This document shows positions 1 through 64,000 of a DNA stretch of 64,000 bases, one piece after another. The translations under genes and the position numbers were made by a program. Each line of letters begins with the position of its first letter. Positions within the stretch are counted from its first letter, which is position 1. Source of the stretch: Mariniblastus sp. (GTDB taxonomy: Bacteria; Planctomycetota; Planctomycetia; Pirellulales; Pirellulaceae); assembly GCA_029251085.1 (NCBI GenBank), contig JAQXDZ010000119.1:1-64000 (forward strand), given 5' to 3'. The notes below the pieces were generated by a model. The model had not been told where the DNA came from and made no database searches. It saw only the letters and a list, made by a program, of their open reading frames with translations.

Positions 1-364
1 GCGTTACACACATCCCTCAGAGTTCCAACTTAAATCGGATCGCACGGGTGTTACGCGATCTAACGATTATTGGTTCGGTTAATATTTTCCCGGCGATTCG
101 AGACCATCTCGATTGGTGAAAAACCGTCAATAAAGTCGTGAAACCCCGATCTCATGCGATCCTCAAAAACAAACTACTCGGTGGCTTTTCAGCACTTCTG
201 GAGCTTTCGAGGCATTTAGCCGAATTCGGAAAGGGGGAGTTTTGCGCAAACATTGGACAGTCCAACCAGATTCGAATCTCTCCCATCAACCGATTGCAAC
301 ACGAAAGGTCATCCGATCCGAACTGGTGCGTAGAACTGCTCGACGAGCGATGAGGCGTCTAGAA

Positions 365-2728
365 ATGAAACAAATCAATAGTTCGCAAGCCGAAGATCAA
401 CCATCGCGGTTGCCGGCGATCCGCTCTACTCGCATGCCGGTGAGACCAACACAGTCTCGCTGCGTTCGGTTCCATCCCGCAAGTTCTAAAATGGCGACCT
501 CGAACTTGCTTTTGATCTGCGGATTGCTGCTCACACTCCTGCCAAGTCAAAGCGTTGCTCAGAATACAAATCTAAACAGTCTGAAGGTTGAAACACAACA
601 AACTGCAACTCGACCAGCACAACCAAAGTTAAGACTTGCTCAAGATGTTTTTCGCAAGATTGACCAGCCGGCGAGTCTCCCATTCTCCCCTCCGGCTCGA
701 GCTGAATTGAATCGAGTGAAAACGGTCGGGACGAATCTTCGTTCGTTTGGGATCCCCTTCCAGATAAATGCAGACAACAGTGCATTTATTGAAGTCCAGC
801 TCTTTCTTTCTCGCGACCTTGGTTCGACTTGGAATTTTGCGGGACGTCAAACCACAGACCGTCAAGACTTCCCTTTTAAATCGACCGAAGACGGGGAATA
901 CTGGTTTTCGATGAAGACGCTCGACCGGGATCGCCGGCTGCTCCCCGAGGGCAATCCCCAACCAGAGCTAAAGATCATCGTGGACACAATTAAACCGACC
1001 CTCGATTTTCAAGTAGAAGCCGATGCTGCGGGGCGTGTTGTCTGCCGCTGGACTGCGAAAGACAAAAACCTAAACCCGAAGTCTATGCAAATTTTTTATC
1101 AAAGCACCAATTCAGGCGACTCCGCCGATGCCTGGAAAAAAGTTCCCGTCCAATTAAATGGAAAACAACGAGCCGGAATTTATTCCGACCAGATCGCCTG
1201 GTGGCCAGAAACCAAAGACCGACAATTAAGGGTCGTGGTCGAAATCAAAGACATTGCCGGGAACGTAGCACAAGCAAGCCGAATGCTTACAATTCAACCG
1301 GCGGCATGGCGGCACAGCTCTGAATCAACTGCTCAAATCACCGATCAGCCACAGACATCCCGAGATATCGCGATCGCAAACTCACAACAGCCCAGCGTTC
1401 CTCGGCAGACGGCACCCCAAAATAACTATGCGACTACCCAGTTTCGTTCACCGAAAGAACACTTTGAGAGTGTTAGCTCAGAAATAAAAGTTGCCAAAAA
1501 AACAAAGCAACCAGCTCCCAAATCGCTTCTTTCACCAGCGGCCACTCAGGACACCGTTGCGCCTCCAACAATCGCGGCGGAGCAGCCAGATTCGATTGTT
1601 TGGGAAAGTAAAACCAAACGAGAATTTTCTAAAAATCAAACAAATGTAGCGACGGCGCTTCCGCAAAGCTTCCCATTGAACTCCCAATTCCCCCCACAAG
1701 CTGCTCCTCGACAACTACTCGCAAGACCACCGCTCGATGTGCCTCCCACTGCGAGTACAACAAAGATCTCGAAAGGCATGTTTATCGGCGAATCTTCTAC
1801 GATGGGTGCCACGAACCAATACCGCGGTCCCCGCCAAAAGACTGAACGCCCCATCACGGCGCCAACTTTAGTTCCCGCGGTTTCCAATCAATCACCCACG
1901 TCCCCTCCCTCGGACGGGCAGTACTCGACCCAACCACTTCCTGAACTTCCTCCGGGAACTGAAAATCTCACGACAACCTTGAAACCAGCCGGTGTCGGTG
2001 ATTGGGCAAACCCGCAGATAGTCCAACCCGCTCCTAAAGCGATCTCAAGCTGGCAAGCGAACTCATCCTCCGTGATCACCAAAAAACCAAAGATGGACAC
2101 GGAAGACCAGGTGATTGGTTCGATGCGGTTTGACCTGAAATATGCAATCGACGCAATCGATCCATCAGGTGTCGATCGGGTAATTTTATGGGGAACCCAA
2201 GATGGAGTGCAGTGGAAATCCTGGGCAAGTGATCCCGATAGCCGGAGTCCATTCCCAGTGTCCGTCGAGCAAGATGGTACCTACGGCTTTCGAATCGTTG
2301 TCCACTCAAAAGATGGCCTAACTGGCACGGGGCCTTCTACTGGCGACCCTGCTGATATCTGGATTACCGTTGACACCCAGAAACCACAAACAAGAATCAA
2401 CTCGGTTCCGTACGGGCGCGGTCGTGAGGCAGGCCAACTGGTCATTAACTATTCCGTCAGCGATTCGGAGCTCACTCTTCGACCAATCACGCTCGCCTAC
2501 AGCAGCACCGTCAATGGGCCTTGGATTATGATTGACGAAAACCTCAGCAACGAAGGCCGCCACCTGTGGAAACCTGGAACCGACGTGCCGCAAAAGATAT
2601 TTTTGATGATCGAGGCCCGAGACAAGGCCGGAAACACCGGATCTCATCTGCTACAACAGCCCATTGATATCTCAGGACTCGTCCCCAGCGGAACCATCAG
2701 CGGAGTTTCCGTCGTCGGCAACGATTAA
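365..2728 (+). CDS. Exported protein with two Ig-like modules around a Pro/Gln-rich centre
   Basis: Not recognised as a named family. The chosen ATG has GAGG nine bases upstream. A hydrophobic signal segment (from the internal ATG at 491, ending SQSVAQ) begins about 43 residues in, so either the n-region is long or the true start is 491. After the signal there is a beta-rich module (LFLSRDLGSTW, EDGEYWFSMKT, DTIKPTLDF), then about 300 residues rich in Pro, Gln, Ser and Thr, then a C-terminal module of the same design (LWGTQDGVQWKSW, EQDGTYGFRIV, DTQKPQTRI) ending in EARDKAGNTG. Both modules resemble Ig/fibronectin-like folds. Export is likely; a structural or binding role at the cell surface is inference. 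No clear terminator follows. The 364 bases before it hold no supported gene. Confidence 0.75.
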   Translation: MKQINSSQAEDQPSRLPAIRSTRMPVRPTQSRCVRFHPASSKMATSNLLLICGLLLTLLPSQSVAQNTNLNSLKVETQQTATRPAQPKLRLAQDVFRKIDQPASLPFSPPARAELNRVKTVGTNLRSFGIPFQINADNSAFIEVQLFLSRDLGSTWNFAGRQTTDRQDFPFKSTEDGEYWFSMKTLDRDRRLLPEGNPQPELKIIVDTIKPTLDFQVEADAAGRVVCRWTAKDKNLNPKSMQIFYQSTNSGDSADAWKKVPVQLNGKQRAGIYSDQIAWWPETKDRQLRVVVEIKDIAGNVAQASRMLTIQPAAWRHSSESTAQITDQPQTSRDIAIANSQQPSVPRQTAPQNNYATTQFRSPKEHFESVSSEIKVAKKTKQPAPKSLLSPAATQDTVAPPTIAAEQPDSIVWESKTKREFSKNQTNVATALPQSFPLNSQFPPQAAPRQLLARPPLDVPPTASTTKISKGMFIGESSTMGATNQYRGPRQKTERPITAPTLVPAVSNQSPTSPPSDGQYSTQPLPELPPGTENLTTTLKPAGVGDWANPQIVQPAPKAISSWQANSSSVITKKPKMDTEDQVIGSMRFDLKYAIDAIDPSGVDRVILWGTQDGVQWKSWASDPDSRSPFPVSVEQDGTYGFRIVVHSKDGLTGTGPSTGDPADIWITVDTQKPQTRINSVPYGRGREAGQLVINYSVSDSELTLRPITLAYSSTVNGPWIMIDENLSNEGRHLWKPGTDVPQKIFLMIEARDKAGNTGSHLLQQPIDISGLVPSGTISGVSVVGND

Positions 2729-2890
2729 AATCTACGGCTGCCCAATTTGTCGTTCTCTCATCAGTGCACTCATGAAAGCGGCTTGGAATTCCACCGCCCA
2801 AGAACTGACGTTTGAGCCGCTTTAAGACAGATCAAAAACACGATATCCTGTCATTCTTCTCAACGGTTTTACTAACTGGCAGGCCAAATC

Positions 2891-4090
2891 ATGTCGTTTC
2901 TCATTAGATGCAGACCATTCCGTGTCTTTGGTTTACTGCCCCTCCTTCTGCTCACCACTCCTGCAAACGCGTCTTATGCGCAGTCTCCCCCGACACAAGA
3001 CACAACAGCCAAACCAGCCACACTCTCCTCTTTCGACCCGACTCCCAGTCTCGTTGTTCCCTTTACGAAACTCACCCAAGCGAAATACCCCGTAATCGAT
3101 ATCCATTCTCATTTTGGAATACGACTCAAGGGTAACCGTGAAACATTTCAGACTTACTTAACTCAAATGTCTGACAACCAGATTGCGATTTCAATTAGTC
3201 TCGATGCGGTGCTCGGCAGTGAAGAAGACCACTTAGATTTCATTCATGACAATGGGGCGAACGCCGTTGTTGCTTTTGCCCACATTGACTTTAAAGGTGG
3301 AGGCGGGGAAGACCCAGCGAACTGGGCCTGCAACCAACCGGGATTCGTTCGAAATTGTGTTGAGCAATTACGCGCAGCCAAAACTAAAGGAATTTTAGGC
3401 CTTAAATTCTTTAAATCATTCGGGCTTATCTATAAAGATAAAACTGGCTCACTGATTAAAATCGACGATCGGAAATTTGATCCAATCTGGGAGGCCTGTG
3501 GCAAACTGGGGCTTCCGGTGATCATGCATGTGGCCGACCCAATTGCATTCTTCAAACCGATAGATGGGAACAACGAACGCTGGGAGGAACTCAGCCGCCA
3601 TCCCGATTGGAGTTTTTACGGGGATGCGTTCCCTGATCGACAGGAACTATTATCGGCTCGCAATCGAATACTTGAGCGACATCCAGAGACTATCTTCATC
3701 GGAGCGCATTGTGCGAATAGCAGTGAAGATTTGAAACAGCTTGGTGGCTGGCTCCAGAAATATCCGAATCTGATGATCGGATTTGCATCCCGCATCAACG
3801 AACTCGGCCGCCAACCCTACACAGCCCGGAAGTTCTTTATCCAATACCAAGACCGGATTCTTTTTGCCACCGATGGGCCCTGGCCAAATCTTAGGTTGAG
3901 TTACTATTGGCGGTTTCTTGAAACCTATGACGAATACTTCCCCTACAGTGAAAAATCTCCACCACCGCAAGGAATGTGGAGAATTTATGGGATTGGTTTA
4001 CCTGACGACGTTTTGAAAAAAATCTACTTCGAAAATGCACTTCGAATTTTGCCGGCGCTGAAACCACTCTATAAAACGCTGGGCCATTAA
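2891..4090 (+). CDS. Exported amidohydrolase (Amidohydro_2-like TIM-barrel metal hydrolase)
   Basis: The protein starts with a signal peptide (MSFLIRC..., hydrophobic run ending ANASYAQ). The mature part opens with IDIHSHFG, placing metal-ligand histidines at residues 72 and 74. Further ligand positions fit the amidohydrolase superfamily: VIMHVADP (near residue 212), FIGAHCAN (near 275) and FATDGPWP (near 329, catalytic Asp). At 399 residues it has normal family length. The substrate cannot be read from sequence; relatives include decarboxylases and lactonases. It stands alone, with 162 bases before it and 194 after, so it is probably its own transcription unit. The predicted periplasmic location is typical of planctomycete hydrolases. 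Confidence 0.85.
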   Translation: MSFLIRCRPFRVFGLLPLLLLTTPANASYAQSPPTQDTTAKPATLSSFDPTPSLVVPFTKLTQAKYPVIDIHSHFGIRLKGNRETFQTYLTQMSDNQIAISISLDAVLGSEEDHLDFIHDNGANAVVAFAHIDFKGGGGEDPANWACNQPGFVRNCVEQLRAAKTKGILGLKFFKSFGLIYKDKTGSLIKIDDRKFDPIWEACGKLGLPVIMHVADPIAFFKPIDGNNERWEELSRHPDWSFYGDAFPDRQELLSARNRILERHPETIFIGAHCANSSEDLKQLGGWLQKYPNLMIGFASRINELGRQPYTARKFFIQYQDRILFATDGPWPNLRLSYYWRFLETYDEYFPYSEKSPPPQGMWRIYGIGLPDDVLKKIYFENALRILPALKPLYKTLGH

Positions 4091-4173
4091 ATGCCGTCTG
4101 CGTTCGCTGGCTGGGCAATTACCACGAATTATTGATTACCATTCCGGATGAAAACGCTCCATTTTGTCTGGCA

Positions 4174-4181
4174 GGGCAGGG
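4174..4181 (+). other. KOPS-like octamer GGGCAGGG, + strand
   Basis: Exact match to the E. coli KOPS consensus GGGNAGGG, pointing right. It lies in the intergenic region before the OPT transporter. Confidence 0.45.
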
Positions 4182-4284
4182 GACAGACGCATTTCCCCAG
4201 CCCTCCCTTAACTAGGGAGTCGATATTGAAACAAAAACGGCTTATGCTGTTAAAAGCTTTCCAGAAACGAAATGGATTCAAACC

Positions 4285-6192
4285 ATGTCGAATACAAACC
4301 CATCTACCGCCGCTGAGTCTTCGAAGACGCCACTCCCCGAAATTACCCTCCGCGTCATCGTGCTGGGAATCATCCTCTCAGTCGTGATGGGAGCGGCGAA
4401 TGTGTACGTTGGCCTCAAAGCCGGGATGACGGTATCGGCTTCGATCCCGGCAGCGGTTATGTCAATGCTGCTATTCCGATACCTATTTCGCAAACCCAGC
4501 ATTCTCGAAGCAAATCAAGTTCAAACCTGCGCCTCGGCGGGTGAATCCTTGGCCGCTGGTATTATTTTCACAATGCCGGCCATGATTTTAATCGGCCACT
4601 GGGAATCTTTTGACTACTGGACAATCACGCTTGTTGCATTCACTGGAGGAATGCTGGGCATCTTATTCATGATTCCGATGCGTCGAGTTTTTGTAGTTAA
4701 CAATGACGATTTAAAATACCCGGAAGGTATCGCCTGTGCGGCCGTTCTTAATGCAGGCGGACAAGAGAGTGACGCAAGTGCCGGACGCAGCCTGATTTTT
4801 GGTGGCATTTTAGGGGCGCTCGTGAAGGTCGTCGGTGGATTTTTCTCACTGATCAACGGGAGCCTTGAAACGGCGACCGTCGTTAATTCACGTGTTCTTT
4901 ATTTTGGCGGTGATATTTCGCCAATGTTAATTGCCGTCGGTTTTATTGTTCGACTCAACGTTGCCATCCTAATTTTCATAGGTGGCGCACTGGCGTGGCT
5001 GATTGGAATCCCATTACTTGGCGGAGGCTTAGCCGACGGAAATCCTGTCGATCAAGCCTATGGTATCTGGAGCGGCCAGATGCGCTACGTGGGCGTCGGC
5101 GCGATGGTGGTCGGAGGATTTAGTGCCTTGATTGCCGTCCGAAAAGGCCTCCTCGCCGCCGTCTTAAATCTCTGGCATGGATTTCAAAAAAAGACTGAAA
5201 CCACTGAAAATCTATCACAGCGAGATATCCCCTCTTGGGCAATTCTAGCGCTCGGAAGCATTTGCATTGCGCTATTGGCCGTTGTCAATTTCTCATTCAC
5301 TAATAACGCGGGCATCACGTTACTCTCCACGACCGTGATGCTGGTCATGGGCTTCTTTTTTACCGCCGTAGCAAGCTACATTGTTGGACTTGTTGGAAAC
5401 TCAAACAGCCCCGTTTCGGGGATGACCATCACAGCTGTTTTGGTCGCTGGTGGATTACTCTATTTGTTTAACTACACCGGTGCTGAGGCGGCGGTGGCAA
5501 CCCTCGGAATTGCTGCGATCGTGTGTTGCGTGGCTTGCACCAGTGGCGATGTTTGCAATGATCTAAAAACTGGCTCCATCGTGGGCGCCTCTCCTTTCCG
5601 CCAACAAATCATGCAGATCCTTGGGGTCTTCGTCGCTGCATTCGTCATGGCTCCCATTTTAACTCTTCTGCATGAAAACACCCCCGGAGGAATTGGCGGC
5701 AAAGAGCTTTCCGCACCACAGGCTGGCCTGTTTGCAAGTCTTGCGGAAGGTTTTTCAGGTAAAGGCGAACTGCCGTGGAACCTCATTGGCATCGGGGCAG
5801 GATTGGGGATCGTTATCCTGGTGATCGACGAATACTTGAAAAGACAAAAGTTCAAATTCCGAGCCCATCTGATGCCGATCGCTGTTGGCATGTACCTCCC
5901 TTTCGGACTGGCGACGCCTATCTTAATCGGCGGATTAATCGCTTATTTCTACTCCCGCAATATTCCTGAGAAGGACCACGAAGAAACGCTTCACCGAGGC
6001 GTTCTATTTTCTTCCGGCGTCATCGCAGGTGAAGCGTTAACCGCCGTTGGGATCGCCGGTCTCGCCGCATGGGGTATTCAAGCACTTGACTTCAACCTTT
6101 CCACCGGAACAGTCACGTTGCTTACCGGTCTAGCGGCGATTGCAATCGTCGTTGCCTTTTCCTTATTCACCCGTCCTCAAAAAAATAGATAG
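4285..6192 (+). CDS. OPT-family oligopeptide transporter
   Basis: A very hydrophobic 635-residue protein with about 14-16 membrane segments. The N-terminus has the bacterial OPT signature (LGIILSVVMGAANVYVGLKAG), followed by a cytoplasmic loop reading YPEGIACAAVLNAG. Length and layout match the prokaryotic branch of the oligopeptide transporter family, thought to import small peptides with protons in the inner membrane. The start ATG follows a short leader, and a CTG- or GTG-initiated form seems unlikely because the N-terminus is polar and then enters the first helix directly. holA begins only 15 bases after its stop, so the two may share a transcript even though they are functionally unrelated. 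The exact substrate is unknown. Confidence 0.9.
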   Translation: MSNTNPSTAAESSKTPLPEITLRVIVLGIILSVVMGAANVYVGLKAGMTVSASIPAAVMSMLLFRYLFRKPSILEANQVQTCASAGESLAAGIIFTMPAMILIGHWESFDYWTITLVAFTGGMLGILFMIPMRRVFVVNNDDLKYPEGIACAAVLNAGGQESDASAGRSLIFGGILGALVKVVGGFFSLINGSLETATVVNSRVLYFGGDISPMLIAVGFIVRLNVAILIFIGGALAWLIGIPLLGGGLADGNPVDQAYGIWSGQMRYVGVGAMVVGGFSALIAVRKGLLAAVLNLWHGFQKKTETTENLSQRDIPSWAILALGSICIALLAVVNFSFTNNAGITLLSTTVMLVMGFFFTAVASYIVGLVGNSNSPVSGMTITAVLVAGGLLYLFNYTGAEAAVATLGIAAIVCCVACTSGDVCNDLKTGSIVGASPFRQQIMQILGVFVAAFVMAPILTLLHENTPGGIGGKELSAPQAGLFASLAEGFSGKGELPWNLIGIGAGLGIVILVIDEYLKRQKFKFRAHLMPIAVGMYLPFGLATPILIGGLIAYFYSRNIPEKDHEETLHRGVLFSSGVIAGEALTAVGIAGLAAWGIQALDFNLSTGTVTLLTGLAAIAIVVAFSLFTRPQKNR

Positions 6193-6207
6193 TTCAAAAC
6201 GAATTAT

Positions 6208-7305
6208 ATGAATGGAACCCATCACGTTTTCGAGTTCCTCGAAAAATCGTCATTGCAGGACCTCGCCGGAGCCTGCGCGATCTTCGGAAGCGAACGGTTT
6301 TTAAAAAAATTAGCCGTAAAGCATATCACAGAAGCCATCGGAGGCGACGAAGATTTCGTTCCATCGGAATACGACTCCAACCATGCTTCCTGGCCATCCA
6401 TTTGGCCAGACGTCCATGACGAACTTTCAACCCGCAGTCTTTTTGGTGGAAACAGCCCCAAGATTGTCTTAGTAGACGATGCTGATAAATTCGTCACCGA
6501 GAATAGAGACCGCATTCATGACTATATATCCCAAGGTAAAGGATCGGGGTTACTCGTACTCATCGTTAATACTTGGGCGAGTAACACGAAACTCTACAAG
6601 CTAATTGACAAAGTAGGGTTTCAAGTTCGCTGCGACCCTCCTAAAACCAGCGCCAAGAGTAAGACGTCCGATGAACCTCGAATCGTTCAGTGGCTAATCC
6701 AGCGGGCCAAAGATGAATATGAGTTCACGTTGCCTAAAATGGGCGGTCAGATGTTAGTAGACCTGACCAGCAGTGAGTTTGGGCGCATGGATCAAGAACT
6801 CCAGAAATTATCTCTCTTTGCGGACAGCAAAGGTAAAGTGAGTCAGGAAACAATTAAAAAGGTGGTTGGGGGCTGGCGGGCGCGAACCATGTGGGATGCT
6901 GTAGATGCTGCGGCAGACGGTGACGCCAAGCGCGCAGTCACTTTGCTTGACCAACTGCTCAGAAGTGGCGAACACCCACTCGGCCTATTCGGGCAACTCT
7001 CATGGTCACTACGACGCTATTCAACCACGTCCGAAATCGTCATGCGGCAAATGCGGCAAAAAAAGAAACCGGACTTGGCTTCGGCAGTTCGGCAAGCCGG
7101 TTTTCGAAGCTGGGGTGGAGAAATTGAGACCGCCCAGACGCGAATTAGACAACTGGGAAGAAAACGAGCCGAGCTGATGCTTGACTGGTTGCTCGAAGCT
7201 GACATGCAGCTAAAAAACACTCACTCTAAAGAAGATCGCGGGCGACTAGTCTTGGAAAAATTATTCGTCCGGATGGCCAAAGAGCTTGGCCCCAACGCTG
7301 CTTAG
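6208..7305 (+). CDS. holA: DNA polymerase III subunit delta
   Basis: Clamp-loader delta subunit: it opens the beta sliding clamp as part of the gamma/tau complex during replication. The 365-residue length is typical. Recognisable segments are the N-terminal AAA+-like half (GACAIFGSERFLKKLAVKHI; SLFGGNSPKIVLVDDADKF, the usual delta 'sl.F....lv.v' stretch) and a C-terminal helical domain with LRSGEHPLGLFGQLSWSLRR, which matches the family's 'G.....L...l..q.R.l'. It sits 15 bases behind the OPT transporter gene on the same strand. The residues before FEFLEKS are polar, as expected for a cytosolic protein. Confidence 0.9.
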   Translation: MNGTHHVFEFLEKSSLQDLAGACAIFGSERFLKKLAVKHITEAIGGDEDFVPSEYDSNHASWPSIWPDVHDELSTRSLFGGNSPKIVLVDDADKFVTENRDRIHDYISQGKGSGLLVLIVNTWASNTKLYKLIDKVGFQVRCDPPKTSAKSKTSDEPRIVQWLIQRAKDEYEFTLPKMGGQMLVDLTSSEFGRMDQELQKLSLFADSKGKVSQETIKKVVGGWRARTMWDAVDAAADGDAKRAVTLLDQLLRSGEHPLGLFGQLSWSLRRYSTTSEIVMRQMRQKKKPDLASAVRQAGFRSWGGEIETAQTRIRQLGRKRAELMLDWLLEADMQLKNTHSKEDRGRLVLEKLFVRMAKELGPNAA

Positions 7306-7746
7306 AAATTGCAAAGTCACGGATCTTAAGCGATGCTTGGGCCCAACAAACTTACATGCATGGGAAGCCAGATAACACGACTCGCGGTGATCGCTTCTCA
7401 ACCTCAGTGAAAAAGAAGCCCCCTCCCGCCACGGCAAATCTAATTCCATTCGCGAATTTTGCTCGCTCAAGCCATATTTTTAGGGAGATTCCCAAATCTC
7501 TCGCTTGCCTCTCCCCTCATTTTTAGCCTGCAAAATCGAGTCCAAGCAAACACTCCACATCACCCCATCTCTCCTAGTGTGCCAGCAAGAAAGCCGCTGG
7601 CTACCCCGATTGCTGCCTTGAGCGGATTGAGAGATTTCTCTAATATCCCCGCGATTATAGAACCACTCTCCGTTTTTAATTTGAGTGGCTGGCATCCATT
7701 CTCCTTCCGGTTTTGACGACCAAAACCCATTTTGGCAAATAGCAAA
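7306..7746. other. Intergenic region without a supported gene
   Basis: 441 bases. Open frames on the - strand (7480-7758 and 7560-7745) have no supported start, Shine-Dalgarno sequence or recognisable domain, so I left them out. A small inverted repeat GAGAGATTTCTC lies near 7628. The promoter of the following lipoprotein gene must be here, but no convincing -35/-10 pair is visible. Confidence 0.5.
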
Positions 7747-9657
7747 ATGAAATATCAATGGCTTTTGATCCTGGTCTTACTTAGCGCGAGCATCGGCTGT
7801 GCCAAGTTGGGGCAGACAACGATTACGGAAGACTTACTCGGCGAACAATCGGCTTGGCTGGATGATGCGGCCAAGATTACTGATCTACCAGTAGAGAACG
7901 AGGAATCTGAGGAAGCAGACTCGGTGCAAGAGCAGGGGGAAACGATTGACCTCGCCGACCAAAAATCTAGGGACATTTCAGTCAAACTAACTGCCAAACC
8001 TCAGAAAAAACTATCAGACCAACCAGTCCCTGTTAATCCAATTAATTGCGGCCACTCATTGGAATGTGACTGCCAGAATTTTAAGAAACCTCCCAAACTA
8101 CTTTCCATCCAGCCAGCCAATCCTTTGGCGGCCATACCGCCACTCGCCTTAGACAAACACCCTTTGACACCACTCAACAGAGAACCGTCCGGCGAGATAA
8201 CTCAAGCACGCAACAACAACTTCAACTCATTACGCTCTCTCGGCCCCTCCCAAGCTCTGGGACCGCTGGAAATCCAACCGAAGTCTCAACTGCAGCCGAT
8301 GGCCTCGCAAGTACTCTCGCCATCAATTTCTTTAACGACGAAAAATGGCCTCGGGGCACTACCTCAGCAGACTCCTGAAAAGCAACCGCTGCAGCCGACA
8401 GACAGTATCCAGTCAGACAAACTCACGTCTCTGACCGAGCAGCCCTGTGAAAATTGCGACAAAATTTCATGCTCTGAAAACTGCCCCAACAGCAAAACTT
8501 CAGAGGATCAGGGATGGGATAAACTGTTCGCCATTGATACAACTCAGAACGAAAATTGCCCTGGCTGTGAATCCGGTTTGTGCGAAACAAAGGATTTAGT
8601 AATCGCCCCAAAGGTTCCCATCGTGATCACTGAGCCACCTTTCGAAATTGCCCCGGCAACTCCACTCCCTGACACAAGGGCTGAGTCAAAAACTTCACCC
8701 CGCATGGAAGCTGCGATACCGTCAAAAGTGGTTGATCTAGAGCAGTCCATTATCTATCCGAAAAATCCCAACCGTTTGGTAAATGGTCTCGAGCGAGAAA
8801 ACAGACCCAAAATCGAACATGCGTTCCGACCACCGGCGGCCCCGATTTCAGAATCACCAACTACCAAACTGGATGAAAGCCGTTCCAATGATTTCATCCC
8901 AAACTCTAAGACTGACTCAAATCCTAAAACCTCCTTGCCACTGCCGATTGATGAAAAAAGTCAGCTTGAAGTTTCGATCCAAAAATTAAAGAGCCAACTT
9001 GACCTCGAGACGGATTCTAACCGGCGCAATGCGTTGGAGGTCAATCTGCAACTGTTCGAATTTTTGCGTCATCAGCTCGCCAATGACGGTACGCTGACTT
9101 CCATTACGGTGGAAGAAAAAAAATACTGGGAACATCAGCTTGAAGCTATCGAAATGATGGCACAAGGAGGTGGCGAAGAAGTGACCGGCAAGGCTGCAGA
9201 TGCAACACTTGGCAATCTAAGAAAGGCAATGAGCCGTCTCGAATCCATCGCCGAGCTGCAAATCAAAAATGGTGCCATTTGCTTTGAAATCGGCGGCTTT
9301 GGAAAACACAAGTCCTTCCCCAAAAACTTATTTAAACCGGGACAACCCATCCTGGTCTACTGCGAAGTTGAGAATTACGAATCTAAAGACCAAGAAATTG
9401 ATTCAAAAAGAGTTGTGCAATCTCGATTTCAGGGAAGTTATCAAATTGAAAACGGGGACGGCCAACAGGTGCAATCGGGAGATTTCCCAGTCATCGAAGA
9501 TAACGCCCCTCAACGGCGACGCGATTTCTATCTCTATTTCAAAATCAAACTAAACGAACTGGAACCTGGCAACTATCGACTGCAGATGGAGATCGAAGAT
9601 CTCAACGGGCAGAAAACAGGAAACCTTGAGCAAGATCTTTTATTCATTGTTCAGTAA
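7747..9657 (+). CDS. Cysteine-rich probable lipoprotein with coiled coil and C-terminal beta domain
   Basis: Function unknown. The start is set by the signal sequence MKYQWLLILVLLSASIGC, which ends in a lipobox-like SIGC. Three cysteine clusters lie in the first half: CGHSLECDC, CENCDKISCSENC and CPGCESGLC. They recall metal-binding knuckles but match no family I know. Between them the sequence is Pro/Gln-rich and probably unstructured. From about residue 405 comes a helical stretch rich in Glu, Leu and Lys (probable coiled coil), then a beta-rich C-terminal domain of about 120 residues (FKPGQPILVYCEVENYESK, LEPGNYRLQMEIEDLNGQ). The O-antigen-ligase-like gene follows after 19 bases, so they are likely co-transcribed and a cell-envelope role is reasonable. 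Confidence 0.7.
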   Translation: MKYQWLLILVLLSASIGCAKLGQTTITEDLLGEQSAWLDDAAKITDLPVENEESEEADSVQEQGETIDLADQKSRDISVKLTAKPQKKLSDQPVPVNPINCGHSLECDCQNFKKPPKLLSIQPANPLAAIPPLALDKHPLTPLNREPSGEITQARNNNFNSLRSLGPSQALGPLEIQPKSQLQPMASQVLSPSISLTTKNGLGALPQQTPEKQPLQPTDSIQSDKLTSLTEQPCENCDKISCSENCPNSKTSEDQGWDKLFAIDTTQNENCPGCESGLCETKDLVIAPKVPIVITEPPFEIAPATPLPDTRAESKTSPRMEAAIPSKVVDLEQSIIYPKNPNRLVNGLERENRPKIEHAFRPPAAPISESPTTKLDESRSNDFIPNSKTDSNPKTSLPLPIDEKSQLEVSIQKLKSQLDLETDSNRRNALEVNLQLFEFLRHQLANDGTLTSITVEEKKYWEHQLEAIEMMAQGGGEEVTGKAADATLGNLRKAMSRLESIAELQIKNGAICFEIGGFGKHKSFPKNLFKPGQPILVYCEVENYESKDQEIDSKRVVQSRFQGSYQIENGDGQQVQSGDFPVIEDNAPQRRRDFYLYFKIKLNELEPGNYRLQMEIEDLNGQKTGNLEQDLLFIVQ

Positions 9658-9676
9658 ACCAGGGTAACTTGCCTCG

Positions 9677-11131
9677 ATGGACCTGATTCTTATCATCCTG
9701 ATTCCCATTTTAATTGTTTGTGGATGCGCTTGGTATCGCATGAATCCGCAAATCCCGATGTCGATCATGCCGGCCCTCTTACTGGGCGTTGTAATCGCCG
9801 GATCTGTCTTCGGGCACGATTTCTTTCACGCTCCTTTCGGCCCAATTCCTATTACGCTGGACCGCTTGCTTCTACTCGCCGCAATCGCCATGTTCGGATG
9901 GAGGTGGCTAAAAGGTCGCGAGGACTTACCAAATTTCAATTCGATAGACGTGGCAATTTTCGTTTGGATTGTTTGCTTAACACTGAATACACTTTCCCAT
10001 GACTGGCGAGCCATGGATAAATCTCCACTTTCCCGTTTACTGTTTTTCAACCTCCTACCAGTAGTCGTCTATTTTTTAGCCCGCAGCTACAAAACCAAAA
10101 TTGGAGACCTTCGAGTCATTGCTCTCGTGCTCGGCGGGTTTGGGGTTTATCTAGCCCTGATTGCTTTGGCCGAAATCGCAGAATTTTATGCAGTTATTTT
10201 CCCCCGCTACATCGTAACTTCCGAAGAGTCCGAATTTTTTGGGCGCGGCCGCGGTCCGTTTCTTAATCCCGTCTCCAATGGAATTTTCCTGTCGGTTTGC
10301 CTGTGTTGTTGCTGGATGTGGTGGCCAAGATTAAATCGTGTCGGCAAATTTGGTTTACTATTAGCCGGAGGTTTGTTATCCGCGGGCTGTTTCGCGACAC
10401 TCACCCGAAGTGTGTGGCTTGGATTCATCGTGGGTGCAGGGATCTTTACCTGGTTGCCGGCATCCCGCAAACAACGGGGAGCCCTCGTCCTTGCCACAAC
10501 CATCATTGCCATTATTGCCTTCCCTTTTATTTCAGACAAAATCTGGGCATTTAAAAGAGACAAATATGTTACCGTTGCGGACATGGAGCAATCGGCTCAA
10601 CTGCGAGAGCTTTTCTTAACCATCGCGGTTGACATGTTTCAGGATCGCCCGCTTTTAGGCTGCGGATTTGGTCAGTACACGATTGCGAAGCGACCTTACC
10701 TTCAAGATCCCTATTCTGGACAACCGCTTTCACTCGCTAAACCGTTCTACCAGCACAATGTCTTCTTGGCCCATCTCGTTGAAACTGGATTAGTTGGGCT
10801 GATCACTTTGCTTTGGGTGTTGGCTGTGATTGCCTACGCGAGTTGGTCCGTTTGGCGGGACAAATCTCTAGACCTCTGGCCGCGGCAATTCGGACTACTC
10901 TCCCTGGTCGTCCTTGCACATTATTTTATTTCAGGAATGTTTCATGACGTCTCAATCGTACCGATGAATCAAACGCTGTTCTTTTTCCTAGCCGGCATCA
11001 TCAACAACATTAAAAGCAATGGCCTAGAATTTTCGAATTCCCGAAGTTCGCCGTCAAGCAACGATCCTGTGCCCGCGAGCCAGTCCGATTTAGAACTCCC
11101 TTCGTTCAGCCAGAAAGCAACGTTCTCTTAA
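9677..11131 (+). CDS. O-antigen ligase / Wzy-type polymerase family membrane protein
   Basis: A 484-residue membrane protein with about 10-12 transmembrane helices. A long extracytoplasmic loop near residues 330-370 holds GCGFGQYTIAKRPY and the conserved histidine in AKPFYQHNVFLAHLVETGLVG, the signature of the Wzy_C (O-antigen ligase-like) family. Another family trait is TLTRSVWLGF, with an Arg next to a helix. Such proteins join polysaccharide units to lipid or to each other at the outer face of the inner membrane. No glycosyltransferase cluster surrounds it, so the glycan is unknown. The gene follows the cysteine-rich lipoprotein gene by 19 bases. It converges with the CPBP protease gene, leaving only 27 bases between stops. 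Confidence 0.8.
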   Translation: MDLILIILIPILIVCGCAWYRMNPQIPMSIMPALLLGVVIAGSVFGHDFFHAPFGPIPITLDRLLLLAAIAMFGWRWLKGREDLPNFNSIDVAIFVWIVCLTLNTLSHDWRAMDKSPLSRLLFFNLLPVVVYFLARSYKTKIGDLRVIALVLGGFGVYLALIALAEIAEFYAVIFPRYIVTSEESEFFGRGRGPFLNPVSNGIFLSVCLCCCWMWWPRLNRVGKFGLLLAGGLLSAGCFATLTRSVWLGFIVGAGIFTWLPASRKQRGALVLATTIIAIIAFPFISDKIWAFKRDKYVTVADMEQSAQLRELFLTIAVDMFQDRPLLGCGFGQYTIAKRPYLQDPYSGQPLSLAKPFYQHNVFLAHLVETGLVGLITLLWVLAVIAYASWSVWRDKSLDLWPRQFGLLSLVVLAHYFISGMFHDVSIVPMNQTLFFFLAGIINNIKSNGLEFSNSRSSPSSNDPVPASQSDLELPSFSQKATFS

Positions 11132-11158
11132 CGAATCACCTGCTATTTCATTCGCGAG

Positions 11159-11914
11159 CTACCACAGATGCCATTGAGCGTAAATTAATACGTAAATGCC
11201 GAGCAACAGATTGGTCACGGCATGAGCGACAACACAGTCCCAGAGACTCCCCGTCTTATTCATTAACCAGCTTACTAAACCAAACCATGCAAATGCTGCG
11301 ATGGCTTCGCTTGGATGAGTCAAGACACCGTACGCGCTTGCGGCCAGCAACGCTTTCCACGACAAACCTTGAAGGGAAAGATTTTCCCATTCCGGATCCT
11401 CAACCCACCTAATAAACCAACCTCGCAAAAACAGTTCTTCAATCAATGGAACGATAATGGCCAGCAGTACGATTCGGAAAAAAAGAAACGCTGCTAAAAC
11501 ACCCGAATCCTGAAGTGTAAACGGATCAAACGAAGGCCGACTAAAATCAAAGCCCATTAACCCGAAAATTTTTGGCTCAATCTGTAGGCTGCAAATACCA
11601 ATCCAGACCGCAACGCCGATAGCGCCCACCACAACGGACAATAATGAGACTCGAAAAGGAAAATGCTGTCGATAAATCTTCCGAAAATAGACCAATAAAC
11701 CGACTGCCAAAACCACCTGCAAAGCAATCATGCCGACATACCAATAGGTCGACGTCAGGATCAGATCAGGCTCTTCCTCAGATGCAAAATCAGGGTATCG
11801 ACTGGCGATCATCAAAAAAACGACCAGTGGCAAAACAAACGGCAATGGGTTGGACGAACGAGGAACCCCCGCGGTGTCTTGTTGCAATTCTTTCTTTGCC
11901 ATACTTTCTGCCAT
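11159..11914 (-). CDS. CPBP-family intramembrane metalloprotease (CAAX-protease-like)
   Basis: A membrane protein of 252 residues with about seven hydrophobic segments. The CPBP motifs are present: LIEELFLRGWF (EExxxR), and later an FAWF segment and HAVTNLLLG, supplying Glu and His for metal binding. Such proteins are type II CAAX-prenyl-protease relatives; in bacteria they often act in bacteriocin immunity or maturation, but no such partner is nearby. The start at 11914 is set by AGGAG five bases upstream. An in-frame start further upstream (11932) lacks such a site. A TATAAT sequence (read on the - strand) at 11932-11937 may be a -10 element. Confidence 0.85.
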   Translation of the reverse strand: MAESMAKKELQQDTAGVPRSSNPLPFVLPLVVFLMIASRYPDFASEEEPDLILTSTYWYVGMIALQVVLAVGLLVYFRKIYRQHFPFRVSLLSVVVGAIGVAVWIGICSLQIEPKIFGLMGFDFSRPSFDPFTLQDSGVLAAFLFFRIVLLAIIVPLIEELFLRGWFIRWVEDPEWENLSLQGLSWKALLAASAYGVLTHPSEAIAAFAWFGLVSWLMNKTGSLWDCVVAHAVTNLLLGIYVLIYAQWHLW

Positions 11915-12132
11915 AACCGCTCCTATACCCAATTATAACTCGATTTAGCTATTCTCGGCGGTTAATCATCCTAAAGTCACACCAGATTGCCTCTATCGGT
12001 GATCAAAACTCGGCTTGATCAAAACAACCTGCTTATAATAGCCTGCGGTCGTGTTAATTGTTACTTCGTTGGCTACGATTTCAAAACACAATGCCTTTTA
12101 GCCACCGACACTAGTTTGATCAGGTTTGAACC

Positions 12133-13377
12133 ATGCAAATGAGCTATCTCAAATTTTCGATCTGCTGCTTACTGTTCGCAGCAGTGACATCACAAGCAGC
12201 CTCAGGTTTAGCAGCTATGCCTCAGAATGAGGCTGAGTTCGAAAAACTCAGAAACGAAATGGTTGAAGTTGCCGTTATCGGCGCTGGGATTTCTGACGAA
12301 CGTGTTTTAAAAACCATGAGGGCAACTCCCCGACATGAATTCGTTCCCAAAAAGATCCGAAAGACTCAGTCCTACCTTGATGCGGGTGTACCCATTGGCA
12401 AAAGTCAGACAATTTCTTCGCCGTTCATTGTGGCCTACATGACGCAGGAATTGGATCCTCAACCCACTGACAAAGTCCTTGAAATTGGCACGGGAAGTGG
12501 TTATCAAGCCGCGATCTTAAGCCCGCTGGTAAAGGAAGTCTATTCGATTGAAATCGTTGAAAAACTGGGGAAATCTGCTGCAAAGGTTTTGAAAAAACTC
12601 AAATACGATAACGTCTTTACCAAAATTGGCGATGGCTACAAAGGCTGGAAAGAACATGCCCCCTTTGACAAAATCATTGTGACTTGTTCACCCGAAGCAA
12701 TCCCACAACCGCTTGTTGATCAACTTGTCGAAGGCGGGATCATTATCGTTCCGATGGGCGAACGGCATCAACAGACGCTGTTCCTTATGAAGAAAACTGA
12801 CGGAGAAATGAAGCGATTCGCATTGCGTCCGACATTATTTGTTCCCATGACCGGCGCAGCCGAAGACAATCGTAAGATTCTCCCCGACCCGGCTAAGCCG
12901 CAACTAATCAATTCAGGTTTCGAGGAAGGACTCGATGAAAAAGGATTCGCCCAAGGATGGTATTACCAACGCCAACTAACCCTCGAAAAAGGAGGCGCCG
13001 AAGAGGGCGTTAACAACTTCGTGGAATTCAAAAATAACGTTCCTGGGCAACTCGCCCAAGTGATGCAGGCTTTCGCATGCGACGGACGAAAAGTTCCACT
13101 CGTCAAATTTTCGGCATCATTCTCCTGTGAAAACGTTGTCGTCGGCCCGCGGCAAAACGATCTACCGACCGCTGTAATTTCGTTCTACGACGAAGATCGC
13201 CAAGAATTAGGCATGTTTTCGTTAGGGGCTCACAAAGGATCGAAAGACTGGTTTACCCAATCGAGAGTCATTCGCATCCCACGTTCGGCACGTGAAGGGA
13301 TTGTTCGAATCGGCCTTTGGGGCGCAACCGGCACTGCCCGCTTCGACAATGTTACGGTCGAAGCCGTCAAAAAATAA
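12133..13377 (+). CDS. pcm: Exported protein-L-isoaspartate O-methyltransferase with C-terminal beta domain
   Basis: Repairs isoaspartyl residues in damaged proteins by SAM-dependent methylation. A signal peptide (SICCLLFAAVTSQAASGLA) precedes the enzyme domain (residues about 35-240), which carries ATPRHEFVP, IGKSQTISSPFIVAYMTQ and the SAM-binding motif VLEIGTGSGYQAAIL. These are all classical PCMT motifs. About 155 extra residues follow, with an N-terminal INSGFEEG and terminal ARFDNVTVEA pattern typical of carbohydrate-binding-module-like jelly rolls. Known PIMTs are usually about 210-220 residues and cytosolic, so export plus the added domain is unusual. Two in-frame ATGs (12133 and 12139) are both possible starts. 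No operon partner. Confidence 0.85.
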   Translation: MQMSYLKFSICCLLFAAVTSQAASGLAAMPQNEAEFEKLRNEMVEVAVIGAGISDERVLKTMRATPRHEFVPKKIRKTQSYLDAGVPIGKSQTISSPFIVAYMTQELDPQPTDKVLEIGTGSGYQAAILSPLVKEVYSIEIVEKLGKSAAKVLKKLKYDNVFTKIGDGYKGWKEHAPFDKIIVTCSPEAIPQPLVDQLVEGGIIIVPMGERHQQTLFLMKKTDGEMKRFALRPTLFVPMTGAAEDNRKILPDPAKPQLINSGFEEGLDEKGFAQGWYYQRQLTLEKGGAEEGVNNFVEFKNNVPGQLAQVMQAFACDGRKVPLVKFSASFSCENVVVGPRQNDLPTAVISFYDEDRQELGMFSLGAHKGSKDWFTQSRVIRIPRSAREGIVRIGLWGATGTARFDNVTVEAVKK

Positions 13378-13716
13378 CAGGGAAGCTTTCTATCGCTTAG
13401 CTTGGATGCCCCCCCCACAACCAAGCGGCAACTGCGCGATGACCACCCTCTGTTGAACAAATCACCAATCTGCCAGGGGAACAGAATCTAGCCGCAGGTG
13501 GATTTCTGGCAAATCAACCTCGAAACCGTGAATTTCACGCCACAAACTCAACCCAATCAACCAAAACACCCCAAGCGACTTGAATTAACAGAATCGCCTG
13601 TTATCCTGAACATTGCAGGGATTAACGTATTTCTGGGTGTATCTTCGTGTTCACGATCGCCCGGAGCGTTCCAATTTCTTCACCATGACGAGAATTCTTC
13701 GGAGCAAAAGATAACG
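13378..13716. other. Intergenic region before the TIGR03000 gene
   Basis: 339 bases. The frame of the downstream gene is open back to 13498, but the signal peptide begins at 13717 and the upstream residues do not look like protein. A run of C at 13409-13416 is the only notable feature. No hairpin terminator for pcm is apparent. Confidence 0.5.
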
Positions 13717-14808
13717 ATGACTAGGTTCAATTCCTTGAAGGGCTTAGCAATAATCGCAGCCCTCTCTCTTAGTCTTTCTGCAATCACGACAAGTGATGCA
13801 TTGGCTAACAGCGGTGGTTGGGGTGGCACCACAAATGCTTACGGTTCAACTGGAAGCTTTGCATGCAGCGGTGGAAGTTCCGGCGGGGCACAGCGTGTCT
13901 ACCGAACCCCCGTAAGAAACGTCCTTGGCCGCATTGGCTATCGCATTTCCAACATTGGGCACCACTCCAGCGGTGGGTGCTGTGGAGGTTTTTACCGTGC
14001 ACCGATCGGAATGTGGGGAACTCCCAATTACGGTTGTTGCGGTGGTTGGGATGCTGGAGCAGGAAGCCTCTCAATGATGACTCCCTATGGCGAGCCTATG
14101 TCTGGCTCTCTCGGCCCCAATTCAATTTTGGAACAGTCTCCTGAAAACTCACCGCGGATTCCCAACGGCGGTTCGATCAATTCAATGCTCGACAATCCAG
14201 GTCCTGCAGGGCAACCAGCTTCAGGTAACTCCACCCAACCCAATGGTGCGAACGCTAATCCAAGCGAAAAACCAGCAGTGGGTTCCTCGATCCTAAACGT
14301 GAACTTACCTCAAGACGCAAAAATTTTCATTAACGATCGATTAACAAAAACAGAAGGATCAGCTCGAAGTTATCGTTCTACAAATTTGGAAATCGGCAAA
14401 GAGCATCGTTACAGCGTCAAAGCAGTAATCAATCGAAATGGTATCGAGACGATCAAGACTAAATTGGTCAAACTGACACCAGGTGAAAACGAGACCATTC
14501 GATTTGATTTTGAGACAACCGCTCCCTTAACGACCGCGATTGCAACGACGCTTCAGCTAGAGGTACCTGCGGATGCAGTCGTCACCCTTTGCGGGAGTAA
14601 AACTGAAAAGAGTGGTAAGTTGAGAACCTTCACAACCAACCGCCTTCCATCGGGAGAGACTTGGAAAGACTATAAAATCCAAGTCAAATTCGAGCGTAAT
14701 GGTGAGACAATTACACAAGAAAAAACCGTCGAGCTTTTCGCGGGTAAATCGCATTCGTTTTCGTTTAAGGGCGATGTTTCACTAGCATCGCAGGTCGCTA
14801 AAAACTAG
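13717..14808 (+). CDS. Exported TIGR03000-type double-domain protein, Gly/Cys-rich N-terminus
   Basis: A planctomycete-specific type. The signal peptide (MTRFNSLKGLAIIAALSLS..., ending SDALA) fixes the start at 13717. A Gly-, Ser- and Cys-rich stretch follows (GWGG, CSGGSSGG, GGCCGGF, YGCCGGWD), then a flexible Pro/Asn region. Two tandem TIGR03000-like domains come next, each built as 'L.V..P.DA...' then a polar turn, R.Y/F.S..L..G and 'Y...V....NG......K.V.L..G': ILNVNLPQDAKIFIND...LTPGENETIRFDF and LQLEVPADAVVTLCG...LFAGKSHSFSF. Function is unknown; extracellular or periplasmic. It is followed by a strong terminator, so the gene is probably monocistronic. The CC-pairs suggest disulfide cross-linking (inference). 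Confidence 0.85.
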   Translation: MTRFNSLKGLAIIAALSLSLSAITTSDALANSGGWGGTTNAYGSTGSFACSGGSSGGAQRVYRTPVRNVLGRIGYRISNIGHHSSGGCCGGFYRAPIGMWGTPNYGCCGGWDAGAGSLSMMTPYGEPMSGSLGPNSILEQSPENSPRIPNGGSINSMLDNPGPAGQPASGNSTQPNGANANPSEKPAVGSSILNVNLPQDAKIFINDRLTKTEGSARSYRSTNLEIGKEHRYSVKAVINRNGIETIKTKLVKLTPGENETIRFDFETTAPLTTAIATTLQLEVPADAVVTLCGSKTEKSGKLRTFTTNRLPSGETWKDYKIQVKFERNGETITQEKTVELFAGKSHSFSFKGDVSLASQVAKN

Positions 14809-14835
14809 CGAACCACAACTACCCAAGCGTTATTT

Positions 14836-14876
14836 AGAACAAACCACCAAAATTTTTGGTGGTTTGTTCTTTTTAT
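14836..14876 (+). terminator. Rho-independent terminator of the TIGR03000 gene
   Basis: A perfect 17-base inverted repeat (arms 14836-14852 and 14854-14870, centred on AGAACAAACCACC) followed by a T-rich run. It starts 28 bases after the stop. Confidence 0.9.
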
Positions 14877-15013
14877 TGAGAGATATCCTCATTACCTTGC
14901 GCGCAATCGCAGCCTAAATTTGCTCCCACTGATTCATAAACTAGACTAGGTTGAGGGGTCAATCTCCGACAGATATTCACCGATGTAGAATTAACTGTAA
15001 GCTCGCGTTAGCA

Positions 15014-15850
15014 ATGGTAAATCGCAAACGAAAAACGAAATCTAAGGATCCATCAAACCGATCTGAGCCCGAGCACGCCTCACTCGAACCTTCCGCCCCA
15101 TCAGCGACCTCCGATCCACCGCTCCAATGGACGCCGTTCGCACGAACGATTGCCACGGTCTTCATCCTGATGTACTTGTTCGTCGTCGTAATTGGACCAC
15201 TAGCAAATCCAATTGCCTCAAAATATTTCAGCGGTCCGGTTGCAAGAAAACTTGCCCCTTTGCATCGCATCTTATTCCTAGGCCACGGTTATCGTTTTTT
15301 TGGTCCAGACCCGGGGCCAACGCATCGCCTGGTATTTCGGGGTGTAAGAAATGACGGATCAAAATTTGAGGGATTTTTCCCCAACCGTCAAAACCAACAA
15401 CCGCGTCTGCTTTATCATCGCTGGTTCATGCTCAGTGAAACGCTCTTTGTAGAACACGCGAACCAGGTAAATCCTGATTTTTTAAAAAATCGACAGCGAG
15501 CTTACGAACAACAAGCAGCAAGATTGGCATCAGAAAATCGAACAAACCAATTAAGACAATTGAAATCGGATCGCGAACTTGAACTTCGCTACCACCAGAG
15601 AGCCTCGGAAAGAATAGACTTGCTTGCAAACTCCGTAGCCAAGGTACTTCTTGAACGCCACGACGCGTCTTCGATTGAACTTTTCAGCCAGGAACGAAGC
15701 ATCCCCTTTCCAGAGGAAGTTTTGGATGGTCTGAAACTTAACTCAGACCAACTACTTCTGCCGCTAAACAAGATTGGCGAACTAAATGCCGATGGCTATC
15801 GCGCAGCGAAGTCGACTGACCCTAGTGCTCCAGAAGAAGGGTCAAACTGA
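15014..15850 (+). CDS. Membrane-anchored protein of unknown function paired with an HTTM protein
   Basis: Not a named family. The basic N-terminus (MVNRKRKTKSK) and a Ser/Pro-rich stretch are followed by one clear membrane helix (IATVFILMYLFVVVIGPLANPI). A conserved-looking segment comes next: HRILFLGHGYRFFGPDPGPTHRLVF and FPNRQNQQPRLLYHRWFMLSE. The C-terminal half is helical and charged. The stop overlaps the ATG of the HTTM gene by one base (TGATG), which argues for translational coupling and a joint function. I chose the ATG at 15014 over upstream in-frame codons because those residues have no membrane or signal character. The pair may act on a membrane substrate, but that is inference. 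Confidence 0.7.
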   Translation: MVNRKRKTKSKDPSNRSEPEHASLEPSAPSATSDPPLQWTPFARTIATVFILMYLFVVVIGPLANPIASKYFSGPVARKLAPLHRILFLGHGYRFFGPDPGPTHRLVFRGVRNDGSKFEGFFPNRQNQQPRLLYHRWFMLSETLFVEHANQVNPDFLKNRQRAYEQQAARLASENRTNQLRQLKSDRELELRYHQRASERIDLLANSVAKVLLERHDASSIELFSQERSIPFPEEVLDGLKLNSDQLLLPLNKIGELNADGYRAAKSTDPSAPEEGSN

Positions 15851-16848
15851 TGAATCACAACCGAGACAACACGCTCGACCGCCCCAGTTCACTAGCCACA
15901 TTTTTTCATTCGTGGAACCAAGCTTGGAATCAGTTCTGGTTTCAACCAGAAGCCCCTTACACACTGGGGGCAATGCGAATCATGGTAGGCCTGATCGTAC
16001 TCTACACGCATTTCATCTGGGGTCTGCAGTTCGATACGTTTTTAGGTGTCGATGGCCTTCTGCCGCTGGAGTACCGCGCACTATTATTTGAAAGTCCTTA
16101 TGCGTGGAGTCATTTTGATTGGTTCTCCAACAACCAACTGCTACTAGTGATTCACATCTTGGGATTAATTGCTGTCGCGATGTTCACGCTTGGGATCTGG
16201 ACAAACTGGACTTCTGTTTTGACGGCGTTGCTGATCATTTCCTATGCAAATCGCGGAACCGGTGCGATCTTCGGGCTCGATCAAATCAGTAGTTTTCTTT
16301 GCATTTATCTCGCAATTGGAAATTGTGGAGGCGCTTACTCGATCGATCAGTGGATTGCTAAGCGTCGCGGGGCAGGGCAGGGGAGGTCATGCACTCGAAA
16401 TCAAATAGCAATTCGATTAATCCAAATACACATGTGTGTTGTTTATCTTTTCGCTGCCATTGGCAAACTTCAAGGCACGACTTGGCTCAATGGAGAAGCC
16501 GTCTGGGGAACGCTCGCAAGCTACGAATATCAATCGATTGATATGTCGTGGATTTCCAATCACATGTGGTTGGTTGCAATACTTACCCTCGGCACACTAA
16601 CCTGGGAATTAGCCTATCCAGCATTGATTTGGCTCAAATTAACTCGGCCAATCATGCTGTTATTTGCCATCCCAATTCATCTTGGAATCGGCTTTTGCAT
16701 GGGAATGCTTCCCTTTGGACTTGTAATGTTGGCGGGCAATCTAGCTTTCGTCGATTCTCGCTGGATCAGCAACCTTTTCAATTGTCTCACGAACCATAGA
16801 TTTGCTCAAAAGGCATGTGCGGAATCAACGCTAAACAACGTAGGCTGA
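15850..16848 (+). CDS. HTTM domain membrane protein (vitamin K-dependent carboxylase-like)
   Basis: A multi-pass membrane protein of 332 residues with the HTTM (horizontally transferred transmembrane) layout. The N-terminal FWFQPEAPYTLGAMRIMVGLIVLYTHF, then WSHFDWF, TNWTSVLTALLIISYANR, and a helix containing IRLIQIHMCVVYLFAAIGKLQGTTWLNGEAVW match the family. This domain is shared with gamma-glutamyl carboxylase, but bacterial members are mostly uncharacterised. The start codon overlaps the stop of the previous gene. About eight membrane segments are visible. The GGGCAGGG pair at 16370-16382 falls inside this coding sequence. Confidence 0.85.
   Translation: MNHNRDNTLDRPSSLATFFHSWNQAWNQFWFQPEAPYTLGAMRIMVGLIVLYTHFIWGLQFDTFLGVDGLLPLEYRALLFESPYAWSHFDWFSNNQLLLVIHILGLIAVAMFTLGIWTNWTSVLTALLIISYANRGTGAIFGLDQISSFLCIYLAIGNCGGAYSIDQWIAKRRGAGQGRSCTRNQIAIRLIQIHMCVVYLFAAIGKLQGTTWLNGEAVWGTLASYEYQSIDMSWISNHMWLVAILTLGTLTWELAYPALIWLKLTRPIMLLFAIPIHLGIGFCMGMLPFGLVMLAGNLAFVDSRWISNLFNCLTNHRFAQKACAESTLNNVG
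16370..16382 (+). other. Two overlapping KOPS-like octamers, + strand
   Basis: GGGCAGGG at 16370-16377 and again at 16375-16382, inside the HTTM gene. Both point right. Confidence 0.45.
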
Positions 16849-16985
16849 AAAGTCGTATTCGAATTGAGATTTCATTAACTCTGAGTCATTTCGGATTTTG
16901 AATCCGCTTCGTATAATGGCACATCAAAGAAACCTGCGCGACAAGTCCGCGCAGCCAATACCAAACAGCTGATTCGGAGTTAGGC

Positions 16986-17981
16986 GTGGCCAAAAAAATT
17001 GCCATTGCAGGAGCAACCGGGGCCGTCGGTCGCCTCGTAAGACAAATGCTAGAGCAGCGGAATTTCCCTTACGAGACAATTACATTTCTCGCCTCCCAAA
17101 GGTCAGCCGGAAAAACAATCCAGTTCAAAGGTGAGACCCACACAATCCAGTTGCTGGAACCCAATGTTTTTGATGACATTGATCTGGTCATTGGCAGTAC
17201 TCCGGACGACGTCGCTGAAACGTTTGTCCCCTGGGCGGTTGAACGCGGTACGATTGTAGTCGACGAGAGTGGTTACCATCGGATGCTCGATCACGTGCCG
17301 TTAGTCGTGCCCGAGGTTAATCCAGATGCCATCACCGGACATCAAGGTATCATCGCAAGTCCGAATTGCAGCACCACGCAAATGGTTGTGGCGATGAAGC
17401 CCCTCCATGATTTCTCGAAAATAAAGCGGGTCGTAGTTTCAACTTACCAATCTACCAGCGGGGCAGGGGTTGCGGGGCAGGCAGATCTGATTGAAGGAAC
17501 ACGAAATGCACTTGAAGAAAAACCATGGGACTACCAAGCCTTCGCCCATCCGATCGCCTTTAATGTCATCCCGCAGATTGGATCTGCCAAACATCTGGGC
17601 TATACCTCCGAAGAAATGAAAATGGTCTGGGAGACTCAGAAAATTTTCGGTGACGACTCAATTCAGGTTTGTCCAACTTGTGTACGCGTCCCCGTTTCCA
17701 ATTGCCACAGTGAATCGATTTTAGTCGAAACCGAAGAACCTATCTCGGCCGAACAGGCAATGCAGTTATTCGAGGCCGCCCCTGGAATTCAAGTGATGGA
17801 TAATCTTGAACAAGGCGTTTATCCAATGCCGAGCAATAGTGACGATCGAGATGACGTGTTTGTTGGACGCATTCGCAAAGACATCAGTTGTGAAAACGGA
17901 CTCGCATTTTGGTGCGTCAGTGACAACCTCCGCAAAGGTGCTGCCACCAATGCCGTACAGATCGCCGAACTCCTTGTTTAA
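16986..17981 (+). CDS. asd: Aspartate-semialdehyde dehydrogenase
   Basis: Makes aspartate-4-semialdehyde from aspartyl phosphate with NADPH, at the branch point to lysine/diaminopimelate, methionine and threonine; cytosolic. The N-terminal Rossmann motif IAGATGAVGRLVRQMLEQRNFP is present. The catalytic cysteine is in SPNCSTTQMV (near residue 128), and the substrate-binding arginine/histidine regions RVPVSNCHSE and VGRIRKD follow. At 331 residues the length is normal. The start is GTG at 16986: the N-terminal AKKIAIAGATG fits the family and no ATG lies near. A TATAAT sequence near 16912 may be part of its promoter. truA starts 14 bases after the stop, so the two are probably co-transcribed. 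Confidence 0.95.
   Translation: MAKKIAIAGATGAVGRLVRQMLEQRNFPYETITFLASQRSAGKTIQFKGETHTIQLLEPNVFDDIDLVIGSTPDDVAETFVPWAVERGTIVVDESGYHRMLDHVPLVVPEVNPDAITGHQGIIASPNCSTTQMVVAMKPLHDFSKIKRVVVSTYQSTSGAGVAGQADLIEGTRNALEEKPWDYQAFAHPIAFNVIPQIGSAKHLGYTSEEMKMVWETQKIFGDDSIQVCPTCVRVPVSNCHSESILVETEEPISAEQAMQLFEAAPGIQVMDNLEQGVYPMPSNSDDRDDVFVGRIRKDISCENGLAFWCVSDNLRKGAATNAVQIAELLV
17461..17468 (+). other. KOPS-like octamer GGGCAGGG, + strand
   Basis: Inside asd, in the longer run GGGGCAGGGG at 17460-17469; points right. Confidence 0.45.
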
Positions 17982-17995
17982 GACAGGTTGTGCAG

Positions 17996-18742
17996 ATGCG
18001 GCATATCAAACTGGTTATTTCGTACGACGGAACCGACTACGTTGGGTGGCAAGTCCAACCCAACGGCATGTCAATTCAGCAATGCCTCGAAACAGCCTGG
18101 GCATCGGTAAGCGGTGAGCAGCTTCGAATCACTGCTAGTGGGCGAACCGACAGTGGGGTACACGCGCTCGGACAAGTTTGCAGCTTTGCAACTGAAAGCC
18201 AATTGCCGCTTCAACAGATTGTCCGGGCAATCAATGCAGAAACACCCTTTGACATTTCAGTCTTAACAGCCGAAGAAGCCCCGGAAGGCTTTCACGCGAT
18301 CCGGGACGCCCAACAAAAAACATATCGTTACCACGTGCAATATGGCAGGATCATGGACCCGCTCCGATTGAGAACCTGTTGGTTCGTCCCAGGAGAGATA
18401 GACCTTGAGTCTATGCAAAAAGCCGCGATTCTGATTACGGGAGAACACGATTTTGCCAGTTTCGAAAGTGCAGGAGCTCAGCGGTCCTCAACGATCCGAC
18501 ATATCATCGATTTGCAAGTTGTCCCCGAATCCGTTCACAATTTCCCCGGACTCGAGATTGCAATCACCGCCAATGGATTTCTATACAATATGGTTAGAAA
18601 TATCGTTGGCACGCTGATTCGAGTGGGTAAAAACAGGGAAGAAGTTGAATGGGTCGCGTGGGTACGCGATCAAAAAAACCGCCGCTATGCCGGACAAACC
18701 GCACCGGCACATGGATTATTTTTAGACCATGTTGTCTATTAG
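17996..18742 (+). CDS. truA: tRNA pseudouridine synthase A
   Basis: Converts U38-U40 of tRNA anticodon arms to pseudouridine. Family motifs: IKLVISYDGTDYVGWQVQPN at the N-terminus, ASGRTDSGVHALGQV with the catalytic Asp at residue 52, KTYRYHV, and FLYNMVRNIVGTLIRVG near the end. The ATG at 17996 gives MRHIKLVISY, matching the family start; the in-frame GTG two codons earlier is less likely. It lies 14 bases behind asd. Length (248) is normal. Confidence 0.95.
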   Translation: MRHIKLVISYDGTDYVGWQVQPNGMSIQQCLETAWASVSGEQLRITASGRTDSGVHALGQVCSFATESQLPLQQIVRAINAETPFDISVLTAEEAPEGFHAIRDAQQKTYRYHVQYGRIMDPLRLRTCWFVPGEIDLESMQKAAILITGEHDFASFESAGAQRSSTIRHIIDLQVVPESVHNFPGLEIAITANGFLYNMVRNIVGTLIRVGKNREEVEWVAWVRDQKNRRYAGQTAPAHGLFLDHVVY

Positions 18743-18797
18743 AATCGAAGTCGTCCCTCTGTTAACGAACCTTACAGGAATCGGTTTTTAAGACGAA

Positions 18798-20051
18798 ATG
18801 GCATCTACGGAAGACAATTCGATTAACCCCCGCAAGAAACTCAATTCTAGTTTTTGGATCTTTGTTTCAGCGCTTGGGCTGACGCTGGTCTTTTTCATTG
18901 CCTCCAACCAATTTTCAAACTGGCTGATTGAACTTGGGTTTATTCTCTCTGCCTGCGCGGCCATATCTATTTTAATCGCGGAAGCCTGTGATCCATTTGC
19001 CGATGCCGCACAGTGGGTCGGAATCCGTTTGCGTTTGCCACCGTCTGTCAGAGGAGCAACGCTGGATGCTGTGGCCAGTAGCATGCCAGAGTTATTTACC
19101 GGCCTGTTCTTTGTGACGATCGCGCTCTTTGGAACTCAGGACGACCAAAGCCAAATGCTGGCCAGCGCTGAAGGTTACGGGTCAACCGTTGCAACGTGTG
19201 CAGGAAGCTCGATTTATAATTTAATTCTGATACCCGCGCTATGTGCAATTGTTGTTTCTTTTTCGCGACGGGATCGACCCCAAATCACTGTTCCCAGAGA
19301 AGTCATTCACCGAGATGGCATGTGGGTAATTTTCACTCAAGCTGGCCTACTTATCTTCTTGTTTCAGGAAAAACTGGAATGGTGGATGGGGGTCGCAGCA
19401 CTGCTAACTTACGCCGTCTACGTTTTACACCTTTATCTAGCGACGCGACAATTCCGAACTCAACTCTCCGAAAATAGAACCGAAGTGACAGGGACTGATT
19501 CTAAAACTGCCTCTGCCTGCTTTGGCTATTTTGAAATTCGGCTCAATGGCTTTACTTCGACAATGGTCATTATCTCAGCAACCGCGGTGGCTGCATTAGC
19601 ATGCTACCTGCTGGTCGATCTCACTAATCAATCGGCTCATAAACTGGGAGTCAGTCCCTTCTTCGTCGCGGTTATCTTAACCGCTGCGGTGTCATCAATT
19701 CCCGACACATTTATGTCCCTCGGATCGGCCCGGCGAGGCGATGATGCTGGAGCAATGTCGAATGTCTTTGGCTCTAACGTATTCGACGTCTGTATTGGCA
19801 TGTCAATTCCGCTGATCGTAAGCTGCTATCTACACCAGTGGGAGCCAATCGAACTAGTGATGAGCAATGGCGAAACCATGAAGGGGGTGGTTGGCTTACG
19901 TATTTTTCTGTTTATTTTGACGGGCGTGGCAATGGCCTGCATGTGGCATTTGAAGCAAATCAACAGGCGAACGGGAATCCTCTTTTGTGCTCTTTACGCT
20001 TCTTTCGTGATTTACGCGATTCTCGGAGCGTTGGAGCTGATTCCAGCCTAG
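18798..20051 (+). CDS. Sodium/calcium exchanger-family (CaCA) antiporter
   Basis: An inner-membrane cation antiporter of 417 residues with about 11 helices. Both alpha repeats typical of the Ca2+:cation antiporter superfamily are visible. The first has GATLDAVASSMPELFTGLFFV with GSSIYNLILIPAL; the second has AVSSIPDTFMSLGSARRGDDAG followed by SNVFGSNVFDVCIG. The Glu and Asp in these repeats bind the cation. Ion specificity (Ca2+ for Na+ or H+) cannot be told from the sequence. It stands alone between truA and the kinase gene, with 184 bases after the stop that hold no recognisable element. Confidence 0.85.
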   Translation: MASTEDNSINPRKKLNSSFWIFVSALGLTLVFFIASNQFSNWLIELGFILSACAAISILIAEACDPFADAAQWVGIRLRLPPSVRGATLDAVASSMPELFTGLFFVTIALFGTQDDQSQMLASAEGYGSTVATCAGSSIYNLILIPALCAIVVSFSRRDRPQITVPREVIHRDGMWVIFTQAGLLIFLFQEKLEWWMGVAALLTYAVYVLHLYLATRQFRTQLSENRTEVTGTDSKTASACFGYFEIRLNGFTSTMVIISATAVAALACYLLVDLTNQSAHKLGVSPFFVAVILTAAVSSIPDTFMSLGSARRGDDAGAMSNVFGSNVFDVCIGMSIPLIVSCYLHQWEPIELVMSNGETMKGVVGLRIFLFILTGVAMACMWHLKQINRRTGILFCALYASFVIYAILGALELIPA

Positions 20052-20235
20052 ACGCGAAAAACACTCAATTGTCCTTCGGAACATGGAAAATCTAAGTGTT
20101 TGCTAAACGCACAAACCAAAGCCCAATCCTCTGAAGTCGACTTTGGTTTCCTCGAATCTTCGACTAAAATAAAGCCAGCAGGGGTTCAACTCGATGCCTG
20201 CGTTATCAAGCTTGAAATCGATGGATTAGAAATAA

Positions 20236-21108
20236 ATGTCAATAGGCAGAGACTTTATCGGGCCGTTTCAACTGCTCAGACTCATTCGTGCCGGTACGAC
20301 AACTCAGGTTTGGGAGGCGTTAAGAACGGGCGAGAGTGAACGAATCGCACTCAAAGTTTTAATGGAAAATTTTCGGAAAAATCGCTACGAAATTGGCCAA
20401 CTGAAACACGAGGCCTTGGTCGGTGCTGAACTTGAGCATCCCAACGTGATTAAGATCTTTGGTTATCATGACGATCAGGGATACCCACTTGTATCCATGC
20501 AGCTTTTCCCATCGCGGAACCTGAAAATTGAGATGCGAGAACGCAAAGAATACATGATGCCCAATGTCTCCTCGATCATCCGAAGTTGTGCAAAAGGATT
20601 GGAGCACATGCATGAAAAAGGATGGGTGCATTGCGATGTAAAACCAGACAACTTCCTCGCCGACGAACAGGGGCATGTCAAATTAATTGACTTTTCAATC
20701 GGCGTAAAATTAAGAACGAAAAAAGGCGGGATAGGGGGGCTTCTTGCTGGAAGACCCAAAGCCATTCGTGGCACGAGAAGCTACATGGCTCCTGAACAAA
20801 TTCGTCGACAGCATCCAGATCGACGATCCGATGTCTACGGCTTAGGCTGTGTTATCTTTGAACTACTATCTGGAAAAACTCCTTACTCAGCCAACTCACC
20901 GGATGAGTTATTAACTAAACATTTAAAAGCTCCCATTCCATCGCTAGAAGCCTACAGCGGCGCTTCCAAAGATTTTTCGAACTTAGTCAAACTAATGCTC
21001 GCTAAGAAGCCCGACGACCGTATCCAAAACCTAACGGAATTCCTTCAGATTTTTGAAACAACTCAGATCTTTCGATCTGGACAACGCCCCGAAGGCTTTC
21101 GCCGGTAA
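20236..21108 (+). CDS. Soluble Ser/Thr protein kinase with variant motifs
   Basis: A single kinase domain fills the 290-residue protein; there is no membrane helix or sensor domain, unlike most PknB-type planctomycete kinases. The ATP-binding Lys40 (RIALKVL), the catalytic loop HCD at 132-134 (VHCDVKPDNFL) and the metal motif Asp152 in IDFSIG are present, then GTRSYMAPEQIRRQHPDRRSDVYGLGC. Three changes from consensus are seen: the glycine loop is reduced to RAGTTTQV, HRD is HCD, and DFG is DFS. The catalytic and metal-binding Asp residues are kept, so activity is plausible. The partner and substrates are unknown; neighbours give no clue. Confidence 0.85.
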   Translation: MSIGRDFIGPFQLLRLIRAGTTTQVWEALRTGESERIALKVLMENFRKNRYEIGQLKHEALVGAELEHPNVIKIFGYHDDQGYPLVSMQLFPSRNLKIEMRERKEYMMPNVSSIIRSCAKGLEHMHEKGWVHCDVKPDNFLADEQGHVKLIDFSIGVKLRTKKGGIGGLLAGRPKAIRGTRSYMAPEQIRRQHPDRRSDVYGLGCVIFELLSGKTPYSANSPDELLTKHLKAPIPSLEAYSGASKDFSNLVKLMLAKKPDDRIQNLTEFLQIFETTQIFRSGQRPEGFRR

Positions 21109-21188
21109 CTAATTATTTGCAAACTGTGAGTCACTATCATTCGTCAGACAGTGACACCTACCATCCCACTGACCCAACTTAATACACC

Positions 21189-22154
21189 ATGGATTATCTG
21201 TCATTTGAGCAACCCATTGCCGATCTTGCTCTCGAAATCGAAAAATGTGAAACCGAATCCTGCGACTCTGTTGAGTCAGTAGAAAAAATTCGAAACATGA
21301 AACAGTCGTTGACCGATCTAACTCGCGAGATCTATGGAAAACTAACTCCCTGGGAAACGGTGCAAGTTGCGCGGCACAAAGATCGACCTCATACGACCGA
21401 TTATCTATCGCTCGTATTTGATGAATTCGTCGAATTGCACGGGGATAAATTGTTTGGCGACGATCGAGCAATGCGTGTTGGCTTTGCCTCGCTGGACCGC
21501 ACCAAAGTCATGGTGCTCGGCCATCAGAAGGGTCGAACGTTTCAGGATCGAACAGAAAACTTCTTTGGATGTGCACATCCCGAAGGCTACCGCAAAGCGA
21601 TGGCGAAAATGAAGATGGCTGAGAAATATAATCTTCCTGTCATTTGCCTGATCGACACGCCGGGCGCCTACCCTGGAATTGGTGCTGAAGAACGAGGCCA
21701 GGCTCAGGTCATCGCCGAAAACATGTATGAAATGTCCCGATTGAAAACACCAATCATCTGTATTGTTATCGGCGAAGGCGGAAGCGGCGGTGCTCTGGGA
21801 ATTGGCGTAGGCGATCGAGTCGCAGTCATGGAACATGCTTACTATTCCGTGATCAGTCCAGAAGGATGCGCCGGCATTCTCTGGAAGGGCGCTGAGCATG
21901 CAGAAAAAGCCGCGACTGCATTGAAATTCACTTCCAAAAATCTACTGCAGATGGGGATTGTGGATGATGTGATTACCGAGCCCTTAGGCGGTGCCCACCG
22001 TGACCACCACAAGACGGCATCTCAAATGAAGTCCTATTTAAAGAAAACTCTAAAAGACCTCGTTGGAAAACCGCACGAGTCGTTATTAGAAGAACGCTAC
22101 CAGCGGTTTCGAAAAATCGGCGTCTTCGACGAAGTTGGCGAACTGCCTGCCTAA
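21189..22154 (+). CDS. accA: Acetyl-CoA carboxylase carboxyltransferase subunit alpha
   Basis: With AccD it transfers the carboxyl group from carboxybiotin to acetyl-CoA, making malonyl-CoA for fatty-acid synthesis. Matches across its 321 residues: N-terminal MDYLSFEQPIADLALEIE, then QVARHKDRPHTTDYL, LHGDKLFGDD, GHQKGR, IDTPGAYPGIGAEERGQAQVIAENM and GEGGSGGALGIGVGDRV, the last being the oxyanion-forming Gly motif. accD is not in the window. The start ATG follows a short spacer without a strong ribosome-binding site. Confidence 0.95.
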   Translation: MDYLSFEQPIADLALEIEKCETESCDSVESVEKIRNMKQSLTDLTREIYGKLTPWETVQVARHKDRPHTTDYLSLVFDEFVELHGDKLFGDDRAMRVGFASLDRTKVMVLGHQKGRTFQDRTENFFGCAHPEGYRKAMAKMKMAEKYNLPVICLIDTPGAYPGIGAEERGQAQVIAENMYEMSRLKTPIICIVIGEGGSGGALGIGVGDRVAVMEHAYYSVISPEGCAGILWKGAEHAEKAATALKFTSKNLLQMGIVDDVITEPLGGAHRDHHKTASQMKSYLKKTLKDLVGKPHESLLEERYQRFRKIGVFDEVGELPA

Positions 22155-22257
22155 CCGTTCGCTAACCGGCTTGCCGAATTTGATGAGCCAGCGACGATCG
22201 CTATTAACGCGATTCGAGCACCACTGCCTTGTACAACAGAACTCTCCGGGAGCGTCC

Positions 22258-22968
22258 ATGGAAACCGTTAAGCAAGTCATGTCGGCACTTAAGAAAAAGG
22301 GGTCGGCTCAAACTCGAAAAACGTTTGCCCGCCATGGCGCTCCGGACAACATGTTCGGAGTAAAGATCGCCGACTTGAAGGTGATTGCCAAACAAATCAA
22401 AGGCAATCAGGCACTGGCGATGGAACTTTACAAGACTGGCAATACCGATGCCATGTATTTGGCCGGCATCGTGGCCGACGGCAAATCTATGTCAAAAAAA
22501 GAACTAAACGATTGGTGCCGCGCCGCCAATTGGCACATGATTGCTGAGTACTCGTTACCCGGTGTCGCTCACGAAAACCCTCACGCAAAAGCCCTCGCCT
22601 CAAAGTGGATCAAATCAAAAAAGGACCTCATTGCCGCTGCTGGTTGGAACACGTATTCAGGTCTCGTTGCCACACAACCCGACTCTGAATTAGACCTCGA
22701 AGAAATCAAACTGCTGCTCCGAGAAATCACTGAGTCCATTCACGAATGCGGTGAGCGTGTAAAATACACCATGAATGGTTTTGTCATTTCCGTCGGCGGT
22801 TATGTTAAACCGCTCTCAGCCAAAGCAAAATCGACGGCTAAAAAAATTGGCAAAGTATCTGTCGAGATGGGCGAAACAGCCTGCAAAGTTCCACTCGCGA
22901 TCGACTACATCGCTAAAATGGAAAGCACCGGACGCGCTTTTAAAAAGCGGAAAACGATTAAGTGCTAA
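22258..22968 (+). CDS. DNA alkylation repair protein, AlkD-like HEAT-repeat family
   Basis: An all-helical protein of 236 residues related to AlkD-type DNA glycosylases, which remove N3/N7-alkylated bases without base flipping. Seen: FARHGAPDNMFGVKIADLKVIAKQIK at the N-terminus (the family's 'G...G.....lr..a'), WCRAANWHMIAEY with the conserved Trp, and WIKSKKDLIAAAGWNTYSGLVA. ATG 22258 (METVKQVMSAL) follows 'gagcgtcc'; the frame is open further upstream, but those residues do not resemble the family. A short sister clade with this length is common, and activity is not proven for it. Nothing nearby suggests an adaptive-response operon. Confidence 0.8.
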   Translation: METVKQVMSALKKKGSAQTRKTFARHGAPDNMFGVKIADLKVIAKQIKGNQALAMELYKTGNTDAMYLAGIVADGKSMSKKELNDWCRAANWHMIAEYSLPGVAHENPHAKALASKWIKSKKDLIAAAGWNTYSGLVATQPDSELDLEEIKLLLREITESIHECGERVKYTMNGFVISVGGYVKPLSAKAKSTAKKIGKVSVEMGETACKVPLAIDYIAKMESTGRAFKKRKTIKC

Positions 22969-23055
22969 ATAGCCTTTCGAACTGCAGGGATCTCCAGTTA
23001 GCACTTAGGAAACTTCCTTACATACGAATTCTAATAAATAGTACTGGTTGAATTG

Positions 23056-23063
23056 GGGCAGGG
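23056..23063 (+). other. KOPS-like octamer, last + strand copy before the dif-like site
   Basis: GGGCAGGG in the intergenic region after the AlkD-like gene, 1.0 kb left of the dif-like site and pointing at it. Confidence 0.5.
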
Positions 23064-23177
23064 CGGTAGATCGAAAATAAATCTCTACCCATTAATCGCT
23101 GAACCTCAAACCCACCGACAGTTGACTCGGGGATTTGAAACTAACCCATTTACAATTGATTACAACCAAGAGTCGTC

Positions 23178-23591
23178 ATGCCAAGCTTGCTCAAAATTTT
23201 CGAGACGGTTCTTTATGCCGACGATCTCGACGCCGCCAAAGTGTTTTACGCCCACGTGATGGGTCTGCGTTTGCTTAGCCAGAATGATTTGATGCTAGTT
23301 TTCGAACTCGATGAAAGCTATTTGTTAATTTTCAATCCGGATAAAAGTTCGGTGGCGGGGAGGCAAGTCCCATCCCACGGCACGCGTAGTCATGGCCACA
23401 TTGCCTTTGTCATTACCGAGAATGAGCGAGAGACATGGAGAACGCGCTTGGCCGACGCGGGCATCGAAATTGAATCCGAAGTTTGTTGGGACGATGGAGC
23501 ACGTGGAACTTCAATTTACTTCCGTGACCCAGCGGGCAACTCGATTGAATTAGCACCGCCAAATTTATGGACCTACCTAAAAAATCCATAA
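23178..23591 (+). CDS. VOC-superfamily (glyoxalase/bleomycin-resistance fold) protein
   Basis: A 137-residue single-domain protein of the vicinal-oxygen-chelate fold. The N-terminal pattern ETVLYADDLDAAKVFYAHVMGLRLLSQ and the C-terminal SIYFRDPAGNSIELAPPNLW are typical, with a probable metal-binding His in HGHIAFVI and Glu in IELAPP. Members act as lyases, dioxygenases, isomerases or antibiotic-binding proteins; the substrate is not predictable here. It has no co-directional neighbour nearby and converges with the L12-like gene. Confidence 0.85.
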   Translation: MPSLLKIFETVLYADDLDAAKVFYAHVMGLRLLSQNDLMLVFELDESYLLIFNPDKSSVAGRQVPSHGTRSHGHIAFVITENERETWRTRLADAGIEIESEVCWDDGARGTSIYFRDPAGNSIELAPPNLWTYLKNP

Positions 23592-23624
23592 CCTCAAAAA
23601 CTGGCAATTCGTCCGCCAGAGTGG

Positions 23625-24029
23625 TCAGAGCATAGATTGAAGAATAAACCCTAAAACCACAAATACCAGAATGACCCCCGCGCAACCTGATTGACTGTTG
23701 GATTTCTCAAGAATCTGAAAATCGCTAATTAGTTTCTCGATGAAGACTTTTGATTCCATTAGCGACTTACCAGTGTGATCCCTGTAAAGCCGCACCGCAT
23801 CTAGCTTACAGCCAGACTCCAAGAGATCGAGCACTTGTTCAACTAACTCCTGCTCGGCGTCTTTTACAGAACCTGGTTCGACGCTTGGAAGGTTCTCTAC
23901 AAATTGCTTTGCTTCCAGCAAAGAACTGCCGGTGAAATCCATGTAGAGCTTACACGCGTCGAGCTTTTGATCATTGCCTAAACACTTTCGGATCTGGTTG
24001 ATCTGGGCGTCTGTTAACTGCGGGTCCAT
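23625..24029 (-). CDS. Two ribosomal-L7/L12-C-terminal-like domains with a C-terminal membrane anchor
   Basis: Function unknown. Two copies of a segment resembling the bL12 C-terminal fold appear in 134 residues: KLDACKLYMDFTGSSLLEAKQFVE and KLDAVRLYRDHTGKSLMESKVFIE. Each has the helix-turn-helix spacing of bL12's 'K...vk.vre.tg.gLkeAK..ve'. The last 20 residues are hydrophobic (CAGVILVFVVLGFILQSML), so the protein is probably tail-anchored, facing the cytosol. Copies of such domains outside ribosomes are known only as uncharacterised proteins. The ATG at 24029 (MDPQLTDAQ) is preferred over the in-frame start nine codons upstream. The dif-like site lies 66 bases upstream of this start. Confidence 0.75.
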   Translation of the reverse strand: MDPQLTDAQINQIRKCLGNDQKLDACKLYMDFTGSSLLEAKQFVENLPSVEPGSVKDAEQELVEQVLDLLESGCKLDAVRLYRDHTGKSLMESKVFIEKLISDFQILEKSNSQSGCAGVILVFVVLGFILQSML

Positions 24030-24094
24030 GGCTAAGCCTCCCAAGTCACAAAGCAAAACATCAACAAAACAGTGTATATCTCACCCAATCCCCA

Positions 24095-24122
24095 ACGTCC
24101 GATAATGTTTCTTATGTTCGGT
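24095..24122 (+). other. dif: dif-like XerC/XerD recombination site (probable chromosome dimer resolution site)
   Basis: A 28-base site with the dif design of 11 + 6 + 11. The left arm is ACGTCCGATAA (24095-24105), the centre TGTTTC (24106-24111) and the right arm TTATGTTCGGT (24112-24122). From memory, the right arm shares TTATGTT plus the last T with the E. coli XerD arm. The left arm shares 8 of 11 bases with the B. subtilis left arm (ACTTCCTAGAA). It lies between the last right-pointing and first left-pointing KOPS-like octamers, where a dif site is expected. No xer gene is in the window. Function is inference. Confidence 0.65.
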
Positions 24123-24306
24123 TAGGTCTCTCGTTTTCCCCGTATATATGGCTTTTTTGAATTCAGTACGAATTCCCTGCTGAAAATCCCAATTCACATT
24201 CCAACCTCTGGCTTAGCCAAGAACCCAGATCACCATCCGCAATCTTGATGACCAAGGAATAGCACACTGGCCACAGCACAAATCTGGGCAGCCCGCCATT
24301 AATTGT
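24123..24306. other. Gene-free stretch next to the dif-like site with broken coding-like fragments
   Basis: No intact gene. On the - strand, short open stretches in different frames look protein-like but are separated by stops. Examples are a frame from 24300 down to about 24166 containing VIKIADGDLGSWL and a second containing TEFKKAIYTGKTRDL near 24130-24165. This could be a decayed gene or chance. Confidence 0.3.
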
Positions 24307-25194
24307 CTAACGCTTGTAGACGTTCTCAAACAAATTTTCAGCCGCCTCATTGGTAACTTCCAAAGCCTGCTTTCCAATATTTTCAAGAGTCTGCTTGGAT
24401 GCTTCCGAAATGTCTACGTTTGACCAGTCGATCCCCTGAGTGGCTGGAGCCTGCGGCGGATTTACCTTCTTTTGAAAAGTCCCAAAGAATCCGCCTCCGC
24501 TGGAAATATCCGGCGTCATATTTTGTGGCTTATCCGGATTGCCGCCCGAAGGGGTTTTCCAGCGACCAGCAAAACCATTGGACTGCAATTTTTTAATCTC
24601 ATCGCTAATTGGCTGTCCCACCGGATAGGTCGTTCCTAATGAACTGCCAAAAAATCCACCGGTGTCAACAGAAGGTTCTTTATGGCCAACGGCGTCTTTG
24701 TAATTTTCAATATGAGGATTAACAAAACGAGCTAATTCATCCGGCACGAAGTCCGAAACCTGCCAAATTCCTTTTTCGATATAGGGGCCAAATTTCGAAT
24801 GGTCAATCTTCTCATGAACGTCCTCACCGAGAAACGAAACCGCGAACATAGTTACCACCATGCACAGTAAACCTCCTTTGAGAGCGCCCAGAATTGCACC
24901 TGCCTGGCGATCAAACCCTTTTAACTCATTCTTCTTAAGTGATTTAGAAACAGATGAATAAATCGCCCAAATCACAAGCGATGTACCAAGAAAAAGAATC
25001 AACATCGCACCAATTTTATTCCACGGCTCATCCACCTGCAAAAATGCTGCCAACTGATCTCTGAAATTTACCGCAACGATGTAACTCACCACCAATGCAG
25101 CAAGCGATGCAATTTGCCAAGCCAATCCTTTCCAGTAGCCGAAAAAAATGGCTCCCAGGAAAATCACCAACATCGCGATATCGTAAATCCCCAC
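24307..25194 (-). CDS. CvpA-family membrane protein
   Basis: The N-terminal ~165 residues form four membrane helices with the CvpA pattern: YDIAMLVIFLGAIFFGYWKGLAWQIASLAALVVSYIVAV, then FLGTSLVIWAIYSSVSKSL and FDRQAGAILGALKGGLLCMVVTMFAV. CvpA proteins are needed for colicin V production in E. coli and for envelope homeostasis in others. The remaining ~130 residues are hydrophilic and Gly/Pro-rich, ending in an amphipathic helix (SKQTLENIGKQALEVTNEAAENLFE), a tail longer than in the E. coli protein. The start is GTG at 25194, chosen because AAGGAGAG lies just upstream and MGIYDIAML matches the family start. Confidence 0.85.
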   Translation of the reverse strand: MGIYDIAMLVIFLGAIFFGYWKGLAWQIASLAALVVSYIVAVNFRDQLAAFLQVDEPWNKIGAMLILFLGTSLVIWAIYSSVSKSLKKNELKGFDRQAGAILGALKGGLLCMVVTMFAVSFLGEDVHEKIDHSKFGPYIEKGIWQVSDFVPDELARFVNPHIENYKDAVGHKEPSVDTGGFFGSSLGTTYPVGQPISDEIKKLQSNGFAGRWKTPSGGNPDKPQNMTPDISSGGGFFGTFQKKVNPPQAPATQGIDWSNVDISEASKQTLENIGKQALEVTNEAAENLFENVYKR

Positions 25195-25609
25195 AATCTC
25201 TCCTTGTTCAAATTCGACGCTGCTGTTGTCACAACTGTAACAATCTCACGCCGCACCTCCAGCTATCCAACTCAATCCTGCGTAACTTACAAGCCACGGT
25301 AGCGTTCAGATTCACCAGTCTGGTTTTAGATTTCCTTTGAGCTTTCCATCCGTGGAAAGACCGTCGAAATTAGAGATAAATTTTCGGTTTACCTCAATAC
25401 AGATAGGCTCAACAATTCCTAACGCCCCCCTCAATTAACCGAATTAGTTTCTATGCCGGTAAGCGCTGCTAGCGATTGCGAGATTGACGAATCCACGTTG
25501 GTTCACACCTAGCAGTTCTCTATTGTCATTTCCAGACACACACGTTGTGCTCTGCAATAGGCTCGCCACCAATTGGTTTATTTTAATCAACCGTTTTTAG
25601 CTAGAATTC
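25195..25609. other. Divergent intergenic region, no gene seen
   Basis: 415 bases between the divergent CvpA and membrane-hydrolase genes. A hairpin CTTTCCA-TCCG-TGGAAAG at about 25340-25357 is perfect but has no T-run. The region should carry promoters in both directions; I cannot assign them. Confidence 0.5.
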
Positions 25610-26341
25610 ATGGCTGATTTCAAAACTCACATTACGACCAGCACCGCGTTAGGATTTCTTTATGGTGGTGTTGGATACTTTGGCTTTGAGGTTCCTCTTG
25701 CGCATTGCATGATCGCGGGAAGTTTATGCAGTGTCGCCGGGATGTTGCCTGATCTCGACAGCAATTCAGGAAAGCCACAGCGTGAGATGCTTTCATTCGT
25801 CTCTGTCATCATCCCCATGATGATGCTGCCTCGCTTTGAAGCGATTGGCATGACAACTGAACACATGATTTTTGTTGCTGGCGTGATGTACGTTTTGATT
25901 CGGTTCGGTATCGGAGGTCTCTTCCGCCGATTTACGAAACACCGCGGCATGTGGCATAGTATTCCCGCAGCGTTAATCGCAGGCTTGGCTACTTTTATGA
26001 TCTGCCTTTCAAACGACCTTGAAATCCGCATCTACAAATCGTGGGCCGTTGTGCTCGGCTTCATTTGCCATCTCGTACTCGATGAAATCTATGCGGTTAA
26101 CTGGGAAGGTAAGCTTCCCAAGAAAAAAAAGAGCTTTGGCACCGCGATGAAATTTTGGGGAAATTCCACTTGGTTTAACTTTACTACCTACCTCAAGTTG
26201 GCAATTTTGATCGGAATCGTCGCAAGCGATAACTATGTGATGGACTGCATTTGTGAACCACCCACTGAATCGCCAGCATCCACGGCTCAATGGGTTCGCA
26301 ATCTCTTTTTACACGATCACAGTCAGACCCTTCAGCGATAA
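25610..26341 (+). CDS. Membrane-bound metal-dependent hydrolase family (YdjM/DUF457-like)
   Basis: A 243-residue protein with several membrane helices. Motifs fit the family: N-terminal KTHITTSTALGFLYGG, GMLPDLDSNSGKP (Asp cluster), and KHRGMWHSIPAAL with two His, all thought to bind metal near the membrane face. E. coli YdjM, a LexA-regulated member, has the same layout but unknown activity. A short hairpin follows the stop. It converges with dtd. Confidence 0.8.
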   Translation: MADFKTHITTSTALGFLYGGVGYFGFEVPLAHCMIAGSLCSVAGMLPDLDSNSGKPQREMLSFVSVIIPMMMLPRFEAIGMTTEHMIFVAGVMYVLIRFGIGGLFRRFTKHRGMWHSIPAALIAGLATFMICLSNDLEIRIYKSWAVVLGFICHLVLDEIYAVNWEGKLPKKKKSFGTAMKFWGNSTWFNFTTYLKLAILIGIVASDNYVMDCICEPPTESPASTAQWVRNLFLHDHSQTLQR

Positions 26342-26342
26342 A

Positions 26343-26371
26343 AGCTAATCTAGAAATGTAGATTGGCTCTT
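26343..26371. terminator. Weak hairpin between convergent genes
   Basis: Stem 26343-26352 with 26359-26368 (AGCTAATCTA against TAGATTGGCT, one wobble). The T-run is short, so termination is uncertain. It could serve either flanking gene. Confidence 0.4.
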
Positions 26372-26393
26372 ACTGCAGATTTATTCAGCCTGC

Positions 26394-26843
26394 TTAAAAC
26401 TGCTTTCGGCTGTCAAGAAGAATGGTAACAGGACCATCATTGACGAGTTCTACGGCCATCTCAGCCTGAAAGATACCCGTCTGCACAGGCACATTGATTC
26501 CGCGACAGGCTTCGATGAATTCCTGATACAAACGCCGCGCCAATTCCGGCTTTGCGGCACGTACAAAACTGGGACGCTTACCTTTTTTCACATCACCAAG
26601 GAGCGTGAACTGACTAATGACCAGCAGAGATCCCTGAATATCTAAAAGCGCAAGATTCATCTTTCCGTCGACATCTTCAAAAATTCTTAATCCGGTGATT
26701 TTTCCAACTAGATAATCCAGATCAGCTTTTTCGTCGCCGACCTCGACTCCCAGAAAAACAAGCAGGCCACATTCAATCTGGCCAACCGTTTTACCGTCGA
26801 CCGCAACGGAGGCTCGAGTTACGCGTTGTACAACCGCACGCAT
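26394..26843 (-). CDS. dtd: D-aminoacyl-tRNA deacylase
   Basis: Hydrolyses D-aminoacyl-tRNA and mischarged glycyl-tRNA-Ala, recycling tRNA. The 149-residue protein shows MRAVVQRVTRASVAVDGKTVGQI at the N-terminus, the active-site SQFTLLGDVKKGKRPSF and the C-terminal VNDGPVTILLDS (the family's NxGP motif, here NDGP). It starts 11 bases after the stop of the upstream exported-protein gene on the same strand, so they are likely co-transcribed. Confidence 0.95.
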   Translation of the reverse strand: MRAVVQRVTRASVAVDGKTVGQIECGLLVFLGVEVGDEKADLDYLVGKITGLRIFEDVDGKMNLALLDIQGSLLVISQFTLLGDVKKGKRPSFVRAAKPELARRLYQEFIEACRGINVPVQTGIFQAEMAVELVNDGPVTILLDSRKQF

Positions 26844-26854
26844 GGACGAACCCT

Positions 26855-28066
26855 TTATCTCTCGAAGGTTTCATTGCTTTTTTCTGCAGACTGCGACTCA
26901 CTCGAGAAACCAATTTTTTTCATTCGGGCTATATAGTCCGCTGTCACATCTACCTTTTCAACATCAATGTATTTAGCCCTAAAAGAGTCATCGGAAAGAT
27001 CGGTGAGCACTTGGAATCTGGAAAAGCCAATATTAATCAATTCCTTATTCGCCAATTGACTCTCTCGATTGGGAAACCTGGAAAAACTCATCCGCCTAGG
27101 AACATACGACAATGTCGAATCCACACCCAAGACAAGTTCAACGGTGTGCGGGAAATGCGATGGCAATGCCCCCCAGTCAGGCTCCTCGGTCAAACTTGTT
27201 TTACCGGTCAATTTAGCTACTGTCTTTGCGTTCAAGACTCCCCGCAGCAACACGTCGCCGTTTGACTGCCGCTTTTTCTCCTCGAAATCAAAAGCTGCGG
27301 ACAAATGACGAATGGTGCAAGCAATACCGCCAGAAGCAACCCACCCCGTAGGTATCAAGGCACTCGTCGTGTCTGCCATACTTTCTCTCAACACATCCAT
27401 GTTCACGAATTCAAGCGTGTCCTTCCGGTCAACCAATCCGTTGTGAGAGAACTCCTGCAATTTGAATACAATATTACCATCACACAATTGGTGAATCGAA
27501 ACCGGATTGGAATCGTTGGCAAACTTCAGGGCTAAACTCGATTTTTGAGTCCCCTGCCCCATTTGATAGTACGTTCCAACCGCTTCTACTTTTTGATCAA
27601 AAATCGTGCCACTCATTGAAACATTCACTTCAAAGGGCATCGAGTTAGCAAGAGAGTTGGAAACATCCAGTAAAAAACGTAGGGGACTTTGGTTTGGGTT
27701 GGCCCAGCTTTTCTTAGTAGCACTTCTTTTCCGCACCACAGACGAAGTTTCCTCTTGCCACACTGTTGAGGGGATCTCTTCCTCGTAGGTTATCAAGGCC
27801 ACCTGTGAGTTGCCTGAGTTCCCGCTGTTTGTGTCTTCCTCCATCAGACCGCGATCACGATAAACCCGAATCGGCAACGCAATATTTGGGTCGGTCAGCC
27901 GCGGTATTTGCCGTATCGCTGCTTGCTCCCGTTGAATTGACTCATTTATTGACACATTTGAATCCAAAACAACGCCGCTAGAGTCTGCGGGTTCGGCTAG
28001 CTGGGTCAGCCACAAAAGGCTTCCGGCTGCTAGCAAAGCGACGGCAAGGGGTAATTCTTGCTTCAT
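26855..28066 (-). CDS. Exported protein of unknown function upstream of dtd
   Basis: Not recognised. The ATG at 28066 gives MKQELPLAVALLAAGSLLWLTQLAEPA, a clear signal or anchor segment; the frame is open further upstream, but those residues are polar and basic and break the pattern. The mature ~375 residues alternate beta-like strands (FEVNVSMSGTIFDQKVEAVGTYYQMGQGTQKSSLALKF, VELVLGVDSTLSYVPRRMSF), similar in feel to lipoprotein-carrier (LolA/LppX-like) folds, but I cannot confirm that. The C-terminal tail is Ser/Glu-rich. dtd follows after 11 bases. Confidence 0.65.
   Translation of the reverse strand: MKQELPLAVALLAAGSLLWLTQLAEPADSSGVVLDSNVSINESIQREQAAIRQIPRLTDPNIALPIRVYRDRGLMEEDTNSGNSGNSQVALITYEEEIPSTVWQEETSSVVRKRSATKKSWANPNQSPLRFLLDVSNSLANSMPFEVNVSMSGTIFDQKVEAVGTYYQMGQGTQKSSLALKFANDSNPVSIHQLCDGNIVFKLQEFSHNGLVDRKDTLEFVNMDVLRESMADTTSALIPTGWVASGGIACTIRHLSAAFDFEEKKRQSNGDVLLRGVLNAKTVAKLTGKTSLTEEPDWGALPSHFPHTVELVLGVDSTLSYVPRRMSFSRFPNRESQLANKELINIGFSRFQVLTDLSDDSFRAKYIDVEKVDVTADYIARMKKIGFSSESQSAEKSNETFER
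27552..27559 (-). other. KOPS-like octamer, first - strand copy after the dif-like site
   Basis: CCCTGCCC on +, i.e. GGGCAGGG on -, 3.4 kb right of the dif-like site and pointing back at it. Confidence 0.5.
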
Positions 28067-28327
28067 GAATCGGATATGCGGATTTTTCCAAAGAATTGTG
28101 TTGTGACGGGCCGAACTAACAATTACGTAGCCAACCCGCGCAGGATTGCGTGCCCTTGGGGCGAGCATCTTAGGAGGGGCGGACCAAATGGTCTACGGCA
28201 GTTTGCTGTTGAAGCAGCGAAAACGAAACACTTTTACAACCCAGACTTTTGATTGCACGTGCCATGAGGCCCGGGCGGAGTCGACAAGCCGAGCAGTTTC
28301 GGCAAAAAACCTTTAAGGGGGAATCTG

Positions 28328-29446
28328 ATGTACGCACGTTATGTAACGGGCATCACAATGCTGGCGTTAGCCACTTTGACTACTTCGGCGCTCGCATACC
28401 AAGTGCCAGGTGCCCGCACTGGAATTCCGGTAGGGCATAATTTGCCTCCGGCTCAAATGCTCATGGAGCCAGGCCCCGGCGTCGGTGGTCCTGGACCAGG
28501 TGTTCTCAACCGATCGATGCGAAGCGGTCCAATGCAGAACGCAAGCTACGGATCTTTTGGGGCGGCAACGACCCAAAATGTACAGGTCCTTTTTGATCAG
28601 CCCAAAATGATGAAAATTTCTTGGGACGTTTCTGCCGTTGGCATGTATGACTCAACACCGTTGGTTGTACCTGGCCGACAAAACTTTGCCCAAGGCGGAA
28701 TTTTCCGTCTGAAGGTAACTGAAATCGAAGGTCGCCCGGGAATGGAACTCTATCCAACTCTCGAGATTGGCCGAGCGAACACGCGAACTGCCGCCTACCT
28801 TTCACACGCTGCAGTCCCGGTTCAACTGACTCAAGAAGATTTCGACCAAGTCGCCGCAGCTAACTTTGTCACCAAAGTTATCTACGTTCCCGATCCCGAA
28901 TTTCAAGAGTTAGCTTTAGCTGGAGTTGACACCATTGTCAGCACTCGCCTCGATCCCGGTGTCGATCCGATTACCGAAGCAGATCGTCGCGGATCAATTC
29001 TTGCAATCGTGAGAATGGGTAACAAAGACCTTGAAGTACCTGGTTCAGATCCTGCTGTTGCAGCCGGTGGCCCAGTCATGATGGGTGGCGGAGTTTCAGA
29101 CTACATCTCCGGAGTCACAGGCCCGAATTACGGAATGCCAATGACCGGAACTAACATTGGTCTGCCCGGCCCTCCCCATATCCCACTAGGTGGACCTGCA
29201 GGATTGCAACGGTACGACATGTACAATCACACTGCTATGCAAATTCCAACGCCGACACAGAACGTGGATGTTCACATGCGTCAGCGACCCGGACTTAGCT
29301 ATCCTTCACCCGTCAACAAAGTGTTGATTGATGAAAGAACGATTCGACCATCGAGAATGAACACTCAACCACCAGCCGACATGGTTCGTGGAGTTCTTCC
29401 TCCAGACTGCCCTCCAGGGCAACTCGGAAATCGATTCCGTCGCTAG
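28328..29446 (+). CDS. Exported Gly/Pro-rich protein, paralogous to the next gene
   Basis: Unknown function. The start ATG at 28328 is preceded by AAGGGGGAA, and the signal peptide (VTGITMLALATLTTSALA) follows. A Gly/Pro-rich stretch (PGPGVGGPGPGV) precedes a conserved domain of about 140 residues: GGIFRLKVTEIEGRPGMELYPTLEI, then VPVQLTQEDFDQVAAANFVTKVIYVPDPE, then DPITEADRRGSILAIVRMGN. The next gene repeats this domain. A Pro/Met-rich tail ends with PPDCPPGQLGNRFRR. A strong terminator follows at 29464. Confidence 0.75.
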   Translation: MYARYVTGITMLALATLTTSALAYQVPGARTGIPVGHNLPPAQMLMEPGPGVGGPGPGVLNRSMRSGPMQNASYGSFGAATTQNVQVLFDQPKMMKISWDVSAVGMYDSTPLVVPGRQNFAQGGIFRLKVTEIEGRPGMELYPTLEIGRANTRTAAYLSHAAVPVQLTQEDFDQVAAANFVTKVIYVPDPEFQELALAGVDTIVSTRLDPGVDPITEADRRGSILAIVRMGNKDLEVPGSDPAVAAGGPVMMGGGVSDYISGVTGPNYGMPMTGTNIGLPGPPHIPLGGPAGLQRYDMYNHTAMQIPTPTQNVDVHMRQRPGLSYPSPVNKVLIDERTIRPSRMNTQPPADMVRGVLPPDCPPGQLGNRFRR

Positions 29447-29463
29447 TGCTCTTTAGAAACCTC

Positions 29464-29502
29464 ACGAGCCGCGATGGCGAAAGTCATCGCGGCTCGTTTT
29501 TT
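29464..29502 (+). terminator. Rho-independent terminator after the first exported paralogue
   Basis: Perfect 13-bp stem (29464-29476 with 29485-29497, ACGAGCCGCGATG and its complement), eight-base loop, then a T-run. It separates 28328-29446 from the next gene. Confidence 0.9.
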
Positions 29503-29611
29503 GCACTTCACTTCGAAGTGGCAGAAATAATGAAGGACGATCCGTCCGTTCCAAATTCGCAAAAGGAATTCGCAATAGGTTTAAACCTGATGTCGAAAGT
29601 TAACGAGTAAA

Positions 29612-30325
29612 ATGATGAAGCATTCCTTAGCAAACAACCTTATCCTGCTGGCTGTCATCTCAACTCTTGTGATGAGCGCGACAGCAGCGTCAGCGCAACA
29701 GCGAACTCGCCATCACTTAATCGATGGCAATATGGTACCGGGAGCCGCTGCCGATCATTATCGGCTTGGCAATCCCGCTCTGCGCGGGCACGTCCAACCA
29801 GTTCGATTGATTACTCCGAAGGGAACAAATATCGAAGTCGGTACTGGAAATAGCTTTATCCAAACGAATGCATCGAAAGCTTCTGTGGCGATGCAAATCG
29901 GTCCTGTTTACCGATTCAAACTGACAAATGTTCCACGCTATGAAGGGCAGGCACTCTATCCTTCTATTGAACTTCTTAACCGACTCAACCCGCCTCAAGG
30001 ACTCGAGAATGAGTTTCCAGTCGAGGTTGTTTTGACGCAGGACGATGTTGTTGACGCCATGCGAGGCAGCCTCGTCACCAAGGTAATCTACCTCGAAAAT
30101 CCTGAGACCGCGCTGCCTCAACGGCACATGGCCGATCAGCAACCGTCCATCGATATTGGCGGTGCTCGGGATCCGCTCCGCGAAGCCGAACGACTCGGAC
30201 GCCCAATGGCAATCCTGAGAATTGGATCTCGTATTCCTTTGGCGACCGACGAAGTAAACTTATTTAACTTTAACGCACCCCAAGCGGCTCAACTGCCCGA
30301 CCCGACCCCGGATCCTGCGAAATAA
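29612..30325 (+). CDS. Exported protein sharing the domain of its upstream neighbour
   Basis: The signal peptide (NNLILLAVISTLVMSATAASA) is followed by a domain matching the previous protein in order: GPVYRFKLTNVPRYEGQALYPSIEL, FPVEVVLTQDDVVDAMRGSLVTKVIYLENPE and DPLREAERLGRPMAILRIGS. It is shorter (237 residues) because it lacks the Gly/Pro-rich and tail regions. Two adjacent ATGs (29612, 29615) are possible starts. The DUF11 protein gene starts 81 bases after the stop and could be co-transcribed. A surface-layer or wall-associated role is inference. Confidence 0.75.
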   Translation: MMKHSLANNLILLAVISTLVMSATAASAQQRTRHHLIDGNMVPGAAADHYRLGNPALRGHVQPVRLITPKGTNIEVGTGNSFIQTNASKASVAMQIGPVYRFKLTNVPRYEGQALYPSIELLNRLNPPQGLENEFPVEVVLTQDDVVDAMRGSLVTKVIYLENPETALPQRHMADQQPSIDIGGARDPLREAERLGRPMAILRIGSRIPLATDEVNLFNFNAPQAAQLPDPTPDPAK

Positions 30326-30406
30326 GACAAGGGCTGTAGAACACGATGGGACCGGGATTCTCGATAATCAGCCCAGCAACAATCGACACTCAATTCGGAA
30401 CAAGTA

Positions 30407-31744
30407 ATGACACGTAAACAGAAACATCTCTCCGGTTTCCTTGCCGGCATTACAGTCATTGGAAGTTTAGTTTTCGGCGGTGCTAACTCACAAGCCCAAG
30501 ACGGGTTCGATCGTCTGCTCAAAAGAGCTTCGCTTCCCGAAAAACTGAGCACTCCTGTCGCGCCACGGGCCGACAACAAACTACCCTTGAAAATGATTAC
30601 GTCCGATGCAATTGTACCGGGGATATCAGTCGCGACTCAGATCACGACCGAAATTAATCCAGCTCTTAATAACTCCGCGACACTGGTTGCTGCTGAAAAC
30701 GACCTGCCCCGCCCTGCCCTGAACCGCTTTTACCCCAAACCGATTGGGTATGGAATGGTCTATCGAGGCAACAAGTCGACCCAAGAGACTTCAAAATTTT
30801 CCACACCTGGGTTCAATGGCTGGAACCCAAAAGCGAATCGGGATGAGTACGTATTTGATGGTAGCGATCGTGGCGTGAAAGTCACGATTGGCGATGATTT
30901 AATTATCAAGGGTCTCGAAACGGAAGACACCGTGGGACACTTCGAAACAGTTGATGGCCAGCGGCTCGTAACACCCAGTAACCGCGTTGCCATCTACGCT
31001 CCCCGGTTTGGTGCTGTCCGCCGTCTCGATGGCGTCTTTAACGCTCGCCTCCGCCAACCAATTGGCTCAATCGAAGAGAAAACTCCAATAGCCATGGCCA
31101 ATGGCAATAACGAAACGGCAACGTCCAACCAGCATGTCGCACTCGATCAATTCGAAAACTCCAAGCGAGCCAGTGAATTTATCGACCGCACCCGTGGAGT
31201 ATTGGCAGACAACATCGTTCATCTGCTCGGCACTCGAAACTCATTCAAAGCCTACGAAAATCTGTCGTTGATTCGATTAGGGAAACACTCCAACAGTGAG
31301 TCGGCGCGACTCGATCTTGGAATCCAATCCGCGACGGTTTGGGAAGATAATCTTGGACTCCAGATCGCAGTCAGCAACACTGCTCCCGTCACAGTTGATA
31401 AAGTAAAATCAGCTCAGCAGTTTGTCCACGTTGAAACGAAAGAGGGTTCAGACATTCTTCGAGTCACCAAGGTGGCTTCTAAAATTGCAGCTCGCACCGG
31501 CGATGTTGTTGAATTCACCATTCGATTTGACAATCTCAGCGCCCGCGACCTCGAAGACGTTACGATCATTGACAATCTGACCCGCCGATTGGAGTACATC
31601 GCCGATTCGGCATCCTCGACCGTTGGTGCTGAATTTTCTCAAGAGAAAAATGACGGCGGCTCTTTATTGCTTCGTTGGAAATTGTCCGAATCACTTGCCC
31701 CTCAAAAAGGCGGCCTCGTTCGTTTCAAGTGCCGAGTCAGGTAG
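30407..31744 (+). CDS. Exported protein with a C-terminal DUF11 (conserved repeat) domain
   Basis: The signal peptide (LAGITVIGSLVFGGANSQA) is followed by about 310 residues of unknown fold with short Asp/Asn-rich parts. The last ~100 residues form a DUF11-type domain: VTKVASKIAARTGDVVEFTIRFDNLSARDLEDVTIIDNL and FRVE-like ends (GGLVRFKCRV). These match the 'k.....pGd.v.yti...N.g......v.v.D.l' plan. DUF11 domains occur in large bacterial surface proteins, sometimes as tandem repeats; here there is only one. The gene follows the exported paralogues and probably works with them. Confidence 0.8.
   Translation: MTRKQKHLSGFLAGITVIGSLVFGGANSQAQDGFDRLLKRASLPEKLSTPVAPRADNKLPLKMITSDAIVPGISVATQITTEINPALNNSATLVAAENDLPRPALNRFYPKPIGYGMVYRGNKSTQETSKFSTPGFNGWNPKANRDEYVFDGSDRGVKVTIGDDLIIKGLETEDTVGHFETVDGQRLVTPSNRVAIYAPRFGAVRRLDGVFNARLRQPIGSIEEKTPIAMANGNNETATSNQHVALDQFENSKRASEFIDRTRGVLADNIVHLLGTRNSFKAYENLSLIRLGKHSNSESARLDLGIQSATVWEDNLGLQIAVSNTAPVTVDKVKSAQQFVHVETKEGSDILRVTKVASKIAARTGDVVEFTIRFDNLSARDLEDVTIIDNLTRRLEYIADSASSTVGAEFSQEKNDGGSLLLRWKLSESLAPQKGGLVRFKCRVR
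30712..30719 (-). other. KOPS-like octamer on - strand
   Basis: CCCTGCCC on +, inside the DUF11 protein gene; points left. Confidence 0.4.
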
Positions 31745-31794
31745 ATCGCGAATTTCGCACCGAAATCTCTGCCACAAAACAAGGCCAGCTCAAC

Positions 31795-32760
31795 TCACTT
31801 ACCCGCTTTCTCGATTTTTCCTCTGGCTTTTAGATAGCCGAGCGAAACAAGGAAGGCGTCCATCTCGGCAACCGTTTTATTAAAGTACTCCGAGCGACTT
31901 TTCCCAAAATTAAAAAATCCGTGTTGCTGGTTTTCATAACCGATCAACCGACACTCTCTGTTGTTCGCGTGCATCTTTTCGGTGTAGAACTCGACCGATT
32001 GATACGGCACGGTGGTATCCGCTTTTCCGTGAACAATGAACGTCGGCGGCGCTGACGTCAAATCACCGTGATAAGGTGAGATTTTTGAGGGTTCCACCCC
32101 TGCCCTTTTAGTAAGACTCGCCAATCGCTCTTCATTCATCTCCGCCTTGCCTGGTATTCCCGCGAGTACAACGGCTGGGTTGAAGAGTATCAGTGCGTTC
32201 GGTCGGCAACTAACTGAGGCCTGACCTTCAGCAGAATCAAATCCAGCCACCGTCGCGGTCGCCGCTGCCAAATGGCCTCCAGCCGATCCACCACCTGCTG
32301 CAATTCTCTCAGGATCGATTCCCAGACGCTCTGAATTCAGACGCACCCAACGGACCGCTGATTTCGCATCTGCGATGCAATCAACAACTTTTACCGGGTG
32401 CCGTGACGAGACACGATAATCGACCACAATTCCAATCATCCCACGACTGCTAAGATATTTACAATGCTCTACGAACTGTTTTGGGCTTCCACCTCGCCAA
32501 CCGCCGCCAAAGAAGAAGATCGCTGCAGGTAATTTCTGAGATTCGTTGATCGAGCTTGGTTTAAAAATCCACGCCTTTAACTCAACCTTACCAATCGTTT
32601 TATAAACTTCGACTGTCGCCCCAACAAATTCGGTTTTAGACGACTGCTGAGCAGACGGCTCCTTAGCATTTGGTTTCACAATTTCCTGAGCCATCGCCTG
32701 GCTAAAACTAAGGCTGATTACGACCGCGATCGCTATGTAAATTTGAAAAATAATTTTCAT
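31795..32760 (-). CDS. Exported alpha/beta-hydrolase (esterase/lipase type)
   Basis: The signal peptide (IIFQIYIAIAVVISLSFSQAMA) leads a hydrolase of the hormone-sensitive-lipase/BD-FAE type. Seen: an oxyanion-hole segment AAIFFFGGGWRGGS, the nucleophile Ser in AGGGSAGGHLAAA, the acid in VHGKADTTVPY and the final His in ENQQHGFFNF. Such enzymes often remove acetyl or feruloyl groups from plant or algal polysaccharides, which would suit an exported planctomycete enzyme, but the substrate is inference. It is the last gene of a - strand group. Confidence 0.85.
   Translation of the reverse strand: MKIIFQIYIAIAVVISLSFSQAMAQEIVKPNAKEPSAQQSSKTEFVGATVEVYKTIGKVELKAWIFKPSSINESQKLPAAIFFFGGGWRGGSPKQFVEHCKYLSSRGMIGIVVDYRVSSRHPVKVVDCIADAKSAVRWVRLNSERLGIDPERIAAGGGSAGGHLAAATATVAGFDSAEGQASVSCRPNALILFNPAVVLAGIPGKAEMNEERLASLTKRAGVEPSKISPYHGDLTSAPPTFIVHGKADTTVPYQSVEFYTEKMHANNRECRLIGYENQQHGFFNFGKSRSEYFNKTVAEMDAFLVSLGYLKARGKIEKAGK
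32098..32105 (-). other. KOPS-like octamer on - strand
   Basis: CCCTGCCC on +, inside the esterase gene; points left. Confidence 0.4.
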
Positions 32761-32861
32761 TTCCTATACCCTCAAAATCCTTCCGCGTAAGCACTAAAAA
32801 AGAAACGCCCTCGTTACCATTTTTAAATTCAATACTTGCGAAGAGAAAGCCTAACCATTCG

Positions 32862-33884
32862 CTACGGTACAAGCAGTACTTTCCCAATGTTCTTTCGATC
32901 TTGAATGTAGTGGTGTGCCTCTGCCGTTTCCGAAAACTCGAAGGTAGCGTCCACGCGTGGTTTAATGTGACCCTCGCGATACAGTTCAAGCAAGTCTTCC
33001 ATCCAGGACTCAACCCGATCCAACTCACCCCACAATCGTCCTAAATTCACCCCAAAAACACCTTTGTTATGATTGATCAATTCGATCGGAGTGAACTTGA
33101 ACCAAGGCAAATTAGCGACCATTTTAAAGAAAGCAATTCTATTTCTCGACTTGCCAACGGCAGCCGAAGAGATGCCAAACATCCCAAGGCGTCCAGTGGC
33201 TGCAAGCGAACGATAGCTCTTCTTAAATGACTTTCCACCTACTGCATCAAGGACCAATTCAACTCCTGCCCCTCCGGTTATTTCCATCACCTTTTTTTCA
33301 AAATCTTCTTTGCGATAGTCAATACAATGGTCGACGCCAATTTGCGTTAGGTATTCATGCTTACCCGTAGACGCGGTGCCAATCACCTTAGCGCCGCGAT
33401 GTTTTGCCAATTGGATGGCTGCGATTCCGACACCGCCGCCGGCCGAATGAACCAAAACCGTCTCCCCTGCCCTGATCCCACCCATGACGCAAACCAACTG
33501 GTAGGCCGTCAAGTAATTGACCGGCAACGCCGCACCTTCAAACGCCGTCATTCCGACCGGGCGTTGGAAAACCTGCTGCTGGCCAACGCAGATAGATTCG
33601 CTGTAACCACCAAAACGAGTTAAACCCAATACGTCTTTTCCAAGCCATTCTGGATCTACGTTCTCACCAACTTTGTCTATGCAACCACCAACCTCATACC
33701 CTACAACCACAGGCATCGGAGGTAGATCCTGATAGATCCCCAGCCTACCGGAGATATCAGCAAAATTGACTCCAGCCGCCTCAACCTTGATCCGCATCTC
33801 GTGCGGCTTAGGTTCGGGCAATTCAGTTTCTCGAATCTCTAGAACTTCCGGAAGACCGGGGCGGGGAATCCAGATTTGACGCAT
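32862..33884 (-). CDS. Zinc-free MDR-family quinone oxidoreductase-like protein (VAT-1-like)
   Basis: A medium-chain dehydrogenase/reductase of 340 residues. The N-terminal catalytic half has VEAAGVNFADISGRLGIYQDLPPMPVVVGYEVGG; the NADPH-binding motif is VHSAGGGVGIAAIQLAKHRGAKVIGTAS. The ligands of zinc-dependent alcohol dehydrogenases are missing, as in quinone oxidoreductases. The C-terminal PRVDATFEFSETAEAHHYIQDRKNIGKVLL is typical of the VAT-1/quinone oxidoreductase branch. The electron acceptor is unknown. It sits between the esterase gene and a small helical-protein gene on the same strand. Confidence 0.85.
   Translation of the reverse strand: MRQIWIPRPGLPEVLEIRETELPEPKPHEMRIKVEAAGVNFADISGRLGIYQDLPPMPVVVGYEVGGCIDKVGENVDPEWLGKDVLGLTRFGGYSESICVGQQQVFQRPVGMTAFEGAALPVNYLTAYQLVCVMGGIRAGETVLVHSAGGGVGIAAIQLAKHRGAKVIGTASTGKHEYLTQIGVDHCIDYRKEDFEKKVMEITGGAGVELVLDAVGGKSFKKSYRSLAATGRLGMFGISSAAVGKSRNRIAFFKMVANLPWFKFTPIELINHNKGVFGVNLGRLWGELDRVESWMEDLLELYREGHIKPRVDATFEFSETAEAHHYIQDRKNIGKVLLVP
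33465..33472 (-). other. KOPS-like octamer on - strand
   Basis: CCCTGCCC on +, inside the quinone oxidoreductase-like gene; points left. Confidence 0.4.
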
Positions 33885-33951
33885 GAGCTTTAGTCTTTCG
33901 AAAACTGGAGGTTCGGCAGCCAGACAAAATCGAACCTGATCTGAACCAACT

Positions 33952-34341
33952 CTAACTCAATGGATGGCCTGCCGTATGCGATTCAATTAATTTAGCAATC
34001 TGCTTGACCGAAGCATTCAACGAAACAGCGGCCATTTGGAAATTAGTATGAGACGATATCTCCGGTTGGATCTCCAAAAACAGTTCGTTAGCGTTGCGAA
34101 GTTTCTTTAATTTCTTCTTCGCTTGCTTTAAGTATTTCCTGTGATCACCATCCCGAAGCGGCCCACCCAACGCCAACATATAGTCGTAAAGCGTCCGTTG
34201 AACATCCCTCAGTTCGTCATCCTCTTCCGCTTCTTCGCAATGCTTCAGAAAAGCCCTAATCATCCAGACATGACTCAACCACAAATCAATTTCCCGAACG
34301 TAGTTAGCGTCAAAATCGCCTGAAGCGTCTGGTGAATTCAA
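33952..34341 (-). CDS. Small all-helical cytosolic protein, unknown
   Basis: A 129-residue protein without a signal peptide or membrane segment. It begins with acidic residues, then DLWLSHVWMIRAFLKHCEEAEEDDELRDVQRTLYDYMLALG, then a basic helix YLKQAKKKLKKLRN and a C-terminal amphipathic helix (ASVKQIAKLIESH). It reads as a four-helix bundle. I do not recognise the family. The surrounding - strand genes (35680 to 31795) might form an operon, with 85 bases to the gene upstream and 67 to the one downstream. Confidence 0.6.
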   Translation of the reverse strand: MNSPDASGDFDANYVREIDLWLSHVWMIRAFLKHCEEAEEDDELRDVQRTLYDYMLALGGPLRDGDHRKYLKQAKKKLKKLRNANELFLEIQPEISSHTNFQMAAVSLNASVKQIAKLIESHTAGHPLS

Positions 34342-34426
34342 CAGTCTAATCCCCTGCTATTCCAATCCTACAAAAAAAACTTGTGCGCACGCCTCAAGAA
34401 CTAAGCACAAATTTCTTTCCAACTTC

Positions 34427-35680
34427 CTAACTAATTGCCGCTTCGTTAGCGGGCTTCGGCTTGGCACCGCGAGGCGCGAACACAAGGACAATAATTGCGC
34501 CCACGATGACCATCCCAAGGCTCCCAACAAACAAAGGCGAGACTTGGCCGAGTAGATTCTTCGAGACGGTTTCAGTAAGCGTGTTCACCACCGGTGCAAA
34601 GCCGAAAACCAGCGGCATGATGAAAATTGGTTTGCCGCCGAAATTGAACGCATAGATGATCCCGAGCGCTCCAACTGCTCCGGCAGCTCCTGCCAGTAAT
34701 GACCAGAAAACGCCGCCAACATGTTGCCAACCTCCAGCTTCTTCAAACACTCCAGTTCCCAATAAGATCCAGGGAACGATAACGGCAATGGCAAAATAAG
34801 CGAGTCCCACACAAAGGAACGGACGCAAGCGGCCGCCTCCCATTTTCGCCTGCCCTTTATGCAGTACAGGTCCATAGGCTCCCCAGCTCAACGCCGTTAT
34901 TCCAATGCACAACGCAATGATGAACAAATTAGGTTTGCTTTTTTCGCTGCCCAACGCTGCAGTTATTTTTGCAACCTCATCTTTAAAATCTTCATCTGTC
35001 TTCTTTAGAGGATCTTCTTTAGCTGGATCTTCTTTAGCTGAATCTTCGTCTGGTTTGTCAGTTGTCTCGTCTTGCGTTACGGGTTTCTCACTGCTCTCGG
35101 GTTTCTCACTGCTCTCTTGACCGCCGTCCGATTCCTGTCGAAACGACGCCAGTGTGATTAATGACTCGGAGGTCTCTAATTGCGAAGTTGGATTTTCCTT
35201 CTTCACTTCTTCGGTCGGCTTAAACGTCAACACTCCGGCTGCTCCAACGGCAACGATCAGGATCCCAGCGTAAAAAATACGAGACGCCTGTTTAAAAGTG
35301 CCGGACATAAACATGGTTACAAAGGTGTTGACGATCGGAGCCAAACCAAAAACGAGGGGCATCACGTAAACAGGTTTCCCCTGAAACTTAAATGCCAACA
35401 CAATTCCAAGAGCACCAATCGCGCCAACGGCACCAGCGGTAAATGACCAAAAGATTCCCCCCATCGACCATTGGCCTTTTTCGCCCGTCGTTTTGAGTAC
35501 CACCATCGGATAAACAACGGCGATCAGAAAGTAAGCTATTCCAACGCACATGAACGGACGCAGGCTTGCCTTCCCCTCGCCCCCTGCCATTTGCCCCTGC
35601 CCAATATGTAAAACGGGACCGTAGATTCCCCAACAAAAAATGGTGACCACAACAAAAACCAGAAAGCTAAGACTTTTCAT
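34427..35680 (-). CDS. Multi-pass membrane protein made of two homologous halves
   Basis: About ten membrane helices in 417 residues. Halves are clearly related: FCWGIYGPVLHIGQGQM...LRPFMCVGIAYFLIAVV with GKPVYVMPLVFGLAPIVNTFVTMF, and LSWGAYGPVLHKGQAKM...LRPFLCVGLAYFAIAVI with GKPIFIMPLVFGFAPVVNTLTETV. The linker between them is hydrophilic, rich in Glu, Lys, Ser and Pro, and made from tandem DNA repeats (periods 18 and 15, near 35025-35110). The fold recalls drug/metabolite (EamA/RhaT-like) transporters, but this is not certain, and neither is a substrate. Strand context suggests it may lead a four-gene - strand group. Confidence 0.7.
   Translation of the reverse strand: MKSLSFLVFVVVTIFCWGIYGPVLHIGQGQMAGGEGKASLRPFMCVGIAYFLIAVVYPMVVLKTTGEKGQWSMGGIFWSFTAGAVGAIGALGIVLAFKFQGKPVYVMPLVFGLAPIVNTFVTMFMSGTFKQASRIFYAGILIVAVGAAGVLTFKPTEEVKKENPTSQLETSESLITLASFRQESDGGQESSEKPESSEKPVTQDETTDKPDEDSAKEDPAKEDPLKKTDEDFKDEVAKITAALGSEKSKPNLFIIALCIGITALSWGAYGPVLHKGQAKMGGGRLRPFLCVGLAYFAIAVIVPWILLGTGVFEEAGGWQHVGGVFWSLLAGAAGAVGALGIIYAFNFGGKPIFIMPLVFGFAPVVNTLTETVSKNLLGQVSPLFVGSLGMVIVGAIIVLVFAPRGAKPKPANEAAIS
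35595..35602 (-). other. KOPS-like octamer on - strand
   Basis: CCCTGCCC on +, inside the duplicated membrane-protein gene; points left. Confidence 0.4.
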
Positions 35681-35849
35681 AACGTTACTTCGTTTGGAAT
35701 CGATTTAATATGGGCTCAGTTTACCCCACGTTGTCCGAATGGAAAACTCCGGAACGAAGACCGTCTGATAACCCGAAATCACTAGAATTCGAAAAATTCA
35801 AGCAGGATGGCCTCGAAAACCCACGCGTTACTATCCGAACATGGGTTTT

Positions 35850-36542
35850 CTATGTTCCCCGCTGGTTCCCATACCACTCGATGTGCATCCGAGGGCAAAA
35901 GACAAAACCTCTCTTTTCGCAAAGGGGTTCCAACCAACGACGACGTTTTTCAAGTGCATCCTGGTCCACACCTTGCGGCATCAAAAGGACGCGATCACCA
36001 GCGGGCTGCCCCAATACGTCAAGATAGTCGACAATTTCATCGATATCCTCAGGGATGTCCAAAACGAATTTGAGCTGGAAGTCGTAGTCACGAATGAGCT
36101 GGGTTACGACCTGCGGTTGGTAACGAGTCGCAATGTGGCGCTGTCGCCACTCCCCTGCCCTCGCTAGAGCCGGATCGGAGTTCCCAAACTTGGGGCTAAT
36201 CGACATTAACTGACAATCAACCTCTTGAAATACCGTGCCGGCAGTTTCAATCGTAATATGAAACCCACATGAACGTATTTTTTTACACAGCCCCGCAAGA
36301 TCTTTTGCGATCATGGGTTCGCCACCCGTGATAACGACGTGCTTCGCTCCACCGGCTGATTCGTGGATTCGGTGAACGATTTCCTCGATTTGCATGGAAT
36401 CCCCCTGCGGGCTCCATGAAGCAAAGGGTGTATCGCAAAAACCACATCGCAAATTACAGCCCGACGTTCGGACAAAAACGCTCTGCGTTCCCGTCAGTAT
36501 TCCTTCTCCCTGCCGGGAACAATAAATTTCAGAAATCAGCAT
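35850..36542 (-). CDS. queE: 7-carboxy-7-deazaguanine synthase
   Basis: A radical-SAM enzyme that makes 7-carboxy-7-deazaguanine from 6-carboxytetrahydropterin, the third step towards preQ0 and queuosine. The 4Fe-4S cysteines are Cys29, Cys33 and Cys36 in SGCNLRCGFCDTPF; the preceding SEIYCSRQGEGILTGT and the later ITGGEPMIAKDL are family motifs. At 230 residues it has typical length. It is transcribed away from queF, with 148 bases between their starts, so a shared regulatory region is likely. The other genes (queC, queD, tgt) are not in the window. Confidence 0.95.
   Translation of the reverse strand: MLISEIYCSRQGEGILTGTQSVFVRTSGCNLRCGFCDTPFASWSPQGDSMQIEEIVHRIHESAGGAKHVVITGGEPMIAKDLAGLCKKIRSCGFHITIETAGTVFQEVDCQLMSISPKFGNSDPALARAGEWRQRHIATRYQPQVVTQLIRDYDFQLKFVLDIPEDIDEIVDYLDVLGQPAGDRVLLMPQGVDQDALEKRRRWLEPLCEKRGFVFCPRMHIEWYGNQRGT
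36153..36160 (-). other. KOPS-like octamer on - strand
   Basis: CCCTGCCC on +, inside queE; points left. Confidence 0.4.
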
Positions 36543-36690
36543 AACCCAGTGTTCTACCTACTGTGCTGGCGGTTGTGATTGAGTATCTTGGCGTTATCTT
36601 ACAGACGCGCTTGCCTGGCCAATTCACGAAGCGATGCGTATTGAAAACAAATCAGTTACTTAAACATTTTAACTACCGAAGATTGTACCG

Positions 36691-37053
36691 ATGACAGCTA
36701 ATTTCCGCGACACTCTTGAAACGTTCGAAAACTCATACCCCGATCGTGATTACATGATCGAAATCACATGCCCAGAGTTTACTTCGGTTTGCCCCAAAAC
36801 TGGACAGCCCGACTTCGGTTTACTCACATTTGAGTATATTCCAGACGAAGTGTGTGTTGAATTGAAGAGCCTTAAAATGTATCTGCAACAATTCAGAAAT
36901 GAAGGGATTTTTTATGAAAAGGTAACCAATCGCATCCTCGATGATTTTGTTGCAGTTTCAAAACCAAGACGGGCAATCTTGACTGCCGAATTTACTCCCC
37001 GCGGTGGAATCTCATCCGTTATCAAAGTCGAGTACACGCTCGAGCAATCTTAA
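36691..37053 (+). CDS. queF: NADPH-dependent preQ0 (7-cyano-7-deazaguanine) reductase, short type
   Basis: Reduces the nitrile of preQ0 to the amine of preQ1 with NADPH. It is the short, T-fold subfamily (120 residues, like B. subtilis YkvM). The nucleophile is Cys34 in [11 protein letters not shown] and the proton donor Asp41; their seven-residue spacing matches the characterised enzyme. Other family residues are [22 protein letters not shown] and [18 protein letters not shown]. It is divergent from queE. No preQ1 riboswitch motif is evident in the 148 bases between them. Confidence 0.95.
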
Positions 37054-37146
37054 TTCCCCGCAATCGATTAGATTCCATAAGACATCCGTCTTTGTATATC
37101 AAGCGTTTGTTTTCACCTGTTTTTGCTCAGCCTAGCGAGGATCAAA

Positions 37147-38154
37147 ATGAGCCAGCCATCAATCTTGCTTTCCGGGTTTGCTGACGAAGCGGCCAATCAA
37201 AAAACGCTGGACCAACAATTTTCTGCGTTTGCCGCTTTGGGAATGCGTTATTTTTCGATTCGCTTCGTGGACGCCGGTTCGGGCATTAAAAATGTCATGA
37301 CGCTGAGTGATGCCGAACTGGAAATCGTAAAATCAAAAATGGACGAATACGGCTTGCTCGTTTCTTCAATTGGATCACCGATTGGGAAAGTGAAACTCTG
37401 TGACGTCGAAGATGGTACGAAAACCCCCTATCGCCCGTTTGCCAGTTACATCAAAGACGAGGTTCCCCGCGCGTGTGAGCTTGCCAACTTCTTCAATTGC
37501 AAGTTAATTCGAGGATTTTCATTTTACCATCCAAAAGGCTCCAACTTAGAAGACCACGTTAATCAAGCAACCGAACAAGTTGGCCAAATTGCTGAGATCT
37601 GTGACCAACATGGACTCACCTACGGTTTAGAGGTCGAGGCAAATCTAGTCGGGCAGAATGCAGAAGTGCTTGCAGCGATGCACCGGGACATTAACCATGA
37701 AGCACTCGTATTGATTTTCGATGGCGGAAACTTAGTCACCATGGGCTACTCTTCCCAGGAAGTTTTTGAACAGTACAAGCTCATGAAACCGGGACTCGGC
37801 TGGCTACACATCAAAGACTTTTTAAAGCCTACGACGACTAAAGGCGAACACGTCGACGAAGATGCGTTGAAACATTTTGTCCCGGCCGACATTGGTGATT
37901 CCGGTCATCGAGAGATCTTTCAAGACCTCGCAACCTTTCTGCCTGAGTTGGAATCGCGGATGTCCGCACGTGGAGTTCCAGGCGTTTTCCTGGACCTCGA
38001 ACCACACGTAAAAGGGGGTGGGCAATTCGGTGGCTTCAGTGGGCCGGATGGATTTGGAGTCGCATTGCGGGCGCTGTGTCGAGTGTGTGATAGCGCTGGA
38101 ATAAACTACCAGTTGAGAAACTTCGCTGACATTCAAAACAGCCGTGGGTTTTGA
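37147..38154 (+). CDS. Xylose-isomerase-like TIM-barrel protein (sugar phosphate isomerase/epimerase)
   Basis: A 335-residue cytosolic protein of the AP-endonuclease-2/xylose-isomerase-like barrel family. Supporting segments are ILLSGFADEAA, RYFSIRFVDAG, VSSIGSPIGK, YGLEVEANLVG (metal-binding Glu), VLIFDGGN, WLHIKDFLKP (metal His) and FLDLEPHVKGGGQFGG. The start at 37147 has AGGA six bases upstream; an in-frame codon eight residues earlier lacks this. The sugar substrate is unknown. It converges with the FHA-like gene, with eight bases between them. Confidence 0.8.
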   Translation: MSQPSILLSGFADEAANQKTLDQQFSAFAALGMRYFSIRFVDAGSGIKNVMTLSDAELEIVKSKMDEYGLLVSSIGSPIGKVKLCDVEDGTKTPYRPFASYIKDEVPRACELANFFNCKLIRGFSFYHPKGSNLEDHVNQATEQVGQIAEICDQHGLTYGLEVEANLVGQNAEVLAAMHRDINHEALVLIFDGGNLVTMGYSSQEVFEQYKLMKPGLGWLHIKDFLKPTTTKGEHVDEDALKHFVPADIGDSGHREIFQDLATFLPELESRMSARGVPGVFLDLEPHVKGGGQFGGFSGPDGFGVALRALCRVCDSAGINYQLRNFADIQNSRGF

Positions 38155-38162
38155 GAGAAACC

Positions 38163-39848
38163 TTACTTGCGATCTGTCTCTACCGGATTCTCTGAGCCGT
38201 CTTCTTGCTTGTTCCGAACCGATTCTTTGGACTCGTTCATTGAAACAGTCATCTTCTCGAGTTCCAGCATTTCATTATATCGCATCGTTTCATAGAGCTT
38301 GTAGGTCAGAAACCCGGTGATGCTCACGCAGCAAAATCCTGTAATGAAGCCAAGATTGAGCTGCCCGTCTGAAACAAACAGGAAATAATATATAGCGAGG
38401 AAAAAACTGAAAACTGCGACCAGAATGCGAATTTTCCCCAGTTCTTTTCGGCGGCTCTCTTCACTTACCTGAATATTGCGTCGGGTGTTGGTGTTAGCGA
38501 TTTCGCGCATCGCTGACAATTCAATTTTCTGTGCTCTCTTGGCCGGTTTAAACTCTCCCTCGGTAAACAGCGCTTTGCTCTCTTCCGGAACAGCCTCTGT
38601 CGTCAACTCCGACCCTTCCGCGAATTTCTTGGAATCAGCTGGCCTGAAATCGGAAAACAATTGCTGCCCGGGAATTCGCATCCGGTTGATTAAATCGGCA
38701 ACATACCCCTGTACATCTACAGCTGGCTGCTCAGGATCATCGATCGAATCAGCATTGGCAGAATCGAGCGGTGCCTGCTCGTCGGCCTCTTTTAATTCAG
38801 ACGGAACTTGGTTCGAATTTGAAAACTCAGGGCTTTGCTGCCAATATTCCTCCGACCGGTATTTCTCTAGCAAATCACCAACCACTGCCCGTGTTTCAGA
38901 TTTACTCACCACTGAATCTTCGGTATCGGAAGCATTCTCAGGAGGAGTTTGCTGCTCGTCCATGGCAAGATCATTTAATAGCTGCTGTGCAAGTGAATTG
39001 GAATTATCGAATTCATTCGGGGCGGCAGTGGATTCAACTGCGGACGAGTCAGGACCTTCGACGTCGCTGTGGGTCAATGGGTCGAAGGTTGGTTCTGCCT
39101 GCTCGCCCGCAGTTAATAAAACAATTTTTTCGTGGTTGTACGGATCAGTTGTTTGCTCGCTGGAGGTTGCTGCCTGATCGCCAGCCTCCAAGTCGAGTGA
39201 GGAGAATATTTTCTCTTCATCGAAATCGGTTAAAGGATCGACAGTGGCAGGATCGACAGTGGTGTGGGGCACCGTATTCGCAATGGAATCTGCCAATGGA
39301 AGGTGCCCTTCTTTTGCAACAAAGATCAACTCATTTAGATGGTCTGTTAGCAAATTTATCTTTTCATCCAGCAGCGCAAACTTCTCAGAATTAGCACTGT
39401 TTTGATTCTGGATCTTCGAAACCTGTATTCGTATTTGGTTCAAACAGTGATCTTCAAATGTATCCCCTTCGACCAGCTCTCTTCCAAAGTCGATATCGAC
39501 GTCAGTCGCGAGGTCATTCGATACTGGACAGTCGTCCTGAAGTTTCCCCAACTGAGTTACTTCCATGGCAATCGCGTTCGCAAAATCAATTCGATCGCCT
39601 GCTTTCAGCCAGTGAACCGAGTCCACTTCTCCATTGAAGGCAACTTGTGAATCGAAAGCACGAACCGCTGCACCGTGCGGACCGCGGAAGATTGCGCACT
39701 GAGGAACGCTTCCCAAACCTGGCCCCGTTGAGATTAAACACTTAGGCGTTGTCACCGTGACCAATTCTCCGTCACGTTCACCTCCTGCAAGACGAAGCAC
39801 AAGATCGCTCGGCGAGTGTTGTGTTGGGTTGGCTAATGAATTGACCAT
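38163..39848 (-). CDS. FHA-like N-terminal domain protein with two C-terminal membrane helices
   Basis: Unknown function. The N-terminal ~100 residues resemble a forkhead-associated fold: LRLAGGERDGELVTVTTPKCLISTG, GPHGAAVRAFDSQVAFNGE, WLKAGDRIDFA. A helical stretch (IRIQVSKIQNQNSANSEKFALLDEKINLL) follows. The centre is about 270 acidic residues of low complexity (Glu, Asp, Ser, Gln), with one short tandem repeat (TVDPATVDP, DNA period 15 at 39238-39265). Two membrane helices lie near the C-terminus (ILVAVFSFFLAIYYFLFV; LGFITGFCCVSITGFLTYKL), followed by a charged tail. If FHA-like, it would read phospho-Thr on the cytosolic side. The ATG at 39848 is preferred to an upstream TTG. Confidence 0.65.
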   Translation of the reverse strand: MVNSLANPTQHSPSDLVLRLAGGERDGELVTVTTPKCLISTGPGLGSVPQCAIFRGPHGAAVRAFDSQVAFNGEVDSVHWLKAGDRIDFANAIAMEVTQLGKLQDDCPVSNDLATDVDIDFGRELVEGDTFEDHCLNQIRIQVSKIQNQNSANSEKFALLDEKINLLTDHLNELIFVAKEGHLPLADSIANTVPHTTVDPATVDPLTDFDEEKIFSSLDLEAGDQAATSSEQTTDPYNHEKIVLLTAGEQAEPTFDPLTHSDVEGPDSSAVESTAAPNEFDNSNSLAQQLLNDLAMDEQQTPPENASDTEDSVVSKSETRAVVGDLLEKYRSEEYWQQSPEFSNSNQVPSELKEADEQAPLDSANADSIDDPEQPAVDVQGYVADLINRMRIPGQQLFSDFRPADSKKFAEGSELTTEAVPEESKALFTEGEFKPAKRAQKIELSAMREIANTNTRRNIQVSEESRRKELGKIRILVAVFSFFLAIYYFLFVSDGQLNLGFITGFCCVSITGFLTYKLYETMRYNEMLELEKMTVSMNESKESVRNKQEDGSENPVETDRK

Positions 39849-40375
39849 AGGTCGTCTTTGCAAAGGTTTAATTGGACTTGAACGGGGCAGCCGTTACGCG
39901 TGGTTCAGTTTTAAAATTGTTTTCGGTACAAACATGTAGCTTTCGGTCAGCAAAGGGTCAAACAAGCCTTGCCCAAATCAAACAAAAAAATCTTGTCCGA
40001 ATGACCAACACGAACAACCTTCCCAATCCGAACTGCGGCACTCGCCGGTCTCGTCGCAACTCCCCCTCTATTCACGAAAAGCTCATCGATTTCACAAGGG
40101 CAACACTCAACAGTAACTGGCTTTCCTGCCTGCCACTGACGACCAAGTGTCGCAAAGATTCAACGGTCTCCCTGCAACAGTTATTCGGGAAAAACCGTAG
40201 GGAAGCCTCGCTCATGTTGCACTTTTGCATCATCGAAAATGCAATAATCTCCTGATTTTCGAATGTGGTCACAAAACGCGTCCTATAGTTCGTTGCACCT
40301 CAGCAACATTGGGGTTTCGGAAAAACAAAGCCGAGCCACAACCGCTCAGAAAAAACCTATTACTTGGATCCCTCA
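39849..40375. other. Divergent intergenic region with hairpins, no gene
   Basis: 527 bases between divergent genes. An open frame at 39872-40255 has no supported start or domain. A hairpin TTGCAT/ATGCAA (40225-40230 with 40239-40244), overlapping CGAAAAT/ATTTTCG at 40234-40261, suggests a structured stretch before the DksA-like gene. Promoters for both genes must lie here. Confidence 0.5.
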
Positions 40376-40810
40376 ATGACACGCAAATCGACACTCGAAG
40401 CCATGCGGCAAGTTCTTATAAAGCGTCGGGACGCCATCGTTCAGGCAATGTCTGGAGACGATAGTCTGCTGAAAAATTTCAGCCAGAGTTCAGGTGGAGA
40501 CGTTGTTGATTTCGCGAGCGACAGTGCGTTGGGAGAATTAAGTTCTCAGCTTGCCGAGGTAGAAAATCGGGAATTGCAACACCTTGAAGTTGCGTTGAAA
40601 AAAATGAAATCCGGGACTTTTGGAAAATGCGACGCATGCCAATCCAACATTCCCCTGACACGTCTTCAGGCTCTCCCGTACGCGGCCTATTGCATCACTT
40701 GCAAGCGTGCTGCAGAGAAAGCTGGTGTCAAACCAGGAGTCGAAGTCGATTGGTCGGTCATTCTCAACCAAGACATTTCGAGCGATTCAGTGGACTTCAA
40801 CTTTTCGTAA
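40376..40810 (+). CDS. TraR/DksA-family zinc-finger protein
   Basis: A 144-residue protein with a coiled-coil N-terminus (MRQVLIKRRDAIVQAM... SSQLAEVENRELQHLEVALKKM) and a four-cysteine zinc finger, CDACQSNIPLTRLQALPYAAYCITCKR. This is the DksA/TraR plan: DksA enters the RNA polymerase secondary channel and, with ppGpp, redirects transcription. The DxxDxA tip motif is not identical (here GDVVDFASDSA). The ATG at 40376 is preferred. It precedes the HtrA gene by 113 bases on the same strand. Confidence 0.85.
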   Translation: MTRKSTLEAMRQVLIKRRDAIVQAMSGDDSLLKNFSQSSGGDVVDFASDSALGELSSQLAEVENRELQHLEVALKKMKSGTFGKCDACQSNIPLTRLQALPYAAYCITCKRAAEKAGVKPGVEVDWSVILNQDISSDSVDFNFS

Positions 40811-40923
40811 CCGCTACAGCTGGACAAAAATACGGCATTCCCAAAGCCAAACCTCAAATTCAATACTAAATCCCTCAAGAATTCGATACGCTCGGTTCGC
40901 TCACCCCGCCAAACTGGTTAATC

Positions 40924-42156
40924 ATGAAACATACATTTCACGACAATTATCTACCTGACTTGGCTCCCCGTGGGCGTTTTCATTTCAAAACAGCTTTGGC
41001 TTTCTTGCTGTTCGCCGCACTTAATCTGGCAACAAGCCACGGCGTTCAGGGGCAGATCGCATCCACCGCGTCGACGACGGCTCGGGTCACCAGCAAACCT
41101 GTTACCGCAAATCCACGAGATCTTATGTATCAAGATCTTGCTGACAGTGCACTAGGTTTAACCAAACAAAACGATCTACTCAAAAAACTCGTCAAAACAG
41201 TGGGCCCTAGCGTTGCCCACATCGAAGCCAAGAAGAGGCAAAAGTCAACCGTCACTAACGGTAGTTCAGCCAATGCCCGACGCCCCGTCGTTGTCGAAGA
41301 AGCCGGTTCCGGGATCGTCATCGAACGCAACGGCAATTACTACGTGATCACAAACTATCATGTTATTGAAAGCGCTGGGATCAGCGATATTCGAATTGAA
41401 GTCAACGGTAGAATTTATTCACCCAGTCGACTTGTCCACGACCGTCAAACCGACATCTCTGTCATGGCGTTAAGTAGTAACGACTTAATACCGTGCCGCA
41501 TTGGCAAGAGCAAGACTGTTGAAATCGGTGATTTTGTTGTCGCGATCGGCAGCCCCTTTGGCTTAAGTCACTCGGTCAGCTACGGAATCATCAGCGCCCT
41601 CAATCGGCACGATCTCGACCTCGGGCCGCAAGGCGTAAACTATCAAGACTTCATGCAAACCGATGCTGCGATCAACCCGGGTAACAGCGGAGGTCCGCTG
41701 ATTAACCTTCGAGGCGAAATCATCGGAATTAACACTGCGATCGCGAGCAATAGCGGCGGCAATGACGGCATCGGATTTTCTATTCCCATGGACATGGTGA
41801 TGCGAATCGTGACCGATCTCATTGAGCTGGGCAAAGTTCAACGTGGATTCCTCGGCGTCTCACTGGACTCCAATTATACCTATGAAAAAGCTACCAGTAT
41901 GGGCCTTAATGTTGCCTACGGTGCGATGGTCACCCGAGTAACAGCTCGCTCGCCCGCTGCCGATGCCGACTTGAGAGTTGGTGATGTCATCCTTGAGTTC
42001 AATGGCAAGAAAGTCAAAAATGACTCACTTCTCGTCACCAATGTTAGCCTGATGCCGATCAATTCCATCGTCCCAATCAAGATATTTCGACGTGGAGAAA
42101 TCAGCTTGATCGATATTAACATCAACAACCGGGAAGCGTTTTCTTTCAACCAATAA
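40924..42156 (+). CDS. HtrA/DegQ-type periplasmic serine protease with one PDZ domain
   Basis: Quality-control protease. The signal or anchor segment is TALAFLLFAALNLATSHG. The catalytic triad is His146 (VITNYHVIE), Asp177 (RQTDISVM) and Ser255 (NPGNSGGPL), in the trypsin-like domain. One PDZ domain lies near the C-terminus (GFLGVSLD, GAMVTRVTARSPAADADLRVGDVILEFNGKKV). A single PDZ is like DegS or Rv-type HtrA, while DegP/DegQ have two. In the gap between the signal and the protease, DLADSALGLTKQNDLLKKLVKTVGPSVAHIE is typical of the N-terminal linker. No sigma-E-like neighbours are seen. Confidence 0.95.
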   Translation: MKHTFHDNYLPDLAPRGRFHFKTALAFLLFAALNLATSHGVQGQIASTASTTARVTSKPVTANPRDLMYQDLADSALGLTKQNDLLKKLVKTVGPSVAHIEAKKRQKSTVTNGSSANARRPVVVEEAGSGIVIERNGNYYVITNYHVIESAGISDIRIEVNGRIYSPSRLVHDRQTDISVMALSSNDLIPCRIGKSKTVEIGDFVVAIGSPFGLSHSVSYGIISALNRHDLDLGPQGVNYQDFMQTDAAINPGNSGGPLINLRGEIIGINTAIASNSGGNDGIGFSIPMDMVMRIVTDLIELGKVQRGFLGVSLDSNYTYEKATSMGLNVAYGAMVTRVTARSPAADADLRVGDVILEFNGKKVKNDSLLVTNVSLMPINSIVPIKIFRRGEISLIDININNREAFSFNQ

Positions 42157-42197
42157 AAAGCCCACGCTGAGCGAAAGACAGCGATTAGCTCGTCTAA

Positions 42198-43142
42198 TTA
42201 GCTCGTCTGGTTACCTGCGACGGCAAGCTGATCCAGAATAAACTGTCGCGCTCGCTCTGACGGCAGACTATCTGCGACGGTCAAAGCAGACCGCCACTCC
42301 GGCTGGTTTCTATCATCGATCACCAACATGCCACGCGTTAATTCGCCCTCGGTTTCGACATCACATGCCAGTGGCCGGTAATTAAATAACTCCGGCTCCA
42401 GTAAGGCCAATGCGCCGACAGCATCATTGAGAGTAATTGCTTCTTCCCCAAGCTGCTGACGATGCGATCGAAATGTGTAGGGCAGAATTTGCCGTAAAAA
42501 ATAGCCAACCCGCGAAGTCGAAGCTGGCAACTCTTCCATGCAGCTATAACCAAATTGAACTTCCCGCGTAACGTCGAGCGGAATAAGCGTCTTGGTTGAA
42601 CGAGACTTAATTACTTCACGCGTGCTTGAAGGATCGAAGTAAAAATTGAATTCAGCACAAGGCGTAATGTTTCCACGACCCGTCAAGCTACCTCCGGTCA
42701 TGATGATCTGATCGATCAAAGGCAGTAAAGTTGGATCCCGGCGAATAGCTCTGGCCAAATTAGTAATCGGGCCTAGGCATAGAATGGTCACCTCTTCAGG
42801 GTTCGCACGTATCAACTCAGCCATTAACTTATCTGCCGCAACCGCACGCTGGCGGTGAGATGATTCGAAACCAGCGTTACCCAATCCGTCATCACCATAT
42901 AAAAATCGTGTGTCTACCGGTGGGGCATCCTCTGTGCTACGCGCCATTCCAAGGCGAGGATATCGCGCCGGATCCAATTCCGTCACGATGGCCTGAAGAT
43001 TACTATTGGCCTGCTCTGCACTCACGCATCCCTCAGTCGCGGTCACGGCGAGCACGTCCAAACGAGAATCGAATAACGTCATACACAGCGCTACTGCGTC
43101 GTCTATTCCCATATCGCAGTCAATGATGACTTTTCGAGGCAT
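42198..43142 (-). CDS. Inosine-uridine-preferring nucleoside hydrolase family
   Basis: Cleaves ribonucleosides to ribose and base, probably for purine/pyrimidine salvage. The Ca2+-binding N-terminal motif is IIDCDMGIDDAVALCM (DxDxxxDD). Other family residues are LCLGPITNLARAI, IIMTGGSLTGRGN and CAEFNFYFDPSSTREV. At 314 residues the length is normal. The stop codon lies in a 12-base tandem duplication (42184-42208). Confidence 0.9.
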   Translation of the reverse strand: MPRKVIIDCDMGIDDAVALCMTLFDSRLDVLAVTATEGCVSAEQANSNLQAIVTELDPARYPRLGMARSTEDAPPVDTRFLYGDDGLGNAGFESSHRQRAVAADKLMAELIRANPEEVTILCLGPITNLARAIRRDPTLLPLIDQIIMTGGSLTGRGNITPCAEFNFYFDPSSTREVIKSRSTKTLIPLDVTREVQFGYSCMEELPASTSRVGYFLRQILPYTFRSHRQQLGEEAITLNDAVGALALLEPELFNYRPLACDVETEGELTRGMLVIDDRNQPEWRSALTVADSLPSERARQFILDQLAVAGNQTS

Positions 43143-43382
43143 CCGTCCCCCTGAATCGGCAAGATTTGCCTGAGTGGTGAAGATTTTTCATTTACTCTTG
43201 GGATTCTAGATGGACGGGGCACAGCAAACAAGGGAAAAATGCAATCTGCGTCCGCCTTCACCGCTAACGTCTGCTAAACTTCAATAGTTCAGGCCTTTGT
43301 CTCACCGCGCCCCCTTTAGCTGAAGCTTCCGCTCACGCTTCCGCCTAACCTACCGCCCAATCGTTCAAACAAGGAAATCCAA

Positions 43383-44396
43383 GTGATCATAGAGTCGACC
43401 CAAATCGTGAAAAGTGGCCAGTCTCTTAATCGTGAACAGATGACTGATGTCGTTGATACAATCATGAAAGGCGACTGCTCGGACGAACAAATCGAAGGAC
43501 TCCTGGTCGCCCTTCACGAAAAGGGAGAAACGGTAGAAGAGCTTGCCGGTGCAGCAAGCGCTCTGAGAATGCACATGAAACCGATTGAAACTCGACGGGA
43601 AAATGTTGTTGATACTTGTGGCACCGGCGGCGGGAAATCCGGGACATTCAACATCAGCACAGCCGCCGCAATCGTCGCCGCCGCGGCGGGTGGTTCCGTT
43701 GCCAAACACGGGAATCGCAAATCCACCAGCAAGACCGGTTCCGCTGACGTCCTGACAGAACTCGGGGTCAACATTCAATGCTCCAACAACACGGTCAAAA
43801 AGTGCCTCGACCAACTTGGTCTATGCTTTTGCTTTGCCCCCCTGTTTCACCCGTCCGTAAAACACGTGATGAATGTTCGAAAAAAACTTTCCCATCCTAC
43901 TATTTTCAACCTCATCGGCCCCCTCTGTAACCCGGCCAATGCTCCCTTTCAGGTCCTCGGCGCCGGTCGCGGCGAAACACGCCAACTTTTAGCCGAAGCC
44001 CTCGCCATGCTTGGGACCCAACGCTCCATTGTCGTTCATTCGCGAGATGGATTGGGAGAAATTTCCGTCTCCGATGTCACGGATGTCTCTGAAGTCCAAG
44101 GGAAGTACATCACCGAGGGGACACTGGCACCCAAAGATTTCGGGATCACCCCGGGTAATCAAACACTTCTTTCAGCCAGCGATCCCGCAGAAAGTGCCGA
44201 TAAAATCCAACGTGTCTTAGCCGGGCACAGTGGCCCAACCCGCGACATTGTCATCGCGAATGCTTCTGCTGCCCTCTGGGTCTCAGGACTGTGCGATGGA
44301 CTCGAATCGGGGGCGGAACGAGCCGGTCGGGCAATCGATAACGGCCAAGCGACCGAAATGCTCAAAGAACTCAAGGAATTGACCAATAAAGACTAG
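43383..44396 (+). CDS. trpD: Anthranilate phosphoribosyltransferase
   Basis: Transfers the phosphoribosyl group from PRPP to anthranilate, the second step of tryptophan synthesis. The PRPP site is DTCGTGGGKSGTFNIST, followed by KHGNRKSTSKTGSADVLTELG and RKKLSHPTIFNLIGPLCNPA. At 337 residues the length is normal. The start is GTG at 43383 (MIIESTQIVKSG); GGAAAT lies about eight bases upstream. It stands alone, as is common for trp genes in planctomycetes. Confidence 0.95.
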   Translation: MIIESTQIVKSGQSLNREQMTDVVDTIMKGDCSDEQIEGLLVALHEKGETVEELAGAASALRMHMKPIETRRENVVDTCGTGGGKSGTFNISTAAAIVAAAAGGSVAKHGNRKSTSKTGSADVLTELGVNIQCSNNTVKKCLDQLGLCFCFAPLFHPSVKHVMNVRKKLSHPTIFNLIGPLCNPANAPFQVLGAGRGETRQLLAEALAMLGTQRSIVVHSRDGLGEISVSDVTDVSEVQGKYITEGTLAPKDFGITPGNQTLLSASDPAESADKIQRVLAGHSGPTRDIVIANASAALWVSGLCDGLESGAERAGRAIDNGQATEMLKELKELTNKD

Positions 44397-44503
44397 GGCT
44401 ATTTTCCCGAACTTACCAAAAATAGGCGAGTTAGACCTATCGAGGGGCCGATTGGATTGGTAACCTTGTAGCTCGTTTAATTTATGTAATTGAGGTGAAA
44501 ATC

Positions 44504-44605
44504 ATGGCAAAGCCAAGTCACAAAGTAAAAAAAGCTAACCACGGCAAACGTCCTGCAAACAACCGCGGACGCAAGGCAAAGAACAAAAAGATCAAAACTC
44601 CATAG
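44504..44605 (+). CDS. 33-residue strongly basic protein, probable ribosome- or RNA-associated
   Basis: A very short gene with a clear start: ATG at 44504 preceded by TGAGGTGA at 44491-44498. The product begins MAKPSHKVKKANHGKRP and continues NNRGRKAKNKKIKTP; about half of it is Lys/Arg. The layout recalls the tiny ribosomal protein bTHX (Thx) of Thermus and plastids, also ~30 basic residues, but the sequences do not align convincingly. A tight terminator follows at once, so it is its own short transcript. Codon use is biased to AAA/AAG, consistent with high expression. Conservation in relatives would settle whether it is real. Confidence 0.75.
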   Translation: MAKPSHKVKKANHGKRPANNRGRKAKNKKIKTP

Positions 44606-44614
44606 ATCTAGCCT

Positions 44615-44681
44615 TATTCCCGCACGCTTGCGTGGAGGGAAATCTGGAATCATTGAAAACGGCATTGCTGCCGTTTTTTTT
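44615..44681 (+). terminator. Double hairpin terminator after the small basic protein
   Basis: First stem-loop 44615-44642 (TTCCCGCACGC paired with GCGTG..GGGAA); then AACGGCA-TTGC-TGCCGTT (44656-44677) and eight Ts. The second is a textbook rho-independent terminator. Confidence 0.9.
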
Positions 44682-44803
44682 GTAGCTATTGGTAAACGAT
44701 TCAATCGTTACCAATCAGTAATCTACCGATTTTAGATCAATGTTGCATTCCGCGATCCCTGTCAAATCGCACACCTTCACCGCCTTCACCCGCTATCAAC
44801 ATC

Positions 44804-45445
44804 ATGGGCCGACGCACATTACCCAAACTCGACCCGTCCGTTGACTTCAGTCGACACATCACTGAAGTGGACGATCTCGAAACTCCATTCTGCCCGCAAA
44901 GTCTATTTGCTGAGACTTCGGATTTGGAAATCGAAGTTGGCAGTGGGAAGGGATTATTCGTGCTCAATGAATCTGAACGAGTTCCGAATCGCAATTATCT
45001 CGGCAACGAAATAGCCAAAAAGTATTGCCGCTTCGCCGCCTATCGACTGGCTCAAAAAGGACGAACAAACGCACACATGCTCCGCGGTGACGGCATGAAA
45101 CTCTTCCGGGAATTGTTACCGAGTGAGTGCGCCGTTGCCGTTCACGTCTATTTCCCTGACCCCTGGTGGAAAGAGCGACATCGCCGACGCCGAGTGATGC
45201 AAGAGGGTTTTATTGGCGACCTACAACGTGTACTCGTTCCTGGCGGCGTCTTTCACTTTTGGACCGATGTCGAAGAATATTTTGAAGAGACAATCGGACT
45301 CATGAAAGAACATTCCGATCTCTCCGACCCGATTGATGTTCAGGAAACAGCAGCCGAACACGACATGGACTACCGGACGCACTTTGAACGACGCATGCGG
45401 AAATACGACCACGATGTGTTTCGAGCTCAGTTCCACAAATCATAA
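44804..45445 (+). CDS. trmB: tRNA (guanine-N7)-methyltransferase
   Basis: Methylates G46 of tRNA. Family motifs in 213 residues: LEIEVGSGKGLFVL (SAM), NYLGNEIAKKYCRFAAYRLA, HVYFPDPWWKERHRRRRVMQ and FHFWTDVEEYFEE. The start ATG is isolated from the small basic gene by its terminator and ~120 bases. It is convergent with purF; only 15 bases separate the stops. Confidence 0.95.
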   Translation: MGRRTLPKLDPSVDFSRHITEVDDLETPFCPQSLFAETSDLEIEVGSGKGLFVLNESERVPNRNYLGNEIAKKYCRFAAYRLAQKGRTNAHMLRGDGMKLFRELLPSECAVAVHVYFPDPWWKERHRRRRVMQEGFIGDLQRVLVPGGVFHFWTDVEEYFEETIGLMKEHSDLSDPIDVQETAAEHDMDYRTHFERRMRKYDHDVFRAQFHKS

Positions 45446-45460
45446 CGCCGAGCGGACTGT

Positions 45461-47077
45461 TTAAGACAGTCCCATATCAACGGCACGATCACCCGATTCG
45501 CTAATCATCGAGGGGTCAGTTTCGTTGCGGTAGGAGTCGTGATCCAACTGATACAGTTTCTGCCCGACGGGCGTTGGATAATCACAATTGATGCAAGCTT
45601 GACAAAGACCGTCACTGGGAATGCCAATCGCTCGCGCGACCGACTCGATCGGAAGGTATCTGAGTGAATCACATTCTAAGGAAGCTGCCATCTCATCCTG
45701 AATCGCATCAGTCAGCAATTCACCGGGCGGATAAAATTTCGGTGCAAACAATTGCTTAATCGTCGACATGTCGATTCCGTAGTAACACGGCGCTACAATC
45801 GGCGGACAGGCAACGCGGACATGAATTTCCCGAGCACCGCCCTCCTCACGAATACGCCTTAGCAAGGCCTTCATGGTTGTCGAACGAACAATGGAATCCT
45901 CAACTAAAATCACCCGTTTTCCCTCCAAAACTTCACGGAGGGGGGTATATTTGATTTTCGCCCGCTGAGCACGTGTTTTCTGCGACGACTCAATAAAGGT
46001 TCGTCCACTGTAACGATTGCGAATCAAGCCTTCACGAGAGGGAACCTGAAGGTGGAACGCCATCGAGTCCGCCGCCGCCTTACTCGTATCCGGTACTGGC
46101 ACAACAATTGTGTCCTCATCAATCTCGATTAAACCACACGCGCGCTCTTGAGCCGCCAGTTCTTTTCCCAGCTCCGTACGTGTCGTATAAACGCCTCGGT
46201 CATCGAGGGTACTCGCCACATTAGCAAAATAAATCCACTCGAAAAAGCAATGAGCGCGACCGGGGTTGTCCGCAAACTGCTCAATCGAAATCTCGCCTTC
46301 GACGATCGTGATTGCGTGTCCCGGCTTAAGCGATTTAATCTCACTTCTTTTAAAGCCCAGGTTTAGCAAAGCGACGCTCTCGCTGGCCGCAGCAAACATC
46401 GCTCCCTGAATGGCATAGCACATCGGCTTGATACCAAGGGGATCACGGGCGATCAGCATCTCGCCTTTCGCATTCAGCATGGCGAGCGAATAGGCTCCGT
46501 CAAGCCGTTTAGAAACGTTACGAATCATCTCGACCAAACAATCAGACTCCTGCGCTTCCAGCTGACGGCTTATCTCATGCATCAAAACTTCGGTGTCTGT
46601 TTGCCGAACTAAATGATTATCGGAGTCGCTAAGTATATCGGCCGCGAGTTCGGGGTAATTTGACAGTTGGCCATTAAAAGCGAACGTGAACCACTTTCGC
46701 ATATTGAAATGGTGAATCTCAAATGGCTGTGCGTAGCTTCGATCGTCTTTTCCACAGGTAGCATAGCGGACGTGCCCAATTGCCGCTGGCCCCGCGTACT
46801 TCTCCATTAAGCTCGTCGCTTTTGCAGCATGAGAAAGCCGAAAGACCTCCTGCACGCTCCCCAGCTCACGATAGGTATCGATCAGTTGGCCGTTTTTAGG
46901 ATTGGAATGGAACCGCGACATGCCAGCCGAAAGCTGCCCTCTGTTTTGCATATCGAGCAACATTCTGGGAATGAGCGAGGATGCCTGATCTGCGCCGCCC
47001 GGGCAAAGATCACTAACTGGTTGGTTGGGGAGGTGGTAAATTGCGGCAACGCCGCACTCGTGATGGAGTTCGCTCAT
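45461..47077 (-). CDS. purF: Amidophosphoribosyltransferase (PurF), Fe-S type
   Basis: Adds ammonia from glutamine to PRPP, the first step of purine synthesis. The ATG at 47077 gives MSELHHECGVAAIYHLP, leaving a seven-residue propeptide before catalytic Cys8. The N-terminal glutaminase and C-terminal PRTase domains are full-length (538 residues); the PRPP loop is VILVEDSIVRSTTMK. Cysteines in AHCFFEW, VAPCYYGID and CQACINCDYP fit the four ligands of the [4Fe-4S] cluster of B. subtilis-type PurF. An in-frame TTG four codons upstream is less likely. Confidence 0.95.
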   Translation of the reverse strand: MSELHHECGVAAIYHLPNQPVSDLCPGGADQASSLIPRMLLDMQNRGQLSAGMSRFHSNPKNGQLIDTYRELGSVQEVFRLSHAAKATSLMEKYAGPAAIGHVRYATCGKDDRSYAQPFEIHHFNMRKWFTFAFNGQLSNYPELAADILSDSDNHLVRQTDTEVLMHEISRQLEAQESDCLVEMIRNVSKRLDGAYSLAMLNAKGEMLIARDPLGIKPMCYAIQGAMFAAASESVALLNLGFKRSEIKSLKPGHAITIVEGEISIEQFADNPGRAHCFFEWIYFANVASTLDDRGVYTTRTELGKELAAQERACGLIEIDEDTIVVPVPDTSKAAADSMAFHLQVPSREGLIRNRYSGRTFIESSQKTRAQRAKIKYTPLREVLEGKRVILVEDSIVRSTTMKALLRRIREEGGAREIHVRVACPPIVAPCYYGIDMSTIKQLFAPKFYPPGELLTDAIQDEMAASLECDSLRYLPIESVARAIGIPSDGLCQACINCDYPTPVGQKLYQLDHDSYRNETDPSMISESGDRAVDMGLS

Positions 47078-47252
47078 CGAGGTTTCCAAGTGCCAGAATC
47101 GAGATTAGCACGAATTCTAGTGACGCATAATCAATCTCACAACCGCCGATTTGCAATCTAAGTCTTACTGGCTCTGACACATTTCTAAATTGACGCTAGA
47201 ATAAGGCCGATTGCTGATTTAATACATCATTTTTTAATTACCGGAGGATCTT

Positions 47253-48377
47253 ATGCCCGCTTTCGACACTTGGATTGCGAACCGCACGCACGGGTTTGAT
47301 TCCAGCGGAATCCGGCGCATGTTCGATCTGGCCGCCAAACTCAAGGATCCAATCAACCTTTCGATTGGCCAACCCGATTTTGACGTCCCTCCGGCAGTAA
47401 AATCCGAACTGGTTCGCGCTGTGGAACAGGGCAAAAACGGCTACGCCGCAACGCAGGGAATGCCCGTTTTAAGAGAAAAACTCCAAGCTGAAGTCGATTC
47501 CCAATTTGGTCACGATGATCGGGAACTCTTCGTTTGTTCGGGAACCAGTGGTGGACTATTCCTAGCCGTATTGGCAACCATCAACCCGGGTGACGAAGTC
47601 ATTTATTTTGATCCGTTCTTTGTGATGTACCCAGCCATGATCGAAATGGCTGGGGGCAAGAGTGTCAAAATCAGCACGTACCCTGATTTCAGAATTGACA
47701 TCGAGAAAGTCAAAGCGGCGATCACACCAAAAACCAAGATGATTATTTTAAACAGCCCTTCTAATCCAACGGGGATCTGCCCCACAGCGGAAGAAATAAA
47801 AGCCGTGGCTGAACTCGCTCACGAACGCGGCATCTGCCTGGTATCGGATGAGATCTATAGCAAATTCACCTACGACGAACCGCACATTTCTGCAGCAACC
47901 TACAACCCCGATACGATCGTCATCGATGGATTTTCCAAAACCTATGCGATGACGGGGTGGAGGGTTGGCTACGTCCATGGTCCTGCGCAGCTCATGCAAA
48001 CGATGCTAAAGATCCAGCAGTACACTTTCGTTTGCGCACCACAACCCGCTCAGTGGGCTGGAGCAGCCGCAATGGACGTCGACATGTCGCCCTATGTCAC
48101 TTCCTACAAAGCCAAGCGTGACCGCATGCTCGAAGGACTCAAGGACGACTACGAGATCGCCAAACCCGGAGGAGCGTTCTATCTATTCCCCAAATTACCT
48201 TGGGGAAATGGACAGACCTTCATCGAAGAAGCGATCGCCAACAACATGATGGTGATTCCGGGCAATATCTTCAGCGATGAAGATACGCACTTTCGAATTT
48301 CTTATGCCGTCGACGATGCTGTTATCGAACGAGGTATCGAGACGCTTTGCAAAATCGCGCGGAACCCACCGCAGTGA
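47253..48377 (+). CDS. Class I/II pyridoxal-phosphate aminotransferase
   Basis: A 374-residue aspartate-aminotransferase-fold enzyme. The N-terminal NLSIGQPDFDVPPAVKSEL, NSPSNPTGICPTAEEI and the PLP-binding Lys in IVIDGFSKTYAMTGWRVGYVHGP place it in the subgroup of aspartate/alanine/aromatic aminotransferases (AspC/AlaA-like). GGAGG seven bases before ATG 47253 is a strong ribosome-binding site. The exact amino donor is unknown. It converges with the small lipoprotein gene. Confidence 0.9.
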   Translation: MPAFDTWIANRTHGFDSSGIRRMFDLAAKLKDPINLSIGQPDFDVPPAVKSELVRAVEQGKNGYAATQGMPVLREKLQAEVDSQFGHDDRELFVCSGTSGGLFLAVLATINPGDEVIYFDPFFVMYPAMIEMAGGKSVKISTYPDFRIDIEKVKAAITPKTKMIILNSPSNPTGICPTAEEIKAVAELAHERGICLVSDEIYSKFTYDEPHISAATYNPDTIVIDGFSKTYAMTGWRVGYVHGPAQLMQTMLKIQQYTFVCAPQPAQWAGAAAMDVDMSPYVTSYKAKRDRMLEGLKDDYEIAKPGGAFYLFPKLPWGNGQTFIEEAIANNMMVIPGNIFSDEDTHFRISYAVDDAVIERGIETLCKIARNPPQ

Positions 48378-48427
48378 TTTAGGCGGGCAAGACAGCGTTT
48401 CGCAACTACCGCAATACGGCGGTCGGT

Positions 48428-48736
48428 TTAGAATCCGTAGGCTGGCTGAACAGGCCCTCGCCCGGGCTGTTTGCTCGAAAATGGAGATCCTTGCGCAATC
48501 ACAGACTCAGACTTCGGCTGCTCAAAACCGGGAGGACGACCACCGAGAATAGGCGGGGCTAAATCATCGCTCGGGAACGGATCGTGCTGGATCGCATTAG
48601 AACGCTGTTGGCCAATCGTGCCTTGTGGCCCCCAGTTCGGCTGAACTCGACACCCTGTGGAAATGAGAATTAGCACCCCGAGAATTCCAAAAATTCTTGG
48701 CGAAATACAACGCATATTTGTCAATCGACCTGCCAT
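48428..48736 (-). CDS. Small planctomycete lipoprotein (HDPFPxDD... GGRP type)
   Basis: A 102-residue protein with an N-terminal hydrophobic segment ending in the lipobox-like STGC (GILGVLILISTGC). The mature part has the small-lipoprotein pattern seen widely in planctomycetes: GPQGTIGQQRSNAIQHDPFPSDDLAPPILGGRPPGF, then Pro/Ser-rich. Role unknown. Several ATGs are possible (48736, 48715); I used the one that leaves a basic n-region. It lies between convergent genes. Confidence 0.7.
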   Translation of the reverse strand: MAGRLTNMRCISPRIFGILGVLILISTGCRVQPNWGPQGTIGQQRSNAIQHDPFPSDDLAPPILGGRPPGFEQPKSESVIAQGSPFSSKQPGRGPVQPAYGF

Positions 48737-48846
48737 GGAAACCGCCATAAAATCACTGAATCTAATTCTGAGTAATTCTGAGATCATTCAGCGGGAACTT
48801 TAGAGTCAGCACGAGAATTCAGCAATAGCTTCCTTTTGATAGCACC

Positions 48847-48854
48847 CCCTGCCC
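48847..48854 (-). other. KOPS-like octamer on - strand, farthest from the dif-like site
   Basis: CCCTGCCC on +, at the 3' end of manA; points left. It overlaps the start of a 12-base duplication (48853-48878). Confidence 0.4.
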
Positions 48855-48870
48855 TACTATCGACGGCCTA

Positions 48871-49878
48871 CTATCGACAGCTCGGTATCGATATTTCCAA
48901 CAGCTCGACGCCGCTGGCACCAGGCCGAACCGTTGTCGCACCGAGACAAGCCGGCAATAATGCCGTGTCAGCGAGCACGAGCGGCTCTGCACAGGGATCT
49001 CCGCTTAACTGAAGACTTCCGCCCGTTACCGCAAGAATTCGACAGCGCCCGTCTCCACCCACCGTCATGGGTTCTTTGATAAACGCTCGATTCATTTCAA
49101 ACTTCTCACAGGCCACCAGTCGTTCCCAGGGAGTCCCCACGATTGAGACGGGGACCTGGGGAACAACGGAGCCACGTGCAAAATTAGTAGCCTCAATGGA
49201 GCTTTCTATGTGCAATGGCCGGGGCTGACCATCGACGCCGACTCGTCCCCAATCATAAACACGAAAGGTCGTGTTACTTGCCTGCTGAATTTCTGCGATC
49301 AACAACCCGGCACCAATGGCATGAATCGTCCCCGCAGGAATGAACACGCAATCCCCTTTCGAGGGAGCGATGTGGTGCAACGTCGATTCAACGTTCCCAC
49401 TTTCAATCGCCATTCTGAATTCATGTTCCGAAACGCCCGTTTTCAAGCCCGCAAAGATCTTAGCTCCAGGCTCAGCATGCATTACATACCAAGCCTCAGT
49501 TTTTCCTAAATCGGGCGGAACGAGTGACGCACCCATTGGGTCATCCGGATGCACCTGTACCGAAAGGTTTCGGTTGGCGTCGAGAAACTTCAACAGCAAC
49601 GGAAATCGAGCTCGCAACGAATCGGGAACCTCATCAGCGGTTATGCTGGTGAGCAGCTCGGGCCCCAAAATTTCATTGCCAAACTTCGCAATCAATCGAC
49701 TTAACGTCCAACCGGAGAATTCGCCCTCGCGAACGATGCTCTGCGCATCGCCATGGTCGACCACTTCCCAACTCTCTGCTGCCGCCGATTGACCTATTGC
49801 TTTGTTAAAAACCTCACCCAAACGGTGCCCGCCCCATAGATAGCGTTGAAAAATTGGTTCAAAGCGAAGCGGATACAA
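48871..49878 (-). CDS. manA: Mannose-6-phosphate isomerase, class I
   Basis: Interconverts mannose-6-phosphate and fructose-6-phosphate; a zinc enzyme feeding GDP-mannose synthesis. Motifs: N-terminal RYLWGGHRLGEVF, LSVQVHPDD and TEAWYVM (Zn ligands), PAGTIHAIGAGLLIAEIQQ. At 335 residues it has the length of short bacterial class I enzymes. The stop lies within a short tandem duplication (48853-48878). No mannose polymer cluster is adjacent. Confidence 0.9.
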   Translation of the reverse strand: MYPLRFEPIFQRYLWGGHRLGEVFNKAIGQSAAAESWEVVDHGDAQSIVREGEFSGWTLSRLIAKFGNEILGPELLTSITADEVPDSLRARFPLLLKFLDANRNLSVQVHPDDPMGASLVPPDLGKTEAWYVMHAEPGAKIFAGLKTGVSEHEFRMAIESGNVESTLHHIAPSKGDCVFIPAGTIHAIGAGLLIAEIQQASNTTFRVYDWGRVGVDGQPRPLHIESSIEATNFARGSVVPQVPVSIVGTPWERLVACEKFEMNRAFIKEPMTVGGDGRCRILAVTGGSLQLSGDPCAEPLVLADTALLPACLGATTVRPGASGVELLEISIPSCR

Positions 49879-50198
49879 TGTTCAAATCCTCGTCTATCGG
49901 TGAGCAAAAAGGGCATCACAGGAACGCCCCCAACATTGAGTTACGACTACTCAAATTACGGCTGATTACGTCAAGCCAAACCTGCATGACCCATACGAAT
50001 CACGTGACCGTACGTGCTATCCGCCTCCACCCCTGAGCGAGTGTCAAACAGAGGGCAAGCAACATTGTTGACGATGCCTGTCCATGTTAACATCGGAATA
50101 CCGTGGATGGGGAATTTGAATTCAGGAAAATACCCATTTCACCCGTGTCTTTATGAATTTCCAATTTTCAGTGCACTTCGACTCCGGGCCCTTCGAAT
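49879..50198. other. Divergent intergenic region, no gene
   Basis: 320 bases between divergent manA and tatC. Short open frames (49854-50036, 50014-50202) have no support. I see no strong terminator or riboswitch pattern. Confidence 0.5.
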
Positions 50199-51638
50199 AT
50201 GAATTTTCGCAAATCTAACGAAGATTTATTTGAGTCGAGTCGCATGTCCTTTGGCGATCATCTCGAGGAACTCCGCAGTGTCCTTGTCCGGGCTCTGATT
50301 GGCGTTGCCATTGCCGGCGTTTTCGGGTTTTATTTTGCCGACCAAGTGGTCGAAATTTTGAAAAAACCGCTCGTTGAGGCGATCCTCAAATTCGATCTCG
50401 AAGACGCCTCCGATGAACTGGTTGAGCGTTATGGGTTTGTGCCACCTGAGTACCTCCCATGGATGCAACAGGATCAGAGAATCCCTAAGCAAGTTCAAAT
50501 TAGCCCGGCTGAACTCGCTCTCGCACTAAAAACTGTCATTCCAGACTTTGCGGAAAAGGTCAATCTAGAACCGTTTGGTTTCCGAGCGAGTCACTTCGAC
50601 TCTGATCAACTCCTGAACCTATGCAAACAACTCACCGAGCCCACGGATGAAAGCTCACCGACGGCAAAGAAGATTGAAGCGATTAACGCATCCCTCACAG
50701 CAGCGGATCGTGAAACGCTTGCCAACATCGCCTCGCAAACATCGACTAGCCCCGCAGACCTAAATCAAGTGGTTGCAGTTTTTAATCACTTAGTCAAAGC
50801 AGAGACAATCCACCAATCAGCCGCTTTTGATGACCTGCTCGAACTGGATGAATCAAAAGGACTCTGGGCGATGCTTGAACCGCCCGAATCAAAACCGCTC
50901 GCCAGCGTCCGAAAGCAATTAAAAGAAAAAAATGATCCAGTTCTAACTCAACGCCTGAATCGAGCGCTGATCACTTATGTTTTCAGCGAGCAAATGCCCC
51001 CATTCAAAGCGGACTTGGTTCCAATTGAAATCTGGGAAAACGGAGAATTTGAGCCGCTCGCACTCGGGGTCGCTGAACCCTTTACTGTTTGGTTGAAAGC
51101 AGGTCTGTTTACGTCGCTGATTTTATCAGGGCCGTGGATCTTCTTTCAAATATGGTCCTTTGTCGCCTCTGGACTTTATCCCCACGAACAAAAATACATC
51201 CATGTCTTCCTACCCATCAGTATTTTACTGTTTGTTACAGGCGTTCTCCTGGCATTCTATTTTGTCTTTCAGCCAGTGTTAGGTTTCCTGTTTTCATTCA
51301 ATCGATCAATGGGGATCGCACCGGAAATGCGGATCAACGATTGGCTTAGTTTCGTTATGTTTCTACCCCTCGGATTCGGATTGGCATTCCAACTCCCTTT
51401 GGTGATGTTGTTTATGAACCGAATCGGACTCTTCACGGTAGAAAACTACCTGAGTAAATGGCGTGTAGCAGTTCTTGTGATTTTCGTTTTGGCAATGTTC
51501 CTGACCCCTGCCGATCCGATTAGTATGCTGTTACTCGCTGTTCCGCTGACATTCCTCTACTTCATGGGAGTTGCAATGTGCAAGTGGATGCCCCACGACG
51601 AGAATCCATTCGGTGAAGAGACCACCGCTGGAGTTTAA
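50199..51638 (+). CDS. tatC: TatC twin-arginine translocase subunit with a large periplasmic insertion
   Basis: Membrane receptor of the Tat pathway for folded proteins. The TatC start MSFGDHLEELRSVLVRALIGVAIAG (residues 16-40) is clear. Later helices match: WIFFQIWSFVASGLYPHEQKYI, FLPISILLFVTGVLLAF, FVFQPVLGFLF and LGFGLAFQLPLVMLF. Between helices 1 and 2 there are about 240 extra residues (roughly 55-295), largely polar and helical, where E. coli TatC (about 258 residues total) has a short loop. Length is therefore 479. The insertion is in the periplasmic first loop, near where signal peptides bind. tatA/tatB are not in the window. Confidence 0.95.
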   Translation: MNFRKSNEDLFESSRMSFGDHLEELRSVLVRALIGVAIAGVFGFYFADQVVEILKKPLVEAILKFDLEDASDELVERYGFVPPEYLPWMQQDQRIPKQVQISPAELALALKTVIPDFAEKVNLEPFGFRASHFDSDQLLNLCKQLTEPTDESSPTAKKIEAINASLTAADRETLANIASQTSTSPADLNQVVAVFNHLVKAETIHQSAAFDDLLELDESKGLWAMLEPPESKPLASVRKQLKEKNDPVLTQRLNRALITYVFSEQMPPFKADLVPIEIWENGEFEPLALGVAEPFTVWLKAGLFTSLILSGPWIFFQIWSFVASGLYPHEQKYIHVFLPISILLFVTGVLLAFYFVFQPVLGFLFSFNRSMGIAPEMRINDWLSFVMFLPLGFGLAFQLPLVMLFMNRIGLFTVENYLSKWRVAVLVIFVLAMFLTPADPISMLLLAVPLTFLYFMGVAMCKWMPHDENPFGEETTAGV

Positions 51639-51807
51639 TACCCTGACTCAGCGCTGCCCCCTTGGGTCTCCTGCCATTCTTCGCGCTTTGCTCCACCACA
51701 TAAAATGTCATATCGGGCGGAGTTTTTATGCATTCGCCGCCACCCGGGCTTAACCATTCGATTACAATGCGTACTTCATCGTGACCTTAGTTACCGAGAA
51801 ATACAAA

Positions 51808-52569
51808 ATGAGCATGAACCGCTTTCGCCTCAATCGTTCCAACAAACTGATTTTACTTAGCGCGGCTATGGCATACCTGCCGCTTCTAAGCTTCATTGCC
51901 CCCTGTAGCGGACAAGATAAAAACTCCGCCGAAAACCAGGCGATCAAGCAAGTCGAAGACAGCGGAGGCCGGGTATTAAAAATATCGGCTGCCGACGATT
52001 CACGCGAAGTCAGTTTCTACCTCTCAAGCCAACCGATTGGCGATCCTCAAGTAGCCGACCTCAATTCGATCCCAAACATTATCTGGCTTAATTTAGCCGG
52101 CACCGACATTACGGATGCCAGCCTCAAGCAAATCGCCAGCCTACCTCTTCTTAAGAAGCTGCATTTGGAACGGACCAAAATCGGTGACGAGGGCCTCAAG
52201 CACCTGAAAGGAGCCCCGCAGCTGACCTACCTCAATCTTTACGGAACGCAAGTCACCGACGCGGGCTTGGAGCACATTAAGTCACTACCAAAATTAGAGA
52301 AACTCTATGTTTGGAAGTCAAAAGTCACCGAAGCGGGAATCGCAAAACTTCAAAAAACCAAACCAGAGCTCATGATCGTAGGCGAGTTAAAACTCAAACC
52401 GATCGTGGCCAAGCCTGCGGAAAAACCTGAGGTCAAGAAACCCGACGCTAAGAAACCCGACGCTAAGAAACCTGCTGACAAGAAACCTGCTGACAAGAAA
52501 CCTGCTGACAAGAAACCTAAGACGGAGAAACCTGAGGCGAAGAAACCCGCTGAGAAGAACAAGAAATAA
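51808..52569 (+). CDS. Exported leucine-rich-repeat protein with a Lys/Pro-rich tail
   Basis: 253 residues: N-terminal signal segment ([23 protein letters not shown]), a beta-like segment, then about four LRR units of ~24 residues ([71 protein letters not shown]). Such LRRs are common in planctomycete exported proteins. The C-terminus is a Lys-Pro-Ala-Asp repeat tail (52424-52560), partly tandem at the DNA level. Start 51808 has 'gag' upstream; an in-frame GTG is nine codons earlier. Partner-binding is plausible; target unknown. Confidence 0.8.
52435..52560 (+). repeat. Tandem AAGAAACC-type repeat coding the LRR protein's tail
   Basis: Repeated units built on AAGAAACCYGMYGMY (about 12-15 bases) at 52435-52520, then diverged copies to 52560. 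They encode [10 protein letters not shown]. The tail could vary in length by slippage. Confidence 0.8.
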
Positions 52570-52680
52570 TTGCCTGACGAATTTCCTCGATAACGACGAC
52601 AACCGGCCGGTGCCATCTTAATCGCTTGTCTTCAAGCCCCCCTGAGACTAAGTGGTTTGCCCCAAGTTTGTGCAGCCAGT

Positions 52681-52719
52681 CAAAAAAAAACAGCCGCAGA
52701 TTCAATCTGGCGGCTGTTT
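52681..52719. terminator. Bidirectional terminator between convergent genes
   Basis: Stem 52688-52700 (AAACAGCCGCAGA) with 52706-52719 (one bulged base), A-run before and T-run after. It should stop both the LRR gene (+) and the coiled-coil gene (-). Confidence 0.85.
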
Positions 52720-52744
52720 CTATTTTCAAATTCGTCGAACTGGT

Positions 52745-54220
52745 TTAGCGATCAGAATCACGCGAAGCCTTCGACGGCAGCGGAATGTTTCCGCTTTGAA
52801 TGATCGTTGTCTTAGGCTTCGCCCGAACGCCCATTCGGTTTAACAATTTCGGCAAGTCGATTGGCTCTACCGTGTTTTTCTTTGCTTCTGCTTCTAGAGT
52901 TCTCATTGCCGCGACGATGGCCGACGAGTTCCGCATTAGCCCTTCACCTGCATCTTCGGCGAGTGTCGGCGGTTTTCCAATCACGATGTAACGCACGCTG
53001 GCGTCGATTTTTCCAGTGATCGTACCCTCTGAATCGTGCGTCGCAACGACTTCACCACCGTTCCGCTCGATCATTTTGATCAACTTGTCACGATCATCGT
53101 AGATGTCGCCGTCTAGGTTAAAGGCACCGGCAACAGCAAATTTCACCTTATTACCCGGATCCCAAGTCGCGGTCAGAACGTGATCGCCAGAGAGAATTGG
53201 GTTGGTAGGATCTTCCTCAGTGATTCGTGCTTCAGCTCGGTAGGGGTAAATTCGCGTGACTTCGATTTTCGCTTTGTGTTTCCCTTTATCGAAGTTAATC
53301 ACATCCTGATCGTAAATCGAAAATGTTTCGTTTTGCGGCAATCCGTCTTCGCTACCAATGTTGATAAAGACCGACTGAAGCCGTGACGCCACTTTAACAA
53401 TTTGTCCGTCTGGTCGGTCGAAAACCTCTCGCTCGTAACCGTTGATCTTGATCTTCATCTTTTCATTTTCGCTAGTTACACCAGCGAGGTCATTTTTGAT
53501 CGAGCTGATTTCGGAATCTTTCTTGGCCCGATAATCTTTGTAATCATTGTTTACGTTTTCGCTCTCTTTGATCGCTTCGGCGAGCTCACCCTTAAGTTGA
53601 GTCTCTTTTTCGAGCGAACGCTTCTTCTCGTCTTTCAACTGAGTGTTTAAGCCATCCATCGTCTTGCGAGTCAGAGCAAGCAGATCCTGGGCTTGTTTGA
53701 CTTTCTGTGCGGCTTCTTTTTCGTCATTCTTAGAACGCTCAACCGCCGTCTTGTTATCTTTATTCTTTCGATCCACTAGGCTAGTCAACGTCTGAATTCG
53801 TGAACGCCAAGTACGAGCTTCTCCTGCAGCACCGCCGGCAACCGCAGCAGCACCAGACATGTCTTTTTTGTAATCTTCATTGATCAACTCTACTTTTTGG
53901 AGAATGCTGTTTACAGTGTCCTTCGCCGTAGCCGAAAGACTTGGCTTCGCACTTGTTTGCTTGATGGTTTGAATTTCAGCGTCAACCTCTGCAACGCTCG
54001 GCCCAAAGTCACCAACAAGAGCCTCTAAGACATTTGCCTTGGCACGGTACGACTCAAGAACCGCTTCGCTTGCAGCCAACTTGTCCTGTGCTGTCTTCAG
54101 TGATTCCGCCGACTGCCTTCTTCCGGCGTCCGCCAAAAAGGTCGAAAGCCCAAGACAGAGCAATAAAATCACCAAGATTATGACGGCAACCAAGTATCCC
54201 TGGTTTTCTCTAGCAGCCAT
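52745..54220 (-). CDS. Membrane-anchored coiled-coil protein with BRCT-like C-terminal segment
   Basis: 491 residues. GGAG seven bases upstream of ATG 54220 fixes the start. One membrane helix near the N-terminus (GYLVAVIILVILLLCLGLSTFLA) is followed by long Lys/Glu/Ala/Gln helices (about residues 30-280) typical of coiled coils. A small-domain region follows, with FAVAGAFNLDGDIYDDRDKLIKMIERNGGEV and VRYIVIGKPPTLAEDAG, which looks like a BRCT fold (beta-alpha, GG-turn, terminal beta). The order suggests a scaffold in the periplasm or cytosol; topology is uncertain. No known family assignment; BRCT similarity is by eye. Confidence 0.7.
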   Translation of the reverse strand: MAARENQGYLVAVIILVILLLCLGLSTFLADAGRRQSAESLKTAQDKLAASEAVLESYRAKANVLEALVGDFGPSVAEVDAEIQTIKQTSAKPSLSATAKDTVNSILQKVELINEDYKKDMSGAAAVAGGAAGEARTWRSRIQTLTSLVDRKNKDNKTAVERSKNDEKEAAQKVKQAQDLLALTRKTMDGLNTQLKDEKKRSLEKETQLKGELAEAIKESENVNNDYKDYRAKKDSEISSIKNDLAGVTSENEKMKIKINGYEREVFDRPDGQIVKVASRLQSVFINIGSEDGLPQNETFSIYDQDVINFDKGKHKAKIEVTRIYPYRAEARITEEDPTNPILSGDHVLTATWDPGNKVKFAVAGAFNLDGDIYDDRDKLIKMIERNGGEVVATHDSEGTITGKIDASVRYIVIGKPPTLAEDAGEGLMRNSSAIVAAMRTLEAEAKKNTVEPIDLPKLLNRMGVRAKPKTTIIQSGNIPLPSKASRDSDR

Positions 54221-54699
54221 CCTCGTTCTCCTAAGCACCTCGGACGAAAAAATCGCCGGGCAAAATTGTTTTGTAAATGCAGTTTCGACAAATCATTGGC
54301 AAATTAAACTGCGGCAAGTGAATCAAAACTATTTTCAATGATTCGTAACTGTGGTCTCTCTTCGTCTATCGGTAAATGAAGCCACCAACCCTAGTTAGAC
54401 TCAAACAAACGCTACAACAGTCACACCCGAAGAAGCTATGACGATTAGCGAAAGTTTGACGAAAAGAGAATCTAGTCTTCCCAAACTACCATCCAATCTT
54501 AGATGGGAGCAAAATTAGTGTCAAATTCTGGGCATTTACCGATTAAGAATCGCTAGGACTCCGTCGGTTTATGTGGATGATGTCACTTAATTCGACATAG
54601 AAGCGATTGTCAGCAAGCATTCACCTCCCCCTCAGCAAGGCGAGGTTTTGGGGGAAAGTTTAATTTTTTTAGAAAAACTCGTCCCTTATCGCCCTCCCG
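54221..54699. other. Intergenic region, no gene
   Basis: 479 bases between two - strand genes. Includes an imperfect hairpin CCCCCTC...GAGG..GGGGG (54629-54656) followed by T-rich sequence near 54659-54671; on the + strand this could terminate, but no + gene ends here. No open frame has support. Confidence 0.5.
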
Positions 54700-55716
54700 C
54701 TAGTTTTCCAACATTCCTCGGGCCACCAAATTATTGAGCCGCCTACCCACATCAACCAAACCATCCAGCACTGCCTCGTCATAGGAACGCCCGTCAGTGG
54801 TGTCAATTCCGTGCCCCGAGTCGAGTTCGCGTAGCGGCTCAAGTGCCGGATCTTCGTGGTGAAATAACTCAACGAAGGCCATTTCTAGACACCCCGTTTG
54901 GGCACAGGCCGTTAACAGCGCGCCGATCCAGCCGTCGTCGGTTGAGAGGCAACCCCGTGTTGTCTTGGCCGACGCATGAAAAATCCCCAAAGCACCCGCA
55001 GCAGCGATCTCGGCAATGAGTGTTTGATTTTCTGGAATCGATAAAACGGAATCACCACAATGTGCCGCGTCCACCATCACTTTGAAAAATGGTTTTCCAA
55101 TCTCTTCATTCGTCCGCCGTACAAAAGTCCAGATCCGGCCAATGTCCGTGAACGTCTGAAATTCACCGCCTCGCAGAAATTCGATGTGCCATGCGACCAC
55201 ACCACTTCCTTCAACCCCAAATTCTCGCGCCGCTCGAGCATGAACCTTAACATTCTGAGCCACGGCAGCTTCAAATTCATCTCCCACTTTTTCGGTCGCG
55301 CCGGGCTGCATCCAAGCTTCAACCGACGTCGAAGAAACATGCGCGATCCCATGCTTTTTGGCAGCGTTTAAACCTCCAACCAACATCGCCACGACGGCAT
55401 CTTCGTCAGCAGGATTCATCGGGTCGGCACCGCCTACCATCAAAATGAATTGAACTTCGAGATCTAACGTTCGAAACTCACGAACCATCTCCGCCACGTC
55501 TTCCTCATCCAAACCGGGAAAATAAGGAATCTGAACACAGCTGATTTTTACCTTGGAAGCCTCTGTCAACTTTCTCATATCGTCCACAACGATAAGCACG
55601 CCTTCCGCGTTTCGCGGGACTTTACCATTTTCGTCGGGTACCAATCCACCCACAAATTTAAGGTGAGTTGGCACAACTCCAAGGCGGACATTTGATTTTA
55701 AGGGAATCAGGTTCAT
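54700..55716 (-). CDS. Conserved TIM-barrel-like protein of unknown activity
   Basis: 338 residues with an alternating beta/alpha pattern: VRLGVVPTHLKFVGG, VKISCVQIPYFPG, VQFILMVGG, AAKKHGIAHVSSTSVEAWM, GVVAWHIEFLRGGEFQTF, FFKVMVDAAHCGDS, LGIFHASAKTTRG and MAFVELFHHEDPAL. The order recalls xylose-isomerase-like barrels (DAAHCGDS and HASAKTTRG as possible active-site loops), but no diagnostic motif identifies the substrate. Cytosolic, no signal peptide. It lies isolated between large intergenic regions. Confidence 0.65.
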   Translation of the reverse strand: MNLIPLKSNVRLGVVPTHLKFVGGLVPDENGKVPRNAEGVLIVVDDMRKLTEASKVKISCVQIPYFPGLDEEDVAEMVREFRTLDLEVQFILMVGGADPMNPADEDAVVAMLVGGLNAAKKHGIAHVSSTSVEAWMQPGATEKVGDEFEAAVAQNVKVHARAAREFGVEGSGVVAWHIEFLRGGEFQTFTDIGRIWTFVRRTNEEIGKPFFKVMVDAAHCGDSVLSIPENQTLIAEIAAAGALGIFHASAKTTRGCLSTDDGWIGALLTACAQTGCLEMAFVELFHHEDPALEPLRELDSGHGIDTTDGRSYDEAVLDGLVDVGRRLNNLVARGMLEN

Positions 55717-56453
55717 CTTAATTACCGTGCGTTTTTTGGAATTAGAATTAGCGATGCAATCCCTGACCGACTGCCAACAACTCTGTTCACAATATGAATG
55801 ACTGAGGCAAAACTATTACCCGTTTCTGGGGTAAAAGGTCGGGGAACCACTATTGTTACCCAAATCGCAGACCTTGCCCACCACGTTTTCGCGAGAAGTC
55901 TCTTTTGTATCAAAACGTCGAGTTTTGTAAGCACTGAAAATCAACTCACGCCCCCCCACTCGCAGCCCCCCACTCGCAGCAAAACATCGAAGGTAAAATT
56001 GCGAAACCGAGCTCCGCAGGCACCTAGGGATAACAATTCCCGCGAAGCGTTTAAATTCTTCCGAACAATCCTAGAATCGACGGCCGATAAAAGGTAGCTT
56101 GGTAGTGTCTTGAGACGACGGCGCCGGCACTGGCGTTAAACACTGCGGCATGAAAATGGCCGATTCAGTGTATGTGCCACAGAGGACGTGTAGCGGATTG
56201 CTAATTTGAACATCATCGACTGTGACTTCGTTTAATCGCGATTCAATCAGGGCGTTGATGGTTTGGCTAATTGGATCGCCCTAAGCGGGCGGCGTTACAT
56301 CGGCGTCCTCTATCGATAGTCCAAATCGCGAACAAGCGTGCCGGTGTCAAGTTTTGATACCAGGCACCGCGGTTAACATTATCGGAGCACCAGCGCGACG
56401 TTCTCATTTCCGTATTTTAGAATTCGCAACAAAGTAATTTGGGGAATCACACC
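55717..56453. other. Long intergenic region with a 14-base tandem repeat and a possible gene remnant
   Basis: 737 bases. CCCCCCACTCGCAG is repeated exactly in tandem at 55952-55979. On the - strand, 56090-56280 is open for about 65 codons (containing ISQTINALIESRLNEVTV and PLHVLCGTYTES) and ends in TAG just below 56075, but an in-frame TAG and TGA break it upstream. This suggests a decayed gene. The coaE promoter must be near the end. Confidence 0.4.
55952..55979. repeat. Perfect 14-base tandem duplication
   Basis: Unit CCCCCCACTCGCAG at 55952-55965 and again at 55966-55979. Confidence 0.95.
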
Positions 56454-57095
56454 ATGCTCGTCATCGGATTAGCAGGTGGGATTGCCAGTGGAAAAAGCCT
56501 GGTCGCTGATTGTTTTATGCACTTCGGTGCGACACTGATCGATGCAGATCGCATTGGCCATGAGATTTTGAAACTAGCAACGATCAAAAATTCCATCCTA
56601 TTGGAATTTGGTGATTCCGTTATTGACAAACAAAATGAGATTAATCGAACCCAACTCGCCAAGATAGTGTTTAACCCTGACGATCCTAACGCTTTGAAAA
56701 CACTGGAGAAAATAACCCATCCCGCAATCTCTGAGCGTATCCACTCAGCCTTGAAACAACCTCAATCTAGCGCCCCGGCAGTTTTGCTTGACGCCCCAGT
56801 CATGTTCAAAGCGGGATGGGATCAAATGTGTGACAAAGTTGTGTTTGTGGATGCGAACTTAGCCACCCGAAAATCCCGCGCTCAACTTCGCGGTTGGAGT
56901 TCAGACGAACTCGCCAAACGCGAGTCTTTCCAAACTCCTGTTGAAGAAAAACGTAACCTTGCCACCAACGTCATCGATAACGCCGGCTCAAAAAATGCGA
57001 CCTACATTCAAGCCCGCGATTTATGGCGGTCCTGGAACCTACCACTAGCCGAAGAACACCACTCCCCCGACTCTCTTTTTATTAACACACCCTAG
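56454..57095 (+). CDS. coaE: Dephospho-CoA kinase
   Basis: The last step of coenzyme A synthesis (ATP-dependent 3' phosphorylation). P-loop at the N-terminus: IGLAGGIASGKSLVADCF. Family segments follow: LIDADRIGHEIL, LEKITHPAISERIHSAL, VLLDAPVMFKAGWDQMCDKVVFVDA and TRKSRAQLRG. At 213 residues it has typical length. ATG 56454 is favoured because the P-loop usually begins within the first ten residues. It precedes rho by 60 bases. Confidence 0.95.
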   Translation: MLVIGLAGGIASGKSLVADCFMHFGATLIDADRIGHEILKLATIKNSILLEFGDSVIDKQNEINRTQLAKIVFNPDDPNALKTLEKITHPAISERIHSALKQPQSSAPAVLLDAPVMFKAGWDQMCDKVVFVDANLATRKSRAQLRGWSSDELAKRESFQTPVEEKRNLATNVIDNAGSKNATYIQARDLWRSWNLPLAEEHHSPDSLFINTP

Positions 57096-57155
57096 GCAAC
57101 AGCTTCAGAAAACATACTCCTCTCCTCTGTGCTGAAGTCCCGAAAGCAAATCAAA

Positions 57156-58652
57156 ATGGCTGAAACTGGCAAGTCCAATCCGCGCGACCCTCAAGGACGT
57201 GGCTCTCGGAGTCGTCCTCACGGTTCGCAATCCAACAAACAATACCCGCTGGATCCGGAAGTCGCGGCTAAACTGAAGGAAATCGAATCTTCCGGAGAGC
57301 CGATGTCGATTGCCGAAGCCATCTCGCGCGAGCGAAAGCCGGCAACCGAAACTCCTGACGAGTCGGTATTTGAAGGCGAAGTCATCAACGTCACCGACTT
57401 GCAGAAAATGTCTGTTGAAGAACTCACAGAACAAGCGCTCACTGAGGGAATCAGCGACGCGAAGGAACTTGGCAAACGCGATTTGATCACCCGAATGCTG
57501 AAAGATCGCGTCAAAGCAAGAGGAATCATGTGTGGCCAAGGGACGCTGCAAATCCTTCCAGATGGCTTTGGGTTTCTACGGAGCCCCGAGTACCACTATC
57601 TCAACTGCCCCGATGACATTTATGTTTCTCCAAGCCAAATTAGAAAATTCAATCTCAGAAACGGCTCAGTTGTCAAAGGGCAAATCCGCCCACCCAAAGA
57701 AAACGAGCGATACTTTGCTCTCCTGCGAGTGGAATCTGTTAACGGACTCAATCCGGCGGACAGTGCCCGGCGTTCCAACTTTGATGACCTCACTCCGCTC
57801 CATCCCGATACGCGGATGGTGATGGAAAACAACCCAAAAGAAATGTCAACTCGTGTTGTCGACATGCTGGCTCCAATTGGATTTGGGCAACGGGGTCTGA
57901 TCGTCAGTCCACCGCGTGCAGGAAAGACAATCCTGATGCAGCGCATGGCACAAGCGACCCTCCACAATTACCCAAGTGCCTATGTTATCATGCTGCTGAT
58001 CGACGAGCGCCCCGAAGAGGTCACTGACATGGAACGGGAAGTTCGGGGAGATCGCTGTGAGGTCATCAGCTCTACCTTCGACGAACCTGCTTCTCGCCAT
58101 ATCCAAGTTACTGAAATGGTACTGGAAAAAGCAAAACGCCTCGTTGAGAGTGGCGTTGATGTCGTTATTTTCCTTGACTCAATCACCCGCCTAGGACGAG
58201 CCTGGAACTCCGAGTGCCCACAATCCGGAAAGACGCTTTCCGGCGGACTCGATGCCAATGCGATGCAAAAACCAAAAGCGTTTTTTGGTTCAGCGAGAAA
58301 AATTGAAGAGGGCGGATCACTGACCATCCTCGCCACAGCGCTGATTGATACCGGCAGCAAAATGGACGAAGTCATTTTTGAAGAATTTAAAGGGACAGGG
58401 AATCTGGAAATCGTCCTCGATCGATCTTTGGTCGATAAACGAATTTGGCCTGCAATCGATATCAACGCTAGTGGAACGCGGCGGGAAGAGAAATTATTTG
58501 ACGAAGACGAATACGACCGCATCTGTAAAGTTCGCCGGGTGCTAAGTGAAATGAACCCGCCCGATGCAATGGATCTGCTCACCAGCCGGCTCAAGAAAAC
58601 TCAAACCAATGCTGAATTTCTAATGAGCATCAAATCGAGTGGAGCTTTTTAG
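57156..58652 (+). CDS. rho: Transcription termination factor Rho
   Basis: Hexameric RNA-dependent ATPase that stops transcription. 498 residues: an N-terminal ~80-residue low-complexity extension rich in Ser, Arg and Pro, then [15 protein letters not shown] (Rho N-domain), the RNA-binding cold-shock-like domain ([37 protein letters not shown]) and the ATPase core with the P-loop [14 protein letters not shown] (near residue 250), [16 protein letters not shown] and the Q-loop-region [10 protein letters not shown]. The start at 57156 (MAETGKSNP) is favoured over a GTG nine codons earlier. The extension is longer than in E. coli Rho (419 residues), as in many phyla. Confidence 0.95.
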
Positions 58653-58705
58653 TACCACTCCAGTATTTTCAAACACAATCACTCGATCCCCTCGACTGAA
58701 CAAGC

Positions 58706-58739
58706 GTTTGTAAAACTCAGTGGGTTTGTAAAACTCAGT
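58706..58739. repeat. Tandem 16-base duplication after rho
   Basis: GTTTGTAAAACTCAGT at 58706-58721 and 58724-58739 (period 18). Confidence 0.95.
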
Positions 58740-58820
58740 CGTTAGGCCAAACCAACCAAAACCGGATTGCATTCTTTTCCGCGACAAGCATAACACCAAC
58801 CATCAACTTCGAGGTCAGCC

Positions 58821-59300
58821 TTGATTCAAGAACTCCAGGGAACTACCGGCTCAATATCAGAAGACCGTTTCGCTATCGTCGTTTCCAAATATCACCTCAG
58901 CATCACCGGGAAGCTACTCGAGGGTGCCAAGCAAACGCTGACTCGCAATCTAGTGCCGGCCAAACAAATCAAAGTATTTTGGGTTCCGGGCGCTTGGGAG
59001 ATCCCCGGCGGTGCTCAACTTGCACTTGAATCCGGACAGTTTGATGCCGTACTGACCTTTGGCTGCGTCATTCGCGGAGAAACTACCCATGACCAGCACA
59101 TCAACACCACGGTGAGCAACGGTCTGGGTCGACTAAGCCTGCAGCACCAAAAACCAGTTGCTTTTGGGCTTTTGACCTGCAACACCATGGATCAAGCCAT
59201 CCAACGATCCGGAGGAAATGTTGGAAATAAAGGCGTAGAGACCGCAGAAGCAGCAATTCACATGCTGTTACTCAAAAAAGAAATTAGCCATCTCGCTTGA
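58821..59300 (+). CDS. ribH: 6,7-dimethyl-8-ribityllumazine synthase
   Basis: Joins 5-amino-6-ribitylaminouracil with dihydroxybutanone phosphate, the penultimate step of riboflavin synthesis. Motifs: FAIVVSKYHLSITGKLLEGA, VPGAWEIPGGAQLAL and FGCVIRGETTHDQHI with the catalytic His. At 159 residues it has typical length. The start is TTG at 58821 with GAGGTC about six bases upstream; the next ATG would remove the conserved N-terminus. The other rib genes are not in the window. nusB follows after 213 bases, a common pairing. Confidence 0.95.
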   Translation: MIQELQGTTGSISEDRFAIVVSKYHLSITGKLLEGAKQTLTRNLVPAKQIKVFWVPGAWEIPGGAQLALESGQFDAVLTFGCVIRGETTHDQHINTTVSNGLGRLSLQHQKPVAFGLLTCNTMDQAIQRSGGNVGNKGVETAEAAIHMLLLKKEISHLA

Positions 59301-59513
59301 GCGCGGCCATCGAGTGACAACAAAGGGAGCCTAACAAGGCTGGACAGCGTTAAAGCTAACACTTTAGCTTCGTCCAAGATTCTTCCAATAGAGCACCGCC
59401 GCCACCCCTAGCGCACCGCACCCGTTCACTCCTGCACCGTCTTGCCCTAAGATGCAACCAAATTACGCGATGCATTTAAAAAAAACCCGTGTCTGAAATT
59501 CCCAATCGAAGCT

Positions 59514-59951
59514 ATGTCCCGACGCAGCAGAGCCAGAGAAATCGTACTCCAAGTCCTCTACCAAGATGACCTCAACACCGATCAACCGGAAGACATCCGC
59601 TTGCGGTTTATGAATGCTCGCTTGAACCAAGACCGATCTCTGGTCGAATTCGCCGAGGATTTACTGGCTGGAGTGCGTCGACATCGGGATGCAGTTGATC
59701 AGCATTTAGAAGAAATTGCGAGAAACTGGAAACTCTCCCGAATGGCCGCGACGGATCGCAATGTCTTGCGTTTGGGGGCCTACGAAATCTTATTTACGGA
59801 GACTCCCAACCGAGTAGTCGTCAACGAGGCAATCGAACTGGCAAAACGCTACGGCACCAATAACTCATCCCAATTCGTTAATGGAGTTCTCGATCGTCTG
59901 ATGAACAACCAACCTCCTACAAAATCTGACGAACGACCACAGACTTCCTAA
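59514..59951 (+). CDS. nusB: Transcription antitermination protein NusB
   Basis: Binds boxA RNA with NusE (S10) to prevent premature termination in rRNA operons. Recognised by RRSRAREIVLQVLYQDDLN at the N-terminus, and RMAATDRNVLRLGAYEILF, VVVNEAIELAKRYGTNNSSQFVNGVLDRL at the C-terminus. 145 residues. ftsY follows after 59 bases, perhaps co-transcribed. Confidence 0.95.
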   Translation: MSRRSRAREIVLQVLYQDDLNTDQPEDIRLRFMNARLNQDRSLVEFAEDLLAGVRRHRDAVDQHLEEIARNWKLSRMAATDRNVLRLGAYEILFTETPNRVVVNEAIELAKRYGTNNSSQFVNGVLDRLMNNQPPTKSDERPQTS

Positions 59952-60010
59952 ACTAATCGTGCGTCGATTCCTTCGACGTTTTTTATGCCCCCAAAACAAA
60001 GCTGAAACTC

Positions 60011-61000
60011 ATGGCACGCTGGAATCCATTTGGAAAAAAAGACGAAAACCCCGAGAGCACCGAGGAGGCCCAGGAGTCAACGGGAATGTTTGGCTTCGTT
60101 AAATCGGCGTTAAAAAAAACCGTCACCGCACTCAACACCGACATTCGCGACCTGGTCAAAGAGGGGCGATTGGTTGACGACGAATTCCTCGACGAACTGT
60201 TTGCCCACCTGGTGAAGACCGACATGGGTGGCGGCCCGGCCGGAAAAATTAGAGACGGTATTCAAAATAAATTTCGGGGGCGAAAGCTCTTCATGGCTGA
60301 CCTCGTCGAATCTGCCAAAGAGACGATCACCGAAATCATGCAGCAGGAGTCGAGCGACATCCAACTTGCCGAATCCGGCCCCACGGTGATCATGGTAGTC
60401 GGAGTCAATGGTGCTGGAAAAACGACTTCGATCGCAAAACTTGCGCATCGCTTCAACGAGTCCGGCAAGTCCGTTGTTCTTGGAGCGGGTGACACCTTTC
60501 GCGCCGCTGCCGTCGAACAATTGACGATCTGGGCCGGAAGAATGGGCGCCGAAATCGTGACCGGTCGCCAAGGTAGCGATCCTGCCAGCGTCGCTTATAA
60601 AGCGGTCGAGGCCGGAAAAAATAATGCTGCGGATGTTGTCATCGTCGACACTGCAGGTCGCTTGCAAACACAAAATAATCTCATGGAAGAATTGGGGCGA
60701 ATCCGCCGCGTCATGGCCAAAGTAATCCCCGACGCACCCCACGAAGTGCTGCTCGTTCTCGATGCGACCGCAGGGCAAAACGCCATCAGCCAGGCGCGTG
60801 GATTTTCCGAAGCTGCCGGCTGCACTGGAATCATCCTTGCCAAGCTCGACGGAACCGCCAAAGGTGGTGTTGCCATTCCGATCCGCGAAGAATTTGGACT
60901 CCCAGTCAAGTTCATCGGACTCGGAGAAACGCACGATGCCTTCGCGTCATTCGACGTCGGTGAATACGTCGATGCACTTTTTGATGAGACAGACATCTAA
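60011..61000 (+). CDS. ftsY: Signal recognition particle receptor FtsY
   Basis: SRP receptor GTPase that delivers ribosomes making membrane proteins to SecYEG. 329 residues, with a short acidic N-terminus (KDENPESTEEAQEST) and the NG domain: GVNGAGKTTSIAKLAHRF (P-loop, near residue 131), GDTFRAAAVEQLTIWA, VVIVDTAGRLQTQNNLMEEL and AKLDGTAKGGVAIPI. The short A domain resembles cyanobacterial and Gram-positive FtsY. A bidirectional hairpin terminator follows at 61062. Confidence 0.95.
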   Translation: MARWNPFGKKDENPESTEEAQESTGMFGFVKSALKKTVTALNTDIRDLVKEGRLVDDEFLDELFAHLVKTDMGGGPAGKIRDGIQNKFRGRKLFMADLVESAKETITEIMQQESSDIQLAESGPTVIMVVGVNGAGKTTSIAKLAHRFNESGKSVVLGAGDTFRAAAVEQLTIWAGRMGAEIVTGRQGSDPASVAYKAVEAGKNNAADVVIVDTAGRLQTQNNLMEELGRIRRVMAKVIPDAPHEVLLVLDATAGQNAISQARGFSEAAGCTGIILAKLDGTAKGGVAIPIREEFGLPVKFIGLGETHDAFASFDVGEYVDALFDETDI

Positions 61001-61061
61001 GCTTCCACAGCCTTTAAAAACAAAGACAAATTTCTTTGCTTCCAACTTCAACGTTCAAACA

Positions 61062-61100
61062 AAAAAGCCCTGTTCGCTCATCTCGAACAGGGCTTTTTCG
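61062..61100 (+). terminator. Rho-independent terminator after ftsY
   Basis: 15-bp perfect stem (61062-61076, AAAAAGCCCTGTTCG, with 61084-61098), seven-base loop, ending in T5. It can work in both directions. Confidence 0.9.
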
Positions 61101-61324
61101 AAAACGTCGGAAAGAAGATAACAGAGCAATCTCTTACCTCCACTGAGAAAAAACTTCTCTAATCTCCATCGAGCTTCATTGTAAACCGATTTCGTTCCCC
61201 ATTCCAACTAGGTCTTTGAGGAACAAGAAATATTTTTACATTTGATTCCGGTACCCCACCACTGCAATGGAAGATGTTTCAAAAAATCAACATTTGCTGG
61301 GAGTCCCTCTCGATTGAATTCAAG

Positions 61325-61358
61325 AAAAAAGCGTTCGCCATCAAATGGCGAACGCTTT
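61325..61358 (-). terminator. Terminator of the HMA selenoprotein gene
   Basis: A 14-bp perfect stem (61328-61341 with 61345-61358, AAAGCGTTCGCCAT), three-base loop, and on the - strand a run of Ts (61324-61330). Its upstream edge is 24 bases after the TAA at 61383. Confidence 0.9.
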
Positions 61359-61382
61359 CAATTAATCCAAATTGGAAAACGC

Positions 61383-61832
61383 TTACTCTGCGTTTGACCA
61401 ATCCTTGATGTGCTTGTTCCCATCATCTACCAATTTGTTGAGCGTTGCAGCAACGTCCAAATCTTTTGGGGCCGAGAATGTACATGAACGAGATGCAGCA
61501 TCACAGTCAATGTCTGAAACACCAGAAACACCAGCTAGAGCGCCTTTCACGGACGCAACACAGCCACCTCAGGTCATGCCTGGAAGCTTAAGAGAAACAG
61601 TTTGTGTTGCAGAAGCGTCATCGGTAGCAGCACCACTAGTTGCCGCTGGCTTATCCTCTGTGTCGGCAGGCTTAGCCGCTGGGGTGTCACCGGTGCTAGG
61701 TGCTGCTACTTCAGCAGCTCCGCCACCCTCGGCTCCAGTCGCTTTCGCAGGCTCTGTTTTGGTTTCACCCTTATCACAGCCAACGGAAACGATGAGCATC
61801 GCCATCGCCATAAAAGTCAAAATTGCACGCAT
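61383..61832 (-). CDS. Exported HMA-domain protein with in-frame TGA in the metal motif: probable selenoprotein
   Basis: The frame starts at ATG 61832 with a lipoprotein-like signal (MRAILTFMAMAMLIVSVGC; Cys19) and an Ala/Pro/Glu/Lys-rich linker. A heavy-metal-associated (HMA, MerP/Atx1-like) domain follows. Its motif GMTCxxC appears as GMT-TGA-GGC: TGA is codon 88 (61569-61571), Cys91 follows. The frame then stays open for 60 sense codons in HMA register (GGCVASVKGALAGVSGVSDI, CTFSAPKDLDVAATL) to TAA at 61383, with a strong terminator 24 bases beyond. Position 88 is therefore probably selenocysteine (149 residues in total). Selenocysteine-containing MerP-like proteins have been reported in marine metagenomes (from memory). 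The alternatives are a nonsense mutation or sequencing error. No sel genes lie in the window. Confidence 0.75.
61533..61571 (-). promoter_or_regulatory. Putative bacterial SECIS hairpin directly after the TGA
   Basis: On the - strand, TGA (61571-61569) is followed by 12 bases. Next come GCG, bulged T, CC (61556-61551), a six-base loop GTGAAA (61550-61545) and GG-CGC (61544-61540). An outer stem GGCT/AGCT (61565-61562 with 61536-61533) encloses it. A bulged U two base pairs below a loop starting GU is the same plan as the E. coli fdhF SECIS recognised by SelB. It lies inside the coding region, as bacterial SECIS must. Confidence 0.6.
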
Positions 61833-62389
61833 GTTTCAAATCTCCAAAATGTTTCAACGAATTGTCTCAGGGCGCTAATTTGCCCTGTTCTCGTAAAGTC
61901 TAAGCTTTTCAAGCAGGCTATCACTTTAACCTTTTGAAGCCGGACACAACATTTCATCATCCTGCTTTCCTTATAAAATCATTAGAATATTTAAAAAATC
62001 GTTTAATTATTCACAGTTGCACAATCAACGGGAAGAATAGGAAATTAACGTAATCTAGGGCTCTGCACGCCAAATCCCGTCCCCAACCAGCCCACCAACG
62101 GGTGACGATCATGGCAATCCAAACCTAAACGACAGGCATTTGGCTAATTCCTCGGAAAAAACAGGTTTTCTCTTATTGCAAAAAAACAGGTAATCGGTAA
62201 ACTTTCCAGACTGAAAATTGAGCAAGAAGAGCTCCGGATGGCCCGGGGAACTGTGCTTCGTATTAAACGAACCACAGTATTTGTTGGAAAATTGTAGTTT
62301 GTAGGTAATTGAAGGAGTTGGATCAAACGCGAGCCGATAGAAGTCTATTCACAGTCTTCCCTTCCGCCGCGACATTGGATCAAACGGTT
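61833..62389. other. Divergent region before rpsO, with leader hairpin
   Basis: 557 bases. Holds promoters for the HMA gene (-) and rpsO (+). A hairpin at 62250-62278 (ACTGTG-C-TTCGT, loop ATTAA, ACGAA-C-CACAGT) could be an S15-binding leader. TTGGATCAAACG occurs twice (62318-62329, 62375-62386), the second just before the rpsO ATG. An open frame on the - strand (62144-62326) has no support. Confidence 0.55.
62250..62278 (+). promoter_or_regulatory. Hairpin in the probable rpsO leader
   Basis: Two stems of 6 and 5 bp separated by a C/C mismatch, with a five-base loop, about 110 bases before the rpsO ATG. No T-run follows, so it is not a terminator. Autoregulation by S15 is known in several bacteria; here it is inference. 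Confidence 0.4.
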
Positions 62390-62659
62390 ATGGCCATTAC
62401 GAAAGAGAATAAAGCTGAGTTGGTAAAGGAATTCCAAACAAAGGATGGGGACACGGGTTCTCCCGATGTTCAAATCGCTATCCTGACCAAACGGATTAAT
62501 CATCTGACTGAGCACATGCGTTCAAACAAAAAAGACTATTCCACGAGACGTGGATTGTTGGGCATGGTATCTCGTCGCCGTCGATTGTTGGATTACGTTC
62601 GGAAAAATGATGCAGATCGTTATCTCGACATCATCGAACGACTTAATATTCGAAAGTAA
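62390..62659 (+). CDS. rpsO: 30S ribosomal protein S15
   Basis: 89 residues: [15 protein letters not shown], then [24 protein letters not shown] and [20 protein letters not shown], a close match to S15, which binds the 16S rRNA central domain. The ATG at 62390 fits the family start; the frame is open upstream but no other start gives an S15-like N-terminus. There is no strong Shine-Dalgarno sequence before it. It is followed by a terminator and then pnp, the classical rpsO-pnp order. Confidence 0.97.
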
Positions 62660-62668
62660 TTTTCATCG

Positions 62669-62700
62669 AAGTGGCACCATCTGATGTGTGCCACTTTTCT
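62669..62700 (+). terminator. Terminator between rpsO and pnp
   Basis: AAGTGGCAC (62669-62677) pairs with GTGCCACTT (62688-62696), followed by T-rich sequence. Partial read-through into pnp would be expected, as in E. coli. Confidence 0.8.
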
Positions 62701-63016
62701 TTTGATCTCTCTTCACCGGCTAACCGGTGAGCCGCACCGCGGAAGGTGCTCTAGTCGATGCGGGCGTTTCTTAGTGAACGTCGTGATGAACGGATTTCAT
62801 AACTCGCACTTATCAGACTGTCGCTTGGAAACAGCGATCAGTTTCGCCGTGTTCAGGATCCAGCAACTTTTTGCTGTTTGACAGATACGGCTAATCGTTG
62901 GGCTCAGATCACAACAGTGTTGATGGTGAGTCCAAAGCAATTCGTGGTTAATACCCACCGAGAAATTGCAATCTGAATTAATGATGTTGTAGAAGAATTT
63001 AATGTAGGAAAAAATT
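62701..63016 (+). promoter_or_regulatory. pnp leader with stable hairpins
   Basis: 316 bases. TCACCGG-CTAA-CCGGTGA (62713-62730) is a perfect 7-bp hairpin; further palindromic pieces lie near 62731-62752 and 62860-62878. In E. coli the pnp leader is cut by RNase III for autoregulation. A similar role here is inference. AGGA lies about seven bases before the pnp GTG. Confidence 0.45.
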
Positions 63017-64000
63017 GTGAAAGTAAAAGTAGAAAAGAAAATTGGCGACAGCGTAATGTCGTTTGAAACCGGCTATCTTGCAAAACAAGCTGCCGCCGCC
63101 GTACTTATCCAGTACAACGATACCGTTGTGCTTTCGACCGCTGCCACTGGCACTCCGCGACCGGGAATCGACTTTTTCCCGTTGATGTGTGACTATCGCG
63201 AAAGAACCTGTGCAGCAGGTAAATTCCCCGGTGGATTCATTAAACGCGAAGGCCGACCAACAACCAAAGAAACCCTCACCGCTCGGCTAATCGATCGTCC
63301 GATCCGTCCGATGTTCGCTCCTGGATTCAAGAACGAAGTCCAGTGTCAGAACTTTGTCCTTTCAAGCGACAAACAAACCGATGGTGACGTTCTCGCGATG
63401 AACGGTACTTCAACCGCCTGTTTCATCTCTCCGATGCCATTTCAAGATCCAGTCGCGTCCACGCGTGTCGCTCGTGTCGAAGGTGAATTCGTCGCCTTTC
63501 CGTCACAAGAGCAACTCGAAGAAAGCGACATGGACGTTATCATCTCAGCAACCGATTCAGCTGTGACGATGATTGAAGGATTCGCTCGCGAAGTTCCCGA
63601 AGACGAAATGCTTGCTGCAATTGAGTTTGGACATGAGATCTGCAAGCAGGTAATTGACCTGCAACGCGAACTGTTCGAAAAAGTCGCACCTGAAAAGGAT
63701 GAGTTCGAAGCACCCGAAAGTGATGGACTGCTCGAAAAAATGCTGCCCAAGTACTACGACGATTACAAATCGGCAATCCTGATTGCAGGAAAACACGATC
63801 GCGGCGCTGCCAAAAACAAAGTCAAAGACACCATCATTGGCGAGATGATTCCCGATCCGAATGCCGATAACGCATACGATCTAGGAGCCGTAAAAACTGC
63901 CATTCACGATCTCGAAGAGAAAGTCATTCGCGATTCAATTCTCGACGGCGTTCGCTCTGATGGACGAGACGGGAAAACTCTTCGTGCAATCGAATGTCAC
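63017..64000 (+). CDS. pnp: Polyribonucleotide nucleotidyltransferase (PNPase), 5' part
   Basis: Phosphorolytic 3'-5' exoribonuclease and degradosome member. The frame starts at GTG 63017 (MKVKVEKKIGDSVMSFETGYLAKQA), with TAGGA upstream. The first RNase PH-like domain has AAAAVLIQYNDTVVLSTAATG, FFPLMCDYRERTCAAGKFPGGFIKREGRPTTKE and TARLIDRPIRPMFA, all PNPase-specific. The helical linker domain follows, and then ILDGVRSDGRDGKTLRAIEC, where the second PH domain begins. The window ends at residue 328 of about 700. Fully in frame with no interruptions. Confidence 0.97.
   Translation, partial: MKVKVEKKIGDSVMSFETGYLAKQAAAAVLIQYNDTVVLSTAATGTPRPGIDFFPLMCDYRERTCAAGKFPGGFIKREGRPTTKETLTARLIDRPIRPMFAPGFKNEVQCQNFVLSSDKQTDGDVLAMNGTSTACFISPMPFQDPVASTRVARVEGEFVAFPSQEQLEESDMDVIISATDSAVTMIEGFAREVPEDEMLAAIEFGHEICKQVIDLQRELFEKVAPEKDEFEAPESDGLLEKMLPKYYDDYKSAILIAGKHDRGAAKNKVKDTIIGEMIPDPNADNAYDLGAVKTAIHDLEEKVIRDSILDGVRSDGRDGKTLRAIECH

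Follow-up and report, generated by a model that had tools for sequence, protein, structure and literature searches.

An in-frame TGA at codon 88 of a gene in a 64,000-nt stretch of the Mariniblastus sp. genome (contig JAQXDZ010000119.1; hereafter, the window) very probably encodes selenocysteine (Sec) at the first position of the CxxC motif of an HMA domain. The selenoprotein reading of this gene is strongly supported by comparison with relatives, in which Sec coding appears to be conserved. We think it reasonably probable that the product is an exported, probably lipid-anchored HMA selenoprotein that would hold a soft metal via Sec and Cys; the metal, the geometry of the site and the physiological role of the protein are what we infer from these comparisons.

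Results

The window gene

The predicted selenoprotein gene (61383..61832, minus strand) encodes 149 residues, comprising a leader, a low-complexity linker and an HMA domain with Sec. The preliminary description had placed a TGA at the first Cys of CxxC in an HMA frame that continues beyond it, and had noted a strong terminator shortly after the frame's end; each of these observations was borne out. Codon 88 (Sec88; 61569..61571, minus strand) is a TGA in the context ...LKLPGMT-U-GGC..., i.e., position 1 of U-G-G-C, and the second ligand position of UxxC is a TGT codon (Cys91; 61560..61562, minus strand). The minus-strand frame beginning at 61832 remains open past codon 88 to a TAA at 61383, and its product matches Pfam HMA (PF00403) at 43.3 bits against a cut-off of 24.8 when TGA is read as Cys. 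A terminator-like hairpin (61327..61359, minus strand), with a 15-bp stem and then a T run, is located 23 nt past the TAA and folds at -22.9 kcal/mol (z -6.9); a simple terminator scan did not list it. The leader (61776..61832, minus strand), read by eye as MRAILTFMAMAMLIVSVGC, ends in a lipobox-like SVGC (Cys19), suggesting that the protein is probably exported and, judging from the SVGC as read by eye, probably lipid-anchored. N-termini resembling this leader occur in 22 of 38 Sec sequences of the family by a crude text pattern, two false matches excluded. The neighbors of the gene look like ftsY, rpsO and pnp, names that we assigned from their sequences.

Selenocysteine machinery of the source genome

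The preliminary description had pointed to selA, selB, selD and selC (tRNA-Sec) as the genes to look for, and all four are present in the window genome. The tRNA-Sec scored 67.4 bits, over its profile cut-off, and ARAGORN agreed, giving a tca anticodon; selB (367 bits), selA (593 bits) and selD (255 bits) likewise exceeded their profile cut-offs. A paralogue of the window protein in the same genome (G000:C18) has a TGA at the identical place. A further selenoprotein of this genome is formate dehydrogenase alpha (L153; G000:C155:6356-8368), whose single in-frame TGA lies in the context CAAT-U-HAPTVAGL, which we take to be the usual Sec site of that enzyme.

We also considered whether TGA might be a general sense codon, which is unlikely, as 9 of the 38 Sec sequences themselves terminate at an in-frame TGA (L094, L100, L108, L109, L110, L111, L115, L120 and L142) and TGA therefore serves as both Sec and stop. 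Chance or assembly error is an unlikely source of the TGA, and assembly error was rejected because other genomes, one of them a complete chromosome, have the same codon.

Distribution of the family and its association with selB

The same gene occurs in a second genome (G285) with 81% identity, the TGA at the same codon and the same neighbors. Comparison of these two orthologues gave dN/dS values of 0.20 before the TGA and 0.40 after it, and a pair of paralogues gave 0.07 and 0.10, respectively; the frame downstream of the TGA is under purifying selection. Planctomycetes bacterium K23_9, whose genome is complete (CP036526), also has a gene of the family.

Matches at E<=0.001 were obtained in 63 of 296 sampled genomes of the order; among the matches listed, the majority had no stop. 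Fourteen genomes had a match with TGA at the first CxxC position, and selB (E<=1e-70) was present in all 14 of them versus 74 of the 296 genomes overall (hypergeometric p 1.4e-9, with genomes counted regardless of relatedness). G070, whose TGA lies inside a weak match lacking the HMA motif, was dropped from these counts, and G267, which has selB and a different HMA design (UPGGC), was kept out of the 14. When 397 genomes of the class were searched (E<=1e-12) with a profile that includes some of the sequences it then recovers, 25 matches in 23 genomes were obtained. Twenty-two of these have one TGA and three have no stop (those of G220 and G261 and one G825 copy); inspection of all 22 showed the TGA to be the first position of UxxC in each. 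Among the 12 further TGA genomes selB was found in 11, the exception being G864 (610 contigs), so that over both samples together the Sec form is accompanied by selB in 25 of 26 genomes.

The preliminary description had proposed aligning relatives to compare Cys with TGA, and had counted truncation of relatives at this codon against its reading. In the alignment, the column is TGA in the 22 of 25 class matches noted above and Cys in G220 and G261, which have the Cys form only (TGC) and no selB; relatives are not cut off at the TGA, as both the codon and the downstream frame are kept. In the Cys copy of G825 the codon at the Sec column is TGT. G825 holds both a Sec copy, with UGGC, the hairpin and the loop-5 His described below, and a Cys copy with CPIC and neither feature (L166 and L167). 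In a sample of 392 genomes of the phylum (E<=1e-9), TGA was found only in the window genome and G606, and six other genomes had matches lacking a stop. Taken as sequence comparisons, these searches indicate that Sec at the first CxxC position probably recurs in dozens of relatives across the planctomycetes.

A hairpin after the TGA

Twelve relatives share a stem at positions 15-21/25-31, counted from the TGA, in which 96.4% of cells are paired and two pairs are changed on both sides. The covariation score of this alignment was 0.240, versus 0.082 in shuffled alignments (0 of 500 shuffles as high), and slid versions of the alignment scored 0.000-0.130; two of the five measures of the test were reached by shuffles, namely both-side pair changes (29 of 500) and pair types (69 of 500). 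The published model of the bacterial SECIS, as given in the cited part of its source, calls for a loop of 3-9 nt with G in its first two places, a spacing of 16-37 nt and a folding energy of <=-7.5 kcal/mol (PMC13188914). The hairpin loop of the relatives starts with G-U, 18 nt past the TGA, and fits that description (PMC13188914). When the stretch after the codon was folded alone, 16 Sec forms gave -7.5 to -12.4 kcal/mol, with L041 folding differently, versus -1.6 and -3.6 kcal/mol in two Cys forms and -0.4 in the G825 Cys copy. Thirteen of the 16 Sec genes and neither of two Cys genes passed the published model; resampled copies often pass too, at 4 to 25 of 40 per Sec gene (n=16), and the model's general separation is poor. 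A codon-resampling fold test on 36 genes, 32 of which had been collected by a pattern that fixes parts of the hairpin, gave a mean z of -1.81.

A shifted form of the hairpin is found in the window gene and in its orthologue and the paralogues. In the window this SECIS-like element (GCG-U-CC/GUGAAA/GGCGC; 61540..61556, minus strand) has a bulged U and an apical loop starting with GU, and its geometry fits the published model. It reaches -7.5 kcal/mol within 30 nt, while the isolated stem, at -6.8 kcal/mol, misses the -7.5 limit; 25 of 40 resampled copies pass the model that this stem fails. The window hairpin was no better than chance (z -0.36) or than codon resampling (z -0.52), and the case for Sec in this gene rests on the family and not on its own hairpin.

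We also scanned a contig collection with a pattern in which TG could be followed by any third base (TGN). The scan returned 54 stretches plus one viral stretch, of which 33 belong to the HMA family, 30 being assigned by text pattern and three (L094, L111 and L128) by eye. The codon was TGA in 33 of 33 family genes versus 4 of 22 other matches. Thirty-one of the family genes are from planctomycetes (Candidatus Kuenenia counted) and two are labeled bacterium only; 12 of the 33 are apparently on contigs already met in the order-sample search, and L096 and L114 share one domain. In five relatives (L162 and L167-L170) Ala replaces Ser in the stem, and the hairpin was kept in both that were folded (L162 and L167). 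It seems likely that conservation of the Ser-Val-Arg following the motif is due in part to constraints on the RNA.

Fold and candidate metal ligands

The model of the window domain has a mean pLDDT of 93.8, with strands at residues 4-10, 34-39 and 44-50 and helices at 17-28 and 55-64. Its best solved match was MerP (1osd; Z 10.7, rmsd 1.7, 71 residues aligned, 32% identity), and copper ATPase domains and a copper-binding protein were within 1 Z of that match. As modeled, the domain has a ferredoxin-like HMA fold resembling those of MerP and CopZ.

To compare candidate ligands, we used 35 distinct Sec sequences, excluding the duplicates L082 and L114 as well as L111, in which the frame closes shortly beyond the motif; 31 of the 35 had been collected by a pattern fixing Ser-Val-Arg and parts of the hairpin, which leaves the counts for the third Cys and the His unaffected. 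The second Cys of the motif is present in all 35. A third Cys, located where strand 3 begins (Cys117, residue 45 of the domain model; 61482..61484, minus strand), is present in 31 and absent in four. In the loop after helix 2 (loop 5), an Asn is present in 35 of 35, and the residue two positions on (His141; 61410..61412, minus strand) is His in 32 and Lys in three. The three Cys copies keep the third Cys and have Lys, Lys and Ser at the His position; the loop-5 His therefore goes together with Sec (32/35 Sec sequences versus 0/3 Cys copies). In HMA structures the metal loop is at one end of the sheet, and that end is also where strand 3 begins and loop 5 is located. From these conserved positions we infer a site made up of Sec, Cys and His, to which the third Cys may also contribute.

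Domain architecture and gene context

Sec occurs in several other HMA architectures. A YceI domain is fused ahead of the Sec-HMA domain in L041:1498-2568 (G176; YceI, 107 bits) and in L109:1584-2528, where YceI scored 101 bits and HMA 22.8, just below its cut-off. The paralogue found in L051:1489-2247 (G000:C18) and in L057 carries a Lys-rich extension N-terminal to its Sec-HMA domain; the ~180-residue extension of L051 (G000:C18) had no significant Pfam match. In the sister genome G267, a second HMA design (L058:2054-2380; G267:C4) has one TGA in GMT-U-PGG-C (UxxxC) and is located near a pnp-like gene, as is the window gene; its Cys counterpart, with CPSGC, is found in G228 (L046). A further HMA frame of the same genome, exported and with a lipobox-like leader (L152, G267:C1:28400-32600; match at G267:C1:30432-30608, minus strand), has two in-frame TGA codons in GMV-U-GAS-U, with a spacing of UxxxU and not UxxU, and is possibly a double-Sec metal protein. 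The candidate Sec-HMA designs seen in the lineage comprise UxxxC, double-Sec UxxxU (sister genome), the YceI fusions and the N-terminally extended paralogue.

Analysis of 35 family loci of unequal length, in which neighbor clusters were named by eye, showed no conserved operon and no recurring metal-resistance neighbor. Antisense shadows aside, the clusters recurring in at least three loci were sulfatase-like (6), response-regulator-like (3), pilin-like with a prepilin leader (3) and one unnamed (3). No mer genes were recognized beside the window gene or in clusters shared by at least three of the 35 loci, and no selenium-metabolism gene was recognized among the recurring neighbors. Since no recurring neighbor suggests a metal pathway, a partner cannot be named from the neighbors.

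Discussion

In the explanation we favor, the UGA would be read as Sec by SelB and tRNA-Sec, directed by the hairpin just past the codon. In the mature HMA domain, the selenolate of Sec and the thiolate of Cys in U-x-x-C would then together bind a soft metal ion, for which Hg(II) and Cu(I) are the likeliest candidates; the loop-5 His and perhaps the third Cys would complete or tune the site. Affinity would be higher with Sec, which would remain deprotonated, and in the envelope the protein would trap or relay the metal.

Of the alternatives, a redox role fares best, and we consider it unlikely. In such a protein the Sec and Cys of UxxC would form a selenenylsulfide, and the HMA fold would serve the envelope in exchanging thiols and selenols or in removing peroxide, and not in holding metal. 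The envelope is oxidizing, and the third Cys, present in 31 of 35 Sec sequences, could be a resolving thiol; moreover, most selenoproteins of known function are oxidoreductases, many of them with a UxxC redox motif, according to the cited part of a survey (PMC2398784). However, the fold is that of HMA domains and is not thioredoxin-like, and both the M-x-U-x-x-C loop and the profile relatives point to metal chaperones and metal pumps. Sec as a metal ligand is the likeliest reading.

It is also conceivable, though highly improbable in our estimation, that the protein serves selenium economy in the envelope, binding or scavenging selenium or a selenide-bound metal and taking no part in metal traffic. 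The near-constant company of selB (25 of 26 genomes with the Sec form) would fit such a role, but any Sec protein requires a genome with selB; the ligand loop, furthermore, is typical for metals, and the recurring neighbors in the 35 loci included no recognized gene of selenium metabolism. Finally, a true stop at the TGA, leaving an 87-residue exported product and a downstream HMA part that is a decaying remnant or a misreading, draws on the weak hairpin of the window gene and the somewhat lower constraint after the codon (dN/dS 0.40 versus 0.20), but was rejected as scarcely credible given purifying selection past the TGA, the same codon in 22 of 25 class matches, the selB association, the hairpin covariation in relatives and a terminator-like hairpin that sits after the TAA.

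We suggest, with less assurance than for the window protein itself, a planctomycete-wide family of envelope selenoproteins with a Sec-Cys-His metal site, perhaps including the third Cys, and with Sec in several exported HMA designs. If the Sec-Cys-His reading is true, these proteins would provide a natural selenolate trap or relay for metal in the cell envelope. Outside the cytosol, Sec in a metal-chaperone fold would give a naturally occurring example of selenium that is probably a metal ligand and not catalytic. A 2026 review, in its cited part, raises selenium as a metal ligand for SaoB, SaoC and UXX-star and calls their roles open (PMC13188914). Ordinary annotation is expected to truncate such genes at the TGA. 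The presence of the gene in the complete K23_9 genome (CP036526) makes the metal, its affinity and the role of Sec versus Cys testable, and the family supplies natural Sec/Cys pairs, even inside one genome (G825).

HMA-type selenoproteins are already known, and the table of the same review has NF041115 (UxxU), an E1-E2 ATPase with UxxC and a putative mercuric transport protein (PMC13188914). When the window domain alone was compared with NCBIfam cut-offs it fell below every one, and on that basis the window protein appears to be a variant apart from the known HMA selenoproteins; of 36 members scanned, 34 matched MerP and 34 the MerTP fusion at E<=0.001. The UxxU metal-binding (seleno)protein NF041115 is likewise HMA-similar, with Sec in its motif, and is described in the cited part of its source as a predicted bacterial selenoprotein (PMC13188914). 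It has two Sec. The window protein reaches 34.3 bits (cut-off, 95) and differs in having a single Sec together with a leader, a third Cys and the loop-5 His. The MerT/CopZ fusion-like selenoprotein NF045683 is, by its name, also a heavy-metal-transport selenoprotein with a CopZ-like part; the window protein reaches 27.8 bits against a cut-off of 375 and has no MerT part. The cation-transporting E1-E2 ATPase selenoprotein shares Sec in the UxxC of a metal-handling protein (PMC13188914 and PMC2398784, in the parts cited), but is a membrane pump, whereas the window protein is small, stand-alone and exported.

The periplasmic mercury-binding protein MerP (TIGR02052) is, like the window protein, an exported single HMA domain, and it is both the nearest solved fold and the best NCBIfam score; the window protein differs in scoring 39 bits against a cut-off of 92.55, in having no mer genes recognized beside it and in being probably lipid-anchored. 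The preliminary description had mentioned MerP-like selenoproteins from marine metagenomes, in agreement with the GOS survey, in which Table 2 has two MerP selenoproteins in one sample and does not give their motif (PMC2398784). Our literature search, in which subscription journals were thinly covered, found no publication on the HMA-Sec family and did not meet the Sec-Cys-His ligand set, with or without the third Cys; members may be listed among the GOS MerP sequences and in the S9 Table of PMC4807772, which by its description holds selenoprotein candidates of two planctomycetes.

The copper chaperones share their fold and MxCxxC loop with the window protein, which, unlike CopZ/Atx1, is predicted to be exported and to carry Sec. 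CopZ and Atx1 are cytosolic and all-Cys. His61 of the cyanobacterial Atx1 presumably sits in loop 5, the loop of the His that accompanies Sec here. That residue takes part, according to the cited part of its source, in a hydrogen-bond network at a zinc-bridged dimer interface (PMC3763678). Human CCS, another copper chaperone, has been engineered to carry Sec, which is reported to be used there as a copper ligand and followed by Se-edge X-ray absorption (as cited in PMC6235853). Those variants were made in the laboratory, whereas the Sec of the window protein would be one encoded by nature.
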